The notes beneath the pieces are model-generated. The model saw only the letters and a program-made list of their open reading frames with translations. It was not told the origin of the DNA and did not search any database. This document shows, in pieces, positions 1 to 64,000 of a DNA stretch of 64,000 bases. This stretch comes from Spirochaetales bacterium (GTDB lineage: Bacteria > Spirochaetota > Spirochaetia > DSM-2461), in NCBI GenBank assembly GCA_022360655.1, contig JAKSCK010000060.1:62001-126000 (forward strand). Direction: 5' to 3'. The stretch's first letter is position 1. Every line of letters starts with the position of its first letter. The position numbers and the translations under genes are program-made.

Positions 1-1
1 T

Positions 2-154
2 TTTCCAGACCGCACTCTCCGTGCTTTTGCCCGATTACGACCCCACACAGCCACAGAGCTTTTATCCTGCCCTGGTGTGGGAGAAAAGAAGTTGGCCACA
101 TGGGGCACAGAGTTCTTAGCGGTCATTCGAGACTTTGAAGAGGGAACTCCATAG
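2..154 (+). CDS. recQ: ATP-dependent DNA helicase RecQ, C-terminal fragment (HRDC domain)
   Basis: The window opens inside a frame that ends at the TAG at 152-154. The 50 visible residues contain FPDRTLRAFARLRP, then ELLSCPGVGEKKLATWG, then EFLAVIRDFEEG. This is the pattern of the second half of an HRDC domain (helicase and RNase D C-terminal), as in RecQ: 'S/PDxTLRxxA..RP.t..eL..i.GVG..Kl..yG..fL.vI'. RecQ unwinds DNA in recombination and replication repair, and HRDC helps bind DNA. RNase D also carries HRDC, but the single terminal copy and the short tail fit RecQ better. The helicase domains lie outside the window. Confidence 0.75.
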   Translation, partial: FPDRTLRAFARLRPHTATELLSCPGVGEKKLATWGTEFLAVIRDFEEGTP

Positions 155-896
155 ATTTGTTCTTTATCCCCCTAGCCATATCCATAAGGAAGGGAAGGAA
201 AACACCCAAAAAGGTTCAAGAAACTTTTTCACACGAAAGATGTTTGGCAAAAAAATGAAGGGAAATCAGTCTGGTCTTCTCCAATGGTGTTCTGGGTTCC
301 GCCCCAATGGAAAAACTTCATGAGAATGTGAGGGACTGAGAATAGCATCATCATTGGACCATGATTTGGGTGAGGAATGTGCCGTGATTCTCAACAGATC
401 CAGGAAGGACTGATGCGATGGCCAGAACTGAGGTGAGAAGGGCATTCGCCTATTTATAGGTCACTTATTTCCTCTTTTCTTGACATTGAATGCACAATCA
501 CACCAATCATCCTATGTGGTTTTAGGAGTGTTCAATCCTTCTGCGTTATTTTCATGCCTTTTCTAATGGTAATGTTGCACAGTAGACCTTTTGCCCCCTT
601 CCGATTTACGCAAATAAAGATTGCTCTTCGATTCCCATTTTTTCGATTCCTTAGGAACCAGGTTTTCAACTCATTTGAATCTATTCAGAAATGCAGGATT
701 TCTTGATATCCTTCACATTAAAAAGTTCCGTGCGATTCCCATCCTTATGGAACCAATCACCTCCACCGTATCAATCCTGAGAGATGGAATAGGAAGTTGG
801 AGTCATTGAGCCAATTTGTAAAAGAAAGTTCACAGATTCTTCTTTGAACCCAAATGATGACTGGCGCACATATGATTGGAACTGTAATCTTTAGCA
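155..896. other. Gene-free stretch of about 740 bases
   Basis: Between the recQ-like stop and the SDR gene no frame looks like a real protein: the longest open frames are 62 codons and have no Shine-Dalgarno site or recognisable motif. The sequence is AT-richer than its surroundings with scattered T-runs. It presumably holds the recQ terminator and the promoter of the next gene, but I could not identify either. A decayed gene is possible and cannot be shown from sequence alone. Confidence 0.5.
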
Positions 897-1874
897 ATGA
901 TTGCAATTACCGGATCAACAGGCCATCTAGGCCAAGCGCTTCTTCGCCACTACTCTTCTCAGAATGAAAAGATTCGCGTCATTCTCCGTCCCACCTCCAA
1001 TCATGCCTTAGTGCAAGGGCTCTGTGCCGAAATTGCAGAGGCTGTTCTGGATGATCAAGAGGCTCTGACACAGGCTTTCAAGGGCTGTGATACTGTGATT
1101 CATTCGGCCGCTCTCATTGACATCCGCCGGGGAAAAAAAGAGGGGCTTTGGCAAACCAATGTGGAAGGCACACGTCATGTGATTCAGGCCTGCCGTGATG
1201 CCAAGGTCAAACGTCTGGTGTACATCAGCAGCATTGAAGCCCTCAACATGCGTGCCAATATTCGCCCCATTCAAGAGGATGTGGGCTTTGCTAAGGGCAA
1301 TGCTGTCATGGACTATGGAGAATCAAAAGCGGATGCCACCCGCCTTGCTCTGGAGGCAGCATCACAAGAGAACTTGGATGTGGTGGTGGTCTGTCCCACC
1401 GGAATTGTGGGCCCCTGGGATGCACGGGGAGGCCTCTTCACCACCCTGATTCAAAAATACTTGGCCGGCCAAATTCCTGCAGGAATCAAGGGAGGCTTTG
1501 ATTTTGTGGATGTACGGGATGTGGCTCAAGCCGTGGCCCAAGCCCGTGAGAAGGGAAAATCTGGTGAAGTGTATCTGGCCGCAGGCCACTTTCACTCCAT
1601 GCAAGAGATTTTCTCCATGCTCAGTTCCATTGCCCATCTGAAGGCACCTGGCCCCACTGTTCCTCTTTGGTTGGCCCGCGCTTCAGCTCTTGTCACAGAA
1701 GCCTGGAGTCTGATGACGGGAAAGCCTGCACTCTTCACCAAGGGTTCCATTGATATTCTCCAGGAAAAGGCCCATGTCAGCCATGAGAAGGCCCAAAAAG
1801 CCTGGGGTTACTCTCCCCGGCCCCTCAGAGAAACCCTCGAAGATACCGTGAAATGGATGAAAGGCGATTTGTAG
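897..1874 (+). CDS. NAD(P)-dependent epimerase/reductase, extended SDR family
   Basis: The 325-residue protein begins MIAITGSTGHLGQALL, the TGxxGxxG dinucleotide-binding loop of extended short-chain dehydrogenases. It has the DTVIHSAA segment around residue 65-75, the catalytic YGESK (YxxxK) near residue 140, and CPTGIVGPWD after it, typical of dihydroflavonol reductase-like and 3-beta-HSD-like members. The substrate cannot be read; these enzymes act on sugar nucleotides, aldehydes or ketones in the cytoplasm. The start matches the Rossmann strand exactly, although no clear Shine-Dalgarno site precedes it. It converges on the flavodoxin gene, with a strong hairpin between them. Confidence 0.85.
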   Translation: MIAITGSTGHLGQALLRHYSSQNEKIRVILRPTSNHALVQGLCAEIAEAVLDDQEALTQAFKGCDTVIHSAALIDIRRGKKEGLWQTNVEGTRHVIQACRDAKVKRLVYISSIEALNMRANIRPIQEDVGFAKGNAVMDYGESKADATRLALEAASQENLDVVVVCPTGIVGPWDARGGLFTTLIQKYLAGQIPAGIKGGFDFVDVRDVAQAVAQAREKGKSGEVYLAAGHFHSMQEIFSMLSSIAHLKAPGPTVPLWLARASALVTEAWSLMTGKPALFTKGSIDILQEKAHVSHEKAQKAWGYSPRPLRETLEDTVKWMKGDL

Positions 1875-1892
1875 AAATCCAAGAATGGAGAA

Positions 1893-1921
1893 CGACCCCT
1901 TTTCTCCAGGAGAAAAGGGGT
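1893..1921 (+). terminator. Hairpin of the CGACCCC family between convergent genes
   Basis: CGACCCC starts 18 bases after the SDR stop. The arms CCCCTTTTCT and AGAAAAGGGG pair perfectly around a CCAGG loop (the complementarity continues into the loop). The trailing sequence TGTGTTTAGG is only weakly U-rich. The element sits between two converging genes and could act in both directions. It is one of seven related hairpins in the window. Confidence 0.75.
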
Positions 1922-1925
1922 GTGT

Positions 1926-2384
1926 TTAGGGACGAAAATCTTTGATGAGACGAACAAGCTCCTGAATCCACTGAGTTACATCTGGTGAATCCGGACTTCC
2001 TTCCATCATGTCCTGTTTCAACGATGGTAAGAGGAGTCGTCCATTGAGGATTTTAATTTTGGCCTCAAGAATGTCCACAGCCTCGGCAAAATACGTGTAG
2101 CGGCTGTTCCCAGAGCCAAAGACCGCTCCATGGATGGACGTGAGGTCAAGGTCATCCATTCCCCGCTCAAAATCCAAGAAATCTCGTTGCAAATCCCCTT
2201 GCCCATAGGTGGAACTTCCCAGAATCACAAAAGCATATTGCGAAAGCTCTTCTGGACGGGCTTCAAAAACATTTTTGAGGGTATAGGTGATATCAGACTC
2301 TGCAAATGCCTGTCCAATCTGCTGAGCAATACGCGCAGTTCGCCCCTTACTGCTCCCATAGATGATGAGCGCTTCATTTTTCAT
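1926..2384 (-). CDS. Flavodoxin
   Basis: This is a 152-residue FMN electron carrier. It opens NEALIIYGSSKGRTARIAQQIG, where the GSSKGRT loop corresponds to the FMN-phosphate loop. ILGSSTYGQGDLQRDF near residue 55-70 and VFGSGNSRYTYFAEA near 88-102 are the two isoalloxazine-binding regions of short-chain flavodoxins. Length is normal for the family. Flavodoxins shuttle electrons at low potential and often replace ferredoxin when iron is scarce. The neighbours do not reveal its redox partner. It lies 70 bases after the AraC-type gene in the same direction, with a hairpin between them, so it may be transcribed separately. Confidence 0.88.
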   Translation of the reverse strand: MKNEALIIYGSSKGRTARIAQQIGQAFAESDITYTLKNVFEARPEELSQYAFVILGSSTYGQGDLQRDFLDFERGMDDLDLTSIHGAVFGSGNSRYTYFAEAVDILEAKIKILNGRLLLPSLKQDMMEGSPDSPDVTQWIQELVRLIKDFRP

Positions 2385-2433
2385 GCTTATATCCTACTAA
2401 ATCAACAGGGTTTCGGTACAGAAGATTTTTTCA

Positions 2434-2451
2434 GTCCCCCCAAAGGGGTCG
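2434..2451 (-). terminator. Short CGACCCC-family hairpin after the AraC-type gene
   Basis: On the minus strand the AraC-type stop codon is followed after three bases by CGACCCCTTTGGGGGGACTG. CCCC pairs with GGGG around a TTT loop, so the stem is very short. No U-tract follows; the next bases are GAAAAAATC. This is the smallest member of the hairpin family in this window. Confidence 0.5.
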
Positions 2452-2454
2452 ATC

Positions 2455-4602
2455 TTATTCCTGCGAGGGTATAAAGGATTTCGCAAAACTTTTGGGACTC
2501 ATGCCCACCAACTTATTGAAAACGCGAATAAAGGTGTTGGGACTGTTGTAACCCACTTCTCGGCTCAAGCGGGAAATCTTGTATTCAGGATCGGCTCGAA
2601 GCTGTTCCTTGGCTTTTTCAATCCGAATATGAGTGAGATGATTTTTAAAGTTATCGCCAATGAGGCGTTTGAAGAGAATACTGCAATACTGGGGTGTGAT
2701 GTCCAAAGAATCGGCAAGCTCACTGAGCATGATGTTATCGGTGTATCCCTCTTCCACAAAGCGAACCATTCGTTCCCGAATATCATGCTCATCTCCCCCG
2801 CTGGTGGTGTTCACATAACGAATCAGTTCTTCCAAGATTTCCTCAATCGTTCGGAAAACATCACCTTGGAGCATACGCTCATCATTATCTAAGAGCAGCG
2901 AAACCAGGGGGGAAACAGAATCGCCATCCATTTTGAGTTCCTGTTGAACACGATTGATGGTTCCAATCAGACTAATGATGAGCTTTTTTTGATCTGGTGG
3001 GGTCATGGATCCTAAGCTCCGGTTATGACGAATCACTGAGGCATAGGTATCCAGGGCGGTGGGATTTCCATCCAAAACCTCATTCATCAATTTGTTTTCT
3101 AAAACGATGGGATAGAAAATTCCTTGATTATCCACACCCTTTACATCCTCGTTAGTGAGCACCAAGCGATCGGCAAAGAGATTCTTGTACTCCATGGTTT
3201 TCAGGGCTTGATTGTAGAGTCCTGAGAGAGAGGCAAACCCCTTACCAGAAGAACTGAGGGCAATACGGATGCGAATATGAGTTTCAAACTGGGCCACAAG
3301 TGATTCCAGTATAGACATGGTCTGTGTTTCATCTCGTTGAATAACAATGAGAACGGCACTGTTGTGCTCAACATCCACATACTGCAAACCAATATGGCTG
3401 TGAGCAAAGACACGAAGCTCTTTTTTCAGAAGATAGAGTTCTTCTCCACGTCCCTGAGCATCTCGGGCATCCATTTCCAAATAAGCCACAGCCATGCCCT
3501 TTCCGGCATAACGGGGAAATTCAGCCTTCATTTGGGAAATATTGAGGCCTCGCAAACAATCAAACCATCGTTTTTCACTGATGATATGCGAGTTCAACTC
3601 ACTCTTTTCCTGAAGCTGGGCATTGATGCCTTTGATGAGACGAATGTTTTCTTTGATGAGCGAAAACTCATCTTGCCCCCCCTCTCCAACACCAAATTCC
3701 TGCACAATTTGATTGATGGGAGAATAGAATGCGGTGGTGAGCCGTCTCCCTAAACGCAGAGTAAGATAAAAAGCCACCACCATGATGAGCAAAGTGAACA
3801 CAATGTAATAGGGAATGCGGCAGGAATACGCTTCATAAATAAATTCAAATGACATCTCCATTTCTTCTGCAAAACTGGAGAAAGTGGTGTAACGATTCTT
3901 GGAGGGGAGAAAACGCCAATAAGCTCCAAGAACCCGATGGAGGGATTTTCCATAGCTTTGCTGCTGCAAGAGCTGATTTTTCACAAACATTTTGAACTCA
4001 GAATTCCCTCTCAAATGGGCTGTGAAATAATTCTTTGGAACAACAATCAAAAAAGAAACTGCCAACTCAGAGTAATGGTAGGTTTTGGCAATCAACCAAT
4101 ATGTTTGTGAATTTCGCTCAAAGGATATAACGGTGGAATTGTTATGGCGGATTTCATTGACAAGTTGCTGCAGCGTATCACCTGTGAAACCTGTGATACT
4201 GCGCACCACTTTAGGTCCATCATATCCCGCAAAATCCCGAAGGTATTTTACAGAATCCAGAATCACAATGTTAGTTTCCATGGCCAATTCTGGATAGGGC
4301 GAATCCACTTTATGAGAGAACATTTTAAGGTTCAGAAGGCTATGGTAGAAATCCTCTAAATTATCACTGCTTCCAAGAGAATCCGCAATGTTCGAGTTTC
4401 GAAGAAGGCGCAGGCTGTCCTCCATGATTTGCACCTTGAGTTCCAGATAGCGGCGTTGTGCTTCAGCATCGCGAAGAATATCGGCCTCATACTCACTGTT
4501 CTGACTCAAATACAAGCCAAGGGATGAAAGAACTATGGCGGCAAGAACAAAAACAGAGGAGGAAATAAGGATTAATTTTTTTAATTGACTCTCATAGCGC
4601 AA
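2455..4602 (-). CDS. Membrane-anchored AraC-family transcriptional regulator
   Basis: The 715-residue protein has a membrane segment at about residues 9-32 (LILISSSVFVLAAIVLSSLGLYL), an outer region of about 230 residues, and a second membrane segment near 268-288 (YYIVFTLLIMVVAFYLTL). A long cytoplasmic linker follows, and an AraC-type double helix-turn-helix occupies about 610-710 (ITPQYCSILFKRLIG, then REVGYNSPNTFIRVFNKLVG). This architecture is known from regulators beside sugar ABC importers, where the outer part senses the ligand or the binding protein. It follows the permeases on the same strand after a 186-base gap and probably controls the 4.8-10.7 kb locus. The frame opens with TTG, preceded at good spacing by GAGGGG; the overlapping ATG is out of frame. 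Confidence 0.85.
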   Translation of the reverse strand: MRYESQLKKLILISSSVFVLAAIVLSSLGLYLSQNSEYEADILRDAEAQRRYLELKVQIMEDSLRLLRNSNIADSLGSSDNLEDFYHSLLNLKMFSHKVDSPYPELAMETNIVILDSVKYLRDFAGYDGPKVVRSITGFTGDTLQQLVNEIRHNNSTVISFERNSQTYWLIAKTYHYSELAVSFLIVVPKNYFTAHLRGNSEFKMFVKNQLLQQQSYGKSLHRVLGAYWRFLPSKNRYTTFSSFAEEMEMSFEFIYEAYSCRIPYYIVFTLLIMVVAFYLTLRLGRRLTTAFYSPINQIVQEFGVGEGGQDEFSLIKENIRLIKGINAQLQEKSELNSHIISEKRWFDCLRGLNISQMKAEFPRYAGKGMAVAYLEMDARDAQGRGEELYLLKKELRVFAHSHIGLQYVDVEHNSAVLIVIQRDETQTMSILESLVAQFETHIRIRIALSSSGKGFASLSGLYNQALKTMEYKNLFADRLVLTNEDVKGVDNQGIFYPIVLENKLMNEVLDGNPTALDTYASVIRHNRSLGSMTPPDQKKLIISLIGTINRVQQELKMDGDSVSPLVSLLLDNDERMLQGDVFRTIEEILEELIRYVNTTSGGDEHDIRERMVRFVEEGYTDNIMLSELADSLDITPQYCSILFKRLIGDNFKNHLTHIRIEKAKEQLRADPEYKISRLSREVGYNSPNTFIRVFNKLVGMSPKSFAKSFIPSQE

Positions 4603-4699
4603 AACAGCCCCTCATACCCCATTCTTGGCAGAACACCCCATTCGTTTCATCCGATAGACAATGATTGGATTTGTTCAAAATATGTTTTGTATGGAATGT

Positions 4700-4731
4700 G
4701 CGCCTTTGACAACTATTCTTATCAAAGACGC
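4700..4731. promoter_or_regulatory. Imperfect inverted repeat upstream of the AraC-type gene
   Basis: On the plus strand GCGCCTTTGACA (4700-4711) faces TATCAAAGACGC (4720-4731), 10 of 12 positions pairing across an 8-base loop. It lies between the last permease gene and the regulator gene, about 100 bases before the regulator start. It could be an operator for that gene or a weak transcript-end hairpin for the transport genes. No U-tract follows in the minus direction, which makes a classical terminator less likely. Confidence 0.4.
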
Positions 4732-4788
4732 ATTCTTTTTCAAAATCGGCTTTTACCAATCATGGCAATCCTTCCAATACGAGGACAC

Positions 4789-5637
4789 TTACCCTTTTAA
4801 TCCACCAATAGAAATCCCTGCTGTTAAGTACTTTTGAACAAAAATGTACACCAGCATGGTGGGAATCATCACCGTCACCAATCCTGCAAACATGGCTCCC
4901 CAATCTGTGGCAAACTGCTGAATTTCCATCAAATTTGCCAAGCCAATGGGAAGGGTCATCAAGGCTCTATCCCGTAGTACCGTAAATCCCAAAACGTATT
5001 CGTTCCAGTAGCTCATGAAGGCAAAAAGCACCACCACAAAAAGTCCGGAACGGGAAAGAGGCACAATCACGAGACCAATTTTCTGAAGATAACCGCAACC
5101 ATCAATTTCAGCCGCATCCTCATAATCCTTGGAAATGCCTCGGAAAAATCCAGCCATCAGAAAAATATTGTAGGAAAGCGTTGTTGCCGCATAAACAAAG
5201 GCCAGAACAGGAAGATTATTGAGCAGCTTCACCTTATTGAGCATCAAAAAGATAGGGAGCACTGTGTAGGTAGTTGAGATGAACATTCCCGACATAAAGA
5301 ATGCAAAAATCACCTTCCGAAAACGAAATTCCATTCGACTCAAAATATACGCAGCCGGAAGCCCCATCAAGAACATAAATGCTATAGCCATAAGAGTCAG
5401 GAATATTGAGTTTATAAAATAAGAACCAATTTTTGCCACTTCAAAGGCTCGAATATAATTGTCCCAATTCCACACTTTTGGAAGAGACCAGATGCTTCCC
5501 AAAAACTCTTCATTTGTCTTAAAGGATGTGTAAAAAGTCCAAAGTAAAGGAAAAATAATCACCAGTGCCGAAATGGCCAATAAACAGCGAACCACCCATT
5601 CGCCAGGGCTGAGTCGTCCTTTCAAATGAGCTCCCAT
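4789..5637 (-). CDS. Carbohydrate ABC transporter permease, MalG/AraQ type
   Basis: This is a 282-residue inner-membrane protein with about six membrane segments. The conserved cytoplasmic EAA loop, EDAAEIDGCGYLQKIGLVIV, contacts the ATPase. The N-terminal WTFYTSFKTNEEF pattern is typical of the second permease (MalG-like) of CUT1 sugar importers. Its start ATG overlaps the stop of the preceding permease by one base (TAATG), so translation is coupled. With the 6.6 kb binding protein and the 5.6 kb permease it makes an importer lacking only the nucleotide-binding subunit, which must be encoded elsewhere. Confidence 0.92.
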   Translation of the reverse strand: MGAHLKGRLSPGEWVVRCLLAISALVIIFPLLWTFYTSFKTNEEFLGSIWSLPKVWNWDNYIRAFEVAKIGSYFINSIFLTLMAIAFMFLMGLPAAYILSRMEFRFRKVIFAFFMSGMFISTTYTVLPIFLMLNKVKLLNNLPVLAFVYAATTLSYNIFLMAGFFRGISKDYEDAAEIDGCGYLQKIGLVIVPLSRSGLFVVVLFAFMSYWNEYVLGFTVLRDRALMTLPIGLANLMEIQQFATDWGAMFAGLVTVMIPTMLVYIFVQKYLTAGISIGGLKG

Positions 5638-6527
5638 TAGAAATCCTTCCTTTCTGTCAGTTTGTCGCTCAGCAATGCCAGTCCAAAAGACAACACAAAA
5701 ATGACAAAGGCTGCAGCCATGGCATAACCAAAGTTTCCATTCTCAAAAGCTTGATCGTACATAAACGTCAGTAGAACCTCTGAAGCCTTATTAGGACCGG
5801 CATCGGTCATAATTCGCACAAAAGTAAAGCTGAGATTTAAAGATGAAATGATGTAGAAAACAAGGGTCACCCGAATAATGTCCCAGAGCATGGGAATGGT
5901 GATATGAATGAACTGGCGGAATTTTGAGGCCCCATCCAAATCGGCTGCCTCATAAAGTGAGGGAGGAATATCATCCAAACCAGCCATGTAAATCAGCATG
6001 TAATACCCCATGGCCTGCCAAACCATGGCTCCAGAAATGGCCCAAAGAACAGTCCGAGCATCACCCAGCCAAATCGGTCCTTCAATACCAAAGGCTTCAA
6101 GGGCTGAATTCAATATCCCTGTATTGGGGGCATAGACATAGCGGAAGATGATTCCAATAACAACAACTGAAAGAACATTAGGAAAAAAGAACATCACCCG
6201 GAAGATTCCGCGTTCAGGCAATCTGGATTGCACAAGAGTGACAGCAAAGAATATGGCAATTCCCATGGTCACGGCAGTGCTCACAAGTAATAGAAAAACC
6301 GTATGACTGATGGCACTCAGAAACATGGGATTTCCAAACAAGTCTGTGTAATTCTTCAGTCCAACAAATTTTTTATTGGGAGAGAGCCCGTTCCATCGAA
6401 AAAGGGACTCAAGAAAAATGCTCAAGGTGGGCCCCACAACAAAGAGGCAATACACCACCAGGGGGATCCCAAGACCAAACACAATAAACAGTTGTCTTGT
6501 GCCCAGTTTGGGTTTCAAGGACGTCAT
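5637..6527 (-). CDS. Carbohydrate ABC transporter permease, MalF/UgpA type
   Basis: The 296-residue membrane protein has six predicted membrane segments and the EAA loop YEAADLDGASKFRQFIHITI. SLFRWNGLSPNKKFVGLKNY after the first membrane segment is characteristic of MalF/UgpA-type permeases of the CUT1 family. A GGAG ribosome site lies just before the ATG. It follows the binding protein after 98 bases that hold two hairpins, and overlaps the next permease by one base. It should form the heterodimeric membrane channel with that permease. Confidence 0.92.
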   Translation of the reverse strand: MTSLKPKLGTRQLFIVFGLGIPLVVYCLFVVGPTLSIFLESLFRWNGLSPNKKFVGLKNYTDLFGNPMFLSAISHTVFLLLVSTAVTMGIAIFFAVTLVQSRLPERGIFRVMFFFPNVLSVVVIGIIFRYVYAPNTGILNSALEAFGIEGPIWLGDARTVLWAISGAMVWQAMGYYMLIYMAGLDDIPPSLYEAADLDGASKFRQFIHITIPMLWDIIRVTLVFYIISSLNLSFTFVRIMTDAGPNKASEVLLTFMYDQAFENGNFGYAMAAAFVIFVLSFGLALLSDKLTERKDF

Positions 6528-6565
6528 AAAAATCTCCGTGTGTAATTTGTCCGGACAGGAACCAT

Positions 6566-6607
6566 GTCCTGGAATTCCAGGACGACCCCCCTCTGGTCTG
6601 AGGGGGG
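6566..6607. promoter_or_regulatory. Two adjacent hairpins between binding-protein and permease genes
   Basis: GTCCTGGAATTCCAGGAC at 6566-6583 is a perfect 18-base palindrome. It abuts CCCCCCTC / GAGGGGGG (6586-6593 and 6600-6607), an 8-bp stem with a TGGTCT loop, which belongs to the CGACCCC hairpin family but is in reverse orientation to the surrounding genes. The pair fills the 98-base gap inside the transport operon. It resembles in position the malE-malF intergenic repeats that protect the upstream mRNA, allowing more binding protein than permease. Confidence 0.65.
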
Positions 6608-6625
6608 ACCGGAAAAAGAAGAATG

Positions 6626-7942
6626 CTACTCTGCTAAGAGAGACTGAGCTTCTTCAAAGACTGGGCGGAGTTCATCCACCACTTTCTGGGGAGATTTCAC
6701 ACCAGTGATGATGGCACCCATCTGTTCCCAGAAATAATCTTCAGGATTGGTGGCCATACCATTCACAGGGGTGAAGGTGGCTCCAAGAGGCATCACACCA
6801 TCTTCTTCCAGGATACGAAGAGATGCCGTCACACCAGGATCAACATAGGGCTCAATCAATTCAACGGCATTCTTCATGGGAGGAAGACCTTGAGTGAGTT
6901 TAGCCTGTTCAATCAGATTTTCTTCCTCATAGAGGAAGAGAAGGAATTTCTTCGCATTCTCAATATTCTTGGCTGTAGACGGAATGTACATTTCTTCAAA
7001 CTTGGTGCTGATGTACCGATCCATTCCAGGCTTGAGAGAGGGTGCTGGCAGCATGCCATAGGCAAAACCATCTTCCTTCGGTGCATCGGCCATCTCATTC
7101 ACAATCCAGGAACCGCAGGGAATAAAGAGAGCACTACCTTTGAGGAACTCACTCTGAGACATGGTGTGATCCATACCAACCGTACCTTTCAGAAGAAGAT
7201 CTTCACTGTTCATCTTCTCCAGAAGAGCCAGAGCATTCCGGAATCCAGGATCATCCAAGGTTGTGGGATCATAGGAAGTCAGTCGATCCAACATCCCTTT
7301 GCCATTCTCCGAAGAGGCAGCAAAGACGGAATAAAGGAAGCATTGCAGATAGCCAGGATAGATTCCCTGGTAAGTGAACAGCGCTCTCTCAGCAGAGGCT
7401 CCGTCAAGGGCAAAAAACTCATCCCAAGTGGCAGGAGTGGCAATTCCATTCTCTTCAAAATGTGTTTTGTTGTACCACAAACCCATGGTGGAACTCACAA
7501 AGGGAGTCAAATACACCCGGCCGTCACCATAAGGCGCAATGCTCTTCATGGAGAAGGTACCATCCACAAATTTGTCTTTGATGGGAGCAATGGTATCTGT
7601 CAAATCCACAAGCTGACGATCAGCCATGAGTGTTTTTGTCACAGCTTCATTGGCCTGAAGGAACACAAAGTCTGGAGCATTGCCAGAGAGAATGTCCGTA
7701 CGAATCATCTCCGCAATGTTGGGGCTGGCCTCTACTGTAGTTTGAATGCCGGTCTGCTCCTGGAAGCGCTCCGCCATGAGATCCCAATACTCACGACCAA
7801 ACCCGCCCTGAAAAACCGAAATCTTTAGCTCTGAAGTGGCAGAAGACTCAGCAACGTCTTTTTCACCATTAGCGAATGCCATGGAAGTGGCTGAAAACGC
7901 TAAGATGGCACAGAGAACAAAGGAAGGAACACATTTTCTCAC
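6626..7942 (-). CDS. Extracellular sugar-binding protein of an ABC importer (family 1)
   Basis: This 438-residue protein starts at GTG with GGAG eight bases upstream. It has a signal peptide (residues 1-25, ending SMAFANGEKD) and the LKISVFQGGFGREYWDLMAERF start of CUT1 solute-binding proteins. Later segments, such as ATWDEFFAL near residue 180 and the repeated aromatic stretches, match the two-lobe sugar-binding fold. FANGEK at the signal-peptide junction is frequent in spirochaete binding proteins. It is the first transport gene after the GH116 glycosidase, so the ligand is probably the oligosaccharide or monosaccharide released or handled by that enzyme. Confidence 0.92.
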   Translation of the reverse strand: MRKCVPSFVLCAILAFSATSMAFANGEKDVAESSATSELKISVFQGGFGREYWDLMAERFQEQTGIQTTVEASPNIAEMIRTDILSGNAPDFVFLQANEAVTKTLMADRQLVDLTDTIAPIKDKFVDGTFSMKSIAPYGDGRVYLTPFVSSTMGLWYNKTHFEENGIATPATWDEFFALDGASAERALFTYQGIYPGYLQCFLYSVFAASSENGKGMLDRLTSYDPTTLDDPGFRNALALLEKMNSEDLLLKGTVGMDHTMSQSEFLKGSALFIPCGSWIVNEMADAPKEDGFAYGMLPAPSLKPGMDRYISTKFEEMYIPSTAKNIENAKKFLLFLYEEENLIEQAKLTQGLPPMKNAVELIEPYVDPGVTASLRILEEDGVMPLGATFTPVNGMATNPEDYFWEQMGAIITGVKSPQKVVDELRPVFEEAQSLLAE

Positions 7943-8048
7943 AAGAAAACTCCTTTCATGATTTACCGGTGACCCGGCCTGTTGGACAGGCTATGGCATG
8001 GGAATGCACCTGTAAATTGGCATTAATTCAGCCTTTGTCCTTTTTTAA

Positions 8049-8076
8049 CATGGCATATAATTCATTATATGCCATG
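8049..8076. promoter_or_regulatory. 28-base perfect inverted repeat between glycosidase and binding-protein genes
   Basis: CATGGCATATAAT (8049-8061) and ATTATATGCCATG (8064-8076) are perfect inverted copies separated by TC. The repeat lies 10 bases after the GH116 stop and about 105 bases before the binding-protein start. A further ATGGCAT half-site is at 7993-7999. No U-run follows in the minus direction (TTAAAAAAGG), so an operator for the transport promoter is more likely than a terminator, though a structured mRNA element is possible. Confidence 0.6.
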
Positions 8077-8086
8077 CCTTTAAATA

Positions 8087-10735
8087 CTAACCTTTCATTT
8101 CAACAGACTGACCTGTCTGTAATATCTGCTCAAACTCTAATACATGGGTGTTACGTACCAGGTGAAAATTCTGAGAAACTCCATTGATTTGAATACGTTT
8201 ATACACGCATGAATCTTGTGTGATGCGGCGAAGAGAAAGATGCCCCCCCAATACAGAAACTTGGCAATGGCCTTTCTTTATAGAGATGATTCCCCAACCA
8301 CAGCCAAGACTCCATAGGAATTGTCCATCCTTTTGCTCCAAAGGATGAATGGAAAGAGTGGATGTACGCCCATCGTAATGCACGCCAGAAAACGATTGAA
8401 GAAGAGCATAACTGGCCATGGAACGAGCATAATTGCTTCCACACTCAAACTCATTCCAAGGATTTCGCCGACGCCCATCATACCTCTCTCGAAGGGCCTC
8501 CACCACTTTCATCCCTTCTGCAATGAATCCACGCTTGATCATCAGATCGGCTGCAGAGTATTCAAAACCATGCATCGTTTCTTGGGTATAAGGCGGAGCA
8601 ATTTCAGGTTTTTCCTTATCCTTAGGCCAGGCACAAATCACCAAGCCTGACTCATCATTGAGGCAGTACACCCGGCAAGGATTATAGTGATTTCGCATGG
8701 TTTCCTTAAAGTTAATCTCAAAAAGAGCCTTTAAAGCAGAATCCACTTGAGAAGGATCAAAGACATCACCAAGGTCATAAAGGTCGGCATGCCATTGTCC
8801 AAGCATCTGATCAATGCTGCAGCCTTCCCCATACTGATACTTGATTTGACCATGCTCTTCGCTCCAATACAAATCAAAAATGTCCCGTTTTCCATAGATC
8901 TCAGAAATCCGTTCGGACTCATTATTGAATCGTTCTAAGAAGCCTTTATCCCGAAAGTCTATTTTCTGGATGAAATATTGACCGTTGTACAATTCGGTAT
9001 TGAGTGTCTTCTGTCCACGTTCAAAGATTTGAAGATACTCGTCTTTTGTTTCCGGCTCATCCATAGCCTCAGCCATTTCGGATGCTGCTTTAAGGGCGGC
9101 AAGATACATACCACTGAGCCAGGAATTGGCACTAAAGAGTTCCATATCCAAGGTATGATGCTGTCGGCCTGAAAGGATTCCTTCCCGCTCTGGATCCCAC
9201 AGATCATCATTCTCTTTGGACCAAGCAAACTCGACAGAACGTTTGATTCGTGGCCAAAGAGAAGCCAACCATTGCTGGTCACCTGAAAATTTCCACTCTC
9301 TGTAGGCCTTGAGAATTGTTGCAAAATGGCCATCTGCAGCTCCTCGAAATCCCCATTTGGGAGCTCCAAGAGGAAGCATGAGTCGGAAAGAGAGTTCCCC
9401 ACTTTCCCACCACCCATAGTTGAATTCAGCCTGACGCATGGATCGGGAGAGCGCTGGAAAAAGGAATGGCAGAGCTTGAGCATAAGACCAAACATGGGTG
9501 CAAGACCCTTCACAGGATCCACCCTTTTCCCCATTACCTTCCCATCCATACAAGGTGCCATCCTCCAGTCGCCAGACTGTTGGTGTTTTTAAAATGGAGA
9601 GATTGGCTCCAATGGCATCCAATGCCGCTTGTGGAAGAGAGGAATTGTACAGGGCATCACGGAACGCTTCCGTGGCCCTTTGCAAGCCTTCCCAGTTCTT
9701 AAAACCATAGGTTGCGGCATCAAACGAACTGCTCCATAGCGTGGCATAATAATTTTTCCAAGGTTTTTGGTAGGGAGCCATTCCCTCTTCTCCAAGCCTT
9801 TTATGCACCGCATCGTTCACAGATTCCCAGTCAAATCGATTTTCTGGGTGATACCAAGAAATCATGAACCGAACATCTTTGGATTCACCTGGGGCAAGAG
9901 ACACGCGTGATGCTAAAAGACCATGGTCAAAGAGGGTGGGATGATCCGTTGCCTCACGCTTTTTGGGATCATACTGTCTATCCTGAAATGCGCCAGATCG
10001 CATGAGGTCATTCCAATACACCTCAAGAGAATCAAACCAACTTCCACGGTAGAGATACTGTTGCCAGGACACATCTTTGGCATCAGTGGAAACACAAATA
10101 TTGCCTGCTCTGTAATCTCCCGGAATGGGATCAAGTCCCTCCATCAAGATTCCTGTAACGCCATCTTTCTGCACAAGGCGATTTTGAACCACACCATGAT
10201 AGGGATTCGCCAAGACAGAGGTGAGAGTATAATCCAGAGTTTTATCCGTTGTATTGGTAATCTGGAAAACAAAAAAAGCTCCAGGAATACTGGAATCATC
10301 TTCTTGGTGAGGGATGAAAGGATTAAAAGCCTTCATGGTCACTGAACCAGGAAAAATTTCCTCATTAAATCCCAATTCTGCAACAGGAAATTTCCCTTCA
10401 AATGTGTTGCGGGCAAAATGGGGCATTCCTGAAAGTGTTTGGCGCATGGGTCCCCAGCCAAATCCCTCATAGAAATGCGGTGTCCCTAAAGGTCCCTCAA
10501 AAGGAGGTTGCAAATCTCCATTCAAAACTCTGGCTTCAACAACTTCATTTCCATCTTCTGCTTTGATGGAGAAGTGACTCAAACCATTGAACTGTCCCTT
10601 CCCAGGTCGATTGAAAATCTCCCAGTCAATCAGGCGGCCATTTCCGCCAAGACCAATGCTCCCACTTCCAATTCCTCCTAAAGGAAAAGAAATGCATTGT
10701 TGATGTTCATCTGAATAATGGAATCCGTTTCGCAT
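8087..10735 (-). CDS. Glycoside hydrolase family 116 protein (GBA2-like beta-glycosidase)
   Basis: The 882-residue protein has the two-part architecture of GH116. The N-terminal beta domain begins with the conserved FPLGGIGSGSIGLGGNGRLIDWEIFNR region. The alpha/alpha catalytic domain carries SCEGSCTHVWSYAQALPFLFP near residue 410, GALKAYREWKFSGDQQWL-like helices, QHHTLDMELFSANSWLSGMYL near 535, and a Trp/Asn-rich end (RNPWNEFECGSNYARSMASY) near 795. Known members hydrolyse beta-glucosides or beta-xylosides. No signal peptide is visible, so it is probably cytoplasmic and acts on imported glycosides. It is the first gene of the 2.4-10.7 kb uptake locus. The exact sugar cannot be read from sequence. 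Confidence 0.88.
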   Translation of the reverse strand: MRNGFHYSDEHQQCISFPLGGIGSGSIGLGGNGRLIDWEIFNRPGKGQFNGLSHFSIKAEDGNEVVEARVLNGDLQPPFEGPLGTPHFYEGFGWGPMRQTLSGMPHFARNTFEGKFPVAELGFNEEIFPGSVTMKAFNPFIPHQEDDSSIPGAFFVFQITNTTDKTLDYTLTSVLANPYHGVVQNRLVQKDGVTGILMEGLDPIPGDYRAGNICVSTDAKDVSWQQYLYRGSWFDSLEVYWNDLMRSGAFQDRQYDPKKREATDHPTLFDHGLLASRVSLAPGESKDVRFMISWYHPENRFDWESVNDAVHKRLGEEGMAPYQKPWKNYYATLWSSSFDAATYGFKNWEGLQRATEAFRDALYNSSLPQAALDAIGANLSILKTPTVWRLEDGTLYGWEGNGEKGGSCEGSCTHVWSYAQALPFLFPALSRSMRQAEFNYGWWESGELSFRLMLPLGAPKWGFRGAADGHFATILKAYREWKFSGDQQWLASLWPRIKRSVEFAWSKENDDLWDPEREGILSGRQHHTLDMELFSANSWLSGMYLAALKAASEMAEAMDEPETKDEYLQIFERGQKTLNTELYNGQYFIQKIDFRDKGFLERFNNESERISEIYGKRDIFDLYWSEEHGQIKYQYGEGCSIDQMLGQWHADLYDLGDVFDPSQVDSALKALFEINFKETMRNHYNPCRVYCLNDESGLVICAWPKDKEKPEIAPPYTQETMHGFEYSAADLMIKRGFIAEGMKVVEALRERYDGRRRNPWNEFECGSNYARSMASYALLQSFSGVHYDGRTSTLSIHPLEQKDGQFLWSLGCGWGIISIKKGHCQVSVLGGHLSLRRITQDSCVYKRIQINGVSQNFHLVRNTHVLEFEQILQTGQSVEMKG

Positions 10736-11103
10736 GGACAGATCACCTTCACGTTATGGTTGGTAGCAATGCCTACAGCATCAGCCTCTTTTCATAACGG
10801 GAGAACATCGGATTCCGATACCCTTTTTTTAAAGACTTCCCTCTCTTCGAATCATCATTTTTTCATATATGAATGCGAAGTCTTCAGAATTTCATTTTTT
10901 CAAAGAATCATGGACCTTTTCATCGTGATAACCAAAATGTTCCCTGAGCATCAAACATTCGTGAATTCAACGAAGAGAGATGATCGAAATCGAAAAGGAA
11001 ACATGTTTACGCCATGATGCAGAATCACGTTCAGGAAAAATCATGGTTTGATCAAAGTGGAAAATCTGCCCGAGCTCTTCGTTTTTGCCCGAGCAAGAGA
11101 TTC
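10736..11103. other. Intergenic region upstream of the glycosidase gene
   Basis: This region of 368 bases holds the transcript end of the sensor kinase gene and the promoter of the GH116 gene. ATCGGATTCCGAT at 10807-10819 is a perfect 6+1+6 inverted repeat about 70 bases before the glycosidase start and is a possible operator. AAGACTTC (10832-10839) and GAAGTCTT (10877-10884) are also inverted copies. A direct repeat of TGCCCGAGC occurs near 11070 and 11090. I see no coding frame. Confidence 0.5.
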
Positions 11104-12606
11104 TTATGGATTCTTTTTTGTGGGTATTCGAAGAAGAAATGCGGCTCCACCAAGAAGGGATGATTCTTCACAGGTCATTTTTCCCCCATGCGTTTTGGCA
11201 ATCTGCTGACATATGGCCAATCCTAAACCACTTCCTCCCGAATCCCGGCTACGGGATGCATCCAATCGATAATATCGATCAAAAACTCGTTCACGTTCTT
11301 CTTGAGGTACACCAGCCCCATCATCTTCCACACAAAAAACCAATTCGGAATCTTCATTCCAGGCTCTCACCAAGATTCGATTCCGAGCATGTCGTTGGGC
11401 ATTGGAAAGAAGATTGGTCAGAAGACGATGAATCTGCATCCGACTTCCCATGAAACTAACAACGTGATCTTCCACTTGAGCCTCAATGGACAAACCAGAT
11501 CGATGAATCGCAGGCAAAGCCGCATCCACAGCATTACCAACCACGAGGCTTGGTGAGAGACTTTCTTGGGTTGACTTGAAATCATCCGATTCCAGGGAAG
11601 CCAAGGTTCTCAACTCACCAACAAGATGAGTGAGCCGATCAGCCTCTGAAGCAAGGGCCTCCAAAGATTCCCCATTGAGAGGATAAACTCCAGCCTCCAT
11701 CATCTCTATCCGAGCCCTGATTAGACTTACTGGAGTTCGAAGTTCATGAGCCGCATCGGCAATCATGCGTTTCTGTTGGCGATCGGCAAGCTCAAGAGAG
11801 CTGACCATGGTGTTAAATCCCTTTCCCAATTCTCCAAATTCATCTCGGCGTTGATCAGGAACACGCACTTGGAAGTCTCCTTCACCAACGCCCTTTGCTG
11901 CTTGATTGAGGTGCCGAATAGGCTGAACAATATGGCGTGTTAATAGAAGTCCCATAATCATGGCAAGAATCATGATGAGTCCAGCCGTGTACCAGGCTTG
12001 TTTCCCTGCCTCACGAAAGGCATTGCGTTCGATGGAAAGGGGAAGTTCCGGAATCATGCGGCCAACATAGATTTTTCCAACCTCAATTCCATTATAGAGA
12101 ATGATCTCACCAGCATTGTCTATAGGACAGTACTTTTGCTCTGAATATCCGGCTGTATTGAGAAGAATCTCTCCCTCAAGATCTGTAATGATGACTCGGT
12201 CAAGAATTTGTCCAAAGGTTATGCGAGAAGGGAGATTCTCCTCACTGCTGCTCATCCAAGTATCCATCCAATGCTGATCATCTCCAGAATCAGATCGACG
12301 CATTTTCATCATTGGCATCATCTTGTTCCGAACCGTATCATGAGAATCCCACCGAAAATCCCCAATTCTCCCTAGGGCCTCAGGTAACTCCACCACCTCA
12401 CCTTGAGCACTTTTCTGGGCCCAAGGTCCCAGCACCAATGCCAATTGACGTGCCCGTCCCAAATCCCGCTGCATGGAGATGGTATCAAAGCGCAAACGGT
12501 TCAAGCGGTTTCCTGTTGCAACCGCCACAGAGACCGAGGCCAAAACAATGAGTGCAAAAGCCGTGAGAATTTTTACCTTGAGGGGTACACGAAGACGTCT
12601 ACTCAC
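11104..12606 (-). CDS. Two-component sensor histidine kinase, BaeS/CpxA-like, with Met-rich sensor loop
   Basis: I place the start at a GTG (12604-12606) that overlaps the regulator stop by eight bases and has AGAAGG upstream, giving 500 residues. Membrane segments lie near residues 10-31 and 205-223. The outer region between them holds NKMMPMMKMRRSDSGDDQHWMD at about 95-116, unusually rich in Met with His and Asp. HAMP follows (TRHIVQPIRHLNQA), then the H-box AAHELRTPVSLIRARIEMME with H287. The ATPase part has an N-box (LLTNLLSNAQRHA), VEDDGAGVP and GGSGLGLAICQQI. The Met/His loop suggests metal sensing (copper or silver), which is inference. It is translated with the adjacent regulator. Confidence 0.93.
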   Translation of the reverse strand: MSRRLRVPLKVKILTAFALIVLASVSVAVATGNRLNRLRFDTISMQRDLGRARQLALVLGPWAQKSAQGEVVELPEALGRIGDFRWDSHDTVRNKMMPMMKMRRSDSGDDQHWMDTWMSSSEENLPSRITFGQILDRVIITDLEGEILLNTAGYSEQKYCPIDNAGEIILYNGIEVGKIYVGRMIPELPLSIERNAFREAGKQAWYTAGLIMILAMIMGLLLTRHIVQPIRHLNQAAKGVGEGDFQVRVPDQRRDEFGELGKGFNTMVSSLELADRQQKRMIADAAHELRTPVSLIRARIEMMEAGVYPLNGESLEALASEADRLTHLVGELRTLASLESDDFKSTQESLSPSLVVGNAVDAALPAIHRSGLSIEAQVEDHVVSFMGSRMQIHRLLTNLLSNAQRHARNRILVRAWNEDSELVFCVEDDGAGVPQEERERVFDRYYRLDASRSRDSGGSGLGLAICQQIAKTHGGKMTCEESSLLGGAAFLLRIPTKKNP

Positions 12607-13309
12607 TGGGAACCTTCTCTTCTGCAAGACGGTATCCAACACCTCGAACGGTCATCAAATACCGCGGATGATCCCGATCCGGTTCTAAGGCTTTCCGGAT
12701 GTTCTTGATATGGACATCAATGGTGCGTTCATATCCTTCCCAGGCAATATCTTGAAAGAACTCCAGGATTTCAGTGCGGGTAAAGACACGGCCAGGATTC
12801 AACATAAAGCCTTTTAAGATGTCAAATTGAACTGCAGTCAATTCAACAGGAGACCCCTCTCGTTCAACCCACCGCCGTTCAAGATCCATATGCAAATCTC
12901 CCACCTGAAGTTTTTTTGGTTGGGAATCCGCATCATTGGCAGGAGTTGATGGATTCACACGTCGCATGACCGTACGAATACGTGCAGCCACTTCTTTGAG
13001 ACTAAATGGTTTTGTGATGTAATCATCAGCACCAAGTTCAAGCCCAATGAGAGTATCCGATTCTTCTACCATCGCTGTCATAAATATGACTGGAACGTTC
13101 GAAGATTCACGAATGCGCCTCATCACATCCAAACCATCCAAGCCAGGCATCATGATATCAAGGAGGATGAAATCGGGTTGATGATCCCGGAACAATTCCA
13201 AGGCTTGGGTGCCATTTTCCGCTCCAAGAGTCTCCCAGCCTAAGGACTCCAAATAGTCCCGAACCATTTTGTTCAACTGAACTTCATCTTCAACCACCAG
13301 TATGGTCAT
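12599..13309 (-). CDS. OmpR/PhoB-family response regulator
   Basis: The start is the ATG preceded by GGAGGG at five-base spacing, giving 236 residues. The receiver domain has the acidic pair ED near the N-terminus, phospho-acceptor D51 in ILLDIMMPGLDG, and the conserved Lys in DYITKPFS. The winged-helix DNA-binding domain (about 130-230) contains ELTAVQFDILKGFMLNPGRVFTR and ERTIDVHIKNIRKAL, then the closing MTVRGVGYRL. Its stop overlaps the kinase start, so the pair is translationally coupled. A 34-base palindrome lies about 95 bases upstream and could be its own binding site. Confidence 0.94.
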   Translation of the reverse strand: MTILVVEDEVQLNKMVRDYLESLGWETLGAENGTQALELFRDHQPDFILLDIMMPGLDGLDVMRRIRESSNVPVIFMTAMVEESDTLIGLELGADDYITKPFSLKEVAARIRTVMRRVNPSTPANDADSQPKKLQVGDLHMDLERRWVEREGSPVELTAVQFDILKGFMLNPGRVFTRTEILEFFQDIAWEGYERTIDVHIKNIRKALEPDRDHPRYLMTVRGVGYRLAEEKVPSE

Positions 13310-13403
13310 TTCATCCCTCCTCAAGAACTTATATTTTATGTGTTTTTCTGCAATAGGGGGACACCCCTACTTCAACACAGCTGGTCGCAATTTTTCTGCA
13401 ACA

Positions 13404-13437
13404 CAAAATGTTCATTGTCAAAACAATGAACATTTTG
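13404..13437. promoter_or_regulatory. 34-base near-perfect palindrome upstream of the two-component genes
   Basis: CAAAATGTTCATTGT (13404-13418) and ACAATGAACATTTTG (13423-13437) are perfect inverted copies separated by CAAA. The element is about 95 bases upstream of the response-regulator start and 30 bases past the terminator of the secreted-protein gene. It could be an operator for the regulator operon or a stable mRNA hairpin. No U-run follows in the minus direction. Confidence 0.6.
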
Positions 13438-13466
13438 ATAAAGCATAATATTGCTCCAAGAATAAA

Positions 13467-13498
13467 GACTCCGAGGGAGGCTAGACTCCCTCAGAGTG
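13467..13498 (-). terminator. Intrinsic terminator after the secreted-protein gene
   Basis: GACTCCGAGGGAG (13467-13479) pairs with CTCCCTCAGAGTG (13486-13498) with one wobble. On the minus strand the stem is followed by TCTTTATTCTTGG, a moderate U-rich tail. It lies 10 bases after the stop codon at 13509. Confidence 0.8.
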
Positions 13499-13508
13499 CA
13501 TTAGAGTT

Positions 13509-14123
13509 CTACTGGGCTGCAGCCTCATCAGCAGGAACATCACTGTTGTAGAAAGTGCAGACAGAAGAGAATCCACGTCCTCCACCAAATCCTCCATTGC
13601 CTCTCATTCCACGGTGATCCCGTTTATTCCAGCGCCCCCCCATGGCTCCGCCATTCTGACCACGTGCAGAACGAATGCCATCCCAGTCTGGTTCTAAGGT
13701 TTCACCATCCACAGTGGCAGAGAACACCATCATGTGAACAGGAGACATTGGAGAAGGGAGAACTTCTGCTGTGATGGCGGCGCCATCGGCAGGAATCTGC
13801 TCATCTGTCAAAGGGAACTTAATCATCAGGTACACCATATCACCATTGGCAGTTTCTACTGCGGGGTACAAGCCATCAACAAGCTCAAAGGTACCTTCCA
13901 ATGTTTCCGTCTCCAGATCTTCCACATTCCAGGCTCCTGCCATTCCACCATGTCCGGCATAACCTGATCCACGGCTCCAATCACCATCTGCTTGTGCTCG
14001 GGGACTTCCATTTCTCCAAGCTCGCTGCGCTGCTTGGTCCACATCCTGGTTTTCTGAATTGCCTGCGGCAAAAAGTGAGCTTGCGGCCAACGCTAATGTC
14101 ATCATCATCAATGTTCGTTTCAT
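13509..14123 (-). CDS. Secreted Gly/Met/Arg-rich protein of unknown function
   Basis: The 204-residue protein has a signal peptide (MKRTLMMMTLALAASSLFAAG). Low-complexity Gly/Met/His/Arg segments follow: WSRGSGYAGHGGMAGAW near residue 48-65, and GGAMGGRWNKRDHRGMRGNG then GGFGGGRGF near 155-180. Between them is a small beta-rich part (TLEGTFELVDGLYPAVETAN). I do not recognise the family. It is on the same strand just upstream of the two-component genes but ends in its own terminator. Its Met/His content, together with the Met-rich loop in the sensor kinase, suggests a metal-binding or envelope-stress role, comparable in position to CpxP or ZraP; that is inference only. Confidence 0.75.
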   Translation of the reverse strand: MKRTLMMMTLALAASSLFAAGNSENQDVDQAAQRAWRNGSPRAQADGDWSRGSGYAGHGGMAGAWNVEDLETETLEGTFELVDGLYPAVETANGDMVYLMIKFPLTDEQIPADGAAITAEVLPSPMSPVHMMVFSATVDGETLEPDWDGIRSARGQNGGAMGGRWNKRDHRGMRGNGGFGGGRGFSSVCTFYNSDVPADEAAAQ

Positions 14124-14334
14124 TTCGAATCTCCTTGTGTTCGTTGCTGATGAAGCAAATATGGCGGGAAACTATGAACCGGACATGAACCATCACTGTT
14201 TTAAACGCAAATAAATAAATAAGTATATTCACATAAGTCAATATTCTAAAAAGTTGTCTAAACCTGAATAGACACAATGCTTGCTACTGTTGTGGAGCTC
14301 TTCCCCTCTTTCAATGGGAAGCTGGGAATATTTG

Positions 14335-14362
14335 TTGACAAGAAAGTTGATCCTGTTATTAT
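14335..14362 (+). promoter_or_regulatory. Sigma-70-type promoter of the second ABC importer operon
   Basis: TTGACA at 14335-14340 is a consensus -35 box and TATTAT at 14357-14362 a near-consensus -10 box, 16 bases apart. GGAGG at 14388-14392 is the ribosome site for the ATG at 14399. The leader would be about 30 bases. Confidence 0.75.
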
Positions 14363-14398
14363 TTCATTCATTGAATTAATTATTCATGGAGGAAATCT

Positions 14399-15706
14399 AT
14401 GCTGAAATTGACCCATCGTGGAGCTTGGCTCCTGATCGCCTTGACGGTTCTGGCCATTCCTGGGCTCTTTGCCAATGGAGAGAAAGAAGAAGAAAGTGAT
14501 AGCGTCACTCTCACCACCTACTTCCAGATTGATCCTGCCAATCCCCAGCAGGAAGGCTATGTCAAAATGCTGGAAGCCTTTGAAGCCAGTCGTCCTGACA
14601 TCACTTTTGAACACGAGTATGCCACTGGAGAAGCTTTCCACCAGAAATTCCAAGCCATGGTCGCTTCCCGTCAACTTCCTGACATGTTCACCACCTACGT
14701 GGGCAAACGAACGGCCTATGTGACAGAAACTGGAAATGCCATGGATCTGCGCTCTTTCCTCACCGATGATTTCATGGGCCATTTCAGTTCCGCGACATTT
14801 GAAGCTCAGGGACCAGAGGGAGAGATTTACACCATTCCTCCTTCTATGGCGGTTTGCCATGCCATGTATGCCAACACAGCCATTCTGGATGAAGTAGGAC
14901 TCAAACCTGCTGAAACCTATGAAGAATTGCTGGCTCAAGTGGCACCATTGAAAGAAGCGGGATACTACACCGTTTCCATGGGCAATAAAGATCAGTGGGT
15001 TGTGAACTCCTGGTTGCTGAGTGCTTTTGTGGAACGCATGGGTGGAAAGGAATGGTTCAACAAGGCCATGGTTGGCGATGCATCCTTCACCGATACTCCC
15101 TTTGTCCGTTCCCTCGAATTTGTTGATGAAATGGTGAAAAAAGGTGTTTTCTCTCCTGGTGTGAATCAGATGTCTAACACAGAAGCAGACCAGGAATTCT
15201 ACCAGCAGAAATCGGCGTACCTCATTGATGCCGGTTGGCGAACATCGGCCATGGTGAGCATTCTTCCCCAAGAACAACAGGATGCCATTCATATGATGGC
15301 CTTCCCTGCACTCCCTGGCGAAGTCTCTCCCAATTCCAGTGCGGCGGTTCCTTCGGAAGGCTTTGGTATGAATGCCAACCTAAAAGGGGCAAAAGCTCAA
15401 GCGGCCTTTGATTTCATTGCCTATTACACCGGCAAAGACGGCGCAACCATCCGTTTGAACCATGGTGAGATTCCCACCTTTGGATTGGATTACAGCAACT
15501 TTGACCTGCCTGCACTTCAGCTTCAGTACGCTGAGTATTCTCTGACTCATCCCATGGGATATGTCATTGATGCCAAGATGGATCCTGAAGGAATGGGCCT
15601 GCTGAACCCCGATCTTCAGGCCATGATGTTTGGCAACATCACTCCTGAAGAGGTAGCAGCTCGCTACGAAGCCTGGGTTGCTGAAAACGACAGCAATCGA
15701 ATGTAA
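14399..15706 (+). CDS. Extracellular sugar-binding protein of an ABC importer (family 1), second locus
   Basis: The 435-residue protein has a signal peptide ending GLFANGEKEEE and begins its mature part SVTLTTYFQIDPANPQQEGY. The segment TFEHEYATGEAFHQKFQAMVAS near residue 65-85 is the usual second strand and helix of CUT1 binding proteins. The C-terminal region (TPEEVAARYEAWVAEN) is a typical closing helix. It is the first gene of a plus-strand operon with two permeases directly after it (12-base gap), and has a clear promoter. The ligand is unknown; no glycosidase is linked, so it may be a monosaccharide, polyol or glycerol derivative. Confidence 0.92.
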   Translation: MLKLTHRGAWLLIALTVLAIPGLFANGEKEEESDSVTLTTYFQIDPANPQQEGYVKMLEAFEASRPDITFEHEYATGEAFHQKFQAMVASRQLPDMFTTYVGKRTAYVTETGNAMDLRSFLTDDFMGHFSSATFEAQGPEGEIYTIPPSMAVCHAMYANTAILDEVGLKPAETYEELLAQVAPLKEAGYYTVSMGNKDQWVVNSWLLSAFVERMGGKEWFNKAMVGDASFTDTPFVRSLEFVDEMVKKGVFSPGVNQMSNTEADQEFYQQKSAYLIDAGWRTSAMVSILPQEQQDAIHMMAFPALPGEVSPNSSAAVPSEGFGMNANLKGAKAQAAFDFIAYYTGKDGATIRLNHGEIPTFGLDYSNFDLPALQLQYAEYSLTHPMGYVIDAKMDPEGMGLLNPDLQAMMFGNITPEEVAARYEAWVAENDSNRM

Positions 15707-15718
15707 TCGGAGTTCACC

Positions 15719-16606
15719 GTGTTAGAGAGTCGTCATAAGAAGTTCAGCTATTACGCCTTGCTTCTCCCTGCCCTCATCCTGTTCTTATTTGTCATCGTGT
15801 TTCCCATAGGGATGAGTGGAGTTCTCTCTCTCACACGGTGGAAGAACTATCAAATGCAAGGATTCGTTGGTCTTGCCAATTATGGAAAGATTCTGACCGA
15901 TGCATCCTTTTTGAAAGCCCTGGGGAATAATGGGCAAATTGTGCTTATCAGTGTGTTTGGCCAGATTCCCCTGGGCATTCTTCTGGCCTACGTTTTGTTT
16001 CGAAAGTTTGTGAAGGGCGTGAAGTTTTTTGAAATGATGATCTTCTTGCCCATCACCATATCTTCTGTGGTTGTGGCCCTGCTCTGGAATCGAATCTTTT
16101 CCCCTGTGGGTGTATACACAGCCCTGGTACGTAGCATTTCTGGAAATCCTGATTATGTGATGCGCATCTCAGAAAGTCCTTACTTTGCCATGATTCCCAT
16201 TCTCTTTGTTCTCCTTTGGATGCACACCAGTTTGTACATGGTGATGTTTTTAGCCAATATGCAAAGAATCCCCAAATCCTCCCTGGAAGCGGCACGGATT
16301 GATGGAGCAAAAGAGGGCACTATTCTTATCAAGATTGTTCTTCCCGCTCTGGCCAATGTGATTTTTACCAGTTCCATTTTTGCCATATCCGGGAGCCTCA
16401 AAAGCTTTGATTTGATTTTCGCCATGACCGGGGGAGGCCCGGTGGATTACACCAATGTGATGTCCATCTACCTCTATAAGCACACCTTTACCTACAACAA
16501 CTATGGATACGGAAGTGCCGTATCTCTCATCATCGTGGCCCTTAGTGTGGGTCTCATTTCCTTTGGTCGGGGCATCTATGGCCACTTCCAGAAGAAATTT
16601 GACTAG
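15719..16606 (+). CDS. Sugar ABC transporter permease, MalF/UgpA type
   Basis: The 295-residue membrane protein starts at GTG with CGGAG upstream. Six membrane segments are visible, the first being YYALLLPALILFLFVIVFPIG. The EAA loop LEAARIDGAKEGTILIKIVL lies near residue 190-210, and FAMTGGGPVDYTNVMSIYLY is the conserved MalF-like stretch after it. It sits 12 bases after the binding-protein gene and nine before the second permease, so all three are co-transcribed. As at the other sugar locus, no ATPase is encoded here. Confidence 0.92.
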   Translation: MLESRHKKFSYYALLLPALILFLFVIVFPIGMSGVLSLTRWKNYQMQGFVGLANYGKILTDASFLKALGNNGQIVLISVFGQIPLGILLAYVLFRKFVKGVKFFEMMIFLPITISSVVVALLWNRIFSPVGVYTALVRSISGNPDYVMRISESPYFAMIPILFVLLWMHTSLYMVMFLANMQRIPKSSLEAARIDGAKEGTILIKIVLPALANVIFTSSIFAISGSLKSFDLIFAMTGGGPVDYTNVMSIYLYKHTFTYNNYGYGSAVSLIIVALSVGLISFGRGIYGHFQKKFD

Positions 16607-16615
16607 GAGGATGGA

Positions 16616-17449
16616 ATGAAAAATGATCTTTCTCATGGTATTCGCACCTTGGCCTATATTTTCCTGATTGCCTTTGCCTTCATCACCTTGATGCCATTGG
16701 CTTGGATGCTCTCATCTTCCTTCAAATTGCAGGGTGAAATCATGCTGCATCCCATGCGTCTTCCCCTCGAACCCACCATTCGAAACTACATGGAAGCCTG
16801 GCGCATTGGAAATATGGGACGTGCCTTCACCAACAGTGTCCTCTACTCAGGAATAGGAACTTTTGCCACAGTGTATCTTGCTGTGGCGGCCGCTTTTGCT
16901 CTCATGAAATTTGGCTATAAAAACTCAAAAGTGTTCTTCTCCATCTTTACCATGGGGCTTCTCATCACCGTGAATTCCGTCATTGCTCCGCTGTTCTTTA
17001 TGGAAACACGCATTGGGTTATACAACACAGGAGCTGGTGTGGTGATTCCCTACATTGCCTTTGGCCTTCCAATGGCCGTTCTCCTGGCCTGCTCCTACGT
17101 GAAGGGAATTCCCGATACCCTCATTGAAGCCGCCGTCATTGACGGAGCCAACTACCTGCAGATTTTCTTTCGCATCATTGTCATTGTTGCCACACCTGTG
17201 GTGGCAACAATCACCATACTCACCTTCCTGAGAAACTGGAATGAATTCATACTTGTGTTCATTCTTACCTCAGGTGATCATATGCGAAGCCTGCCGGTTT
17301 CCATAAACTCTTTTGCCGGACGTCTCAATCAAGACTATGGCATGCAGCTTGCAGCCCTTGTGATTGGAACTCTTCCCATGATTCTCTTTTACCTCTTCGC
17401 CCATGAAGCGGTCATTCGAGGATTTGGAGAAGGGGCTCTCAAGGAATAA
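16616..17449 (+). CDS. Sugar ABC transporter permease, MalG type
   Basis: The 277-residue inner-membrane protein begins with a membrane segment leading into MPLAWMLSSSFKLQGEI, the usual MalG-type start. Its EAA loop is LIEAAVIDGANYLQIFFRII near residue 165-185, followed by FLRNWNEFILVFILTSGDHM, conserved in this family. GGAGG precedes the ATG. It is the partner of the permease just upstream and completes the membrane part of the importer. Confidence 0.92.
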   Translation: MKNDLSHGIRTLAYIFLIAFAFITLMPLAWMLSSSFKLQGEIMLHPMRLPLEPTIRNYMEAWRIGNMGRAFTNSVLYSGIGTFATVYLAVAAAFALMKFGYKNSKVFFSIFTMGLLITVNSVIAPLFFMETRIGLYNTGAGVVIPYIAFGLPMAVLLACSYVKGIPDTLIEAAVIDGANYLQIFFRIIVIVATPVVATITILTFLRNWNEFILVFILTSGDHMRSLPVSINSFAGRLNQDYGMQLAALVIGTLPMILFYLFAHEAVIRGFGEGALKE

Positions 17450-17478
17450 TCGGCCAATAGGCCCAAAAAGGAAGAAAC

Positions 17479-18234
17479 ATGAGTCATCAATATACATTGG
17501 AAGTGTGTTTAGATTCTGCCGATTCGGTTCTCCAAGCCCAAGAAGCTGGCGCCCACCGAGTGGAACTCTGTGACAATCTTTTTGGTGGTGGAACCACCCC
17601 CAGCTTTGGAACCATCAAAGCAGCGCGTCGCATCGCATCTGACATCCTGGTCCATGTGATCATTCGCCCGCGTCCAGGCGATTTTTGCTATACAGATTTG
17701 GAATTTGAAGCCATGCGGGAGGACATCATCGCCTGTCGAGAAATTGGCATTGACGGTGTGGTGATTGGCATCCTCAAAAAAGATGGGTCTGTCGACAAAG
17801 AGCGTTGCGCCGCCCTTGTTCAAGCTGCAGGAGAAATGAATGTCACCTTCCACCGGGCCTTTGATGTTTCGGACAATCCCTTCCAGGCTTTAGAAGACAT
17901 CATTACCGTTGGGTGCAATCGCATTCTTACCTCTGGGCAAGAATGCACCGTCATTGAAGGTGCCCCTCTGATTCAGCAACTGATTGAGAAGGCCGGAAAC
18001 CGACTCACCATCATGCCAGGAGGAGACATCACTGAACGGAATCTCACCCGCATCGTCCAGGCCACTGGTGCACAAGAATTCCATATGAACCTGGATCATG
18101 TTGTTGAAAGTACGATGAACCACCGTGCTGAACATATTCCCATGGGAGGACTGCTCCGCATGCCAGAATTTCTCAACGCTTACACCAGTCCGCATCGTGT
18201 GAAAACCATTCTCTCAGGATTGAATCCCTCGTGA
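17479..18234 (+). CDS. cutC: CutC family TIM-barrel protein
   Basis: The 251-residue protein matches the CutC family throughout: LEVCLDSADSVLQAQEAGAHRVELCDNL at the start, HVIIRPRPGDFCYTD near residue 55-70, TFHRAFDVS near 120, RILTSGQE near 150, and MPGGDITERNL near 175. CutC was named for copper homeostasis in E. coli, but the biochemical role is not settled and the fold is a TIM barrel like that of sugar-phosphate enzymes. It lies 29 bases after the permease, and its stop overlaps the ROK start (GTGA). This context points to sugar metabolism rather than copper, which is inference. Confidence 0.9.
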   Translation: MSHQYTLEVCLDSADSVLQAQEAGAHRVELCDNLFGGGTTPSFGTIKAARRIASDILVHVIIRPRPGDFCYTDLEFEAMREDIIACREIGIDGVVIGILKKDGSVDKERCAALVQAAGEMNVTFHRAFDVSDNPFQALEDIITVGCNRILTSGQECTVIEGAPLIQQLIEKAGNRLTIMPGGDITERNLTRIVQATGAQEFHMNLDHVVESTMNHRAEHIPMGGLLRMPEFLNAYTSPHRVKTILSGLNPS

Positions 18235-19448
18235 ATTCCAAGAACTCCCGTGCCCCAGGAAAAATGAAGATTGTTGGAAACAGCAACTTTCAAAAAGCCG
18301 CAAATACTTCTCTCATTCTGAATTACCTGCGGCATGTGGAGAGCACCAGCAGAAGTGAAATGGCCCAGAAACTGGGGCTTCAACCCTCCACCGTTACCTA
18401 CATTGTGGAACGGTTGGAAAAAGGGGGAATCCTACGCACCTGCGCCCCCCCTGATACCCTTCCCCATAAAAGTGGGCGAAAACCTGTGGGGATTGGTCTC
18501 AATCCCCAATTTGGCCAGGTCATTGGCCTTGATCTTCAGGCCGACTATTATCATGCCATCATCACAGACATACGCGGTGTTGAAATCACATCCCGAAGAG
18601 CATCCCTTTCCCCAAAACTCACCACCATCCAAGACCGGCTCCTTGCCGCAGTGGAAGATCTTCACCCGGCTCTGGATTCTCAAGTCCAAGTTCTGGGTAT
18701 GGGATTGGCTCTGCCAGGAGTCGTAGACAGCAATCAGCGCATTGTCAAAGATTGCTGGACCCACAGCCTTCTCAACTACAGTTTGGGGGAATTTCTCGAT
18801 TCCCAATTCACTTTTCCAGTGGTGGTAGAGAATGATGCCAATTGCTGTGCCCGCCACATTCAGTGGTCCACTGAAGAATCCGAACATGAGGATTGCCTCT
18901 ATCTCCTTTCCAAATTCCATGATCGGCGTCACCTACCTCCCAATGTGCCACCGATTGGTATTGGACTTGGATTGATTCTTGGTGGAAAACTCCACACCGG
19001 TAGCAGTCATGAAGCCGGAGAATATCAGAGTGTGCACACACCTGATTCTCGAGTGGCCCATTGGCAGCTGTCCTTGGAAAACAATGAGCTTGATCACCTC
19101 AACCAAGATGAGGAAGTTCGCCAACGAGTGGTCACAGAACTTTTGGGAAACATGCTCTTTCTCATGCGTATTCTCAATCCCCGGGTTCTTCATATTGGAG
19201 GCAACATCGGTGAATGGGGAGCACTCATTCAAAAAAGCCTTGAAACAGAATATCAGGAAGGATGGCGTCCGCTTAAGGAACAAGGTTGCCGAATCGTTCC
19301 TCAGGGCAACTCGTCTTCCCATCCGGCCCATGGCGCCGCAGCCTGTCTTCTTGAAACTTTGTACGCCATTCCCCAGGTAGGACAGCCTGGACCAGAACGT
19401 CGTATTTGGAATCGATTGCTCGGCAATCTCTTTGATTCTTTGGATTAA
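18231..19448 (+). CDS. ROK-family transcriptional regulator (NagC/XylR-like)
   Basis: The 405-residue protein has an N-terminal winged helix with SRSEMAQKLGLQPSTVTYIVERLEKGGIL near residue 35-65. A ROK sugar-kinase-like fold follows: VIGLDLQADYYHAIITDIRG, GMGLALPGVVDSN, VVENDANCCA near 195, and GLGLILGGKLHTGSSHEAGE near 250. Such proteins repress sugar genes until a sugar or sugar phosphate binds. It starts at GTG, overlapping the cutC stop by four bases, and should regulate the 14.3-21 kb operon. The zinc-binding Cys cluster of many ROK proteins is not evident. Confidence 0.9.
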   Translation: MNSKNSRAPGKMKIVGNSNFQKAANTSLILNYLRHVESTSRSEMAQKLGLQPSTVTYIVERLEKGGILRTCAPPDTLPHKSGRKPVGIGLNPQFGQVIGLDLQADYYHAIITDIRGVEITSRRASLSPKLTTIQDRLLAAVEDLHPALDSQVQVLGMGLALPGVVDSNQRIVKDCWTHSLLNYSLGEFLDSQFTFPVVVENDANCCARHIQWSTEESEHEDCLYLLSKFHDRRHLPPNVPPIGIGLGLILGGKLHTGSSHEAGEYQSVHTPDSRVAHWQLSLENNELDHLNQDEEVRQRVVTELLGNMLFLMRILNPRVLHIGGNIGEWGALIQKSLETEYQEGWRPLKEQGCRIVPQGNSSSHPAHGAAACLLETLYAIPQVGQPGPERRIWNRLLGNLFDSLD

Positions 19449-19450
19449 AT

Positions 19451-19490
19451 CGACCCCGCCCTGACCGGGCGTGGGTGGAATGCCGGTCAG
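19451..19490 (+). terminator. CGACCCC-family hairpin with an alternative fold, after the ROK gene
   Basis: CGACCCC begins two bases after the ROK stop. CGCCC (19457-19461) pairs with GGGCG (19467-19471), and the stem can extend through ACCC and GGGT around one bulged base. Alternatively CTGACCGG (19461-19468) pairs perfectly with CCGGTCAG (19483-19490). The two folds share bases and exclude each other. The element is 25 bases before the ribosome site of the M81 gene, so partial readthrough or attenuation is possible. Confidence 0.55.
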
Positions 19491-19514
19491 GCATTTGAAA
19501 CAAGAGGTAAAACT

Positions 19515-21005
19515 ATGAGTAAACGTGTTCTTGTTGCAGCACTGCATCATGAATCCAACAGCTTCAATCCCATCATCGCCGATGAAAAAGATTTCTCCAT
19601 TGCGAAAGGAGAGGAGATCTTCCAGCGTCTGAGGCCCAATGACAGCCTTTCTGGTATTGTGTACACACTCTTGGGAATGGGTTGGGATGTGGTCCCCCTG
19701 CTCTCTGCCCGGGCTGTTCCCAATGGAGAAGTCTCATCACGTCTCTATACTGAACTGAAAACAGATTTGCTGAGCCGAGCCAAAGACGCTCAAGATCAGG
19801 CCCCTGTGGATGCCCTTGTACTCTCTCTCCATGGATCCATGCGTGTGGAGAATCTTGGGGAGGCGGAAGGCGATATGTTGAAAGCCCTGCGTGAACTATT
19901 TCCCCAGATTCCGATTCTCTGTTCCTTAGACATGCATGCCACCATGACCAAGGACATGCATCAATTGGCCAATGGCTATGTGGGTTATAAATGCGCTCCG
20001 CACATTGATTGCTCTGAAACAGGAGCCCATGCTGCTCGAATGGCCATTGAAGCCTTAGAGCACGGAGCACAGCCCTACTCCGCTTGGTGCTCCATTCCCA
20101 TGGTGATTGCAGGAGAGAAATCCGAAACCACCACAGAACCCATGGTGACCCTGATTGCGGAACTGAGAAAAACAGAAAAAAAGCATGGAATCATGGCGGC
20201 ATCTTTCCTGATGGGATTTCCCTGGGCCAACCACTCAGGCCATGGAGTATCGGCCTATGTGGTGAGTGATGGGAATCCAGAATTGGCCCAGGCTGAAGCC
20301 AAACGCCTTGCCGATTTATTCTGGAGCTATCGGCATGAATTTGTTTTTCATACAGAAACTCATGGGAACATCAAAGCCATAGACCGATGCTTTGAAGAAG
20401 TAAACGCTGGAAATACACCGGTCTATCTTTCCGATTCTGGAGATAATCCCACCGCTGGATCCTCTGGCGATGTCACCGGATTGCTGGTGGATTTGATGAA
20501 TCATCCCAAAACAACCGATTGTCCCATCCCCCCTCTTTTCGGAGGAATTTATGATCCTCCCGCTGTTCAACACTGCATGAATCATATTGGAGAACGGATT
20601 TCTCTGGAATTTGGCGCTCTGTTTGATACAAAGAACAATCAGCGACTTTCGTGTGATGTGGAGGTTTTAGCAACCGTTAAAAAATGGGGGGATTTTGAAG
20701 CCGACATGGCCTTGATCCGTGTCCAAAATGTGGATGTTGTTTTGGTATCCAAGCACATAGGCTACATCGATCCAGAAATGTTCCGCGTTCTTGGAGCAAA
20801 TCCAGCAGAACGCGATGTGGTGGTGTGCAAACTGGGCTATCTCACCGATCCCCAACGAAAGGTGGCTCAGAAATCCATCATGGCCCTCAGCTCAGGAAGC
20901 ACCAATGAGGCTTTAGAGACACTTCCCTATGAGGAAATCAATCGGCCCATTTATCCCCTTGATCAAGAAATGGAATTTAAGGCCCAAGTCGTACAGGTCC
21001 AATAG
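19515..21005 (+). CDS. M81-family metallopeptidase-like protein (MlrC / microcystinase C type)
   Basis: The 496-residue protein begins VLVAALHHESNSFNP, the signature of MlrC-like proteins (DUF1485). The pattern continues with LSLHGSMRVENLGEAEGDML near residue 105, LDMHATMT near 140, HIDCSETGAHAARMA near 165, and SDSGDNPTAGSSGDVTGLL near 305. The His/Asp residues in these motifs are the presumed metal ligands. The founding member opens linear microcystin peptides, but most homologues sit beside ABC importers and catabolic genes and their substrates are unknown. A GAGGT ribosome site precedes the ATG. It follows the ROK gene after a hairpin and may belong to the same operon. Confidence 0.85.
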   Translation: MSKRVLVAALHHESNSFNPIIADEKDFSIAKGEEIFQRLRPNDSLSGIVYTLLGMGWDVVPLLSARAVPNGEVSSRLYTELKTDLLSRAKDAQDQAPVDALVLSLHGSMRVENLGEAEGDMLKALRELFPQIPILCSLDMHATMTKDMHQLANGYVGYKCAPHIDCSETGAHAARMAIEALEHGAQPYSAWCSIPMVIAGEKSETTTEPMVTLIAELRKTEKKHGIMAASFLMGFPWANHSGHGVSAYVVSDGNPELAQAEAKRLADLFWSYRHEFVFHTETHGNIKAIDRCFEEVNAGNTPVYLSDSGDNPTAGSSGDVTGLLVDLMNHPKTTDCPIPPLFGGIYDPPAVQHCMNHIGERISLEFGALFDTKNNQRLSCDVEVLATVKKWGDFEADMALIRVQNVDVVLVSKHIGYIDPEMFRVLGANPAERDVVVCKLGYLTDPQRKVAQKSIMALSSGSTNEALETLPYEEINRPIYPLDQEMEFKAQVVQVQ

Positions 21006-21012
21006 CTCCAGA

Positions 21013-21042
21013 ATCCCAAGGAGGTTTGAGCCTCCTTGGGAT
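21013..21042. terminator. Bidirectional terminator
   Basis: ATCCCAAGGAGG (21013-21024) and CCTCCTTGGGAT (21031-21042) form a perfect 12-bp stem with a TTTGAG loop. It lies between two converging genes. TCGATCTATGTTCTTT follows on the plus strand, a weak U-rich tail. Confidence 0.85.
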
Positions 21043-21046
21043 CGAT

Positions 21047-21925
21047 CTATGTTCTTTGGGCATTCAGCTCGTCAAGGACCTGAAAGAGAGCCTGTGTGCC
21101 ATTCCGCTCCATCCCACGCCCCACAGCAGCCCGATAAAACGACTCCACCAAGGAGAGTCCAGGAAGAGAAATCCCCATTTTTCTGGATTCCTCCAAGGCA
21201 ATTCCCATGTCCTTCATGTAGTGCATGATCATGAATCCTGGTTCCATATCATTCTTGGCAATTCGTCTGCCCAGATTATTCAAACTCCATGACCCAGCAG
21301 CTCCACTGCCAATCACATCAATCAAAGCATCCAATTCCAATCCGGCTCGACGCCCATAGAGAAGAGATTCCACCGTTCCAATCATGGTGCCTGCAATCGC
21401 AATCTGGTTGGCCATCTTGGTATGCTGACCACTCCCGGCAGGTCCCATCAAGGAAATGGTTTTTCCCATGATTTCAAAAAGGGGGATCACAGCAGAATAG
21501 GCATTCGTATCTCCTCCCACCATGATGGCCAGCCGGGCCTCTTGAGCCCCCACATCACCACCAGATACCGGTGCATCCAGTGCCCAAGCCCCACGAGCTT
21601 GAGCCGCCTCAGCAATCTGCTTTGCAAGTTCAGGACTGCTCGTGGTCATATCAATCGCCACGGATCCTGGGGAAAGTCGAGAAAGGATTCCATCCTCTCC
21701 AAAGTAAACCGATTCCACATCGGAGGGATAACCAACAATGGAAAACACGGCATCCGCCCCTTCTGCCGCAAGAGCAGGGGATGCGGCCCATTGAGCCCCT
21801 TTTTGGAGGAGAGCAGAGGCTTTTTCCTTGGTTCGGTTATACACAGTCACATCATGGCCAGCATCCATCAGATGAGCACACATACTGGCTCCCATAATGC
21901 CGGTCCCTATCCATCCAATTCTCAT
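21047..21925 (-). CDS. 3-hydroxyisobutyrate dehydrogenase-family NAD(P) oxidoreductase
   Basis: The start is taken at ATG 21925, after GGAGAG, giving 292 residues. RIGWIGTGIMGASMCAHL is the GxGxxG cofactor loop, DAPVSGGDVGAQEARLAIMVGG near residue 118 is the substrate-binding signature, and K in GSGQHTKMANQIAIAGTM near 170 is the catalytic lysine of beta-hydroxyacid dehydrogenases. Relatives reduce tartronate semialdehyde (GarR/GlxR) or oxidise 3-hydroxyisobutyrate. No glyoxylate or valine pathway genes are adjacent, so the substrate stays open. It faces the M81 gene across a shared terminator. Confidence 0.88.
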   Translation of the reverse strand: MRIGWIGTGIMGASMCAHLMDAGHDVTVYNRTKEKASALLQKGAQWAASPALAAEGADAVFSIVGYPSDVESVYFGEDGILSRLSPGSVAIDMTTSSPELAKQIAEAAQARGAWALDAPVSGGDVGAQEARLAIMVGGDTNAYSAVIPLFEIMGKTISLMGPAGSGQHTKMANQIAIAGTMIGTVESLLYGRRAGLELDALIDVIGSGAAGSWSLNNLGRRIAKNDMEPGFMIMHYMKDMGIALEESRKMGISLPGLSLVESFYRAAVGRGMERNGTQALFQVLDELNAQRT

Positions 21926-22119
21926 ATCCACTCTCCGCTCAAAAAAACGCTCTTTGCACCTACCAACCAATCCTTTGAAGAATTCATTGGATCAGAACCC
22001 ATGCAATGCCCCATCCTAACAAATCCCGCAAAGAAGGTCTAAAAATTGCTAGAATCTCAACCTCAGCATCTCCCTGTTAAAGGCTGTTCAAGCTCTTCAG
22101 GGAATACTAGGATGAACCC

Positions 22120-24072
22120 ATGACTGAATTGGGCTATTATCGTATTGCTACGGCCGTACCGGCTGTTCGACCTGCCGCCATTGAAGAAAATGCTGAGGCC
22201 ATCATCCGTTCCTTTCTCACTGCCAGTGATCAAGGTGCTGATTTGGTACTCTTCCCGGAATTGGCCATCACAGGATACACCTGTGGAGATCTCTTCTATC
22301 AGTCACCTCTTCTGGAAGCGGCGGAAAAAGCCCTTTCAAAAATTGTTGAGGCAACAGGAGCCCGTTCCTCTCTTTTGGTTCTTGGCCTACCTTTAACCCG
22401 TCGGGGAAAACTCTTTAACACCGCTGTTGTGGTTCGTGGTGGTACAGAGATTCTTGGTGTTGTTCCAAAAACATACATACCCGATTCCGGGGAGTTCTAT
22501 GAGAACCGTTGGTTTGCCTCAGCCAATGAAGCCGATTTTGACCATGTCACCATTGCTGGTCAGCGAGTTCCCTTTGGTACCAACCTCATTTTTCGTCATG
22601 AAGAGGAACGACGAAGTACCTTTGCCGTCGAAATCTGTGAAGATCTCTGGGGCCCCATGCCCCCTTCCTCCCGCCATGCCGTTGCTGGAGCGCAAATCCT
22701 TCTCAATCTCTCGGCAAGCAATGAAACCGCGGGAAAAGCCGATTACCGTCGGGATTTAGTCCGACAACAGTCGGCTCGTTGCAATGCAGCTTATGCCTAT
22801 GTTTCAGCAGGCAGTGGAGAGTCCACAACCGACACCGTGTTTGGTGGCCATGCCATGATTGGTGAGAATGGCCGAATCCTAGCAGAAACCCCCATTCTCT
22901 CAGAGGGCTCACAACTGGCCATGGCGGATGTGGACCTTGAGCTTCTTGATAAGGAAAGACGCGTTGCCCGGGCCTTTGGTTCCACAGCCACTCAAGAATT
23001 AACCCAAAAAGACTACCGGACCATCTGGTATACTGGACGACTCCAAAAATCCCAACGGGAAAAACTTCTCCGCCCCGTCGAAAAAGACCCATTCATTCCT
23101 TCCAACCCTACCACTCGTCTCCAACGCTGTGAGGAAATTTTCACCATTCAAGCCACTGGATTGGCCACCCGCTTGGAGCGCACAGGAATCAAGAATGCCA
23201 TCATCGGAATCTCAGGAGGATTGGACTCAACTTTAGCACTTCTGGTTGTGGCCAAGGCTTTTGAACGACTGGCCCTTGCACCAGAAGGAATTCAAGCTTT
23301 CACTATGCCCGGTTTTGGGACCACCGATCGCACCTTAAACAATGCTAAGGAGCTTTGTGAAGGTTTAGGAGTTCACCTTAAAACCGTGGATATTCGTCCA
23401 GCATGTGAGGTTCAACTCAACGATCTTGGACATTCAGGAGAACCCAGTGATGTGGCCTATGAAAACGTTCAGGCGCGTTACAGAACGGCCATACTGATGA
23501 ATGCAGCCAACATGGCCCGAGGGTTGGTGATTGGAACGGGAGATCTTTCCGAATTGGCCTTGGGGTGGTGCACCTACAATGGAGACCATATGTCCATGTA
23601 TGCCGTGAACACCGGGGTTCCCAAAACACTTGTCCGCCACCTGATTGCCTGGAGCGCAGAAACATGGGCCTCTCAGGATGTGGCTCGAGTACTGCAGGAT
23701 ATCTTGGAGACTCCCGTCTCCCCAGAACTCCTCCCCCCGGGGAAGAATGGAGAAATCATTCAAAAGACAGAGGATACAGTGGGTCCCTACGAGCTCCATG
23801 ATTTCTTTCTCTACAATTTTCTCCGTCATGGATTTGGACCGCAGAAGATTCTGATGCTTGCGGAACGGGCTTTTGAGGGTTTGTATTCAAGAAAGATTCT
23901 TCTTCAGTGGCTCACAATGTTCTACAAACGCTTCTTCTCCCAGCAGTTCAAACGTTCCTGCCTTCCTGATGGGCCCAAAGTAGGAAGCATTGCACTTTCG
24001 CCTCGTGGTGATTGGCGCATGCCTTCTGATGCCAGCGCAGAACTCTGGCTGAAAGAACTGGAGAAGTTATAA
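22120..24072 (+). CDS. nadE: Glutamine-dependent NAD+ synthetase
   Basis: This 650-residue enzyme makes NAD+ from deamido-NAD+, ATP and glutamine. The N-terminal nitrilase-fold amidase has the Glu-Lys-Cys triad in FPELAITGY (E47), VVPKTYIPDSGEFYE (about 122) and FAVEICEDLWGP (about 176). The C-terminal synthetase has the ATP-pyrophosphatase loop GISGGLDSTLALLV near residue 370, GTGDLSELALGWCTYNGDHMSMY near 475-498, and the closing KVGSIALSPRGDWRMPSDA. Length fits the two-domain type seen in bacteria and eukaryotes. It stands alone, with AGGAT near its ATG. Confidence 0.95.
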   Translation: MTELGYYRIATAVPAVRPAAIEENAEAIIRSFLTASDQGADLVLFPELAITGYTCGDLFYQSPLLEAAEKALSKIVEATGARSSLLVLGLPLTRRGKLFNTAVVVRGGTEILGVVPKTYIPDSGEFYENRWFASANEADFDHVTIAGQRVPFGTNLIFRHEEERRSTFAVEICEDLWGPMPPSSRHAVAGAQILLNLSASNETAGKADYRRDLVRQQSARCNAAYAYVSAGSGESTTDTVFGGHAMIGENGRILAETPILSEGSQLAMADVDLELLDKERRVARAFGSTATQELTQKDYRTIWYTGRLQKSQREKLLRPVEKDPFIPSNPTTRLQRCEEIFTIQATGLATRLERTGIKNAIIGISGGLDSTLALLVVAKAFERLALAPEGIQAFTMPGFGTTDRTLNNAKELCEGLGVHLKTVDIRPACEVQLNDLGHSGEPSDVAYENVQARYRTAILMNAANMARGLVIGTGDLSELALGWCTYNGDHMSMYAVNTGVPKTLVRHLIAWSAETWASQDVARVLQDILETPVSPELLPPGKNGEIIQKTEDTVGPYELHDFFLYNFLRHGFGPQKILMLAERAFEGLYSRKILLQWLTMFYKRFFSQQFKRSCLPDGPKVGSIALSPRGDWRMPSDASAELWLKELEKL

Positions 24073-24092
24073 AACCCTATAAATTCTGTGGC

Positions 24093-24560
24093 TCAGTTTT
24101 TCGGAATACCCATGTTTCTGATTTGAGCCACATGGTAACTGTCATGGGTGGCCATCCAGCCAATGGCCTCCCCCACCTTACAATCCCAAGAAGGTATGAG
24201 ACGGTCCATATCGGCTTCATTCACATCCAAGAGAATCTTGAGATACGCATCATGAATGGCATCACTCTCAAGCAGAGTTTTGTCCCAAGCCTCTTGGTTG
24301 GCAGGCTCTGGTAGAGCAGGGAAGCTTTTCTTCTCGTAGGAAAAAGGAGCATTCCCTCCAAGTTCACAAAGCAAAGTCCATTTCCAATACATGTTATGGA
24401 GCACCACAGACCAAACCGTAAACTTTTCAAACGTTTCTGTTGAACAAACTTGCTCCAGGGAATAAAGACCCAAAGTTTCACGAAAGCTCTTTCCGTTCCA
24501 ACTTTTTCCACGATACTCCGTGTCTGTGAGTCTTGCGAGCCATGCCACACTTGCGTCCAT
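24093..24560 (-). CDS. DinB-like four-helix protein
   Basis: With the ATG at 24560 (GGGGGG just upstream) it has 155 residues. SVVLHNMYWKWTLL near residue 55 and GWMATHDSYHVAQIRNMG near the C-terminus supply the three His of the DinB/YfiT metal site (one His in the second helix, HxxxH in the last). DinB-fold proteins are metal-binding four-helix bundles, many of them thiol transferases; this DinB is unrelated to DNA polymerase IV. The substrate is unknown. It converges on nadE. Confidence 0.8.
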   Translation of the reverse strand: MDASVAWLARLTDTEYRGKSWNGKSFRETLGLYSLEQVCSTETFEKFTVWSVVLHNMYWKWTLLCELGGNAPFSYEKKSFPALPEPANQEAWDKTLLESDAIHDAYLKILLDVNEADMDRLIPSWDCKVGEAIGWMATHDSYHVAQIRNMGIPKN

Positions 24561-24676
24561 ATGCCCCCCTGATGGTATGAAATAGAGATTCAACAATCAC
24601 GCATAAATTCGTTCTGCAAAAATTAATTTTCCTCTCACATACTAATAGTAATGCACATCCCAAATTCCTGGGAAAA

Positions 24677-25990
24677 TTACCGTAATGCCCCATGACAATT
24701 TTTGAATTTTTTCCCACTCAAGCATGGGCAGGGATCATTTCTCCCCACCTCTGAACCTTGAGGGATCCGGAAAAACGAACGAAATTCGGATGCATGCCGA
24801 CGTGCTCTATGGGCCGCACCCATGGCTTGAAAAATGGGGGAGGTGTGCGCATAGATGGATTTATACCCTTCACAAAGCCAGTTGAGAGCACCACCATCAC
24901 CGACTAACAAGCGGTTTTTTGGACATCCACCACGGCATAAAAACAAATACGAACAATTTTGGCATTCCTGGGGAAGATCATCCCGCTTTGCTAATCCAAA
25001 ATTCACCTGTTTTTTTGACATCACCAAATCTTCAAGAGGTTGGTCCATGAGATTCCCCAAATGATGGGAGGGAAAAACATAGTGATCACAACTATAAACA
25101 TCCCCTGAATGCTCAATCGCCATGGCATTCCCACAGGTTTCTGAATGCACACAAAAACTGGCGGGATAGCCCTGATGAAGTCCAAAGAACATATCAAAAT
25201 GGGACACAAAGACCTCACCAATATCATGCCGAACCCAGGAGTCAAACACTCCTGTCATAAAATATCCCCAAGCTTGAGGGCTCACAGTTCGCTCACTCAC
25301 TCCTGTGTGAGACAAGAGAGATTTCCATGCTTGTTGATCCGCTTTGGTGACTCGTTCCCCCGGTTTCCGATGCTCACGCTCGACAATAGGGATGAATTGC
25401 ATGAATCGGGAACCAATGCTTTTGAGAAAGTCGTAAACTTTCTGAGGGTGCAGTGCATTATCCGATTGCACAACCGTGAGGGTATTGAATTCACACTGGG
25501 CCTCAACAAGGGCCTCCACTCCCCGCATCACACTCGAAAAACTTCCTTCACCATCCGCATCGTGCCGAAATCGATTGTGAAGTTCTTCCGGACCATCCAC
25601 ACTCACACCCAAGAGAAAGTCATTCTGAGCAAACCATCGGGCTCGTTCAGGTGTAATGAGCGTTCCATTGGTTTGAAAAGCATTACGCACTCGCATCCCT
25701 GGACGGGCGTAACGCTTCTGAAGTTCTACTGCTTGTTCATAAAATGATGTCGGCAATAAAGCCGGTTCCCCCCCCTGCCATGCAAAAATCACCTCTTGAG
25801 TGCCCTCAGGTTGAGCCTGAATATACTGCTGAATGAACGCTTCCAGCACTTCGTCCTTCATCACAAAATCCGAACGGCGTTCCTTTGAAAACAGCTCTTC
25901 CTTCGAAAGATAAAAACAGTATTCACAGCGCAGGTTGCAGAGAGGGCCAATGGGCTTGGCCATCAGGTGAAAAGGACGAGAAACAGTCAT
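24677..25990 (-). CDS. Radical SAM/SPASM maturase, anSME type, with C-terminal SEC-C motif
   Basis: The 437-residue protein begins FHLMAKPIGPLCNLRCEYCFYL, the CxxxCxxC [4Fe-4S]-SAM motif (C18, C22, C25). FAWQGGEPALLP and FQTNGTLI follow. The SPASM region has CVHSETCGNAMAIEHSGDVYSCDHYVFP and the CQNCSYLFLCRGGCPKNR cluster. This is the pattern of anaerobic sulfatase-maturing enzymes, which turn a Cys or Ser of a sulfatase into formylglycine. The last 25 residues (GRNDPCPCLSGKKFKNCHG) are a SEC-C zinc motif, an addition to the usual anSME. No sulfatase gene is in the window, so the client is elsewhere or is another protein. Confidence 0.9.
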   Translation of the reverse strand: MTVSRPFHLMAKPIGPLCNLRCEYCFYLSKEELFSKERRSDFVMKDEVLEAFIQQYIQAQPEGTQEVIFAWQGGEPALLPTSFYEQAVELQKRYARPGMRVRNAFQTNGTLITPERARWFAQNDFLLGVSVDGPEELHNRFRHDADGEGSFSSVMRGVEALVEAQCEFNTLTVVQSDNALHPQKVYDFLKSIGSRFMQFIPIVEREHRKPGERVTKADQQAWKSLLSHTGVSERTVSPQAWGYFMTGVFDSWVRHDIGEVFVSHFDMFFGLHQGYPASFCVHSETCGNAMAIEHSGDVYSCDHYVFPSHHLGNLMDQPLEDLVMSKKQVNFGLAKRDDLPQECQNCSYLFLCRGGCPKNRLLVGDGGALNWLCEGYKSIYAHTSPIFQAMGAAHRARRHASEFRSFFRIPQGSEVGRNDPCPCLSGKKFKNCHGALR

Positions 25991-26312
25991 GTGCGCAGTC
26001 TATCGGAAAATCAAGAGTTCTGGGAGCAAAATGGCCAGCCATTCCTCAAAACATCGCACCATCATCCACCGCCATTGAACTCTCCAGCACAACATCATCT
26101 TCTCTTGCCATACCTTTCATCATCACCCAGTTGATATATTCAACTTCTAGAAAGAACCATTCATAACCAGGGATGACATGATCGTCAAAATTCGTCTTTA
26201 AATACGTTATTCGCATATATATGTTATTATTTTACGTTTTTCGTTTATTCATCCTTGACTTCTCCGGTATGCATAAACACAATAGCCAACAAATGAAAGA
26301 AAGGAGGCCACG
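25991..26312. other. Divergent intergenic region upstream of ald
   Basis: This region of 322 bases lies between the maturase start (minus) and the ald start (plus). The 26190-26250 part is strongly AT-rich, with repeated TATATATG and TTATTATTTTACG stretches, a setting typical of Lrp-type binding. A weak promoter, TTGACT (26255-26260) and CACAAT 17 bases on, precedes the AAAGGAGG ribosome site of ald. No coding frame is evident. Confidence 0.45.
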
Positions 26313-27422
26313 ATGAACATTGGAGTCGTGAAAGAAATCAAAACCCATGAGTACCGAGTTGGTATGACCCCAGCCGATGCCAAAGCCTATGCCGCCCGAG
26401 GACACCGCGTTTTTATCGAAAAAGATGCCGGTCGACATGCTGGATTTCCAGATGAATTGTATGTTGCCGCTGGTGCCCAAATCCTCTCTGACAAGCAAAA
26501 ACTTTTTGATGATTCACAGATGATTGTGAAAGTGAAAGAACCCCAGGCATCCGAGTATCCTCTCTTTCATGAAGGTCAAATTCTATACACGTATCTCCAT
26601 TTGGCTGCCGAACCGGAACTCACCAAAGCTCTTTTGGCCTCCAAAGTCAAATCTGTAGCCTATGAAACCATTGAAGATCACCAGTCCCTCCCCTGTCTGG
26701 TTCCCATGAGTGAAATTGCCGGTCGGCTCTCGGTCCAAGAAGGTGCAAAATACCTTGAGAAACAGTTCGGAGGCCGTGGAATCCTTCTTGGGGGAGTTCC
26801 CGGAGTACGAAGGGGACGCATTGCCATCATTGGTGGAGGTGTAGTAGGAACCAATGCCGCCAAAATCGCCGTGGGCATTGGAGCTGATGTCACCGTGCTG
26901 GATGTGAATGCCCGCCGTTTAGCCTATCTTGACGATATCTTTGGATCCTCCATTTCCACCCTCTACAGCACAGAAGCCAACATCGAACAAGCACTTGTGG
27001 AATCGGATTTGGTGATTGGAGCCGTCCTCATTCCTGGAGCTCGTGCCCCACGCCTTGTGCGGCGAGATCATCTCTCTTCCATGAAAGAGGGAGCTGTGGT
27101 GGTGGATGTGGCCGTGGATCAAGGTGGTTGTGTCGAAACCATCAAACCCACAACCCATGATGACCCGGTGTATCAGATTGATGGTGTTGTGCATTATGGT
27201 GTGGCCAACATGCCTGGATCTGTGGCCCTGACCAGCACACTGGCCCTCACAGGAGCCACTCTTCCCTACGGCCTCTACCTTGCCAATAACGGCTTGGAAC
27301 AGGCCGCGCTCAAGAGTCGACCCATTGCCACTGGAGTGAATACCTATAAGGGACACATCACCTGCCAGGGTGTTGCCGAAGCCTTTGACAAAGCCTATGT
27401 TCCTGTGGGAGAACTGCTGTAA
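26313..27422 (+). CDS. ald: Alanine dehydrogenase
   Basis: The 369-residue enzyme interconverts L-alanine and pyruvate with NAD+ and ammonia. MNIGVVKEIKTHEYRVGMTPAD, FVEKDAG-like FIEKDAGRHAGF, MIVKVKEPQASEYPLF (with the substrate-binding Lys) and YTYLHLAAE are family blocks in order. GGGVVGTNAAKIAVGIGADVTVLD is the NAD+ loop near residue 173, and HYGVANMPGSVALTSTLAL lies near 290. AAAGGAGG precedes the ATG. It overlaps the Lrp-type gene by one base (TAATG), which suggests that the regulator responds to an amino acid, probably alanine, and controls this operon. Confidence 0.96.
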   Translation: MNIGVVKEIKTHEYRVGMTPADAKAYAARGHRVFIEKDAGRHAGFPDELYVAAGAQILSDKQKLFDDSQMIVKVKEPQASEYPLFHEGQILYTYLHLAAEPELTKALLASKVKSVAYETIEDHQSLPCLVPMSEIAGRLSVQEGAKYLEKQFGGRGILLGGVPGVRRGRIAIIGGGVVGTNAAKIAVGIGADVTVLDVNARRLAYLDDIFGSSISTLYSTEANIEQALVESDLVIGAVLIPGARAPRLVRRDHLSSMKEGAVVVDVAVDQGGCVETIKPTTHDDPVYQIDGVVHYGVANMPGSVALTSTLALTGATLPYGLYLANNGLEQAALKSRPIATGVNTYKGHITCQGVAEAFDKAYVPVGELL

Positions 27423-27874
27423 TGTCCAAGGAAGAACCCATGATTCTCGATGAAACGGATAAAGGTATTGTGGAGCATCTCCGTCAAGAACATGTTTCCA
27501 ACACCGAACTGGCCCGAATTTTGGATGTGTCGGAAGGCACCATTCGGCAAAGGTTAAAACGTCTTCGAGAATCTGGGGTTCTGAAAGTAGCGGCAGGAAT
27601 CGATCCGGATGCCTTAGAAAATCAGCAGGCAGCCATGATTGCTGTGAACGTGGGCAAAGCAACTCTTTTAGAATCCAAGGCCAAGGAAATTGCCCAATTG
27701 CCCCATGTCTTGGCCGTTTCCATTGTTTCTGGGCGCTATGATCTGATGGCAGAAGTACTGGTGGATTCCAACCATGGTCTCGTGGATTTCCTCACCGGAG
27801 AACTCTCGAAAATCACCGATATTTCGGCATCAGAAAGCTTTCTTCTTCTTAAAAGCTACGGGAAATATATTTAG
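27422..27874 (+). CDS. Lrp/AsnC-family transcriptional regulator
   Basis: The 150-residue protein has an N-terminal helix-turn-helix (NTELARILDVSEGTIRQRLKRLRESGVL, about 25-53) and a C-terminal RAM ligand-binding domain (VLAVSIVSGRYDLMAEVLVDS, about 98-118). It is translationally coupled to ald. An internal ATG six codons on also has a usable ribosome site (AAGGA), so the true start could be residue 7. Lrp/AsnC proteins form octamers that bind AT-rich DNA, and the AT-rich stretch upstream of ald is a natural target. Confidence 0.92.
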   Translation: MSKEEPMILDETDKGIVEHLRQEHVSNTELARILDVSEGTIRQRLKRLRESGVLKVAAGIDPDALENQQAAMIAVNVGKATLLESKAKEIAQLPHVLAVSIVSGRYDLMAEVLVDSNHGLVDFLTGELSKITDISASESFLLLKSYGKYI

Positions 27875-27882
27875 GATTAAGT

Positions 27883-27906
27883 CGACCCCGCCGCCAGCGG
27901 CGGGGT
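27883..27906 (+). terminator. CGACCCC-family GC-rich hairpin after the Lrp-type gene
   Basis: CGACCCC begins eight bases after the stop. CCCCGCCGC (27886-27894) and GCGGCGGGG (27897-27905) pair perfectly, with ACCCC/GGGGT closing. The bases that follow, TGGAACGAAC, contain no U-run. Confidence 0.7.
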
Positions 27907-28034
27907 TGGAACGAACTTCCAACACATAATGGCAAACAAAAGCATGCTTTTCGTTGTCCAAATACATATACTTTTGTAAAATAATCGTTATATTTTGACA
28001 ATTAATTATAGAATGTCATTTTCCGGAGTTTACT

Positions 28035-29861
28035 ATGCCAAAACGGCTTCTTATCCTAGCCATCCTTGCCCAAATCATTGGCCCCATCCTTGCCATCTGT
28101 CAACTCTACATCATCGGAACCATTTCTTCGCATGAATGGATATCTCTTCTTCTCCATCCCATTTCCCTCCTCTTTGCCTTTGGTGGGATCATTCTGAGTG
28201 CGGGGATCTTTCTTAGTCATATTAGAACCATTACTCGTGGTTTTGATGCTCATGGCACCCCTCTCATCGCTGCTCAGAAAGCCATTGTACGTCAGCAAAA
28301 ACTCATTGTTACCATTCCCATTCTTTGCTCGGCTTTGGAATCTTTGTTGCTTTCGTTTTTGGCGCCAGAACTTCAAAACACACCCAATCTCCTCCTCATC
28401 ATCCTCTCTCTTTCCATGACCTTTCTGGTGAGTTTGTATTTCAGCATCCGGCTGATTCAAGGACTGGAGAATTTTTCCAAAAGAATTCCGTTTTCTCAAG
28501 AACACCGTGCCTTAAGCTATCTCCCACGAACATTTATGGTCCAAACCTTTTCCATATTGGGTGCAGCCATGCTCAGTTTGGCCACGGCCTATGGAGCCTG
28601 GGAAACAGCGGATATCAACCAGTTCTTTCGCATCATCATCCCCACAGCCCTCGCGGCATCCATTCTTGCCATCACAGATAATTTTTTCTATGGGTTAGGG
28701 GTACGCCAGCGCCTCACCGCCATTCGTGATTTCACCAATGATTTATCCCATGGGAACTTGGCTGGTGCGGCTTTACCCACCTTAAATCGTGATGAATTTG
28801 GGGAACTCATTCATAGTTGCAATGAGACTCGGGAGAGTTTACGAGAATTGGCTGAAAGCCTTAAAGACTCGGTGGAAGCAACACGCCAAGCTGGTGTAGC
28901 GCTGGGAGGCATTTCTCATCGAACCGGAGAAGCCCTCACATCCATAGGATCAGAAGCTCTTCGTGTTGAAGAACAAACCGCTTCAATGGCCCAGGAAATG
29001 CAACGTTCTCAGCAACGATTGGTTTGCCTTAAATCCAACATCACCTCAGTGGCCTCGCATATTGAGGAACAAGCCAGCATGTCAGAGGAATCCACGGCCG
29101 CCCTATCCCAAATGCATGCCTCCATGACATCTATCCGTAGAATTGTGAGTCAACGTTTGCAAGCGGCCGAATCTCTACAGAATTCCAGCCGAATGGGAGG
29201 AGCCAATTTGGAAAAGACACTTGAGAATGTGGAATCCATCACCTCACGAGTCTCCACCATTACGGAGTTTTCCCAGCTGATTAGCTCTGTTGCTGATCAA
29301 ACCAATCTGTTGGCCATGAATGCCGCCATTGAAGCCGCTCATGCGGGAGAATCAGGCCGAGGCTTTGCTGTGGTGGCCGATGAAATCCGTAAACTTGCAG
29401 AAAACACAGCGGAGAATTCACGTCGAATTCATGAAGCCGTGACAGCCATTGTGGAATCCGTGCATTCTTCTGCTCAGGCAGGAGAAGAGACCCATCGAAT
29501 ATTCCAAGGAATCGAACAGGAATCCATGGAGCTTGTCCACTCCTTAAAAGACATCGAAATGGGTGTGGAAGAACTCAATACTGGAACAACCCAAGTTCTT
29601 GATTCCATGACTGAACTTCGAGAACATTCCATTGGATTGAGAGATAATGCTGGAACCATGCAGATTGAAACAGATGCTATGGAAGATGTGGTACAGAAGC
29701 TTGGAACTGTTGCCAAGGATTCCTGGGCAGCAGGAACAGCCATCTCAAAAAATTCAGGTCATGCAAAAGAACTCAAGATTCAATTGCAAAGCTGCACTCA
29801 AAGAATCGAATCTGTATCACAGGTATTAGACGAGCAAATTAAACTCCTGCGAACCCAATAG
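28035..29861 (+). CDS. Methyl-accepting chemotaxis protein with a multi-TM sensor region
   Basis: In the 608-residue protein, residues 1-230 hold about six hydrophobic segments ([20 protein letters not shown] first, [19 protein letters not shown] last) and no large outer domain. A HAMP-like linker follows ([20 protein letters not shown]). The coiled-coil signalling domain has the conserved tip [20 protein letters not shown], then [19 protein letters not shown]. The membrane-embedded sensor suggests it detects a membrane or redox signal rather than a periplasmic ligand; that is inference. GGAG precedes the ATG. Being a chemoreceptor, it implies a motile cell with a Che system. Confidence 0.92.
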
Positions 29862-29867
29862 AGTTCT

Positions 29868-29928
29868 TGCTGTTTCCATCCTATTTTATGGAGTGGGAAC
29901 AGCATTTCCCCCCTTGCTTGGGAGCAAG
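29868..29928. terminator. Two hairpins between converging chemoreceptor and K+ channel genes
   Basis: TGCTGTTTCCA (29868-29878) pairs with TGGGAACAGCA (29894-29904) with one G-U, around an inner CCAT/ATGG pair. CTTGCT (29913-29918) pairs with AGCAAG (29923-29928) around TGGG. The region separates the two stops by 72 bases. Outer segments AGAGTTCTTGC and GCAAGAATCTCT are also complementary, so a larger nested fold is possible. Confidence 0.65.
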
Positions 29929-29933
29929 AATCT

Positions 29934-31361
29934 CTAGGGTATGTTTTGGATTTTCTGATTTTGAGTTTTTTGTTCTGTAAGAAAATTGGCAAACTTCTGA
30001 TCAGACTCAAGGATATGATTCTTTAACCAAGAAAAGAGAAATCCCTCCACTTCTGTGGAAAAAACATAGTTTCGTTCTTTGTTGAGACGAAGAACTTTTT
30101 CACTGAGTCGCCGATGTTCCTCTTTATGAGCCTCTTTCTGAGGATAATTGTATTGAGAATGAAGGGCTTCTTCATTCTCAAAATGTTCTGCTGTATAGGA
30201 GATGAGACGGTCAAATATTCGAGATAGGTGTGAAGGGCTCAGATTGGACTTGACCGCTCGAACAAATTCCGAAGTAATTTCAAACAGTTTTCGATGCTCT
30301 TCATCAATGGCTTTTACTCCCAAGAGATACGCTTCTGACCACTGAAAAAGATTTTCATCATGAGACTCATAATCCCCGTTCGCTTCATCAGATTGATGAA
30401 GCGTTTCTGCATCACGCATGAGAAGAAGAACGCGGTCCCCTTCCAGAATGGTGTCGTGTACTGGAGGATCCCTACGTGGGTGTTGTCCTGGTGTTTCAAC
30501 ACTGAGCACCCGTAATGCACCAGTTCGAGAAAGAAGATTCTTGATTTGAAGTCCATGGGTTTCATTGTTATAGATTCGCAAGCTGTGCCCCATCGCTCTT
30601 CCACCTGCCGATTCACCTGCCGATTCCTCCCGCCCTGCCATACGATCTTCAATGAGTCTGGCCACTTGGCGCCCCCCCATTTGCAAGGGATACACCACCC
30701 TATCGGCACCTGCCCGAAGCAATCGACTTTCCGCATCATCTTTATACCCACGAGCAATCACATAAAGTGATGGATTGAGCTCTTTAACAGCCAAGGTCAC
30801 ATACATGTTTGTGGAGTCATCACCAAGATCGGTCACCAAACCAGAAGCCCGTTCAATACCCGCTTCAATGAGAGTGGAATCATAGGTGGCTTCACCAATC
30901 ACGGTGAGATATCGTCGCTGCTTAGCCCACTTTGCATAATCCTCTCGTTTTTCTACAACAACAAATGAAACACCAGCCTCATCAAGCTCTGAGCATATGG
31001 ATGAACCAATTCCTCCAAAGCCACAAACAATGTAATGCCCTTTTAAACGGCCAATAATCTTATTCATTCGTGCTCCTCCAAAATACTGCTGGAAATGACT
31101 TTCTAAAAAAGCTTGAGCCAATTGGGATGCAAAAACGGCCGCAGCACCAATGCCAGCAAAAATAATGAAAATCGTGAAAACGCGTCCCCAAGAAGAAAGT
31201 GGAAGAGTTTCTCCAAACCCAACGGTTGTGATGGAGATTGCTGTCATGTAAAACCCATCTAATAAAGTCCATCCCTCTTCAATGAGGGGATAACCAAAGG
31301 TCCCAATCAATAGAATGAGTCCGATGAGGGCCAACATACGGAGAAGTCGAGTCCTCCCCAT
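29934..31361 (-). CDS. Two-TM K+ channel with RCK domains fused to a C-terminal hemerythrin domain
   Basis: The 475-residue protein has a first membrane helix at about 7-26, a pore with the filter TTVGFGE (45-51), and a second helix at about 59-82. The RCK/TrkA-N domain starts at GHYIVCGFGGIGSSICSEL (108-126), with conserved acidic E137 ending the second strand; an RCK-C-like part spans about 258-316. A complete hemerythrin domain runs from about 337 to 462, with all seven diiron ligands: H356, H393, E397, H412, H416, H449 and D454. RCK domains gate K+ flow by binding nucleotides or ions; hemerythrin binds O2 or NO. An O2- or redox-gated channel is the natural inference. It starts two bases after the stand-alone hemerythrin gene. 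Confidence 0.92.
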   Translation of the reverse strand: MGRTRLLRMLALIGLILLIGTFGYPLIEEGWTLLDGFYMTAISITTVGFGETLPLSSWGRVFTIFIIFAGIGAAAVFASQLAQAFLESHFQQYFGGARMNKIIGRLKGHYIVCGFGGIGSSICSELDEAGVSFVVVEKREDYAKWAKQRRYLTVIGEATYDSTLIEAGIERASGLVTDLGDDSTNMYVTLAVKELNPSLYVIARGYKDDAESRLLRAGADRVVYPLQMGGRQVARLIEDRMAGREESAGESAGGRAMGHSLRIYNNETHGLQIKNLLSRTGALRVLSVETPGQHPRRDPPVHDTILEGDRVLLLMRDAETLHQSDEANGDYESHDENLFQWSEAYLLGVKAIDEEHRKLFEITSEFVRAVKSNLSPSHLSRIFDRLISYTAEHFENEEALHSQYNYPQKEAHKEEHRRLSEKVLRLNKERNYVFSTEVEGFLFSWLKNHILESDQKFANFLTEQKTQNQKIQNIP

Positions 31362-31363
31362 TT

Positions 31364-32173
31364 CTAATGTTCCGCCTCAATCACAGCCACAGCCTCATCA
31401 CAATCACTCTGATCAACCAAGCCACAGTGGAGAAGTTGATGAAGAAGGTCATGCTTTGATTGGGAGGGGACCTGGGCCTGCATCATCTGGTGAAGATTGG
31501 TCCGTTCCATCAAAGCCTTTCGAAGAGTCTCCGCATTGATGGCTAAAATCAAACCTTCTTCCAGAAGCAAATCAATGGTTTGGAGTGCGAGTAAGAGTTT
31601 TTGAGGCAGAGTCACATCAATTTTTTGAAAGAGTTTTGTGATGAGAGAATTTTGCTTTTCTTCTTTTTGTTGCCCACTCAAAACACCGTTCTTTTGCATC
31701 ATTTCCAATTTCCGTAATGGAGGTTCGAGAAGGGCAAACAGGTCAGAGGCCGTTCGTAACGCAGGTGTGCGCTCCCCACCCATGGCCGAGTAATGATTTC
31801 CAATCTTGCTATCTTCAGCCAAAATATGATCCGTAAGCCAATTCATGAGCAGATAGTAAAACTCAATGGGCTTATACGATTTTTGGGCTTTGAGTCTTTC
31901 CAGAACTTCACGAAGACGCCCAATCAATGTGGCATGCATCACTTTATGTGCATCCAGCTGAGGATAGTGGATACGTTGCATCAAGGCTTCTTCCGCCTCA
32001 AAGTGATAGCTGGCATACTTTACAAGAAAAATGAGGATACGACGCATTTCTTCCCAGATATCAAGATTTTCATCGGAAATGGCCGTTTTGAATCGCTCTA
32101 TCAGCTTGAATAATTGCTTATGCTGCTCATCAATCTCTTTTACCCCAACAGAATAGTCATTATCCCAAACCAT
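31364..32173 (-). CDS. Bacteriohemerythrin-like protein with a C-terminal helical extension
   Basis: Residues 1-125 of 269 form a hemerythrin domain opening VWDNDYSVGVKEIDEQHKQL. All seven diiron ligands are visible: H18, H57, E61, H76, H80, H116 and D121. Residues 130-269 are Gln/Leu/Lys-rich and look helical, and I do not recognise them; PQKLLLALQTIDLLLEEGLI is the most ordered stretch. Simple bacteriohemerythrins are about 130 residues, so this is twice the usual length. GAGGTG precedes the ATG. The gene is two bases upstream of the channel-hemerythrin fusion and must be co-expressed with it. It may deliver O2 or sense it alongside the channel. Confidence 0.9.
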   Translation of the reverse strand: MVWDNDYSVGVKEIDEQHKQLFKLIERFKTAISDENLDIWEEMRRILIFLVKYASYHFEAEEALMQRIHYPQLDAHKVMHATLIGRLREVLERLKAQKSYKPIEFYYLLMNWLTDHILAEDSKIGNHYSAMGGERTPALRTASDLFALLEPPLRKLEMMQKNGVLSGQQKEEKQNSLITKLFQKIDVTLPQKLLLALQTIDLLLEEGLILAINAETLRKALMERTNLHQMMQAQVPSQSKHDLLHQLLHCGLVDQSDCDEAVAVIEAEH

Positions 32174-32310
32174 AAAGCACCTCTTTGTTTATTATTCGCA
32201 AACCTTCTTTCAATAATCAATGAACAAAGAAGAAAAGCGTTCTTCAAGAAGTGATGATTAAACTGAAAATTTCATGAACAAAAGAAGTGAATGGAAATGC
32301 AATGGATGAA

Positions 32311-33003
32311 TCAAGAACCAGAAAAAAATGACACTCTCTCATTCATAAGAGAAAAACTCCCCCCCTGATAACCAAGAGATGAACGAATATATTGGGAGAG
32401 ATCTTGAACCACCTCATCCATTGTTGGAGTGGAAGAATGAAGCTGCTCTTTCAGAGAGGTCACTCCGCGATTGGGATCAGAAATTCCACAAGGAACAATC
32501 CAATCAAAATGGGAAAGATTTGTGCAAACATTGAACGCAAAGCCATGAAAGGTGGTACGCTCTCTCAGAGCAATTCCAATGGCCGTAATTTTATCCATGT
32601 CAATCCAAACTCCTGTGTGTTGAAGATCATGTCGAGCGTGGATTCCCAAGGAAGACAAGTAAGATATAAAGGCTGATTCGAGGTTGGAAACAAATTGCTT
32701 TACCCGAAATCCATGCCCCTCAATCCCAGCAAAAATGTAACCAACCAACTGACCAGGCCCATGATAGGTGACTTCTCCCCCTCGTTCAGTATGAATCACC
32801 TCCACACCAACAGACTGAGGATCAATCCGAAGATTTCCTTCCTGTTTTTTCCGAATCCCCGTTGTAATCACAGGCGGATGCTCTAATAGCCACAGGGTAT
32901 CCGGAATCTTATGGGCCACACGGGCAGAATGGAATTCTTTTTGCTGTTTAAGAGCTTCTGTATACGCCACCGGTTGAGGGGAGTAAACAACATCCAATTC
33001 CAT
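32311..33003 (-). CDS. lipB: Octanoyl-[acyl-carrier-protein]:protein octanoyltransferase
   Basis: The 230-residue enzyme moves octanoyl from acyl carrier protein to lipoyl domains, the first step of lipoate synthesis. WLLEHPPVITTGIR near residue 40, RGGEVTYHGPGQLVGY near 75-90, the Lys in DKITAIGIALR near 138 and the catalytic Cys in IVPCGISDPNRGVTSL near 170 are diagnostic. Length is normal. LipA is not in the window. A terminator-like hairpin separates it from the small membrane protein gene upstream. Confidence 0.94.
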   Translation of the reverse strand: MELDVVYSPQPVAYTEALKQQKEFHSARVAHKIPDTLWLLEHPPVITTGIRKKQEGNLRIDPQSVGVEVIHTERGGEVTYHGPGQLVGYIFAGIEGHGFRVKQFVSNLESAFISYLSSLGIHARHDLQHTGVWIDMDKITAIGIALRERTTFHGFAFNVCTNLSHFDWIVPCGISDPNRGVTSLKEQLHSSTPTMDEVVQDLSQYIRSSLGYQGGSFSLMNERVSFFSGS

Positions 33004-33085
33004 ACAACACCACCTTGAATGGTCCCATCCAAACCCTTGATCAGTATGCTCACCAAGGGTTGAGGAAAAGCGGATTCACAGCCAC

Positions 33086-33113
33086 AAAAGAAGAGGAACC
33101 ATCCTTAGGGTTC
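33086..33113 (-). terminator. Probable intrinsic terminator upstream of lipB
   Basis: On the minus strand GAACC and GGTTC (33096-33113) form a five-pair stem with a partly paired CTAAGGAT interior, followed by CTCTTCTTTTG. It lies between the small membrane protein gene and lipB, so these are probably separate transcripts. Confidence 0.55.
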
Positions 33114-33149
33114 TCTGCCCGCTTGTGCCATGAACCGATACTTCACATC

Positions 33150-33548
33150 CTATTCTTTGATCTTCCAAAGAATGGCCAGAATGATGGTGTACCACACCAA
33201 GTCCTTCCACCAAAGCAAGGTGGTGACTCGGTCGATATTCCCACCCAATACGAGACTCATCACCATCACAGCAAGCCAAAACAGAAAGAGCCCAACTCGG
33301 AGAATACTATCCAATGTCCCAATCGAAACGATGCGACTCAAAAGAAGGAGAGCACCAGCCGAAATCTGAGCCACAGCAAGTATGATGGACACAGTATTCC
33401 CTTCACCACCAAAACTCCGACTAATCTTATGAGCCAAGCCACTCATTCCAGCAGTACTCCCCTGAAAGGAAAGAATCCCATCGAGTAAAAGAAATGCAGC
33501 CACCAGTACAACAAGTATGGATGTGATGTCAAAACGTCTGCGGGCCAT
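33150..33548 (-). CDS. Small membrane protein of unknown function
   Basis: The 132-residue protein has four hydrophobic segments: SILVVLVAAFLLLDGIL (10-26), SIILAVAQISAGALLLL (about 53-69), VGLFLFWLAVMVMSLVLG (about 84-101) and WYTIILAILWKI near the end. A basic N-terminus (MARRRF) precedes the first segment. I recognise no motif. The ATG has GGGAGC upstream. It is separated from lipB by a terminator-like hairpin and lies 178 bases from the phosphatase gene. Confidence 0.7.
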   Translation of the reverse strand: MARRRFDITSILVVLVAAFLLLDGILSFQGSTAGMSGLAHKISRSFGGEGNTVSIILAVAQISAGALLLLSRIVSIGTLDSILRVGLFLFWLAVMVMSLVLGGNIDRVTTLLWWKDLVWYTIILAILWKIKE

Positions 33549-33726
33549 GATTGCTCCCTTATTTTCATAATCTTAAGGTTCAGGGAATCGGCGTTACTTC
33601 CGTCATCCAACCAGAACCTATTCTCAAGATGAACCAACACAATGAATCGTCCTCAGGTTCTTTGCAAGGAGGATTTTTTCAGACGTTCTACCCAAGTCAA
33701 ACATTCCGATCGATTCCTCCATGAAC

Positions 33727-34572
33727 TTAAACTGCGACATCCTTCCAATGCCCTCCCATGAGAACACGAACATGTGAGTAGCCTGTGTCTTTTAACAAAT
33801 CCTGTACGTCATCAAAAGAACAATCCAGAGCGGCCGGAGCATGAGCATCTGCGCTGTAGGTGACGGGAATCTCCATTTTTCGAGCAGCATGAAGAATAAA
33901 CGGAGAAGGATAGGGATCATCCCGAAGACCTCGAGAAATGGCTCCTGTGTTGATTTCCAAAATCACACCACTTTTTGCCACAGCCTTCAGGGCCTCCATC
34001 GCCGCATGGGAATACCATGGTGACTTTTCATCAAAGTAGCGATTGTCTTGATTGCGTTTTTTGATCAAATCAAAATGCCCAAGAATATCAAATCCTCCCA
34101 GCTGGGCCAGTTCTGCGACACGGGCATAATAGGCTTCACACATCTGACGGACAGATCCCCCATGGATGTTTTCTAAAACCCATTCCAATCCTTCCACAGG
34201 TCCATCAATGCATCGGTACTCTGGGTCTTGATCAAGGCCCACTGTGCTATGTACAGAACCAATGCGATAATCCAAACCAAGGGAATCCCAGCGAGTATCA
34301 CGTGGGCCCTGAGATCCTGGAATGTAATCAATCTCCAAACCTACATAGAGTTCAATATCCCCCTGATGCACCTGCTTGAGTCGTCGTCCTTCATCCAGAT
34401 AAGCCCGTAAGCGCTCTTCAGAGAGACTCCATTCATTTGCTAGGGCAATGGGGGCATGGGAGGAAAAACCAAGGGCTTGAAACCCTTTATCCTTAGCAGC
34501 TTGCACATAGTCTTCCATGAGTCCAGTGCCATCACAAAAGGCATTGTGGGTGTGGTAGTTCGTTCGAATCAT
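33727..34572 (-). CDS. PHP-domain histidinol-phosphatase-like hydrolase
   Basis: From the ATG at 34572 the protein has 281 residues and begins [16 protein letters not shown], the HxH metal site of PHP phosphoesterases. GFSSHAPIA near residue 42, the metal-ligand E in [11 protein letters not shown] near 80, GSVHSTVG near 105, [13 protein letters not shown] near 165, and [10 protein letters not shown] near 245 continue the pattern of HisJ/HisK-type histidinol phosphatases. The family removes phosphate from L-histidinol phosphate, but close relatives act on other phosphates. No other his gene is in the window. The start is chosen by homology; the frame extends further upstream without a ribosome site. 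Confidence 0.85.
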
Positions 34573-34692
34573 GATGCTACAACTATAGGTGATGGAAGAA
34601 ATGAGGAAAAGAACTCCCATCATCCCCTCCTCCCTGAAGAGGGTTTTCTCAGACCCCCAGAAAAATGGCATAATAGAGAAGCTTCCAATCCC

Positions 34693-34724
34693 GGCATTCT
34701 TATGGGGAATCCATTGAGAATGCC
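34693..34724 (+). promoter_or_regulatory. Strong hairpin in the leader of the pyridoxal kinase gene
   Basis: GGCATTCT (34693-34700) and AGAATGCC (34717-34724) pair perfectly, and ATGG and CCAT inside add four pairs around GGGAAT-type loop bases. The stem is 40 bases before the ATG and has no U-run after it. It could be a leader regulatory structure or an operator. Confidence 0.5.
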
Positions 34725-34764
34725 AGTAAAAACATCATCTCATGCAATACATAAGGAGAAATAC

Positions 34765-35622
34765 ATGAAAGGTGTGATTTCCATCCAGTCTCATGTTGTT
34801 TACGGCCATGCAGGGAATAGCTCCGCCGTTTTCCCTCTTCAGAGAATGGGTTTTGAAACCTGGCCCATCCATACCGTCCAATTCTCAAATCACACACAGT
34901 ACCCAGAAGGTTGGAAAGGACGAGCCTTTGGTGCGGAGGATATTCGAGATCTTATTGATGGCATCCAAGGTATTGGGAAATTGAAAGATTGCAGTGCCGT
35001 GGTAACCGGTTATCAAGGAAGTGCAGATCAATGCTCTGCTGTCCTCGATGCCGTCACAGCCGTGAAAACCGCCAATCCTCAGGCCCTCTATGTTTGTGAT
35101 CCTGTCATGGGAGCCCCAGATAAAGGCTGCATTGTGGCTCCTGGAATTGCCGAACGACTGGTGAAAGATGTTATGCCCCAGGCCGATGTCATTGTGCCAA
35201 ACCAGTTTGAGCTGTCTCAGTTTACCCAAATGGAAATCAACAGCCTGGAAGATGCGGTTCAAGCCTGCCAGAAGGCCCGAGAAAAAGGTCCCAACATCGT
35301 TCTTGTGAAACATCTTCACAGCCTATCCAAAGACCAATTCTCCATGATGCTCTCCACACATGAAGGCTGTTTCCTTGTCCAAAGACCCCACCTGCCCTTC
35401 ACCAGAGAGCCTGTGGGTATGGGAGATTTAATCTCGGCCCTTTTCACAGCAGGACTCCTTCAGGGCCGCTCACCGCAAGATGCCTTTGCCCATTGCAATG
35501 CCGCCGCCTATGCCGTACTCAAGGAAACTGCCGCTCAGAAGGAATGGGAACTTCAAACCGTGGCCGCCCAGGAATCCTTGGTGAATCCCCCAGAACGTTT
35601 CCCTGTGGAAAAAATCGGCTGA
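34765..35622 (+). CDS. pdxY: Pyridoxal kinase
   Basis: From ATG 34765, with AAGGAG at good spacing, the protein has 285 residues. [27 protein letters not shown] is the almost invariant start of PdxK/PdxY kinases. [16 protein letters not shown] near residue 112 and [12 protein letters not shown] near 147 follow. [19 protein letters not shown] near 215 carries the catalytic Asp and phosphate loop of the ribokinase fold. It phosphorylates pyridoxal with ATP in the salvage route to PLP. The open frame extends about 100 codons upstream of this ATG, but that part has no ribosome site and overlaps the phosphatase gene. Confidence 0.9.
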
Positions 35623-35657
35623 GTTCCCTTTCTTCCGTAGAAATCTATTGAATTCAT

Positions 35658-35725
35658 TTCCCCTGGAAATTTCTCTGGGGAATCCTTAAATCGACCCCTT
35701 GAAAAAGTTCCTTTTTCAAGGGGTC
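35658..35725 (+). terminator. Tandem hairpins after the pyridoxal kinase gene, second of CGACCCC type
   Basis: TTCCCC (35658-35663) and GGGGAA (35677-35682) form a first hairpin with a partly self-complementary interior. Ten bases later GACCCCTTGAAAAAG (35693-35707) pairs perfectly over 15 bp with CTTTTTCAAGGGGTC (35711-35725) around TTC. TGCCCCCG follows, with no U-run. The second stem is the longest of the CGACCCC family here. Confidence 0.7.
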
Positions 35726-35861
35726 TGCCCCCGAAAAGGAATCCTAAGACAAATTCTGAGCAATTCGCGTCCTGGAAGCAGAAAGGTTGGCTGATTATAC
35801 TGAGGCCGTCTGGTGGGATGGACTACTCATATCTGCTATCCCAGGACAAGGAGCCGAAAAT

Positions 35862-37685
35862 ATGGAACTGCGCAGCGCAACAAGTCGCCATGGTCGGTTG
35901 ATGGCCGGGGCCCGAGCCCTTTGGCGCGCCAATGGAATGACCGATCAACAAATGACCAAACCTCTCATTGCCATTGCCAATTCCTTCACACAGTTTGTTC
36001 CTGGCCACGTTCATCTTCATGATGTGGGACAACGTGTCAAAAAACGCATCGAAGAATCCGGCTGTTTTGCCGCAGAATTCAATACCATTGCTGTGGATGA
36101 TGGCATTGCCATGGGACATGGAGGAATGCTCTATTCACTTCCCTCCCGGGAAATCATTGCTGACAGTGTGGAATACATGGTGAACGCCCATTGCGCCGAT
36201 GCCCTGGTGTGCATCTCCAACTGTGACAAAATCACCCCAGGTATGCTCATGGCAGCCATGCGACTGAACATTCCCACCATTTTTGTCTCTGGCGGTCCCA
36301 TGGAAGCCGGTCGCATGGGAGAGAAAAGCCTCGACTTGGTGGATGCCATGGTGATGGCTGGTGATGATTCTGTGGATGAATCCACCCTTGAGGCCGTCGA
36401 ACGCTCGGCCTGTCCCACCTGTGGTTCCTGCAGTGGGATGTTCACAGCCAATTCCATGAACTGCCTAGTGGAGGCCTTAGGACTTGGGCTTCCTGGGAAT
36501 GGAACCATTCTCGCTACCCACACAGAACGAGGAGAACTTTTTGATCGGGCCGCCGATCGTATTGTGGAACTGGCGCACCGTCGTTATGACTTGGATGATG
36601 GCACGGTGCTCCCCCAATCCATTGCAACAAAAGCTGCATTTAACAATGCCATGGCCTTGGACATTGCCATGGGTGGATCCACCAATACCATTCTCCACAT
36701 TCTGGCCATTGCCCGTTCGGGAAACGTGGATTTCACATTGGACGATATTGATCAACTCAGTCGCCGCGTGCCATGTCTTTGTAAGGTGGCTCCCAACTCC
36801 GCCAAATACCATATTGAGGATGTTCACCGTGCTGGTGGGATTTTGGGAATACTGGGTGAGTTGGATCGTGGAGGTTTGCTGGATACAACGGTGCATCGTG
36901 TGGACGCTCCCACATTAAAAGAGGCCCTCCAGCAATGGGACATTGCCGGAGAGGCTGGTGAAGATGCCAAAGCACTCTACCGCGCAGCCCCTGGTGGAAA
37001 ACGAAACCTTCACTTTGCCAGTCAAAACACACGCTACCTTGAAAATGATACGGATAGAACCTCCGGCTGCATCCGCCGTGTCGAAGAAGCCTATTCCAAA
37101 GATGGCGGATTGGCCGTTCTCTTTGGAAATCTGGCAGAAGATGGTGCCGTTGTAAAAACAGCTGGTGTGGATGAATCCATTCTCTGCTTTGAGGGTCCTG
37201 CCAAGGTCTTTGATTCTCAAGATGCTGCTGTGAAAGCCATTCTTGATGGAGACATTGTGGAAGGCGACGTGGTGGTGATTCGCTATGAGGGCCCCAAAGG
37301 TGGTCCTGGAATGCAGGAGATGCTCTACCCCACAAGCTACCTCAAATCACGAAAACTTGGTAAAGCCTGTGCTCTTCTCACCGATGGTCGCTTCTCTGGC
37401 GGAACATCAGGACTCTCCATTGGTCATGCCTCTCCTGAAGCGGCCGCTGGAGGAGCCATTGCTCTGGTCAAAGATGGGGATAGAATCGCGATTGATATTC
37501 CCAATCGTCGCCTCAATCTTCTCTTGGATGAAGAAGAACTTGCCCTTCGACGAGAAGAAGAGAATGAAAAAGGTGTGGACGGTTGGAAACCTGTAAGAGA
37601 ACGAACCGTTTCTGATGCACTTCGAGCTTATGCTCATATGGCCACAAGTGCTGACAAAGGAGCAATTCGTTCCGTTCCGGAATAG
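35862..37685 (+). CDS. ilvD: Dihydroxy-acid dehydratase
   Basis: The start is ATG 35862, preceded by AAGGAG, giving 607 residues. It converts 2,3-dihydroxy-3-methylvalerate or -isovalerate to the 2-keto acids of isoleucine and valine. [20 protein letters not shown] and [19 protein letters not shown] supply the iron-sulfur cluster Cys. [14 protein letters not shown] and [22 protein letters not shown] are the other signature blocks. [15 protein letters not shown] at the start is typical. No other branched-chain gene is adjacent. The frame is open for 25 codons upstream, but without a ribosome site. Confidence 0.95.
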
Positions 37686-37709
37686 AAATCCTCCTCATCA
37701 TTCCCTATA

Positions 37710-39353
37710 TTGATGGGGATGAGATGGAGAGATTCCCTACCAACAAAGATATTGGCCATCATGAGTTTGGTTATGGTGGCCTTCTTTGCCCTACTCTCAG
37801 GGGTCAGTTATCTCTTCCTTATGCCCACCTTCCAACAGCTGGATAATCAAGCAGCTCGTGCCGCTGTCAATCAAAATCTTGATTCCTTTGAATCTGAGCT
37901 CATGGACCTCCATCGAATTGCCAATGGACTCGTCCCCCTCCTGGAATCCATTACCCTGTCCTCAAATGACGTTCTCAGGATTATGGAAGTCAATGGACTG
38001 GATTTTTTTGCAATACCAAAATCCAGTGAAGCTTCCTCTCAAGGCACCGGTTGGCTCCTTGAGGAGGAAGGACTTCGCATCTTTGGTGATGTCTCCTACA
38101 TCCTCAGAAATCTTCTCGAAAACCCATTAGAGAATGCCCCTAGCAATCATTGGGCCTTTCTTGAGGACAAGGCCAGAGACCGCCTCTTTGTCATCGCAAA
38201 TAGTGAGAAAACAACCCAAAACCAAATGGTGATTGTGGGTCGTCGAGTTGAAGCCATGGCTCGACCCAATTTTATTCAGAGAGCAGATACGGCAATATCC
38301 TTTGAAGCCGCTAAAGCACAGCATGGACTTCCCATCGTTCATCCTTTTGATGAACGAGGAAATATGGTAATTGACAATTTCACCCCGGAAAAAATTCCCT
38401 TCACCATGAGCGATGGGAACTTAAAAACAGAATTTGTTGTGGAAGTACCCTATTTGGATCATGGCCTTAAGCTGAATTTTGAGCGGCCCGCCTACATCAC
38501 CATCACAGGCATGACCCAACTGCATAAGCTCCTCATCACAGCCGCTTTGGTGTTTCTAGCCTTGCTGACCCTTGTGTACACCTGGAGCATCATTGTGGTC
38601 TCCCAACCTGTGAAGAAACTCATCCATAATCTGATGAGCTGGAATGGTTTTCAAATACCTGCCATAGGAGATCTTTTGAAACGAAAGGATGAAATTGGCA
38701 TTCTTTCCAACACCTTCATCCTTATGGCAGAAGAGATTCGAGCCAAGACACGGGCTCTGGAAGATCAAGCCATACGAGATGGCCTCACCGGTCTCTACAA
38801 CCGAAGAAACTTTGATGAAACCCTTGCCATTGAATGGGAGCGACATCAGCGTAGCAATGCCCCATTGTCCATCATCATGGTGGATGTGGATCATTTCAAA
38901 GCCTACAACGATCTTTACGGTCATCAGGAGGGGGATGATTGCCTGCGTCTTGTGGCCCATGCCTGTGATGAGGGGATTTCCCGTCCTGGAGACCACCCTT
39001 TCCGATATGGTGGAGAAGAATTTTCAATCATTCTTGCTGATACGAATGAAAAAGGGGCGTTTCACGTGGCGGAAAATATCCGCCAATCTGTAGAAAACAT
39101 AGAGAAAGTCCATTCGGGCGGATTGAATGGACATGTGACCGCCACACTTGGCGTGGCTTCCAGTATTGGATGTGAGAGTGCAGAAGAACTCATCCGTTTG
39201 GCAGACCAAGCGCTTTATGCCGGAAAGAACTCAGGACGAAATTGTGTTGTATGTGCGTCTCATCTTCCCATAGATCAAAGTTCAAAATCAGAATCGGAAC
39301 CCAAACCCCGCATAAACATTACCAAAAAGGGCCACTCCGGCAAATTGTCCTGA
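37710..39353 (+). CDS. Membrane diguanylate cyclase (GGDEF domain)
   Basis: The 547-residue protein has membrane helices near residues 13-37 and 274-296, with an outer domain of about 235 residues between them, similar in layout to CHASE4-type sensors. After the second helix comes a HAMP-like linker, then the GGDEF domain from about 355 (LTGLYNRRNFDETL). The active motif is RYGGEEF near 433. An RPGD inhibitory site lies exactly five residues before GGEEF, so c-di-GMP feedback is likely. The cyclase makes c-di-GMP, which usually shifts cells from swimming to attachment. Its last 66 bases overlap the 3' end of the converging gene. Confidence 0.93.
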   Translation: MMGMRWRDSLPTKILAIMSLVMVAFFALLSGVSYLFLMPTFQQLDNQAARAAVNQNLDSFESELMDLHRIANGLVPLLESITLSSNDVLRIMEVNGLDFFAIPKSSEASSQGTGWLLEEEGLRIFGDVSYILRNLLENPLENAPSNHWAFLEDKARDRLFVIANSEKTTQNQMVIVGRRVEAMARPNFIQRADTAISFEAAKAQHGLPIVHPFDERGNMVIDNFTPEKIPFTMSDGNLKTEFVVEVPYLDHGLKLNFERPAYITITGMTQLHKLLITAALVFLALLTLVYTWSIIVVSQPVKKLIHNLMSWNGFQIPAIGDLLKRKDEIGILSNTFILMAEEIRAKTRALEDQAIRDGLTGLYNRRNFDETLAIEWERHQRSNAPLSIIMVDVDHFKAYNDLYGHQEGDDCLRLVAHACDEGISRPGDHPFRYGGEEFSIILADTNEKGAFHVAENIRQSVENIEKVHSGGLNGHVTATLGVASSIGCESAEELIRLADQALYAGKNSGRNCVVCASHLPIDQSSKSESEPKPRINITKKGHSGKLS

Positions 39354-39881
39354 TCCACTCGAAAAGTTTTGAATTCCTCCAAAATCCATGGCACCACGCA
39401 ATCCAAACTGGAGTGAAAAAAAGGATGCAAGATCAACCCGGCACATCGCATCCAAAGCCATTCCAAAAGAAACGACATAATTTCCTTGAAGCAAAAATGT
39501 GGCTGTATGAAATCCACCGCTGGCAAAGATAACCATGGGAGCAAATTCAAATGACGTTCCAATGCCCACATAGGTGTCCACAACAAATGGAGTCTTTGAC
39601 AAATTCACAGGAGAAAATTTCGTTGCAGGATAGTCCTTGCGATTCACGGAATAAGGAATGAGAACACCCACATCAATGATGCCCCGAATGAGCTCTCCAC
39701 GAATCACACGTATCCCTGCACCAGCTCCTGAATACCGAATGACATTCTTTCCCCCATCACCAAATAGAGGAAGAGAGGCCCCTTGAAAAATGGTATTCAC
39801 CTCTACACCTGATTCTACCGCTGGGAGAACCATGGGTGAGAAGGCCAAGGTCAAAAGAAGTATCAATGAAATCCGTTGCAT
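39288..39881 (-). CDS. Predicted outer-membrane beta-barrel-like protein
   Basis: The ATG at 39881 has GGAGG at five-base spacing, giving 197 residues. A signal peptide (MQRISLILLLTLAFSPMVLPA) is followed by Gly/aromatic alternating strands such as FVVDTYVGIGTSFEFAPMVI and FFSLQFGLRGAMDFGG, and the chain ends VYAGFGFRF with a terminal Phe, the usual signal for barrel insertion. The family is not recognised. Its last 22 codons overlap the end of the GGDEF gene on the other strand, and both frames look genuine. Confidence 0.7.
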   Translation of the reverse strand: MQRISLILLLTLAFSPMVLPAVESGVEVNTIFQGASLPLFGDGGKNVIRYSGAGAGIRVIRGELIRGIIDVGVLIPYSVNRKDYPATKFSPVNLSKTPFVVDTYVGIGTSFEFAPMVIFASGGFHTATFLLQGNYVVSFGMALDAMCRVDLASFFSLQFGLRGAMDFGGIQNFSSGSGQFAGVALFGNVYAGFGFRF

Positions 39882-40091
39882 CTTTGCCTCCGGCAATTCT
39901 TAGCTAAACCATCGGCATACCATGACATCCATCTTACCTCTGAGAACAGTGTAGCTCGAAACATCCTCCATTTCCTCTTCGTCTGACTCCTCAATAAAAG
40001 GACAACCTGGACACAAGTGCTCCACTCCTCCTCCATGACCGGGCGGTACATTCCTGTTCAACATCAACCGATACCGAAGCAGGGGGAAACC

Positions 40092-40655
40092 ATGCCAACC
40101 GTCGATCAAGCCGAAAACCTGATGCGAGAAGGCGCTTTTTCTGAAGCCAAAAAGATTCTCTCCCAAATCCTTAATGATAATCCTGGTGACTTGCGGGCAG
40201 TTTGTGACATTGGAATTGCTTACACAGAAACTGGGGAAAATGAAAAAGCCATCAAGGCTCTTGAACATTACATCCGCAATGACGATTCCAATCCCTATGC
40301 TTGGGAGGCCATTGGTTGTGCCCGATTCCGGATTGGTGAATTGGAAGAGGCCAAACACTGTTTGGAACGATCCTTGGAACTTTCCCCCGACAATCCATCC
40401 TCTTTACGGAATCTTGGAATCATTGAAGGAATGGAAGGCTATCATGAAAAAGGGCTGAAGTTGCTCCAAGATGCCCTTCGCCTGGCCCCTGGAGACTTCC
40501 GTACCCTCTATGCTCTGAGCTATGCCTACAGAGACTTGAACAAACGCGAACAACGCCGCAAGGTCATTGATCAGTTATTGGATTTGGAGCTTCCTGATGA
40601 TATCAACAAGGATGCTCAGCTCACTCGAATCCGTATGAACCTGGGGTGGGAATAG
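40092..40655 (+). CDS. Tetratricopeptide-repeat protein
   Basis: From ATG 40092 (AGGGGG upstream) the 187-residue protein has about four TPR units: DQAENLMREGAFSEAKKILSQIL, AVCDIGIAYTETGENEKAIKAL, AWEAIGCARFRIGELEEAKHCL and SLRNLGIIEGMEGYHEKGLKLL. It ends with TLYALSYAYRDLNKREQRRKVI. No signal peptide or enzyme domain is present, so it is probably a cytoplasmic scaffold. The partner is unknown. It is followed closely by the pentapeptide-repeat gene. Confidence 0.88.
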   Translation: MPTVDQAENLMREGAFSEAKKILSQILNDNPGDLRAVCDIGIAYTETGENEKAIKALEHYIRNDDSNPYAWEAIGCARFRIGELEEAKHCLERSLELSPDNPSSLRNLGIIEGMEGYHEKGLKLLQDALRLAPGDFRTLYALSYAYRDLNKREQRRKVIDQLLDLELPDDINKDAQLTRIRMNLGWE

Positions 40656-40711
40656 ACCCAAAGGGCACCAATGTCCTAAGATGGTTCTTCACAGAAGGAA
40701 CCAAAGCAGAC

Positions 40712-41419
40712 ATGAACAAAAGCACACGTCGTTTCCGCGGAAACCCCCGGCATTTGTCTTTGCTGACACAAGCCGTTGAACAGAATGACATCACCCTTTG
40801 GAACAGTTTCGTGCGGCGTAATGGGTCTGCATTTCGGCCTCGGTTGGCCGGTGCGGACCTTTCTGGAATGGAATTGAATGAAGCCCGTCTTGATCACGCC
40901 GATCTCTGCGATGCCAATCTCACAGGTGCTGTCCTGGTTCGTGCTAATCTGAAAGGAGCACGGCTCCGCAATGCCGATTTAACCAGTGCAAACCTCACTG
41001 CGGCCCGTTTGGCACATTGTGATTTATCCCAAACCTGTCTCAGCAAAGCCAAATTGTCTCATGCCCATGCACGTGGAGCCAATTTTGAAGGAGCAGACCT
41101 TGAAGGTACTGTTCTCGATGGCGCTGATCTCACCGATGCCTCCATGGGTGGTGCCGCCATCACTGGTGCCTCCCGTACTGGTGTCAAAATGAAGGTAAAG
41201 GTCAGGGTGAAAGCCAAGGGTGGAGAAACAAAAACGCCTGAAGCCCCAGCACAGAATGCCGGACAGGAACGGGCTTGGATTCGTGCGCTCAGTGAAGAAG
41301 AGAAGCGCAAACAAGACCGGAAAGTTCGAGAAGCTGAGAAAGCTGTGGCTGAAAAGAAACGGTTGGACAGAAAGTTGGGAAGAAAAGAGCCGCTGTTTAA
41401 TCGAGCGGGAAAGCGTTGA
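40712..41419 (+). CDS. Pentapeptide-repeat protein with basic C-terminal tail
   Basis: The central part of the 235-residue protein (about 45-145) is a run of A(D/N)LxX pentapeptides such as GADLSGMELNEARLDHADLC and ANLTGAVLVRANLKGARL, forming a right-handed beta-helix. The last 70 residues are Lys/Glu/Arg-rich (SEEEKRKQDRKVREAEKAVA), probably helical. Some pentapeptide proteins mimic DNA and protect gyrase, but most have no known role. The in-frame GTG at 40646 is an alternative start overlapping the TPR gene; the ATG at 40712 was preferred because the N-terminus then begins with a basic MNKSTRRFRG. Confidence 0.85.
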   Translation: MNKSTRRFRGNPRHLSLLTQAVEQNDITLWNSFVRRNGSAFRPRLAGADLSGMELNEARLDHADLCDANLTGAVLVRANLKGARLRNADLTSANLTAARLAHCDLSQTCLSKAKLSHAHARGANFEGADLEGTVLDGADLTDASMGGAAITGASRTGVKMKVKVRVKAKGGETKTPEAPAQNAGQERAWIRALSEEEKRKQDRKVREAEKAVAEKKRLDRKLGRKEPLFNRAGKR

Positions 41420-41426
41420 TGAAACC

Positions 41427-41448
41427 GGGGCCGGCAAAGCCGGTCCCC
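41427..41448. terminator. GC-rich hairpin between converging genes
   Basis: GGGGCCGGC and GCCGGTCCCC pair around AAA with one bulged base. It lies between the pentapeptide-repeat stop and the stop of the histone-like gene on the other strand. No U-run is present on either side, so termination is likely but unproven. Confidence 0.5.
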
Positions 41449-41468
41449 AGCAACCATAGGATAATGTT

Positions 41469-41654
41469 CTAGAAGTCCTTATCCTGCACGGTCTTGCGTT
41501 TTGCAGCCTTTGCATTCTCAATGGCTGTGTCACAAAGCTCTCGAATTTTATCGGAGAGAACGTCGATAACAGCAGCTGAACACTTCATGTCCGCTGTTGT
41601 CTTGATGTAAGCCTTCACTTTGGAAGCGACCACCAGGGTTTCTTTTTCTGCCAT
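41469..41654 (-). CDS. Small single-histone-fold protein (bacterial histone)
   Basis: The protein has 61 residues. VVASKVKAYIKTTADMKCSA aligns with helix 1 of archaeal histones, and VIDVLSDKIRELCDTAIENA with the long helix 2. AKAAKRKTVQDKDF matches the loop and start of helix 3 (GRKTIKAED in HMfB), including R53, T55 and D60 of the R-T pair and R-D salt bridge. Helix 3 is cut short, as in the short histones reported from Bdellovibrio and Leptospira. It should be a DNA-binding dimer that coats or bends the chromosome. AAGGAG lies seven bases before the ATG, and a consensus TATAAT is 34 bases upstream. Confidence 0.85.
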   Translation of the reverse strand: MAEKETLVVASKVKAYIKTTADMKCSAAVIDVLSDKIRELCDTAIENAKAAKRKTVQDKDF

Positions 41655-41687
41655 TGCGGGCTCCTTTCGTTGACAGTTGTTCCTCTT

Positions 41688-41693
41688 ATTATA
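41688..41693 (-). promoter_or_regulatory. Consensus -10 box of the histone gene
   Basis: On the minus strand TATAAT is followed by AAGAGGAACAACTGTC and the AAGGAG ribosome site. The -35 region 17 bases upstream reads GGGACG, a poor match, so the promoter may rely on the -10 box or an activator. Confidence 0.55.
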
Positions 41694-41743
41694 ACGATTT
41701 CTGTGGTTCCCGTCCCCCCCTAGAGCGATTTATGATAGCTCTA

Positions 41744-43030
41744 ATGACCGAAAAACAACGATTTACAGCCAATTTGCCGCGATTGAGAAGGATTTCCTCC
41801 CCTCTGATAATCCTGATTGTTCTTTTGACCGTCGCCTTACCTTGCGCCCTTGAAGCCGCTCCATTGAAGGCAAAACTCATTGTGATTGGTCCAGGTGACC
41901 CCATCTACACCCGTTGGGGACACATTGGTATTGCCATTGATGCAGACGATGATTATCGGGATCGGTTCTATGATTTTGGGAATTTTTCCCCATATGCAGA
42001 AAATTTTTATACCAATTTTGCCATGGGCCGCATGCTCTATCTTGGCTTATCCAGTCCCACAGATCTGTATTTGGAATATGCCATGCAATCTCCTCGAAGC
42101 ATCACAGTCTATCCACTGGGCTTAGGAGAAGAAGAAGTCATTGCCCTTGAAAAACGACTTCGATGGTGGGTTCAACCAGAAAATCGGGAATACCTCTATG
42201 ACTACTATTACAACAACTGCTCCACCATCATCCGTGATGTATTGAATGAAGTGAGCAATGGAGCACTTGAGCAATCAGCCCTCCATTATGGCGGCATCAG
42301 CTTTCGTGATCACACACGTATTGGCACCCATGATGATCTTCCATCCCAATTGTTTTTAGATTTTCTCATAGGACCAGGGGCAGATAAAATCATTACAGGA
42401 TGGGAAACCATGTTCCTTCCTGAGGCCGTGGCCCAGATTGGGGCAAAAACACCCTTCACAAGCCAAGATGGAATCACTCGAAACCTGGTTGAAGATGGCC
42501 AAATATTAGCCCCGAATTTACGGGCACCTCAGCCCAAAACCTCTCCACGGCTCTGGCCTCGTTCACTCATGATTGGTATTTTGTTGGCCATTCTTTGGTC
42601 CCTGTCCCGACAAGCTGCCCTCACCGCATCACCATTGGCCAAATGGGGCGCTTTCTATCGCGGACTTGTGGTAATCCTCATTGGAAGTTTTGGTGGGGCC
42701 TTAGGCTTTCTTATGGTGTTTACAAACCATGATATTACGGCCGGAAATCTGAATATTGGCCCGGCTTTCCCCACAATATTGCTGGCTCTCCCGTTCTTGT
42801 GGAAAAGACATCACCGTTGCCATCCCCGGCGTTTGGTACGACGAGAGTTTCGCCTGGCTCTCGTGATGAGCATCAATTTCATAGGACTCGTGCTGGCTAT
42901 GGTATTCCGCATCACCGGAATGTCCTCCCATGAAGCCCAGGCCATCTGGGGACTCCTTGGCCCCCTACTTCTGGTAGGAATACTCCCACTGGTAAAATGT
43001 CAACATTGGCGGTGGCGCTGGAAACGTTAG
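41744..43030 (+). CDS. DUF4105 / Lnb-type membrane protein with periplasmic Cys-His domain
   Basis: From ATG 41744 it has 428 residues; an in-frame ATG at 41732 is the alternative, and neither has a good ribosome site. A hydrophobic segment at 19-36 is followed by the DUF4105 domain: YTRWGHIGIAID with H60, FYDFGNFSPYAENFYTNFAM, and YNNCSTIIRDVL with C159, the presumed His/Cys pair. The C-terminal 170 residues hold five membrane segments, with VFTNHDITAGNLNIGPAFP between the second and third, a typical pattern for this family. Lnb proteins have been linked to lipoprotein N-acylation in Bacteroides; a similar role here is inference. The other strand carries the histone gene just upstream. Confidence 0.8.
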   Translation: MTEKQRFTANLPRLRRISSPLIILIVLLTVALPCALEAAPLKAKLIVIGPGDPIYTRWGHIGIAIDADDDYRDRFYDFGNFSPYAENFYTNFAMGRMLYLGLSSPTDLYLEYAMQSPRSITVYPLGLGEEEVIALEKRLRWWVQPENREYLYDYYYNNCSTIIRDVLNEVSNGALEQSALHYGGISFRDHTRIGTHDDLPSQLFLDFLIGPGADKIITGWETMFLPEAVAQIGAKTPFTSQDGITRNLVEDGQILAPNLRAPQPKTSPRLWPRSLMIGILLAILWSLSRQAALTASPLAKWGAFYRGLVVILIGSFGGALGFLMVFTNHDITAGNLNIGPAFPTILLALPFLWKRHHRCHPRRLVRREFRLALVMSINFIGLVLAMVFRITGMSSHEAQAIWGLLGPLLLVGILPLVKCQHWRWRWKR

Positions 43031-43041
43031 ATGTTTTAGAA

Positions 43042-43066
43042 CGACCCCGTCCCAGGGGGACGGGGT
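43042..43066 (+). terminator. CGACCCC-family hairpin between converging genes
   Basis: CGACCCC begins 11 bases after the DUF4105 stop. CCCCGTCCC (43045-43053) and GGGACGGGG (43057-43065) pair perfectly around AGG, and A44/T66 extend it. The tail GGATTCTTTT is the most U-rich of the family. Confidence 0.75.
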
Positions 43067-43074
43067 GGATTCTT

Positions 43075-46011
43075 TTAGGATGGAAGAGAGATTCGAGATT
43101 CGTTGAGTTCCGGAAGCTGAGCCTCATCAAGTGCATCACTTCCCGCGATTACAGAAATACTTCGCTGTTCCCATTCGGAGAGAAGTTGGGCCGCCACTCG
43201 GCGAATTCCCGCCGCATCCGCTGCCAACTGTGCATCTCTTCGAGCTTGTCGCATGGCATCATCAATGCCATAGAGAACTCGTTTAAATGCAACAAACCCC
43301 TGTTCTTCTGGTCCAAGAGGTCGCAATTCTTTTCCAATCGCTCCAATCACAGCCTGATTCACAGTGGCATCATCAAGAGCGGTAGAAGCCCATTCAAGAG
43401 CATTCTTAAAAACCGATAAACTTGGAGCAATCACTGGATCACGGTACGTGGAAAAGGTAAAGACACCTTCAAGACCGGAACATGAGGCCGAGGCTCCATA
43501 GGCGCCTCCCTTCATACGTATGTTCTCCCATAAGTATCCTGTTCGCAGAATATGGGCCAACAAACCAGCAAGCGCATGCTCAGAACTTCCTAAGATGGGA
43601 GCTGGCAGACTCAATGCGGAAAAAGAAACCGCAGATGCCGTGGCCAACCCTTCCCCTTGGGTTGAATGCATGAAGAGCTGTGGTTCTGGGACCACAGGAA
43701 GAGGCGTTTCAGGAAGAACAGAGATCGCACGGAGAGCAGCCTCTCGTGAAGTGTCTACAACTGCAGGATCTGCTGTCACCAGTACCTTCACCCCTTTCCG
43801 GGAAAAGAGTTGTTTTTGGATGGCAATGAGAGCCTCTGAAGCCTTTGTAAAGGCATTTTGGTCTTCAGCGGCCTCCTGAAGAAATTGGAGTTGGCTGATA
43901 CCATACCAATGATCTTCCCATCGTGCCGCCTCAGAGAGTCGAGTCGATGCCCGGAGAGCAGCAAAAGCATGACCTGAGGGAACCACAGCAGACCGATAAT
44001 CATTCCGCATCTCCAACAAAAGATCACCAACACGGTCCACATCAGAGAAATCTGCTGCTGTAAGAAGGCGCATAGCAATTTCTAAGGCCTCTGTCCATTG
44101 ATGTTGCAAGGCCTTCAAATGCACAAAGAAGGAACGGCGTAACCCGCTTCCTGCCTGGGGATGAAGGGGAGAAGCCTCAAGAGAGCACCCCAATCCTCCT
44201 GTTTTCATTGCCAATTCTCTGGCCACCACATCATGAGTCAATCCTGGCAATCCCACATCTGTGAGTGCACGGCCAAAGAGTGGTAACCAGGACTGGAGAT
44301 GGGCATCCAGCACGGAGGCATCAAAAGCCAGTTCCATGTAGGTCACCCCATTGGTAAAAACCTCATGGGTGTACCAAGGGATGTCCTCTTCCATTCCATG
44401 GTTCAATGAAATCTTACGAACCTCTGTTGGGAGCTCCTGTCGGGAGAGAAAAGGGATGCGAGCCAAATCTTCTGGAGAATCAGGAGTTTCTTGAAATTCA
44501 TCCAGCTGATCAAGTTTGGAAGACAACTCTTGAAGAGCTCCATTTCCCTCTTGCTTCAGTTCTGCATGCAACAAATCCAGTTCTTTTCGCTCCGCTTGTT
44601 CTCGTTGAATTTGCAAATTGGAATCAGGATATACCGTGACGGTGCTCCGGTGAGGATTTTCTAGGAATAACTCCTGAATTTGCGATTCAAAATACCCTTC
44701 TTGGGCCTGAGCCCGAAGCTTTGCCATGGGTTCTTGAAAGGCCAAGCTCTCCACAGGGGGCCGATCATGGAGCCATCCCCGAAGTGCCCGTTTCATGAGA
44801 CGCATTCCAAAGGGAGATCCCCCACGAATTTCACGAGCCCGGAACTCAACGGTCCGAAAAGCTCCTTCCACCAAGTCTGTAGGAAGTCCTTCATCAACAA
44901 CGTTGTGGAGCGTCTTCTCAACCAAGGCCTCAAAATCCTCACGTCGTTCAGGTTGAGTTCCTCGTAGAGCGGCAGAAAACACCATTTGGCGAAGATCAAG
45001 TTCTAATCCACTGACAGGCGAAAGATCTTCACCTAAACCGCTATCCACAATGGCTTTTTGAAGAGGAGCTCCTCCATGACCAAGAAGTATGAAGGAAAGG
45101 ACCTCCGCTCCTATGGTGGAAACAGGATTGGTGGTTTCCTTCAACATCCAATTGATGCTGATGGTGCTCTTGTCTCCATCTTCATCGCCAGGAGCGGCGG
45201 GCCAAGGCACCTCAAGAGAACGAGGAGCCTGCCACCTGGGCTGAAGAGGAATAGAGGATTGGATTTCTCGTCGTTCAAATCGGGAGAGGAACTCTCCATC
45301 AAGAACGGCAAGAACTTCATCAAGATCATGATCACCATAAAGAAAGATTCGGGCATTCGAAGGATGATACCAACGAGCATGAAAATCTCGAAAGGCCTCA
45401 TAAGTCAAGGATGGGATATGCTCAGGATCGCCACCAGAATCCCAACTGTAAGGCGTATCCGGGAAGAGAGAGCGAAGCGTCCAATCTCCTGCCACGGATT
45501 CAGCTGACGAATAGCTCCCCTTCATCTCATTCAGAACAATACCAGCTCGAACGAGTCGTCCCTCATCATCAAAATCAAGACGATGCCCTTCTTGGAGAAA
45601 GGCCTCTTCTTTGAGCTGTGGAAAGAAAACGGCATCGCCATACACCCGCAACAGATTGAGAAAATCAGCCTTAACGGTGCTGGATGCTGGATACACCGTT
45701 TTATCCGGATAGGTCATGGCATTCAAAAAGGTGTGCGCACTTCCTTTGAGCATCACCAGAAAGGGGTCTTTCAAAGGATAACGTTCTGATCCACAGAGAA
45801 CGGCATGCTCAAGGATATGAGGAACACCGGTATGATCAGAGGGAGGCGTACGGAAGGCAAAACCAAAGAGATTTTCAGTATCTTCTGCAGCCACCTGATA
45901 CACCTCTGCACCAGTGGCATTGTGAACCAGACGGATGCCCCGTCCTCGATATTCATCTAGAGGATCCACCGAAAGGGTGCGAAATCCCCGGTGGTCATAG
46001 CAGTCGCTCAT
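43075..46011 (-). CDS. M16C zinc metalloprotease (presequence protease/PreP type)
   Basis: The 978-residue protein has the inverted zinc motif HILEH (65-69) in HTGVPHILEHAVLCGSERYP. KDPFLVMLKGSAHTFLNAMT and FPDKTVYPASS-like YPDKTVYPASST follow, diagnostic of the M16C/PreP group. The fold comprises two halves of two M16 domains each. PreP degrades presequences and short unstructured peptides inside a closed chamber; bacterial members presumably clear peptides in the cytoplasm, since no signal peptide is visible. AGGAGGG precedes the ATG. It lies 12 bases after the rhodanese gene. Confidence 0.93.
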   Translation of the reverse strand: MSDCYDHRGFRTLSVDPLDEYRGRGIRLVHNATGAEVYQVAAEDTENLFGFAFRTPPSDHTGVPHILEHAVLCGSERYPLKDPFLVMLKGSAHTFLNAMTYPDKTVYPASSTVKADFLNLLRVYGDAVFFPQLKEEAFLQEGHRLDFDDEGRLVRAGIVLNEMKGSYSSAESVAGDWTLRSLFPDTPYSWDSGGDPEHIPSLTYEAFRDFHARWYHPSNARIFLYGDHDLDEVLAVLDGEFLSRFERREIQSSIPLQPRWQAPRSLEVPWPAAPGDEDGDKSTISINWMLKETTNPVSTIGAEVLSFILLGHGGAPLQKAIVDSGLGEDLSPVSGLELDLRQMVFSAALRGTQPERREDFEALVEKTLHNVVDEGLPTDLVEGAFRTVEFRAREIRGGSPFGMRLMKRALRGWLHDRPPVESLAFQEPMAKLRAQAQEGYFESQIQELFLENPHRSTVTVYPDSNLQIQREQAERKELDLLHAELKQEGNGALQELSSKLDQLDEFQETPDSPEDLARIPFLSRQELPTEVRKISLNHGMEEDIPWYTHEVFTNGVTYMELAFDASVLDAHLQSWLPLFGRALTDVGLPGLTHDVVARELAMKTGGLGCSLEASPLHPQAGSGLRRSFFVHLKALQHQWTEALEIAMRLLTAADFSDVDRVGDLLLEMRNDYRSAVVPSGHAFAALRASTRLSEAARWEDHWYGISQLQFLQEAAEDQNAFTKASEALIAIQKQLFSRKGVKVLVTADPAVVDTSREAALRAISVLPETPLPVVPEPQLFMHSTQGEGLATASAVSFSALSLPAPILGSSEHALAGLLAHILRTGYLWENIRMKGGAYGASASCSGLEGVFTFSTYRDPVIAPSLSVFKNALEWASTALDDATVNQAVIGAIGKELRPLGPEEQGFVAFKRVLYGIDDAMRQARRDAQLAADAAGIRRVAAQLLSEWEQRSISVIAGSDALDEAQLPELNESRISLPS

Positions 46012-46023
46012 TCGTCGCCCTCC

Positions 46024-46452
46024 TTAGGGAGCAATCGACGGAACTTCGGCAGACTGACTTTCTTCCACAGGTCCCCGCCAATGGCGGAAGGCTCCAACAG
46101 ATTCCACATTGAAATAACCTGTTCGACCAAGGATGCGGGATGCTCGTTTTGCCATGGAGGCAGTACGTCCGCAGGTGTAAATTCGTTCGAACATATTCTC
46201 TGTGGGGAGATAACTGAGGATGTGGTCAGGAGAAACATTGATGGCTTGAGGAATGTGGCCTGCAGCAAATTCCCCTGGCGGTCGAAGATCCAGCACCGTG
46301 TACTCATACTGGTCCTGTCCTACCAACCAAAGCAAATCCCGCCGTGCATGACGGCGCCGAGAATGCTGAGGAACAATCCAAGCAATCAATAGTCCGGAAA
46401 GGAGCACCGAAGTTGTCGCAATCATCAGTACCGTGGGCATAACGTATCCCAT
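46024..46452 (-). CDS. Membrane-anchored rhodanese-domain protein
   Basis: From ATG 46452 it has 142 residues; a more upstream TTG would lie within the rpsU terminator and is rejected. A hydrophobic anchor (VLMIATTSVLLSGLLIAWIV) is followed by a rhodanese domain: YTVLDLRPPGEFAAGHIPQA near residue 52 and the active-site loop IYTCGRTASMAKRASRIL, with Cys as the sulfur acceptor. Rhodanese domains carry persulfide sulfur, but the partner here is unknown. It is followed 12 bases on by the M16C protease gene. Confidence 0.82.
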   Translation of the reverse strand: MGYVMPTVLMIATTSVLLSGLLIAWIVPQHSRRRHARRDLLWLVGQDQYEYTVLDLRPPGEFAAGHIPQAINVSPDHILSYLPTENMFERIYTCGRTASMAKRASRILGRTGYFNVESVGAFRHWRGPVEESQSAEVPSIAP

Positions 46453-46478
46453 GATAACTTCTCGTTGAATATAAGAAA

Positions 46479-46498
46479 ACCCGACCAATTGGTCGGGT
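46479..46498 (-). terminator. Intrinsic terminator of rpsU
   Basis: ACCCGACCAATTGGTCGGGT is a perfect 20-base palindrome. On the minus strand it is followed by TTTCTTAT. It lies 36 bases after the rpsU stop and is the cleanest rho-independent terminator in this part of the window. Confidence 0.88.
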
Positions 46499-46533
46499 CT
46501 TCATTCCGGTGAGAAAGATTCTCTAAATGAATC

Positions 46534-46743
46534 CTAGTACCGGTTCTGGGCCTGAGCCTTACGCAGTTTCTTCAACTGTTTGCGCTCAAGAGCTTTCTTT
46601 TTGCGGTTCTTGATGGTGGAAGGCTTTTCGAAGTACTCCCGCCTCTTGTACTCGCGGATAATCCCTTCTTTTTCCACCATGCGCTTAAAACGCTTGATGG
46701 CCTTTTCGAGGGGCTCATCATCGTTCACTCGGATATAGGCGAT
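46534..46743 (-). CDS. rpsU: 30S ribosomal protein S21, probably starting at an AUC codon
   Basis: The protein reads [20 protein letters not shown] after its first residue, then [20 protein letters not shown], the normal S21 sequence, and ends AQNRY at 69 residues. Family members begin M-A-Y-I-R-V, and here the codon in the Met position is ATC (46741-46743). A perfect GGAGGTGAT ribosome site lies nine bases before it, and a stop codon lies two codons upstream, so no standard start is available. The next in-frame candidate, GTG at 46728, would drop six conserved residues and sits 24 bases from the ribosome site. An ATG overlapping the ribosome site is out of frame. Confidence 0.9.
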
Positions 46744-46748
46744 AAGTC

Positions 46749-46758
46749 ATCACCTCCC
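46749..46758 (-). promoter_or_regulatory. Extended Shine-Dalgarno site of rpsU
   Basis: On the minus strand GGGAGGTGAT matches the 3' end of 16S rRNA over nine bases. It decides the start: the nine-base spacing leads to the ATC codon at 46743, not to the ATG that overlaps its 3' end nor to the GTG at 46728. Confidence 0.75.
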
Positions 46759-46804
46759 TTTGCAGTAGGACTTTGCATGAGGGAAATCCCCCACGGCAAA
46801 AATG

Positions 46805-47740
46805 CTATTCCATGTTACTCAGGAATGGGGTTGTGTCAAGAAGTGGCGCCCTGAGAAAACTCTTAGGATCAACAGGAATACTTCCAACCCGCATTTCCCA
46901 ATGAACATGATACCCTGTTGCAAATCCCGTTTGTCCTAAGGTTCCCACACGTTCTCCTGCCATCACCATCTGGCCCACATTCACATCCATGGATTCAAGA
47001 TGGTAGTAGAGGGTATACACCCCTGGAAGGTGTTCCACCACAACCGTTTTTCCTGTGATAAAACGATCCTGGGCTAAAACCACTCGTCCTCTACCGCTGG
47101 CGCGAACCTCAGTTCCTGCTTCCTGCCAATAATCCTGACCATAATGCACGGAAGAGGATTCACTTCCATCAAGATGCACATAGCGTCGGCGGTCGCCAAA
47201 ACCGGAGGTTTCAACTCCTTGAGCCAAGGGAGCCGTTAAGGGTCCAATATGATAAATAGCATCAGGATTGAAGGAGGTCAAAACCGCCCAGAGTTCCCGA
47301 GACTCTTGCTTCTTGCGTTCAGAATTATCATTGTAGAGCGCATTCATTCGTCCATTAAGACGAATGACGGTTTCTGGATACTCATGTTCAACAACCGTGA
47401 GCACCTTTTCTAAATGCCATTCTGTTCGCCCCTTCCACCCCTTGAGTTCCAGAGTGTAGCGTCCCGGCAATGCTGTGGAGGGAATCCCCAACAGTGCGAC
47501 GGAATGGGGAGTATGATCCAAAGGAGAATTCCAAAGAAAAGCCTCGTGACGGCTCACTGTGCGTGCTTGAGGGTCTTTTAAAGAGACAGAAACTGCATCC
47601 AGAGGCCCTTGTTCCACCCAAAGAGCAAGGACAGAACCAGGTTCTGCAAAATCCGCAGAGTAGATTCGCGGTTCAGCCCAAAGCAAAGTCGAGCTGAGGA
47701 GAACAAGAAAAAGAAAGATGAATCCCCGATTCAATCGCAC
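46805..47740 (-). CDS. M23-family (LytM/peptidoglycan endopeptidase-like) metallopeptidase
   Basis: The start is GTG 47740, overlapping the recJ stop, with GGAGG seven bases upstream; 311 residues follow. A signal peptide (VRLNRGFIFLFLVLLSSTLLWA) leads to a beta-rich region, then the M23 domain from about 195. The zinc ligands are in SVHYGQDYWQEAGT and YHVHWEMRVGSIPVDP, with YTLYYHLESMDVNVGQMV between. LytM enzymes cut peptidoglycan cross-bridges; this one is probably periplasmic. A Met-rich or coiled-coil part is absent. Confidence 0.88.
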   Translation of the reverse strand: MRLNRGFIFLFLVLLSSTLLWAEPRIYSADFAEPGSVLALWVEQGPLDAVSVSLKDPQARTVSRHEAFLWNSPLDHTPHSVALLGIPSTALPGRYTLELKGWKGRTEWHLEKVLTVVEHEYPETVIRLNGRMNALYNDNSERKKQESRELWAVLTSFNPDAIYHIGPLTAPLAQGVETSGFGDRRRYVHLDGSESSSVHYGQDYWQEAGTEVRASGRGRVVLAQDRFITGKTVVVEHLPGVYTLYYHLESMDVNVGQMVMAGERVGTLGQTGFATGYHVHWEMRVGSIPVDPKSFLRAPLLDTTPFLSNME

Positions 47741-49866
47741 AAAGTAGCCTCCAGGACGGTGAGTCTTCGGGCCTCGGCACCCCTCCACCGATCCCGGTCA
47801 ACGCGATAGACTAAATCCACCTTTGCATCAAGACGGATATCCACTCCAAAACGTTCTGCTCCATCCCACCAGAGAGCTGGCCAACGATGGGGGCCAAAAG
47901 TCACCTGAAGTTTCAGATGATTATTTTTGGGTTTCCCCACCAAATCCACTTGATGAACATGAACCCCTCGGGTGAGGAATGTGAGGGGTTTAAATCCTTC
48001 CCCATAGGGCTCCAAACGCTCAAGAAGATCTTCTAATCCCTGTGATCCAAGCTTGGAAAGTTGCTCATGAGAGAGCTCAGCATCAACAGCGATAGCCGAT
48101 TTCTTCTCCACTTCAAAAGTGGCACTCTTTAACCATTTTCGGGTGCGTTGACGGAGTACGTCCAGTTTTCTGGTAGAAATTCGAAATCCTCCAGCCTGAG
48201 GGTGTCCTCCATAGTCATCAAAAAGGTCAGACATGGATTCCATCCAGGTCAGAGCATTTAAAGTGGCCCCACTTCGAATGGATCCAGAGGTCACATCCCC
48301 ATTAATTCCTAAAACAACGGCGGGAACATCAAGCGTTTTTTGGAATCGTGTGGCCAAAATTCCTGTGATTCCACGCGGAACCCGTTCATCAGCCACTAAG
48401 ACCATCCGTTCATTCAAATCTTCAAGACTTTGATAAACCGCTGGTCTCAACTGCTCCCAGAGATCTTCCCCCAAACTTCGACGTTTTTTATTGAGAGCAA
48501 CCAATTCATCGGCCAGCAAAGAAATTCGAGCCGGATCATCATCCAGAAAAAGCTGAACCCCAACATTGGCTTTTCCCATTCGTCCAGAGGCATTGATGAG
48601 GGGACAGATTTGCCATCCCAATTCAGTGGTGCCAAGACGCCCTTCATGAAGACGCTGACGAATGAGAAGTTCCCGAAGAGCAGGTCGGCGCTCTCGAATA
48701 CCATCCGTCATGTTCAATCGAGAAAGGCCAAGACGCACAAGTATACGATTCTCATTCTCAAGTGGCATAAGATCTGCCATGGTGCCAAGAGCCACCAAAT
48801 CCAGCCCTCGCCGCCAATGTTCAAAGGACGATTTAAGATCACGATAACGGAGGGTTATCATCAGATTTCGAAACGTTGTGAGCTCACCTTCTTCCTCTGG
48901 AAAATACCGAGCCATTCGGCTGGCAGCTCCCAACTCCTGCAATGATTTTCGTTTTAAGGCTGGAAATGCGGCAGTAATCTGAGGAGCTGCATCAATGGCA
49001 TGCACTTCCGCTCCCCCAAAAAAGGCAGAGATGAGTCTTTGCTGCTCTTGTTCCTCAAAGATCAGAAGGGGGTGTCCTTCAATAAAACGCAAACAGCGCT
49101 CAAATCCCTCCATTCCTTCTTCTGTTGATGCCCGAACCCGTGCCACCTCATGAAGATTTCGCATTCGGAGAGCCTCAAAAATGAGATGCTCCCCTTCTTG
49201 ACGGCCATAAATCAGGCAGTATTCCTCCCCCCAATCCTCTGTTTGAGCAAAACAGAGTGCCCATTGGAATTTGGAGGCAACAGCAGCAGCACACAGCCCT
49301 GAAAAGGGATAGGCTTCATCTGCTTTGGGATTAACAACCGCATAGGCGGGAGGAAGCCCATCCTCTCGGGGAACATGATGGTCAAAAACCAAGACATCCA
49401 TTCCAAGAGAATTGGCATACTCAATTTCTTTAAAATCACTGATGCCACAATCGACAGTAATCACCAAAGTGACATCATCTTTTGCCTTCTCGGAAAGAAC
49501 CTCTTGGTTAAGCCCATAGTCTTCGTCACCCAAAGGAACTCGCCAATCTGGATTGAGCCCAACACTCTTTAACGCTTCCACCATAAGAACCGTGCCGGTA
49601 ATTCCATCTGTATCTTTATCACCACAGATGAGCACGTTCTCTTTTTCTTCAGCGGCCACAAGTACGCGTTCTACAGCCTTTTCCATGTCTTTAAACAGAA
49701 ATGGGTTATGAAGAAAGCGTTCATCACTTTCAAGAAAAAATGCCATCACCGAAGAGTTGGTCATTTGTCGCCGAGTGAGAATGGATGCTGTCAGTAAATC
49801 CAAATCATGGGATGCGGCAAGAGCTCGAACATCCGCTCCATCTATGGGTGACTTAACCCACTTCAT
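47731..49866 (-). CDS. recJ: Single-strand DNA exonuclease RecJ
   Basis: The 711-residue protein has the DHH phosphoesterase motifs ICGDKDTDGITGTVLMVEA (D near 81-84), VITVDCGISDF and VFDHHVPRED near 152-162, and the DHHA1 part with NASGRMGKANVGVQLF near 420 and GGHPQAGGFRIST near 570. A C-terminal OB-like part contains GEGFKPLTFLTRGVHVHQVDLV. It degrades single-stranded DNA 5' to 3' in repair. It is longer than E. coli RecJ (577), owing to an insert between motif blocks. The ATG overlaps the pyrimidine phosphorylase stop by four bases. Confidence 0.9.
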   Translation of the reverse strand: MKWVKSPIDGADVRALAASHDLDLLTASILTRRQMTNSSVMAFFLESDERFLHNPFLFKDMEKAVERVLVAAEEKENVLICGDKDTDGITGTVLMVEALKSVGLNPDWRVPLGDEDYGLNQEVLSEKAKDDVTLVITVDCGISDFKEIEYANSLGMDVLVFDHHVPREDGLPPAYAVVNPKADEAYPFSGLCAAAVASKFQWALCFAQTEDWGEEYCLIYGRQEGEHLIFEALRMRNLHEVARVRASTEEGMEGFERCLRFIEGHPLLIFEEQEQQRLISAFFGGAEVHAIDAAPQITAAFPALKRKSLQELGAASRMARYFPEEEGELTTFRNLMITLRYRDLKSSFEHWRRGLDLVALGTMADLMPLENENRILVRLGLSRLNMTDGIRERRPALRELLIRQRLHEGRLGTTELGWQICPLINASGRMGKANVGVQLFLDDDPARISLLADELVALNKKRRSLGEDLWEQLRPAVYQSLEDLNERMVLVADERVPRGITGILATRFQKTLDVPAVVLGINGDVTSGSIRSGATLNALTWMESMSDLFDDYGGHPQAGGFRISTRKLDVLRQRTRKWLKSATFEVEKKSAIAVDAELSHEQLSKLGSQGLEDLLERLEPYGEGFKPLTFLTRGVHVHQVDLVGKPKNNHLKLQVTFGPHRWPALWWDGAERFGVDIRLDAKVDLVYRVDRDRWRGAEARRLTVLEATLCD

Positions 49867-51188
49867 TTTGAACTCATCTCTTCCAAGATTAGGCTGTCCT
49901 TTAATTGAGGAGCAGTTTTTGACAGAGAAACGGAACTTTGAATGCGTGCGAGCCCTGCTTCAAGACGTTCTTTATCCTCCGCCCAAAGTCTTAACAATGG
50001 TTCACCTGCCGTCACAGGTTCTCCAATCTTTTTCAACACCTCAATACCAGCTAAAGGTTCAACAGGATCTGAAGCGGTGTCTCGACCAACTCCAAGAGCT
50101 ACTCCTGCCATCCCAACAGAGAAGGCATCAATTCCTTCCACAAATCCACTGCTCTCTGCATTTAATTCAACCGAATAGTTTGCACGAGCCGTGCCCAACA
50201 TGGCATCAAACTCATCAAGAGAGCCGCCCTGGAAAACAAGATTTTCCCGGAACTTTGCCATTGCGGAACCATCTTCAATGGCTCTTTGGCAACGAACCAA
50301 TGCCTGATCAACATTCGGTTCAATGCCTGCAGCTACAACCATCCAAGCCGCAAGACGGAGTGTAATTTCCATCACATCGGCAGGTCCCTGTCCCTGAAGA
50401 CAAGCCACAGATTCTTCCACTTCAAGGAAATTGCCCACCATTCGCCCCAAAGGCTCAGACATGTCTGTGAGAACAGCCACCACTTTACGGCCAAGGCTTT
50501 CCCCCGTGCGCACCAGCGACTCTGCTAATGCACGGGCAGCCTCAGGAGTCTTCATAAAGGCACCACGCCCACATTTAACATCCATCACAAGGGCATCAGA
50601 ACCTTCTGCAAATTTCTTGGAGAGTATACTGGCCGTGATGAGGGGAATGGATTCAACTGTGGCAATCACATCCCGGAGGGCATACATTTTTCGATCCGCT
50701 GGAACCACTTTTTCACTCTGGCCCGTCATGGCAAATCCAACTTCAGCCACCCCCTGAGCAAAACGCTCAGGAGTCAAAGCCGTGGTGTAACCAGGAATGG
50801 CATCAAGCTTGTCCAAGGTGCCTCCGGTATGCCCCAAAGCTCTTCCACTCATCATGGGAACTTTGACACCACACGCGGCAACAATGGGAGCCAGAATAAG
50901 CGAAAGCTTGTCCCCCACTCCACCAGTGGAATGTTTGTCCACAAAGGGGCCAGAAGTCAGAGACAAATCCATCACATCACCGGAATGAATCATGGCTCGT
51001 GTCAAATACCCAGTTTCTTGAGGTGTCATTCCATTAAGAAATGTGGCCATGCACCATGCCGCAGCTTGATAGTCTGGAATACTTCCATCCGCATAGCCCT
51101 GAATGAAATGTGAAATTTGATTTTCAGTAAGGGCCCGTCCATCCCTTTTTGCAGCAATAATATCAACTGTTCGTAACGATTCAGTCAT
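49863..51188 (-). CDS. deoA: Thymidine/pyrimidine-nucleoside phosphorylase
   Basis: This 441-residue enzyme splits pyrimidine nucleosides into base and (deoxy)ribose-1-phosphate. DIIAAKRDGRALTENQISHF, DKHSTGGVGDKLSL near residue 83 (phosphate-binding), GRALGHTGGTLDKLDAIPG near 113-131, and the later KCGRGAFMKTPEAARALAES are family signatures. It resembles both DeoA and the broader-specificity Pdp of Bacillus, and the sequence does not separate them. It overlaps thpR and recJ, so it sits inside a long recO-thpR-deoA-recJ operon. Confidence 0.92.
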   Translation of the reverse strand: MTESLRTVDIIAAKRDGRALTENQISHFIQGYADGSIPDYQAAAWCMATFLNGMTPQETGYLTRAMIHSGDVMDLSLTSGPFVDKHSTGGVGDKLSLILAPIVAACGVKVPMMSGRALGHTGGTLDKLDAIPGYTTALTPERFAQGVAEVGFAMTGQSEKVVPADRKMYALRDVIATVESIPLITASILSKKFAEGSDALVMDVKCGRGAFMKTPEAARALAESLVRTGESLGRKVVAVLTDMSEPLGRMVGNFLEVEESVACLQGQGPADVMEITLRLAAWMVVAAGIEPNVDQALVRCQRAIEDGSAMAKFRENLVFQGGSLDEFDAMLGTARANYSVELNAESSGFVEGIDAFSVGMAGVALGVGRDTASDPVEPLAGIEVLKKIGEPVTAGEPLLRLWAEDKERLEAGLARIQSSVSLSKTAPQLKDSLILEEMSSK

Positions 51189-51750
51189 CTTTAAACTCCT
51201 TTAATGGCCAAGATTGTAATGGCCGATACCGTGCTCCACTGGACTCGAGTATGGATTCCAACAGCACCACCTCGCGTACGCGGAAGACTCCCAAGTTAGC
51301 GGTTTTATCATCTGGAAGCAATGTTGAAGCTCCAGACTCCCTGCGATTTTTTCCTCTTCGCCATCGACCAATCGTCATATGGGGGCAATACGGGTAATCT
51401 TCCAAAGACATCCACGGAGTCAGGCTGTTACGAATGGATGAATTCAATGCTGCCAGTTGCTCTCCACCTTCCCTAACATCAAGAACAAGAGAATGGGGTT
51501 GATTTTTTGATCCAAGATTGTGTATTGGGCCAAGTTGAACAGAGAAACTGTGAAATGATTCAAATACTCCTGGTAGATGATTCTGCATATGAGTTATTAC
51601 ACGTGGCTCGGTTTTTCCTAAAAAACACAACGTGATATGGAGATTTTCTGTTTTCATCCATCGCAATTGCGCATATTCATCACAAAAAAGGCGTTCAGAA
51701 ATCTCCTGAGCAAATCTTTTGGGTGGAAAAATCGCCAAGAACGTGCGCAC
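51181..51750 (-). CDS. thpR: RNA 2',3'-cyclic phosphodiesterase (ThpR/LigT, 2H family)
   Basis: With GTG 51750 as start the protein has 189 residues and begins VRTFLAIFPPKRF, the usual start of this family; an in-frame ATG at 51819 adds 23 unmatched residues. The two catalytic HxTx motifs are HITLCFLG near residue 41 and HMTIGRWRRG near 130. ThpR opens 2',3'-cyclic phosphate ends of RNA. It overlaps the phosphorylase gene by eight bases and follows recO. Confidence 0.88.
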   Translation of the reverse strand: MRTFLAIFPPKRFAQEISERLFCDEYAQLRWMKTENLHITLCFLGKTEPRVITHMQNHLPGVFESFHSFSVQLGPIHNLGSKNQPHSLVLDVREGGEQLAALNSSIRNSLTPWMSLEDYPYCPHMTIGRWRRGKNRRESGASTLLPDDKTANLGVFRVREVVLLESILESSGARYRPLQSWPLKEFKDD

Positions 51751-51828
51751 ACATTCATGATGCACCTCAGCAAAGACTGAGGCAAGAGAGTTTTTTTGAG
51801 GAGTGTATAGGTGTCCCATCTATAGAAA

Positions 51829-52590
51829 CTAACGTGGGAATGGGGAGGCACGAAGACTTTTTAGAGGACGTTCTAAAAAGTTTTGAACCATAAATAGCAA
51901 CCACGATTCAGCCTGTCTCAAAACGGACAAACCCAATCCAATTCGTTCTGCGCTATCCCATCCTTCTCGTTCAACGGACATCAACCATTTTCGTACTCCT
52001 TCCGAAACCTCATATCCTGCCCCATGATGGCAGCCCCCCCCAATGAAAGAGCCATCATCATAGTAATAGGATGGCAGATCAGAACGACCACAAGGGAGGA
52101 TCTTTCCACATTTTGAACAGTATTGAAGGTTGGGACTCACCCCTTCCAGATTCAGATAACCCCAGTAGAATGCCAGGGCAAGTCGACGTCCTACCTCTCC
52201 AGAAGATTGAGACAAGCGCATAAAGGCCTGAATCGAATGCTGAAATAGAGCCTCTGAATCCACTCCACCGCCATGGGAGTTTAAAAGTATCTCAGCCCAA
52301 ACAGAGGCAAGATAAAATCGATCCAGATTCTCTCGCAAACCATCATGGGTTTCTTCGGCATCAAACCCCGTGAGCCGCCAGCGATCTTTGGATCCATCAT
52401 AATGCAAATGGGCAATACCACGATTATACGGAGCAGCTGTTGCTCGCATGGAACTTCTTCGCCCTTGAGCTCCATAAGCAAATGGATGCAAAAGCCCTTC
52501 ACCTTTGACAAGCATGGAAAGTCCCCGATGATTCTCACCAACGGGGCGAGATTTGAGCACAAGAGCCGGGGTTTTGATGGTTCTGGTCAT
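51829..52590 (-). CDS. recO: DNA repair protein RecO
   Basis: The start is taken at ATG 52590, since the frame further upstream runs into a terminator; 253 residues. IKTPALVLKSRPVGENHRGLSMLVKGEG is the OB-fold start of RecO. GRRSSMRATAAPYNRGIAHL continues it, and C in YCSKCGKILPCGR near 155-167 forms the zinc site of the central domain. RecO loads RecA with RecR and RecF. It opens the minus-strand run that continues through thpR, deoA and recJ. Confidence 0.88.
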   Translation of the reverse strand: MTRTIKTPALVLKSRPVGENHRGLSMLVKGEGLLHPFAYGAQGRRSSMRATAAPYNRGIAHLHYDGSKDRWRLTGFDAEETHDGLRENLDRFYLASVWAEILLNSHGGGVDSEALFQHSIQAFMRLSQSSGEVGRRLALAFYWGYLNLEGVSPNLQYCSKCGKILPCGRSDLPSYYYDDGSFIGGGCHHGAGYEVSEGVRKWLMSVEREGWDSAERIGLGLSVLRQAESWLLFMVQNFLERPLKSLRASPFPR

Positions 52591-52653
52591 AGATGTTTGA
52601 GTATAACAAGACTGAAGAAGATCGTCTGATGAATCCTTCGAGAGACCAAGCAA

Positions 52654-52678
52654 AACGGGCCTCTTTTTGTGGCCCGTT
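52654..52678 (-). terminator. Intrinsic terminator between an envelope-protein gene and recO
   Basis: On the minus strand AACGGGCC pairs with GGCCCGTT around ACAAAAAGA, followed by TTGCTT. It ends the 54.2-52.7 kb unit and shows that recO starts downstream of it. Confidence 0.8.
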
Positions 52679-52730
52679 GCTTAAATTCCCTCTCTTAATT
52701 GCAAAGAAATGGCACGATCATGAATTAGGG

Positions 52731-53270
52731 TCACCTTTTTTTTGATCGAAAAGGATAGCCACGGAATCCCACTTGTATGGTGAGTCCATTCACAAGGAGA
52801 GGCTCTCCGTTGATTCGATCTGCCCGTAATCCGCATCCGATGGCACCAATCTCGAGAAAATATGAAAGTGGACTTTCTGTGCTCATGAAAAACTCAAAAC
52901 CGAACAGTCCGTATCCTCCAATTCCATAGGAATGTGATGAAAGATTAGAACCAGGGAATGCTGCAATGGCCCCACCCTCACCATAGAATCGTGCAAAATC
53001 CCCTACCAGAGAAGAGGCTCCTGCCACTCCAAGCTTTGCCGTCCACCATGGAGTCCATGCAGCCGCCTTATTAAACTGCATTGTTCCAGTGGCCCGGAAA
53101 ACCACAACATCAGCAATGTAAGGCGATGAGACTTGCAAACCAATGCCAAAATCATCGGCATACTCGTTCAGAACAAATCCAAAGGATGTGGAAGAGCTAA
53201 ACTCATTACTTGCCGGTAAAGCTGCAACCGTACTCATCAGAAGACAAAGAGTAAGAATCGAATTTTTCAT
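52731..53270 (-). CDS. Predicted outer-membrane protein of unknown family
   Basis: The 179-residue protein has a signal peptide (MKNSILTLCLLMSTVAALPA). Glycine- and aromatic-rich alternating strands such as FSSSTSFGFVLNEYADDFGIG and SHSYGIGGYGLFGFEFFMST suggest a small barrel. It ends RKR after VGFRGYPF, so the terminal Phe signal is not at the very end. Its ATG overlaps the regulator stop by four bases, so the regulator and this protein are translated together. Function unknown. Confidence 0.65.
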   Translation of the reverse strand: MKNSILTLCLLMSTVAALPASNEFSSSTSFGFVLNEYADDFGIGLQVSSPYIADVVVFRATGTMQFNKAAAWTPWWTAKLGVAGASSLVGDFARFYGEGGAIAAFPGSNLSSHSYGIGGYGLFGFEFFMSTESPLSYFLEIGAIGCGLRADRINGEPLLVNGLTIQVGFRGYPFRSKKR

Positions 53271-53578
53271 GTGTTCTCCTTTTTTCCAGCGTCAAGAAAT
53301 AACGCTAAAGTCTCAACATACGATTGAAATCCGGTAAAACCAGATTCCGTCAAACCATAAGACGTTCTGGGACGGCGTCCCAAAAACTCCTTTTTCACGG
53401 TGATGAATCCTGCCTCCTCAAGCTTTCGAAGATGGGTAGACAGGTTTCCCTCAGTTGCACCTGTGAGCTTCCGGAGGGCCTGAAAATCCAGTTGACCACT
53501 CACCAATGCGGAAACCACAGCCAAACGAATACGAGAATGAAAAATCGAATTAATTTGGCGGTAGTCAAATTTCTCCAT
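53267..53578 (-). CDS. Winged-helix transcriptional regulator (HTH_34-like)
   Basis: The 103-residue protein is almost all DNA-binding domain: INSIFHSRIRLAVVSALVSG, LDFQALRKLTGATEGNLSTH (recognition helix near 40-55), then LEEAGFITVKKEFLGRRPRTSYGLTESG as the wing. Proteins of this size commonly bind as dimers near their own operon. The 21-base inverted repeat at 54196-54216, over the -35 box of this unit, is the obvious candidate site. Start and stop overlap both neighbours. Confidence 0.88.
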   Translation of the reverse strand: MEKFDYRQINSIFHSRIRLAVVSALVSGQLDFQALRKLTGATEGNLSTHLRKLEEAGFITVKKEFLGRRPRTSYGLTESGFTGFQSYVETLALFLDAGKKENT

Positions 53579-54161
53579 GAATCTCCCGGCGATAGATCCG
53601 AGTCAAAATCCAGCCTGGAAGCCATTGCAGAGGAATGGTTGAGAATCCAAAGAACATGGCGGCATGAGGCATGGGAAGAAGCAGGACAAAGAAAGCAACA
53701 ACAAACCAACCAGCAGTGATGAAATAAAGCCAGTTCATTGAACAAAAGGAGGCATCAACGGTGTTGGTCACGGCCAGCAGCATGGCCAGCATGAAAAGGC
53801 TTTCAGGAATCTCGAGAAGTCCCAGCATGCCTGCGACCATGGTTCCCACAACACCAATACCAAAGGCTATCCATGCGGAATAATAAATCTGACTCCCTGC
53901 ACCAGAGGGAAGACTCCCCCAACGTCGTGTTCGAATATAGCCTGCACTGAAGCTGCACAGAGCCCCAAATATCATGCCCAGAACCCAGAGGAGACTGATG
54001 AATTGGGGATGTTGTACTTCAGCAAGCCAGAATGACAATGCTGTACAAATCGGAACCACTGTGCCCCAAATCATGGAGTGGATTCCATCAACAACACGGC
54101 GTTTACGAGCATTTTCCATCACAGACCGGATGAATTCCAAATCTTGATGCACATGTTCCAT
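53565..54161 (-). CDS. Membrane protein of unknown function, first gene of regulator operon
   Basis: With the third Met as start (GGAGG six bases upstream) it has 198 residues. A short soluble start (EHVHQDLEFIRSVMENARKR) precedes about five hydrophobic segments, among them SMIWGTVVPICTALSFWLAE and FITAGWFVVAFFVLLLPM. Small membrane proteins often sit beside regulators of this kind in bacteria, where the function is seldom known. Its end overlaps the regulator start by 14 bases. Confidence 0.75.
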   Translation of the reverse strand: MEHVHQDLEFIRSVMENARKRRVVDGIHSMIWGTVVPICTALSFWLAEVQHPQFISLLWVLGMIFGALCSFSAGYIRTRRWGSLPSGAGSQIYYSAWIAFGIGVVGTMVAGMLGLLEIPESLFMLAMLLAVTNTVDASFCSMNWLYFITAGWFVVAFFVLLLPMPHAAMFFGFSTIPLQWLPGWILTRIYRREIHGEI

Positions 54162-54182
54162 GATCATCCTCCAGACAGTAAC

Positions 54183-54216
54183 AATGTATTACAAACTACT
54201 TTGTTTTTCAAAGTAG
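54183..54216 (-). promoter_or_regulatory. Promoter with overlapping operator of the regulator operon
   Basis: On the minus strand TTGAAA (54211-54206) and TACATT (54188-54183) are 17 bases apart. CTACTTTG (54196-54203) and CAAAGTAG (54209-54216) are perfect inverted copies with a TTTTT spacer and cover the -35 box and spacer. Binding by the small winged-helix regulator here would block RNA polymerase, giving autorepression. Confidence 0.65.
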
Positions 54217-54220
54217 AGAT

Positions 54221-54260
54221 AAAAAAAACAGAATTTCTTCCATAGAAATCCTGTTTTTTT
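54221..54260 (-). terminator. Strong intrinsic terminator after the TraF/UPF0164-like gene
   Basis: On the minus strand AAAAAACAGGATTTCT pairs with AGAAATTCTGTTTTTTTT around ATGGA with one mismatch. The stem is continuous with the U-run. It begins within a few bases of the stop codon at 54263. Confidence 0.9.
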
Positions 54261-54262
54261 GC

Positions 54263-55399
54263 TTAGTAGCGGAAAGCGATTTCTACAGCTCCTGCAACTT
54301 GAGGTGACTCACCAAGATAGAACCCTGATTCCTGCCCCCAAACCGCCGCATTCAGTTCAAAAAGGAGGAAATCAAGCCCAAAACCAGCCGTGAGATACCC
54401 ACCTCGAAGACCTGCACGTAAATCAATCACTTTAGAGATGGAAACTTCTGTTCCTATATTTAAGCGAGTTAACCAATTTCCATAAGAGGAAGTGGCCAAT
54501 AACGCCTTACTGGCCAACGGCTGAATGTACTCGGCATGCACTTTAGGATTCACAAGTTCCCAACCTGGATCAAAAGCCAAACCAAAACGCATGGTCATCG
54601 GAACCATGTATCGCTCACTCACCTTAGAACCCAATTTGAACTGAACCAGCTGAGCAAGAGTGGTTTTTGTGGTGAAATAACGTGTATGGCCAATGTCTCG
54701 GAAGGCCAAAGAACCTCGAAGCATTCCCCATTTCACTGCAACACCAACATCACCACCAATACCCCATCCAAAGAGGACATCATCAAAGGTTTGTACAATG
54801 TAGGCAGAAGGATATTGAGAATTCACTGCGCCAAGAATGTCTTGGAGATTCACATCGCGGAGGAACACCTTAACCTGAGTTCGAAGATCTCCTCCCACAT
54901 CAAGATGAAGATTATCACCTAGCTCAAAACGGTGACTGTAACCAAAAATCAAAGCGGTATTGGTGTCAATGTTCACCGTTGCACCGGCAACCGTTTCGGC
55001 TTTGGGAACATCAGTATTGGCCGTCACGGCAAGGCCAACTCCCCACCCTCGGCCAACCCAGCCAAGTCCAATTTGAGCTCGACCACCCAAACCATGATCG
55101 GTCACTTGTTCGAGAATGGATGGAAGAATTTTCTTCCCATCCTTTTTCATGTCGGCATAGAGGGCATAGGGGTCAATGACTCCTCCCCCACCAACACTCA
55201 ATGCTGTGACTTCGCCCTTTTTAGAGGCAAACAAGGCTGGATTTGTAAACAGTGCATCCCAACCTCCAGAAATTCCAGCGGCCGAATTTCCCTGACCAAG
55301 AAGGACAGGGCTTTCCCAATCAATTCCTTTTACGGCAGTCTGGGCACCAAGGGAGCTGAGTCCAAGAAGAGCAAAGAAGAGCAACAACGTTCGTTTCAT
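54263..55399 (-). CDS. TraF/UPF0164-like outer-membrane barrel protein
   Basis: The 378-residue protein has a signal peptide (MKRTLLLFFALLGLSSLGAQ). VLLGQGNSAAGISGGWDALFTNPALFA near residue 33-58 is the conserved start of TraF-like and PorV/UPF0164-like barrels: a Gly-rich stretch, then 'a.f.NPA'. Later strands alternate Gly and aromatic residues, and the chain ends VEIAFRY. The TraF name comes from the plasmid protein family and does not imply conjugation here. It starts three bases after the lipoprotein gene, so the two are coupled and probably work together at the outer membrane. Confidence 0.8.
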   Translation of the reverse strand: MKRTLLLFFALLGLSSLGAQTAVKGIDWESPVLLGQGNSAAGISGGWDALFTNPALFASKKGEVTALSVGGGGVIDPYALYADMKKDGKKILPSILEQVTDHGLGGRAQIGLGWVGRGWGVGLAVTANTDVPKAETVAGATVNIDTNTALIFGYSHRFELGDNLHLDVGGDLRTQVKVFLRDVNLQDILGAVNSQYPSAYIVQTFDDVLFGWGIGGDVGVAVKWGMLRGSLAFRDIGHTRYFTTKTTLAQLVQFKLGSKVSERYMVPMTMRFGLAFDPGWELVNPKVHAEYIQPLASKALLATSSYGNWLTRLNIGTEVSISKVIDLRAGLRGGYLTAGFGLDFLLFELNAAVWGQESGFYLGESPQVAGAVEIAFRY

Positions 55400-55402
55400 C
55401 TC

Positions 55403-56263
55403 TCAGCCTCCTGCTCCAAAGAGCCCCGCTAAGGAACTCAGATCCAGTCCAGAATCCACCACATTTGTGATTCCTGGAGATCCAGCAAATAAAGCATTCA
55501 AGTGATCTGTGACATCTGCATCAGGATCAGTACTCATGGGAAGTGGAGCCGTTCCATCCACATAGGGATTATCGGCGGTGGTGGGATCCTGAAGCACTTC
55601 CACAATGTCATCAAAAACACTGTCAGGGATGGGAGTGGTTGTCGGATCAGCCGGATAGTCAGGATGCTCCTGTGCGAGAACAGAAACAAAACCACTCACC
55701 AAGGCTGTGGATGCCAAGTCACCAGAGTTGGTCCCAGAAGGAGGATCCATAGGATCAGTACCACCAAGAGAGGTTCCATACTGATTCAATGCGCCAGCGG
55801 TAGTGAGCAAGCCCTCAACCTGCTCTCGAACGCTTGCAGGAGGAGCATCTGAATCAAACAAATCGGAAACGATTTCTAAAGGGTTCGAGACATCAAGACT
55901 CGATGGATCAGCAACAAGATTTGTCACCAAATTATTGGCAGATTGTACAACATCATCTGCTCCACTCGAGGCCGCCGCAATTTCAGCAACGGCCAGAGCT
56001 GCCTGCTGTTCAACTGGAGTATTCACGGCACCATCAATGACATCTTCTAAAGATTCAATGGCCTGCTGAGCTTGTTGATCGGTTAATGTATCAACAAAGG
56101 AATCTGAGCGATTGAGCGCATTGACAATGTCTTGTCCGCTGTTGAGATTGGGTAAAGGTTGCTGTCCCCAACCAGCTTTTTCAAAAACGTTACCAAGAAA
56201 GGGATTTGCACAACCCGCCAGCAATGCGACAGGCAAGAGAGCCATAGCCATATGTCGCTTCAT
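55403..56263 (-). CDS. Lipoprotein of unknown function
   Basis: The 286-residue protein has a lipoprotein signal, MKRHMAMALLPVALLAGC, with Cys18 as the lipidation site. The mature part is acidic and rich in Asp, Ser and Pro, with helical stretches such as SLEDVIDGAVNTPVEQQAALA and Asp-Pro runs near 170-250 (GGTDPMDPPSGTNSG, STDPDADVTDHLNALF). I recognise no domain. Its stop lies three bases before the TraF-like start. Confidence 0.75.
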   Translation of the reverse strand: MKRHMAMALLPVALLAGCANPFLGNVFEKAGWGQQPLPNLNSGQDIVNALNRSDSFVDTLTDQQAQQAIESLEDVIDGAVNTPVEQQAALAVAEIAAASSGADDVVQSANNLVTNLVADPSSLDVSNPLEIVSDLFDSDAPPASVREQVEGLLTTAGALNQYGTSLGGTDPMDPPSGTNSGDLASTALVSGFVSVLAQEHPDYPADPTTTPIPDSVFDDIVEVLQDPTTADNPYVDGTAPLPMSTDPDADVTDHLNALFAGSPGITNVVDSGLDLSSLAGLFGAGG

Positions 56264-56739
56264 GTCGGACCTCCATGAGGTAAAAGAATTTAACGCATAC
56301 TTTTCATTATTCCCAGCGTTTCTGCTTTGGATTTCAAACTCTACAGCAGTTTCTATGGACTTCCCATGAGTTTTCTATTGTTTTTTTCCGAACGTCTAAA
56401 AAAGTAAAATATTTCCTTAAACTTCATCCACCATAGATTCCCTCTTCATCGCTATTTTCATGAAATATGGGACCATCATCACGAGAAGGATTTGCTCCGT
56501 GAACCACCTCTATGTGGATTCATATAATGAAAAGCAAATCTGGAAATACACGTTGTATGTCCCATCAATTGCTCCCATCATTGAAAAGCCTTCAGCAATG
56601 AAAAATTCTGTATTCAGATCAAAATCTACCGCTTCCCCTACGCGAACAACATTTCCTGCATTGCCTCGCTTCACAGGATTCCGTATTTTTGGGGAAGCTG
56701 GCATCAATACACCAGCTGAGGAACTCGGAGGTTTACACC
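56264..56739. other. Divergent intergenic region before lon
   Basis: These 476 bases separate the lipoprotein start (minus) from the lon start (plus). The sequence is AT-rich with TTTTTT runs near 56370 and 56400. I find no CIRCE element and no convincing heat-shock promoter. Open frames of up to 95 codons are present but lack ribosome sites and recognisable motifs. AGGAACTCGGAGG precedes the lon ATG. Confidence 0.5.
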
Positions 56740-59100
56740 ATGTCTGACGAAAATCAAGTTGTTTCTGCAGCAGAAACTCTACCCAATACCATATATGTTG
56801 TCCCTCTCCAGGGAAAACCCATCTTTCCTGGGATTTTCACCCCCATCATGATCACAGGTACAGATGACATTTCTGTCATTGATAAGGCCATGGAAGATCA
56901 AAAAGTGGTGGGGCTCGTTCTCACCACAGATCCTGAGGCCGAATCCCCAGGACCTGATCAACTCCACGCCGTAGGCACCGTGGCCAAAATAGTGAAACGC
57001 ATCAATCTTCCTGATGGTGGCATCAACATTTTTATCAGCACGCTTCGCCGATTCCGCATACAAAAGGTGCTGAGTGAAGTGAGCCCTTATCTGGCGGCTG
57101 TGGAGTATTTGGATGATGATTTTGATGCGGAAGATGATGAACTGAAAGCACTCACTCGAGCCCTGCTCACAGAGATGAAGCAAATCAGTGAAGACAATCC
57201 TCTTTTTTCAGAAGAAATGCGCCTCAACATGGTGAACATTGACAATCCAGGGAAAATCGCTGATTTCATCACCAGCATTCTCAATGTGGATCGGGATAAA
57301 CAACAGGAAATTCTCACCACTCTTGATGTCAAAAAGCGCATGGAACAGGTTCTGATTTACATCAAGAAAGAACATGAATTGGCCAAAATCCAAAAAAGAA
57401 TTGCCAATGAAATTAATGAGAAGATTGAGAAAAACCAGCGCGACTACTTTTTAAGAGAAGAACTCAAGGCCATTAAAAAGGAATTGGGAGAACCTTCTGA
57501 TGCACGGTCCAGCGAATATCTCAAATTCAAAGAAGCCATTGACGCTTTTGGATTTGAGGGGGAAGTGGCCGAGCAGGTTGGAAGAGAGCTCGAAAAGTTC
57601 CAGGTGATGGACCCCTCCTCCAGTGAATATGTGGTGACAAGGAATTATCTGGATTGGATTGTCTCGCTTCCCTGGGAACCCCCTCCAGCGGACTCCATTG
57701 ATATCAAAGAAGCCTTCCAAATCCTTGAGAATGACCACTACGGCCTTGAGGATGTGAAAGAACGCATTTTGGAGTACTTGGCAGTCCGAAAACTCAAACA
57801 AGATTCCAAAGGATCCATCATTCTGCTTGTGGGCCCTCCAGGAGTGGGAAAAACCTCCATTGGAAAATCCGTGGCCCGCTCCATGGGGAGACCCTTCTTC
57901 CGATTCTCTGTGGGTGGCATGCGAGATGAAGCCGAAATTAAAGGCCATCGCCGCACCTATGTGGGGGCCATGCCGGGGAAGATTCTCCAAGGAATGAAAA
58001 TTTGCAAATCTCGTGCACCTGTGTTCATGCTGGATGAGATTGATAAATTAGGGAGCAGTTATCAGGGCGACCCCTCGTCGGCACTCCTCGAGGTGCTGGA
58101 TCCGGAACAAAACTCCTCCTTCCGAGATCACTATTTAGACCTCCCCTTTGATTTGTCCCACACCGTTTTCATTGCTACCGCCAATACCCTCGACACCATT
58201 CCCCGTCCGCTTTTGGACCGAATGGAAATCATCCGACTCTCTGGCTACATCGTGGAGGAAAAGGTTGAAATTGCCAAAAAATACATCATACCCAAAAGCC
58301 TGAAAAAACATGGGCTTAAACGAGGCCAAGTTCGATACAACAAAACGGCTCTCAAAGCCATTGCGGAAGGGTATGCACGGGATGCAGGCATGCGAACCTA
58401 TGAAAAGGCAGTGGATCGAATCAACCGAAAAGTGGCGCGGCAGGTGGTGGAGGAATCCACCGAGCTCCCCTTGCGTATTGCCACATCCAATCTGGAAACC
58501 TACTTGAAAAAGCCGTATTTCCGAGAGGATGGAATGAAAAAAGCCACTCTTCCTGGTACCTCGCTTGGTTTGGCCTGGACCAGTATGGGAGGCGATGTGC
58601 TTGTGATTGAAGCCGATGCCATCACTGGGAAAGGGGGATTTAAGCTCACAGGCCAAATGGGCGATGTGATGAAAGAATCCGCATCCATTGCCTACACCAG
58701 GGCCAGAAATGTGCTCGAAGGGCTGACAAAGGAAAAAAACTCCTTCTTTGATGAAAAGGTGATTCACCTGCATATTCCCGAGGGAGCCACACCGAAAGAT
58801 GGTCCTTCTGCTGGAATTACCATGACCACCGCTCTTGTATCTTTAGCAACGGGAAAAAAGATTCGTCCCAACCTTGCGATGACTGGTGAGTTGAGTTTGA
58901 CAGGAAAAGTTCTTGCCATAGGCGGACTCAAAGAAAAAACAATTGCAGCCCGACGCCATGGTGTGAAAGATGTCATCATTCCTGATGCCAACCTCAGAGA
59001 TTTGGAAGAGATTCCTGATCATGTGAAAAAAGGAATCACCTTCCATCCTGTAAAAACATTGGAAGAAGTTTTATCACTTGCCCTTCCCAATCTGATGTAG
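56740..59100 (+). CDS. lon: ATP-dependent protease Lon
   Basis: The ATG at 56740 has GGAGG eight bases upstream, giving 786 residues. The N-terminal substrate domain begins YVVPLQGKPIFPGIFTPIMI. The AAA+ domain has GPPGVGKTS near residue 370 (Walker A), VFMLDEIDK near 430 (Walker B), and RPLLDRMEIIRL. The protease domain has the Ser in KDGPSAGITMTTALVSL near 690 and the Lys in GKVLAIGGLKEKTIAA near 735. Lon degrades misfolded and regulatory proteins. It stands alone and ends in a terminator. Confidence 0.96.
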   Translation: MSDENQVVSAAETLPNTIYVVPLQGKPIFPGIFTPIMITGTDDISVIDKAMEDQKVVGLVLTTDPEAESPGPDQLHAVGTVAKIVKRINLPDGGINIFISTLRRFRIQKVLSEVSPYLAAVEYLDDDFDAEDDELKALTRALLTEMKQISEDNPLFSEEMRLNMVNIDNPGKIADFITSILNVDRDKQQEILTTLDVKKRMEQVLIYIKKEHELAKIQKRIANEINEKIEKNQRDYFLREELKAIKKELGEPSDARSSEYLKFKEAIDAFGFEGEVAEQVGRELEKFQVMDPSSSEYVVTRNYLDWIVSLPWEPPPADSIDIKEAFQILENDHYGLEDVKERILEYLAVRKLKQDSKGSIILLVGPPGVGKTSIGKSVARSMGRPFFRFSVGGMRDEAEIKGHRRTYVGAMPGKILQGMKICKSRAPVFMLDEIDKLGSSYQGDPSSALLEVLDPEQNSSFRDHYLDLPFDLSHTVFIATANTLDTIPRPLLDRMEIIRLSGYIVEEKVEIAKKYIIPKSLKKHGLKRGQVRYNKTALKAIAEGYARDAGMRTYEKAVDRINRKVARQVVEESTELPLRIATSNLETYLKKPYFREDGMKKATLPGTSLGLAWTSMGGDVLVIEADAITGKGGFKLTGQMGDVMKESASIAYTRARNVLEGLTKEKNSFFDEKVIHLHIPEGATPKDGPSAGITMTTALVSLATGKKIRPNLAMTGELSLTGKVLAIGGLKEKTIAARRHGVKDVIIPDANLRDLEEIPDHVKKGITFHPVKTLEEVLSLALPNLM

Positions 59101-59105
59101 GAGAT

Positions 59106-59129
59106 AAGCCCAGTCCCAGGACTGGGCTT
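59106..59129 (+). terminator. Intrinsic terminator of lon
   Basis: AAGCCCAGTCC (59106-59116) and GGACTGGGCTT (59119-59129) pair over 11 bases, giving about nine pairs with a realistic loop. GTTCTTC follows. It begins six bases after the stop. Confidence 0.82.
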
Positions 59130-59179
59130 GTTCTTCAACGAGGTTCCGGTAGAATGAACCGAAGCAATGGAGGCCTCCC

Positions 59180-59863
59180 ATGGGTATCATTAGTGACTTT
59201 CAACGCATCACAATTGCAGAATTACGAAAGGAAACCATCGAACTATTACAAAAAGCTTATGCGGATGGACGCATTGGCGTTGACACTCTTGAGAGACGTC
59301 TTGAAGAAGCCACAAAAGCTCAGGAGAAAGACAGCCTTGTCACCCTCGTGGCCGATATCCCCACAGATGAAGATGACACGTATCGATCTGAACCAAAAGA
59401 AGAATCTCCTTGGCTCACAAATCCTGGGCGTCCGGAAAATCGTTCTGTGTATTTTGCCATGCTTGGTGGAACAGACATCAAAGGTGCATGGAAACCTGCC
59501 CATGAGATTCAATGCTACTCCATTCTTGGTGGCATTGATTTAGATTTCCGAGATGCTCTATTTCCTAAGAATGGCGATATCACAGTGAAGTTTGGCTGTT
59601 TGATGGGAGGAGTGGATATTGTGGTTCCCCCAGGGGTGAATGTGCATGTTCAGGGCTTTCCTCTTTTGGGAGGGATTGATGATAAGGCTGGTGCAGGTGA
59701 AGAAGGCGCTCCAACAATCCACCTCAAAGGAATGGTTGTTCTTGGTGGACTTGATGTGAAGCGCCGGGATCCAAAACGGCTCAAAAATGGGGAAACCTGG
59801 ACAGAGCGTCTCAGCAAACGTGCCCGAAAAAAACAGCGTCGGAACGAGCGTCGAGGTCGCTAA
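59180..59863 (+). CDS. DUF1707-like / LiaF-like cell-wall stress protein
   Basis: The 227-residue protein opens with a DUF1707-like helical part: RKETIELLQKAYADGRIGVDTLERRLEEA. A C-terminal part resembles the LiaF/DUF2154 beta-helix: FAMLGGTDIKGAW, SILGGIDLDFRDALFP and FGCLMGGVDIVVPPGV, each a GG(t/i/v)D repeat. No membrane segment is evident, which is odd for LiaF-like proteins, where four helices normally precede this domain. It ends RKKQRRNERRGR, strongly basic. GGAGG precedes the ATG. It may sense envelope stress or anchor to acidic lipid or nucleic acid; that is inference. Confidence 0.8.
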   Translation: MGIISDFQRITIAELRKETIELLQKAYADGRIGVDTLERRLEEATKAQEKDSLVTLVADIPTDEDDTYRSEPKEESPWLTNPGRPENRSVYFAMLGGTDIKGAWKPAHEIQCYSILGGIDLDFRDALFPKNGDITVKFGCLMGGVDIVVPPGVNVHVQGFPLLGGIDDKAGAGEEGAPTIHLKGMVVLGGLDVKRRDPKRLKNGETWTERLSKRARKKQRRNERRGR

Positions 59864-59867
59864 GAAA

Positions 59868-60323
59868 TCAGGAATTAGGGAGATTCAGAGAGGAGGCAAT
59901 GATTTGTGCCATGCTCTCATCTCCCTCTTGTGCCAGCTGAACAGGGGTGATTCCCTTCTTGTCTTCGGAATAAGGCGAAGCCCCTGCGGCTAATAGCATG
60001 GCAACAAGATCTGGATTCATGGATAAGACACCATAATGCAATGCCGTACGCCCTTCTTTGTCAGGAAGATCAATGGCAGCATCAGCATTCAATAGAGCGG
60101 CAACAGCCATGAGATCTCCTGCAATGGATGCAAGATGAAGTGGGGTTTGTCCTTTTTTATCTGTAGCATCAAGATTGGCTTCTTCTTGAGCAACAAGGGT
60201 GACCAAAGCGCTCGAATCCCCTTCAATAACGGCCTCATGCAACGTGTCATCAGTTGTAGCACAGGAAGAAAGTCCCGCAATGAGACAGATGCTTAACATC
60301 AGAGGGCTCAACTTTTCAACCAT
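59868..60323 (-). CDS. Ankyrin-repeat lipoprotein
   Basis: From ATG 60323 (GGAGG upstream) it has 151 residues. MVEKLSPLMLSICLIAGLSSC is a lipoprotein signal with Cys21. Three ankyrin units follow: KKGQTPLHLASIAGDLMAVAAL, KEGRTALHYGVLSMNPDLVAML and KKGITPVQLAQEGDESMAQIIA. Ankyrin repeats bind proteins. It lies 26 bases after the protease gene, so the periplasmic or surface protease may be the partner; that is inference. Confidence 0.85.
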   Translation of the reverse strand: MVEKLSPLMLSICLIAGLSSCATTDDTLHEAVIEGDSSALVTLVAQEEANLDATDKKGQTPLHLASIAGDLMAVAALLNADAAIDLPDKEGRTALHYGVLSMNPDLVAMLLAAGASPYSEDKKGITPVQLAQEGDESMAQIIASSLNLPNS

Positions 60324-60349
60324 GTACATCCTCCTTGGCTGTGTGTCCA

Positions 60350-61801
60350 TTATTCACAGTCCATGAAATCGCGCCAGTCCCTTGGAATTCTGTCCACAGG
60401 AACAAAGTAGCTCAATTGAGCCGAGTCCTGGCTCACCACAAAGGTGGGAAAACCGAGTAGCTTCCCTTGCTCATCACTCACTGCCCCGCCAGAACTTCCT
60501 CCTGAGATTTCAGCATCTGTTTTCCATATCATGCCATCACTGGTGAGTTCACCACCAGAAAGAATTCCCGATGTGATGGTGAAATGAGAACGAGAGAGTC
60601 CTGATCCCATCCAAGGGAATCCAAACATTTGAAGAGGGTCCCCAAGATGAAACGAATGAGAAAAATCGATGGGCCAATAAAAAAACCGGTAATCAGAAGG
60701 TAGGGGGCGTCCCCATCGATCTCCAGTGATTTGCAATAGTGCCAAATCATCTTGACGAGAAATCTGCTCCACTTTAGCTGTAAACAACTCAACGGGTTCC
60801 TCATAAGGAGAAAGAGAGAGCGCTACAATCAAGGAGTCCACAATCTGAGAGGAGGAATTGAACGCGACATGGGCATTGGTGACAATACTTCCCTTGGAGC
60901 TCACAAAACATCCAGAACCAATTCCAGCCTCACTAATGAGCTGAACTGTGGATAAACGAATCTTTTCATATCCTTCTGGGTACTCGGGAAGAATAGGAGG
61001 TTGTGGATACTCTGAAGGAACCGCATTTCCTTCAAAGAGCGCAAGGCGGACAGGGATGGATCGTCCTTGATTGGTATTTTCCATCACCGTCAGAAAATAG
61101 GATGATTCTTGCAATTCATCTGGAAACACAAGAAGAGATTCCCGGCCAAGCAGACTTTCCGAAATCACCTGATATCCCTCTCTTTCTGGTGCAGGATGAG
61201 ATCTGGAAAGAAATAAGTCCACATCACCTGGAGTATCAAGAACATCAATTCGAAATCCTTCAATGGAAGGTGGTGGATCAATCTGAAAGACACGGGTATG
61301 AAGATTCTCCGAATCTAAGGTGATGTTCTGTATCTCCTGAAAATGCAACGGCTCAGCCTGAAGTCCATCAACCCAATCCATTTTCAACTGATAATAAATG
61401 CTGCTTTGTTTCCGCCCATTTCTCCGGGGTGCTTGGGAAAAGGCATAACGAACATCAAGGACATACCGTCCAGCCGGCATTTGATTTTCGAGAGTTTTAC
61501 AAAGACGGAGCTTTTCATTCCATTCATCCGATTCAAATCGAAATTCAAGAGGATTTTCTTCATTGCTGCTTTCTGGTCGAAGTATCAAATCAAGATCCGC
61601 TTCTGCTTGAAATAATTCAATGGATAAAGTGCTGATGGTCACAGGAAGTTGAAACCGATATGAGCGAATGCCTTCTCCCTGTGGATACAGTTGGCCTTCC
61701 ACAAGAACTCCTGGTTCCAGCTCGGTTATAGAAGGATTCTTGGCCTGTAATGACAAAAGAGGAAGAATCAAAAGAACAATAGACCAGCAGAGTTGTCGCA
61801 T
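60350..61801 (-). CDS. Secreted trypsin-like serine protease with N-terminal PPC-like domains
   Basis: From ATG 61801 it has 483 residues. A signal peptide (MRQLCWSIVLLILPLLSLQA) is followed by two beta domains like bacterial pre-peptidase C domains: LEPGVLVEGQLYPQGEGIRSY near residue 25-45, with LDLILRPESS, and VFQIDPPPSIEGFRIDV near 190. The protease part has the His in IVTNAHVAFNSS, the Asp in SRQDDLALLQITG and the Ser in ISGGSSGGAVSDEQ. It is similar in catalytic core to DegP-type proteases but has no PDZ domain. The ATG overlaps the pabC stop by one base. Confidence 0.9.
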   Translation of the reverse strand: MRQLCWSIVLLILPLLSLQAKNPSITELEPGVLVEGQLYPQGEGIRSYRFQLPVTISTLSIELFQAEADLDLILRPESSNEENPLEFRFESDEWNEKLRLCKTLENQMPAGRYVLDVRYAFSQAPRRNGRKQSSIYYQLKMDWVDGLQAEPLHFQEIQNITLDSENLHTRVFQIDPPPSIEGFRIDVLDTPGDVDLFLSRSHPAPEREGYQVISESLLGRESLLVFPDELQESSYFLTVMENTNQGRSIPVRLALFEGNAVPSEYPQPPILPEYPEGYEKIRLSTVQLISEAGIGSGCFVSSKGSIVTNAHVAFNSSSQIVDSLIVALSLSPYEEPVELFTAKVEQISRQDDLALLQITGDRWGRPLPSDYRFFYWPIDFSHSFHLGDPLQMFGFPWMGSGLSRSHFTITSGILSGGELTSDGMIWKTDAEISGGSSGGAVSDEQGKLLGFPTFVVSQDSAQLSYFVPVDRIPRDWRDFMDCE

Positions 61802-62412
61802 CACAATTCTCTCCGACTCAAAGATTGAGGCCATGGCATCACAATTTCTCCCAGTGGAAGCATAGCATTGACGGGTGAGCATAGAGAAAAATCAGAGAGA
61901 TCTTCAACACGAATTTCTTTACAGCGCAATTGATGCGCATCAATCAACGCTTCTCGACGTGTTCCTTTGAGCATAGGATGAAGCGGAGTCACCCATTCCT
62001 GCCCATCAAAAAACGCCACATTGGCCCGGGTAAAATCCTTAATGAATCCACCAGAATGAAGAAGAACTGTGTCACAGTCCAAAAATCGTCCTTGATTCTC
62101 TTTTTTTTCAAGCCAGGATCTTTGGAGGAATTTATGGGCATATTGATTCCCCTGCATAGGAAGTAAGGCCACTTTTTGGTAGGCTGCGGCTGTGTATGAT
62201 GCGGCCTCTACATTTTGGATTTCAGAAGAATAAATCACACGGATTTTCCAGCGCCCCGTCCCCAACTCAATCTGAGATAAGGCCTCTTCAAGTTCTCCAG
62301 AACAATCCCGTCCCCATAGCATATGCGAGGATGCTGCCATACGACGTGCATGATAGGACAAGGCCTGGACCTGGCCATCCAAAGCACAAAGTGATTCAAC
62401 CAAAAGGTGCAT
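61801..62412 (-). CDS. pabC: Aminodeoxychorismate lyase-like (class IV aminotransferase fold)
   Basis: From ATG 62412 the protein has 203 residues. It starts LLVESLCALDGQVQALSYHA, the ET-(x)-R-like first block of class IV enzymes with R at SYHARRM. KVALLPMQGNQYAHKFLQRSWLEK carries the candidate PLP-binding Lys, and GGFIKDFTRANVAFFDGQEW is the family block before the C-terminus. It would split 4-amino-4-deoxychorismate to p-aminobenzoate and pyruvate for folate. It overlaps pabB by 17 bases. It is shorter than E. coli PabC (269). Confidence 0.85.
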   Translation of the reverse strand: MHLLVESLCALDGQVQALSYHARRMAASSHMLWGRDCSGELEEALSQIELGTGRWKIRVIYSSEIQNVEAASYTAAAYQKVALLPMQGNQYAHKFLQRSWLEKKENQGRFLDCDTVLLHSGGFIKDFTRANVAFFDGQEWVTPLHPMLKGTRREALIDAHQLRCKEIRVEDLSDFSLCSPVNAMLPLGEIVMPWPQSLSRREL

Positions 62413-63427
62413 AAACTTTGGCCTCCAACTCTTCATATTCTGCAACAGGATCACTGTAAATGGTGATGCCGCCACCACTCTTGTAAATACTTCTTCCAGA
62501 GGAGCTTTGTTCTAGAAATCGTATCATCACAGCACTATCAACACGATGTCCATCAAAACATCCAAACACGCCTGTGTACCAGCCCCTATCATAGATTTCC
62601 GCCTCTCGAATCAACTCGACTGTTCGCTTCTTGGGAGCTCCTGTCACGGAACCTGCTGGTGTGAGAGCCCGAAAGATTTGCCCTAGTTGAGCTGGCCAAT
62701 TCTGGTTGAGATGTCCCCGAACCTCAGAACTGACTTGGAGCAACGTTTTTCCTTGGCTGTGGACCTGAGTCAAAAAACGGTACTGGGGGACATGAACCCC
62801 CTTTGCAATACGCCCTAAATCATTACGGAGCAGATCCACTATGGTGACATGCTCCGCTTGTTCTTTCTCATCAGAAAGTATCTTCTCCGACGCATGAGGA
62901 ACCGAAGCATCAATGGTGCCCTTCATGGGGAAAGTGGCAATCTCACCATTTTTTGAGATGGAAACAAAACGTTCTGGTGAAAACACAGCAAAATGCCCTG
63001 CTGCATAAAGACGAAAAGACGCATTCGCTGCCTGAGCCATCTCCCTCACAGACAAATTGGTATTCACAAAAGATGGAAATGTGAGATTGGCCAGCCAACA
63101 GTCTCCAGCCCGTTGAGCCCGATTTACACGGGAAAATGCCGTTTTATAATTCTGGAAAGACGGAATTGTGACCTCAAATTGTACTTGGGCAGGTGGAGCG
63201 ATTCGTTCAAGATTTCCCATGCCATTTAAATCCCAGTAAAACCCCTGCGCTTGTGCTTCCGCACATGGAAGAACAATCCATTGCTCTGCCCACGCATTGG
63301 CCATGAAAAAAAAGGGGATGTTTTCTGCGCCTAATGCATCCATTTTGGCACAGGCCGCATCGGGAGGGAGCAGTAAGTCCTGGAACATCGGTCTATAGTA
63401 CGCAGATGTCCCTGGGAGGGATAGCAC
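62396..63427 (-). CDS. pabB: Aminodeoxychorismate synthase component I
   Basis: The start is GTG 63427 with GGAG five bases upstream, giving 343 residues. FPMKGTIDASVPHASEKILSDEKEQAEHVTIVDLLRNDLGRIAKG near residue 162-207 is the chorismate-enzyme core. RALTPAGSVTGAPKKRTVELIREAE near 255 and GWYTGVFGCFDGHRVDSAVMIR near 285 are family motifs. PabB turns chorismate into aminodeoxychorismate using ammonia from PabA. The leading domain is short, and PabA is not in the window. It is translated with pabC. Confidence 0.92.
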   Translation of the reverse strand: MLSLPGTSAYYRPMFQDLLLPPDAACAKMDALGAENIPFFFMANAWAEQWIVLPCAEAQAQGFYWDLNGMGNLERIAPPAQVQFEVTIPSFQNYKTAFSRVNRAQRAGDCWLANLTFPSFVNTNLSVREMAQAANASFRLYAAGHFAVFSPERFVSISKNGEIATFPMKGTIDASVPHASEKILSDEKEQAEHVTIVDLLRNDLGRIAKGVHVPQYRFLTQVHSQGKTLLQVSSEVRGHLNQNWPAQLGQIFRALTPAGSVTGAPKKRTVELIREAEIYDRGWYTGVFGCFDGHRVDSAVMIRFLEQSSSGRSIYKSGGGITIYSDPVAEYEELEAKVYAPFG

Positions 63428-63483
63428 TTCACTCCAAGAATTCCCTTGGACAGTTCTGCGGAATGAGGGATAGAATCCCTTCT

Positions 63484-64000
63484 ATGACATCCTTAGAAAA
63501 AGAATACGAACAATACGCCGAACTTCTCATTCAATCCGGCATCAACCTTCCCCAAGGTGGGAATCTCCTCATTCATTGCAAACCGGAGAGTTTTGATTTT
63601 GCACGAATTTGTGCCAAGAAAGCCTATGAATTGGGTGCCCATATGGTGGAATTCCAAATCAAAGATATGTCCCTCATCAAAGCCAGATTGCAGGCCCAAT
63701 CAGGGAATGAAGAGGCTTTGGGGGCCCATCCAGATTGGTTAGATTCTTGGCAGAAAGCCATGATTGATCAGAATTGGAGCTTCTTAGCTCTCCCAAGTTT
63801 TGAAGACTTAGGTCTTATGGCCGATGCCAATCAACAAGATTTAGCCCTTTTTAGCCGCTTGCAACAATCGGCGATGGAACAATTCCACAACGACATCAGC
63901 ACCCACAACATGAGTTGGTGTGTTGGAGCTGTACCAGGCCCCCGCTGGGCGGAAGCTGTTCTTGGGTCAGGAGCCACCACTGAAGAACTTTGGGAGGTAC
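63484..64000 (+). CDS. M29-family aminopeptidase, N-terminal part
   Basis: The frame starts at ATG 63484 and runs off the window after 172 codons. YAELLIQSGINLPQGGNLLIHC, then RICAKKAYELGAHMVEFQIKD, NWSFLALPSFEDLGLMADAN, and NMSWCVGAVPGPRWAEAVLG are the N-terminal pattern of thermophilic M29 aminopeptidases (AmpS/PepS/aminopeptidase T). The metal-binding Glu/His residues lie in the missing C-terminal half. These enzymes remove N-terminal residues from peptides in the cytoplasm. It diverges from pabB across 56 bases. Confidence 0.88.
   Translation, partial: MTSLEKEYEQYAELLIQSGINLPQGGNLLIHCKPESFDFARICAKKAYELGAHMVEFQIKDMSLIKARLQAQSGNEEALGAHPDWLDSWQKAMIDQNWSFLALPSFEDLGLMADANQQDLALFSRLQQSAMEQFHNDISTHNMSWCVGAVPGPRWAEAVLGSGATTEELWEV

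Follow-up and report, generated by a model that had tools for sequence, protein, structure and literature searches.

The best-characterized relatives of the protein described here are two K+ channels controlled by cytoplasmic RCK domains. MthK of Methanothermobacter joins a two-helix (2TM) pore to an RCK domain, is gated by Ca2+ and ends after the RCK, and translation from an internal start at Met107 yields the soluble half of its octameric ring (PMC9440719). GsuK of Geobacter sulfurreducens, with an RCK of the nucleotide-type Rossmann kind, is activated by NAD+ and ADP and carries two tandem RCK domains per chain and no hemerythrin (PMC3510474). RCK-controlled K+ flux as a stress response is also known from the glutathione-gated efflux systems KefC and KefB, whose RCK is homologous to that of the present protein but which differ from it in their antiporter-type pore, their glutathione ligands and the lack of a hemerythrin. 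Among bacterial hemerythrin sensors, a review lists fusions to chemoreceptors, diguanylate cyclases, HD-GYP proteins and P1B-5-ATPases, and no channel (PMC9388753). DcrH and the other bacteriohemerythrin chimeras (MCP-Hr, Bhr-DGC and Bhr-HD-GYP) place a hemerythrin with the canonical motif at the terminus of a signalling protein, and control by O2 or redox state has been shown for some of them, but their outputs are chemotaxis or c-di-GMP (PMC9388753). In the bacteriohemerythrin sensors characterized to date, the redox state of the diiron site is the switch: the activity of Bhr-DGC rises tenfold in the diferrous form, and Bhr-HD-GYP is active only when diferrous (PMC9388753). The P1B-5-type ATPases are likewise membrane transport proteins with a C-terminal hemerythrin-like domain, yet they are ATP-driven metal pumps with an altered ligand motif (HxE for HxxxH) and without an RCK.

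We analyzed a 64,000-nucleotide stretch of a spirochaete genome, hereafter the window, which belongs to an assembly of 3.62 Mb in 273 contigs that is about 90% complete. FlaA, the spirochaete flagellar sheath protein family, has three matches in this genome and none in 14 control genomes. A first-pass annotation, made from the letters of the window, had proposed that a single chain combines a pore with a TVGFGE filter, an RCK domain and a complete hemerythrin with all seven diiron ligands, and the gene indeed encodes all of these in one open frame (Table 1). All three Pfam domains scored above their cut-offs, the Pfam Hemerythrin family matching residues 348-458 with 45 bits, and the more specific NCBIfam model bact_hemeryth exceeded its cut-off of 84 bits. 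The ligands H356, H393, E397, H412, H416, H449 and D454 form the canonical H-HxxxE-HxxxH-HxxxxD motif (7/7). The RCK follows immediately C-terminal to the inner helix, as in the fold match to MthK. Sequence comparison with solved structures placed GsuK (the best PDB match) and MthK closest to the pore-RCK portion, and DcrH-Hr closest to the C-terminus. An AlphaFold model reached a mean pLDDT of 76 and a pTM of 0.41, the latter indicating weak global order. Neither Pfam nor NCBIfam detected P-type ATPase domains in the chain, which is thus not a P1B-5-ATPase. The linker between RCK and hemerythrin is disordered and ranges from 15 to 33 residues in the homologues, which argues against rigid coupling and points to the hemerythrin as a tethered module rather than a rigid extension of the RCK ring.

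Table 1 Features of the fusion gene and of the adjacent hemerythrin gene (window coordinates)
Feature	Position	Strand	Evidence
Fusion gene, 2TM K+ pore-RCK-linker-bacteriohemerythrin, 475 aa	29934..31361	minus	Single open frame; Pfam/NCBIfam; homologues in 12 genomes
Two-helix K+ channel pore, residues 13-85	31107..31325	minus	Pfam Ion_trans_2 61 bits, E 7.9e-17; Foldseek best matches MthK, GsuK
Selectivity filter TVGFGE, residues 46-51	31209..31226	minus	Codons ACC GTT GGG TTT GGA GAA
Shine-Dalgarno GGAGGAG, 5-nt spacer to internal start	31073..31079	minus	Sequence; anti-SD duplex -9.3 kcal/mol
Putative internal start ATG (Met99), 10 codons 5' of RCK beta-strand 1	31065..31067	minus	Met99 in 12/12 fusions
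RCK N-lobe, Rossmann, residues 110-225	30687..31034	minus	Pfam TrkA_N 104 bits
RCK C-lobe, about residues 240-316	30414..30644	minus	phmmer alignment to GsuK RCK as far as residue 314; alpha/beta fold in model
Disordered acidic linker, residues 317-337	30351..30413	minus	pLDDT < 50 at 317-338
Bacteriohemerythrin domain, residues 338-461, 7 diiron ligands	29979..30350	minus	NCBIfam NF033749 108.7 bits; DcrH-Hr by sequence
Upstream bacteriohemerythrin, 269 aa (Hr residues 1-127, all-helical tail about 142-269)	31364..32173	minus	

Both the channel class and the sensor domain are known; it is their combination that seems to have gone undescribed. No TrkA or ion-channel fusion is mentioned in the main text of a survey of hemerythrin architectures from 2016, and our search for literature on hemerythrins and channels, largely among open-access papers, returned no description of this one. 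That literature likewise contains no account of a bacterial ion channel gated directly by a non-heme diiron center, in agreement with the first-pass remark that no described hemerythrin-gated K+ channel was known. Protein databases may well list the architecture without comment.

Comparison of the window protein with 61 relatives revealed six further full-length fusions. A profile built from the seven full-length sequences and run on 395 genomes of the class recovered twelve fusions in total, with scores of 603-795 bits, the next match being a hemerythrin-less channel at 265 bits. A search across the phylum (393 Spirochaetota genomes) added none, no fusion occurred among 69 matching plasmid records, and the 11 Planctomycetota loci obtained in a contig scan with patterns of the window protein alone were unfused channels without a hemerythrin. 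The twelve fusion genomes belong to two families and five genera, namely the window's family (g1 and g3) and family f23 (three genera); in f23, six of the eight genomes carry the fusion, including all four with at least 90% completeness and at most 5% contamination. The occurrence of the same fusion in 12 genomes rules out an assembly or frameshift artefact and disposes of the concern, raised at the outset, that the fusion might be missing from all relatives. Identity to the window protein among the fusions is 34-45%, and the seven diiron ligands are invariant. In the close pairs for which it was measurable, dN/dS was 0.06-0.16 for the pore, 0.04-0.08 for the RCK and 0.07-0.15 for the hemerythrin; purifying selection acts on every domain of the fusion. 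The invariant ligands together with the low dN/dS suggest that the hemerythrin is constrained as a working metal site and is no decaying appendage.

In a tree of the channel half, the twelve fusions and one unfused channel (L107, from genome G420) formed a single clade with support of 100/100, and an AU test rejected the tree in which the fusions exclude L107 (p 0.001). The hemerythrin domains of the twelve fusions also formed one clade (98/97), separate from 21 other sampled hemerythrins. The simplest reading of these trees is one fusion event, followed by vertical or lateral spread and then a single loss of the hemerythrin. The window protein and that of genome G019 pair within the fusion clade, away from the four other fusions of the window's genus, which makes lateral transfer or paralogy likely. 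The unfused channel in G420 (L107:1480-2511) is nested in the fused clade and stems from the fused lineage by loss of its hemerythrin, which implies that the channel can do without it; a decayed relative of the same family is present in genome G438 (L136:1642-2142).

The RCK part of the fusions appears to be of the nucleotide-binding kind. The GxGxxG glycines G114, G116 and G119 are invariant in the 12 fusions, and residue 137, which closes beta-strand 2, is E or D in all of them. A GxGxxG motif with an acidic residue closing strand 2 is the usual signature of adenine-nucleotide binding. At the positions of the MthK Ca2+ site (D184/E210/E212), the window protein has D178, which is C or S in relatives, an invariant R204, and Y206 (Y or T in the fusions); with E210 and E212 replaced, we rejected MthK-like Ca2+ gating, and this difference from MthK comes in addition to the nucleotide-type motif and the added hemerythrin.

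A further possible likeness to MthK, overlooked in the first-pass annotation, is a putative in-frame internal translation start between the inner helix and the RCK, placed like Met107 of MthK. The survey of this site covered 60 pore-RCK sequences of Spirochaetota and Planctomycetota, both with and without a hemerythrin (loci including L034-L044, L067-L084 and L107-L109). In 55 of the 60, the codon at an offset of exactly 10 from the first RCK strand is ATG, GTG or TTG, and in 54 it is combined with a Shine-Dalgarno duplex at least as strong as -5 kcal/mol, the best other offset giving 10, with the proviso that the sequences are related and the counts hence not independent. In the ten Planctomycetota sequences alignable here, the residue is always a valine encoded by GTG and preceded by GGGAGG or GGGAGA, and each of these ten sites has a joint probability of 0.002-0.005 under synonymous reshuffling. 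The spirochaete relatives L067, L069, L108 and L109 have TTG or GTG at the same site (P of 0.02 or less), and in the f9/f4 clade the start sits closer, 3 codons ahead of the strand, and follows an AGGAG. The use of GTG and TTG and the shifted start with an AGGAG of its own indicate the behavior of a start codon rather than an amino-acid constraint. Compared with synonymous codon choices, the Shine-Dalgarno sequence of the window is not stronger, and that of the fusions taken alone is not clearly stronger, save marginally in one clade. A methionine in the linker of Kch-type channels was noted earlier, and its removal from E. coli Kch was without effect (PMC2920069). Judged by these sequence patterns, the fusion gene probably also makes a soluble 377-aa RCK-hemerythrin chain from Met99. 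The presence of the start throughout the family, even as GTG or TTG, suggests that, in this branch of the RCK channels, rings are generally built from two products. By analogy with the octameric ring of MthK, the incorporation of soluble RCK-hemerythrin chains would bring up to eight diiron domains to each channel.

Taking these observations together, we consider it rather probable, by analogy with the described channels and sensors, that the protein is an RCK-gated K+ channel of the MthK/GsuK kind whose gating is modulated by the diiron redox or O2 state of its hemerythrin. The fuller version, in which alternative internal translation gives an octameric RCK ring with up to eight hemerythrins and the diiron-gated channel reads nucleotide and O2 or redox state jointly and passes them on to the membrane potential, is put forward tentatively, at slightly less than even confidence. 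As in MthK, four full-length chains would form the pore, soluble chains from Met99 would complete the octameric RCK ring, and the ring would pull on the pore-lining helices. As judged from RCK biochemistry, the RCK would bind an adenine nucleotide, of which NAD(H) and ADP are the probable candidates, while the hemerythrin, as bacteriohemerythrin biochemistry would have it, would shift between diferrous and diferric or O2-bound states. Such a shift may change how the tethered hemerythrins, as many as eight, pack on a ring or between rings, and thereby bias opening; given the disordered linker, coupling must come from packing of the hemerythrins on the ring or on each other, or else the hemerythrin does not gate. 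As for direction, our weak guess is that the channel is closed under reducing conditions and that O2 or oxidative stress opens it, leading to K+ efflux and a change in membrane potential, in logic similar to the electrophile-triggered K+ efflux through KefC. Because neither cytochrome bd nor a heme-copper oxidase was found in the window genome (about 90% complete), the bacterium is probably anaerobic, and O2 would then act as a danger or stress signal. If diiron gating is correct, the O2 or redox state would be connected to the membrane potential within one polypeptide, in spirochaetes that swim and also use hemerythrin chemoreceptors. For electrophysiologists, the protein would offer a small, testable channel with a sensor visible by spectroscopy.

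The disordered linker would suit a protein in which the RCK ligand alone (NAD(H), ADP or cations) gates the channel and the hemerythrin is passive cargo that stores iron or binds or scavenges O2 or NO at the membrane, the soluble RCK-hemerythrin chain then serving as a hemerythrin carrier. Such an arrangement would accommodate the flexibility and variable length of the linker, the retention of the channel in the one lineage that dropped its hemerythrin, and the finding that free bacteriohemerythrins are common in these genomes. We nevertheless regard it as unlikely: the hemerythrin has stayed attached across deep divergence with all ligands intact, cargo would need no fusion where free hemerythrin genes exist, and the known hemerythrin fusions are mostly to signalling outputs.

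Variation in the selectivity filter bears on whether the pore conducts at all. T46, G48 and E51 are invariant among the 12 fusions, and three of the twelve (L006/L046 in G047, L009/L049 in G006 and L010/L050 in G008) have their last filter glycine replaced by Arg (TVGYRE or TVGFRE), so conduction or selectivity may differ in those three. Many unfused channels that are otherwise well kept (L067-L082) have Arg, Ser, Gln or Ala at this glycine (e.g., TVGFRE, TVGFSE or TTTGFQE), and an odd filter as a hallmark of the fusion was therefore rejected. These substitutions, along with the KtrAB locus of the window genome, could fit a vestigial, non-conducting pore that anchors to the membrane either a redox or nucleotide sensor or a protein regulating other K+ systems (KtrAB itself, for example). 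GFG or GYG is, however, kept in the window protein, in eight other fusions and in all Planctomycetota relatives, and with the low dN/dS of the pore this makes a vestigial pore improbable.

The hemerythrin gene upstream of the channel had been described as complete, as lying two bases away and as carrying a helical tail of about 140 residues, and all of this was confirmed: all seven diiron ligands are present, the gene ends two bases ahead of the channel ATG, and the tail is predicted to be all-helical, with no match in Pfam, in the PDB or by fold beyond the hemerythrin part. Since both genes lie on the same strand with a two-base gap, their co-translation is plausible, and in the window genome the hemerythrin is probably co-transcribed with the channel. 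A conserved two-gene operon was rejected because no fusion locus outside the window genome has the pair: the neighbors at the other eleven are unrelated, and within the genus they are a DinB-like protein and a metallo-beta-lactamase-fold protein (assigned by eye) and in f23 other genes. The coupling of the two genes claimed at first therefore did not hold up, and the suggestion that the long hemerythrin may load, buffer or modulate the channel is left without comparative support. The closest relative of the upstream hemerythrin, in G019 (44% over the hemerythrin domain), lies on a different contig from the fusion of that genome, and of the tailed relatives found in G019 and G097 none adjoins a channel. 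That both adjacent genes form one device, with the long hemerythrin as a subunit specialized in loading or modulating the channel, would agree with their spacing and orientation in the window but is very improbable with the pair missing elsewhere and the relatives of the long hemerythrin occurring without an adjacent channel. Two tandem long hemerythrins with similar helical tails in G097 (L092:2-1670) adjoin ABC transporter-like genes.

The third hemerythrin of the window genome, an MCP-Hr gene (L051:9954-14152, G000:C219), is divergent from ktrB-ktrA, and two of the three hemerythrin loci of this genome hence adjoin K+ transport genes. The MCP-Hr loci fetched from other genomes have no Ktr nearby, and the K+ link of this gene is probably incidental. 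Within the window itself, a plus-strand gene (28035-29861) for a membrane chemoreceptor-like protein with an MCP signalling domain converges with the fusion gene, whose 3' end lies 72 bases from it.
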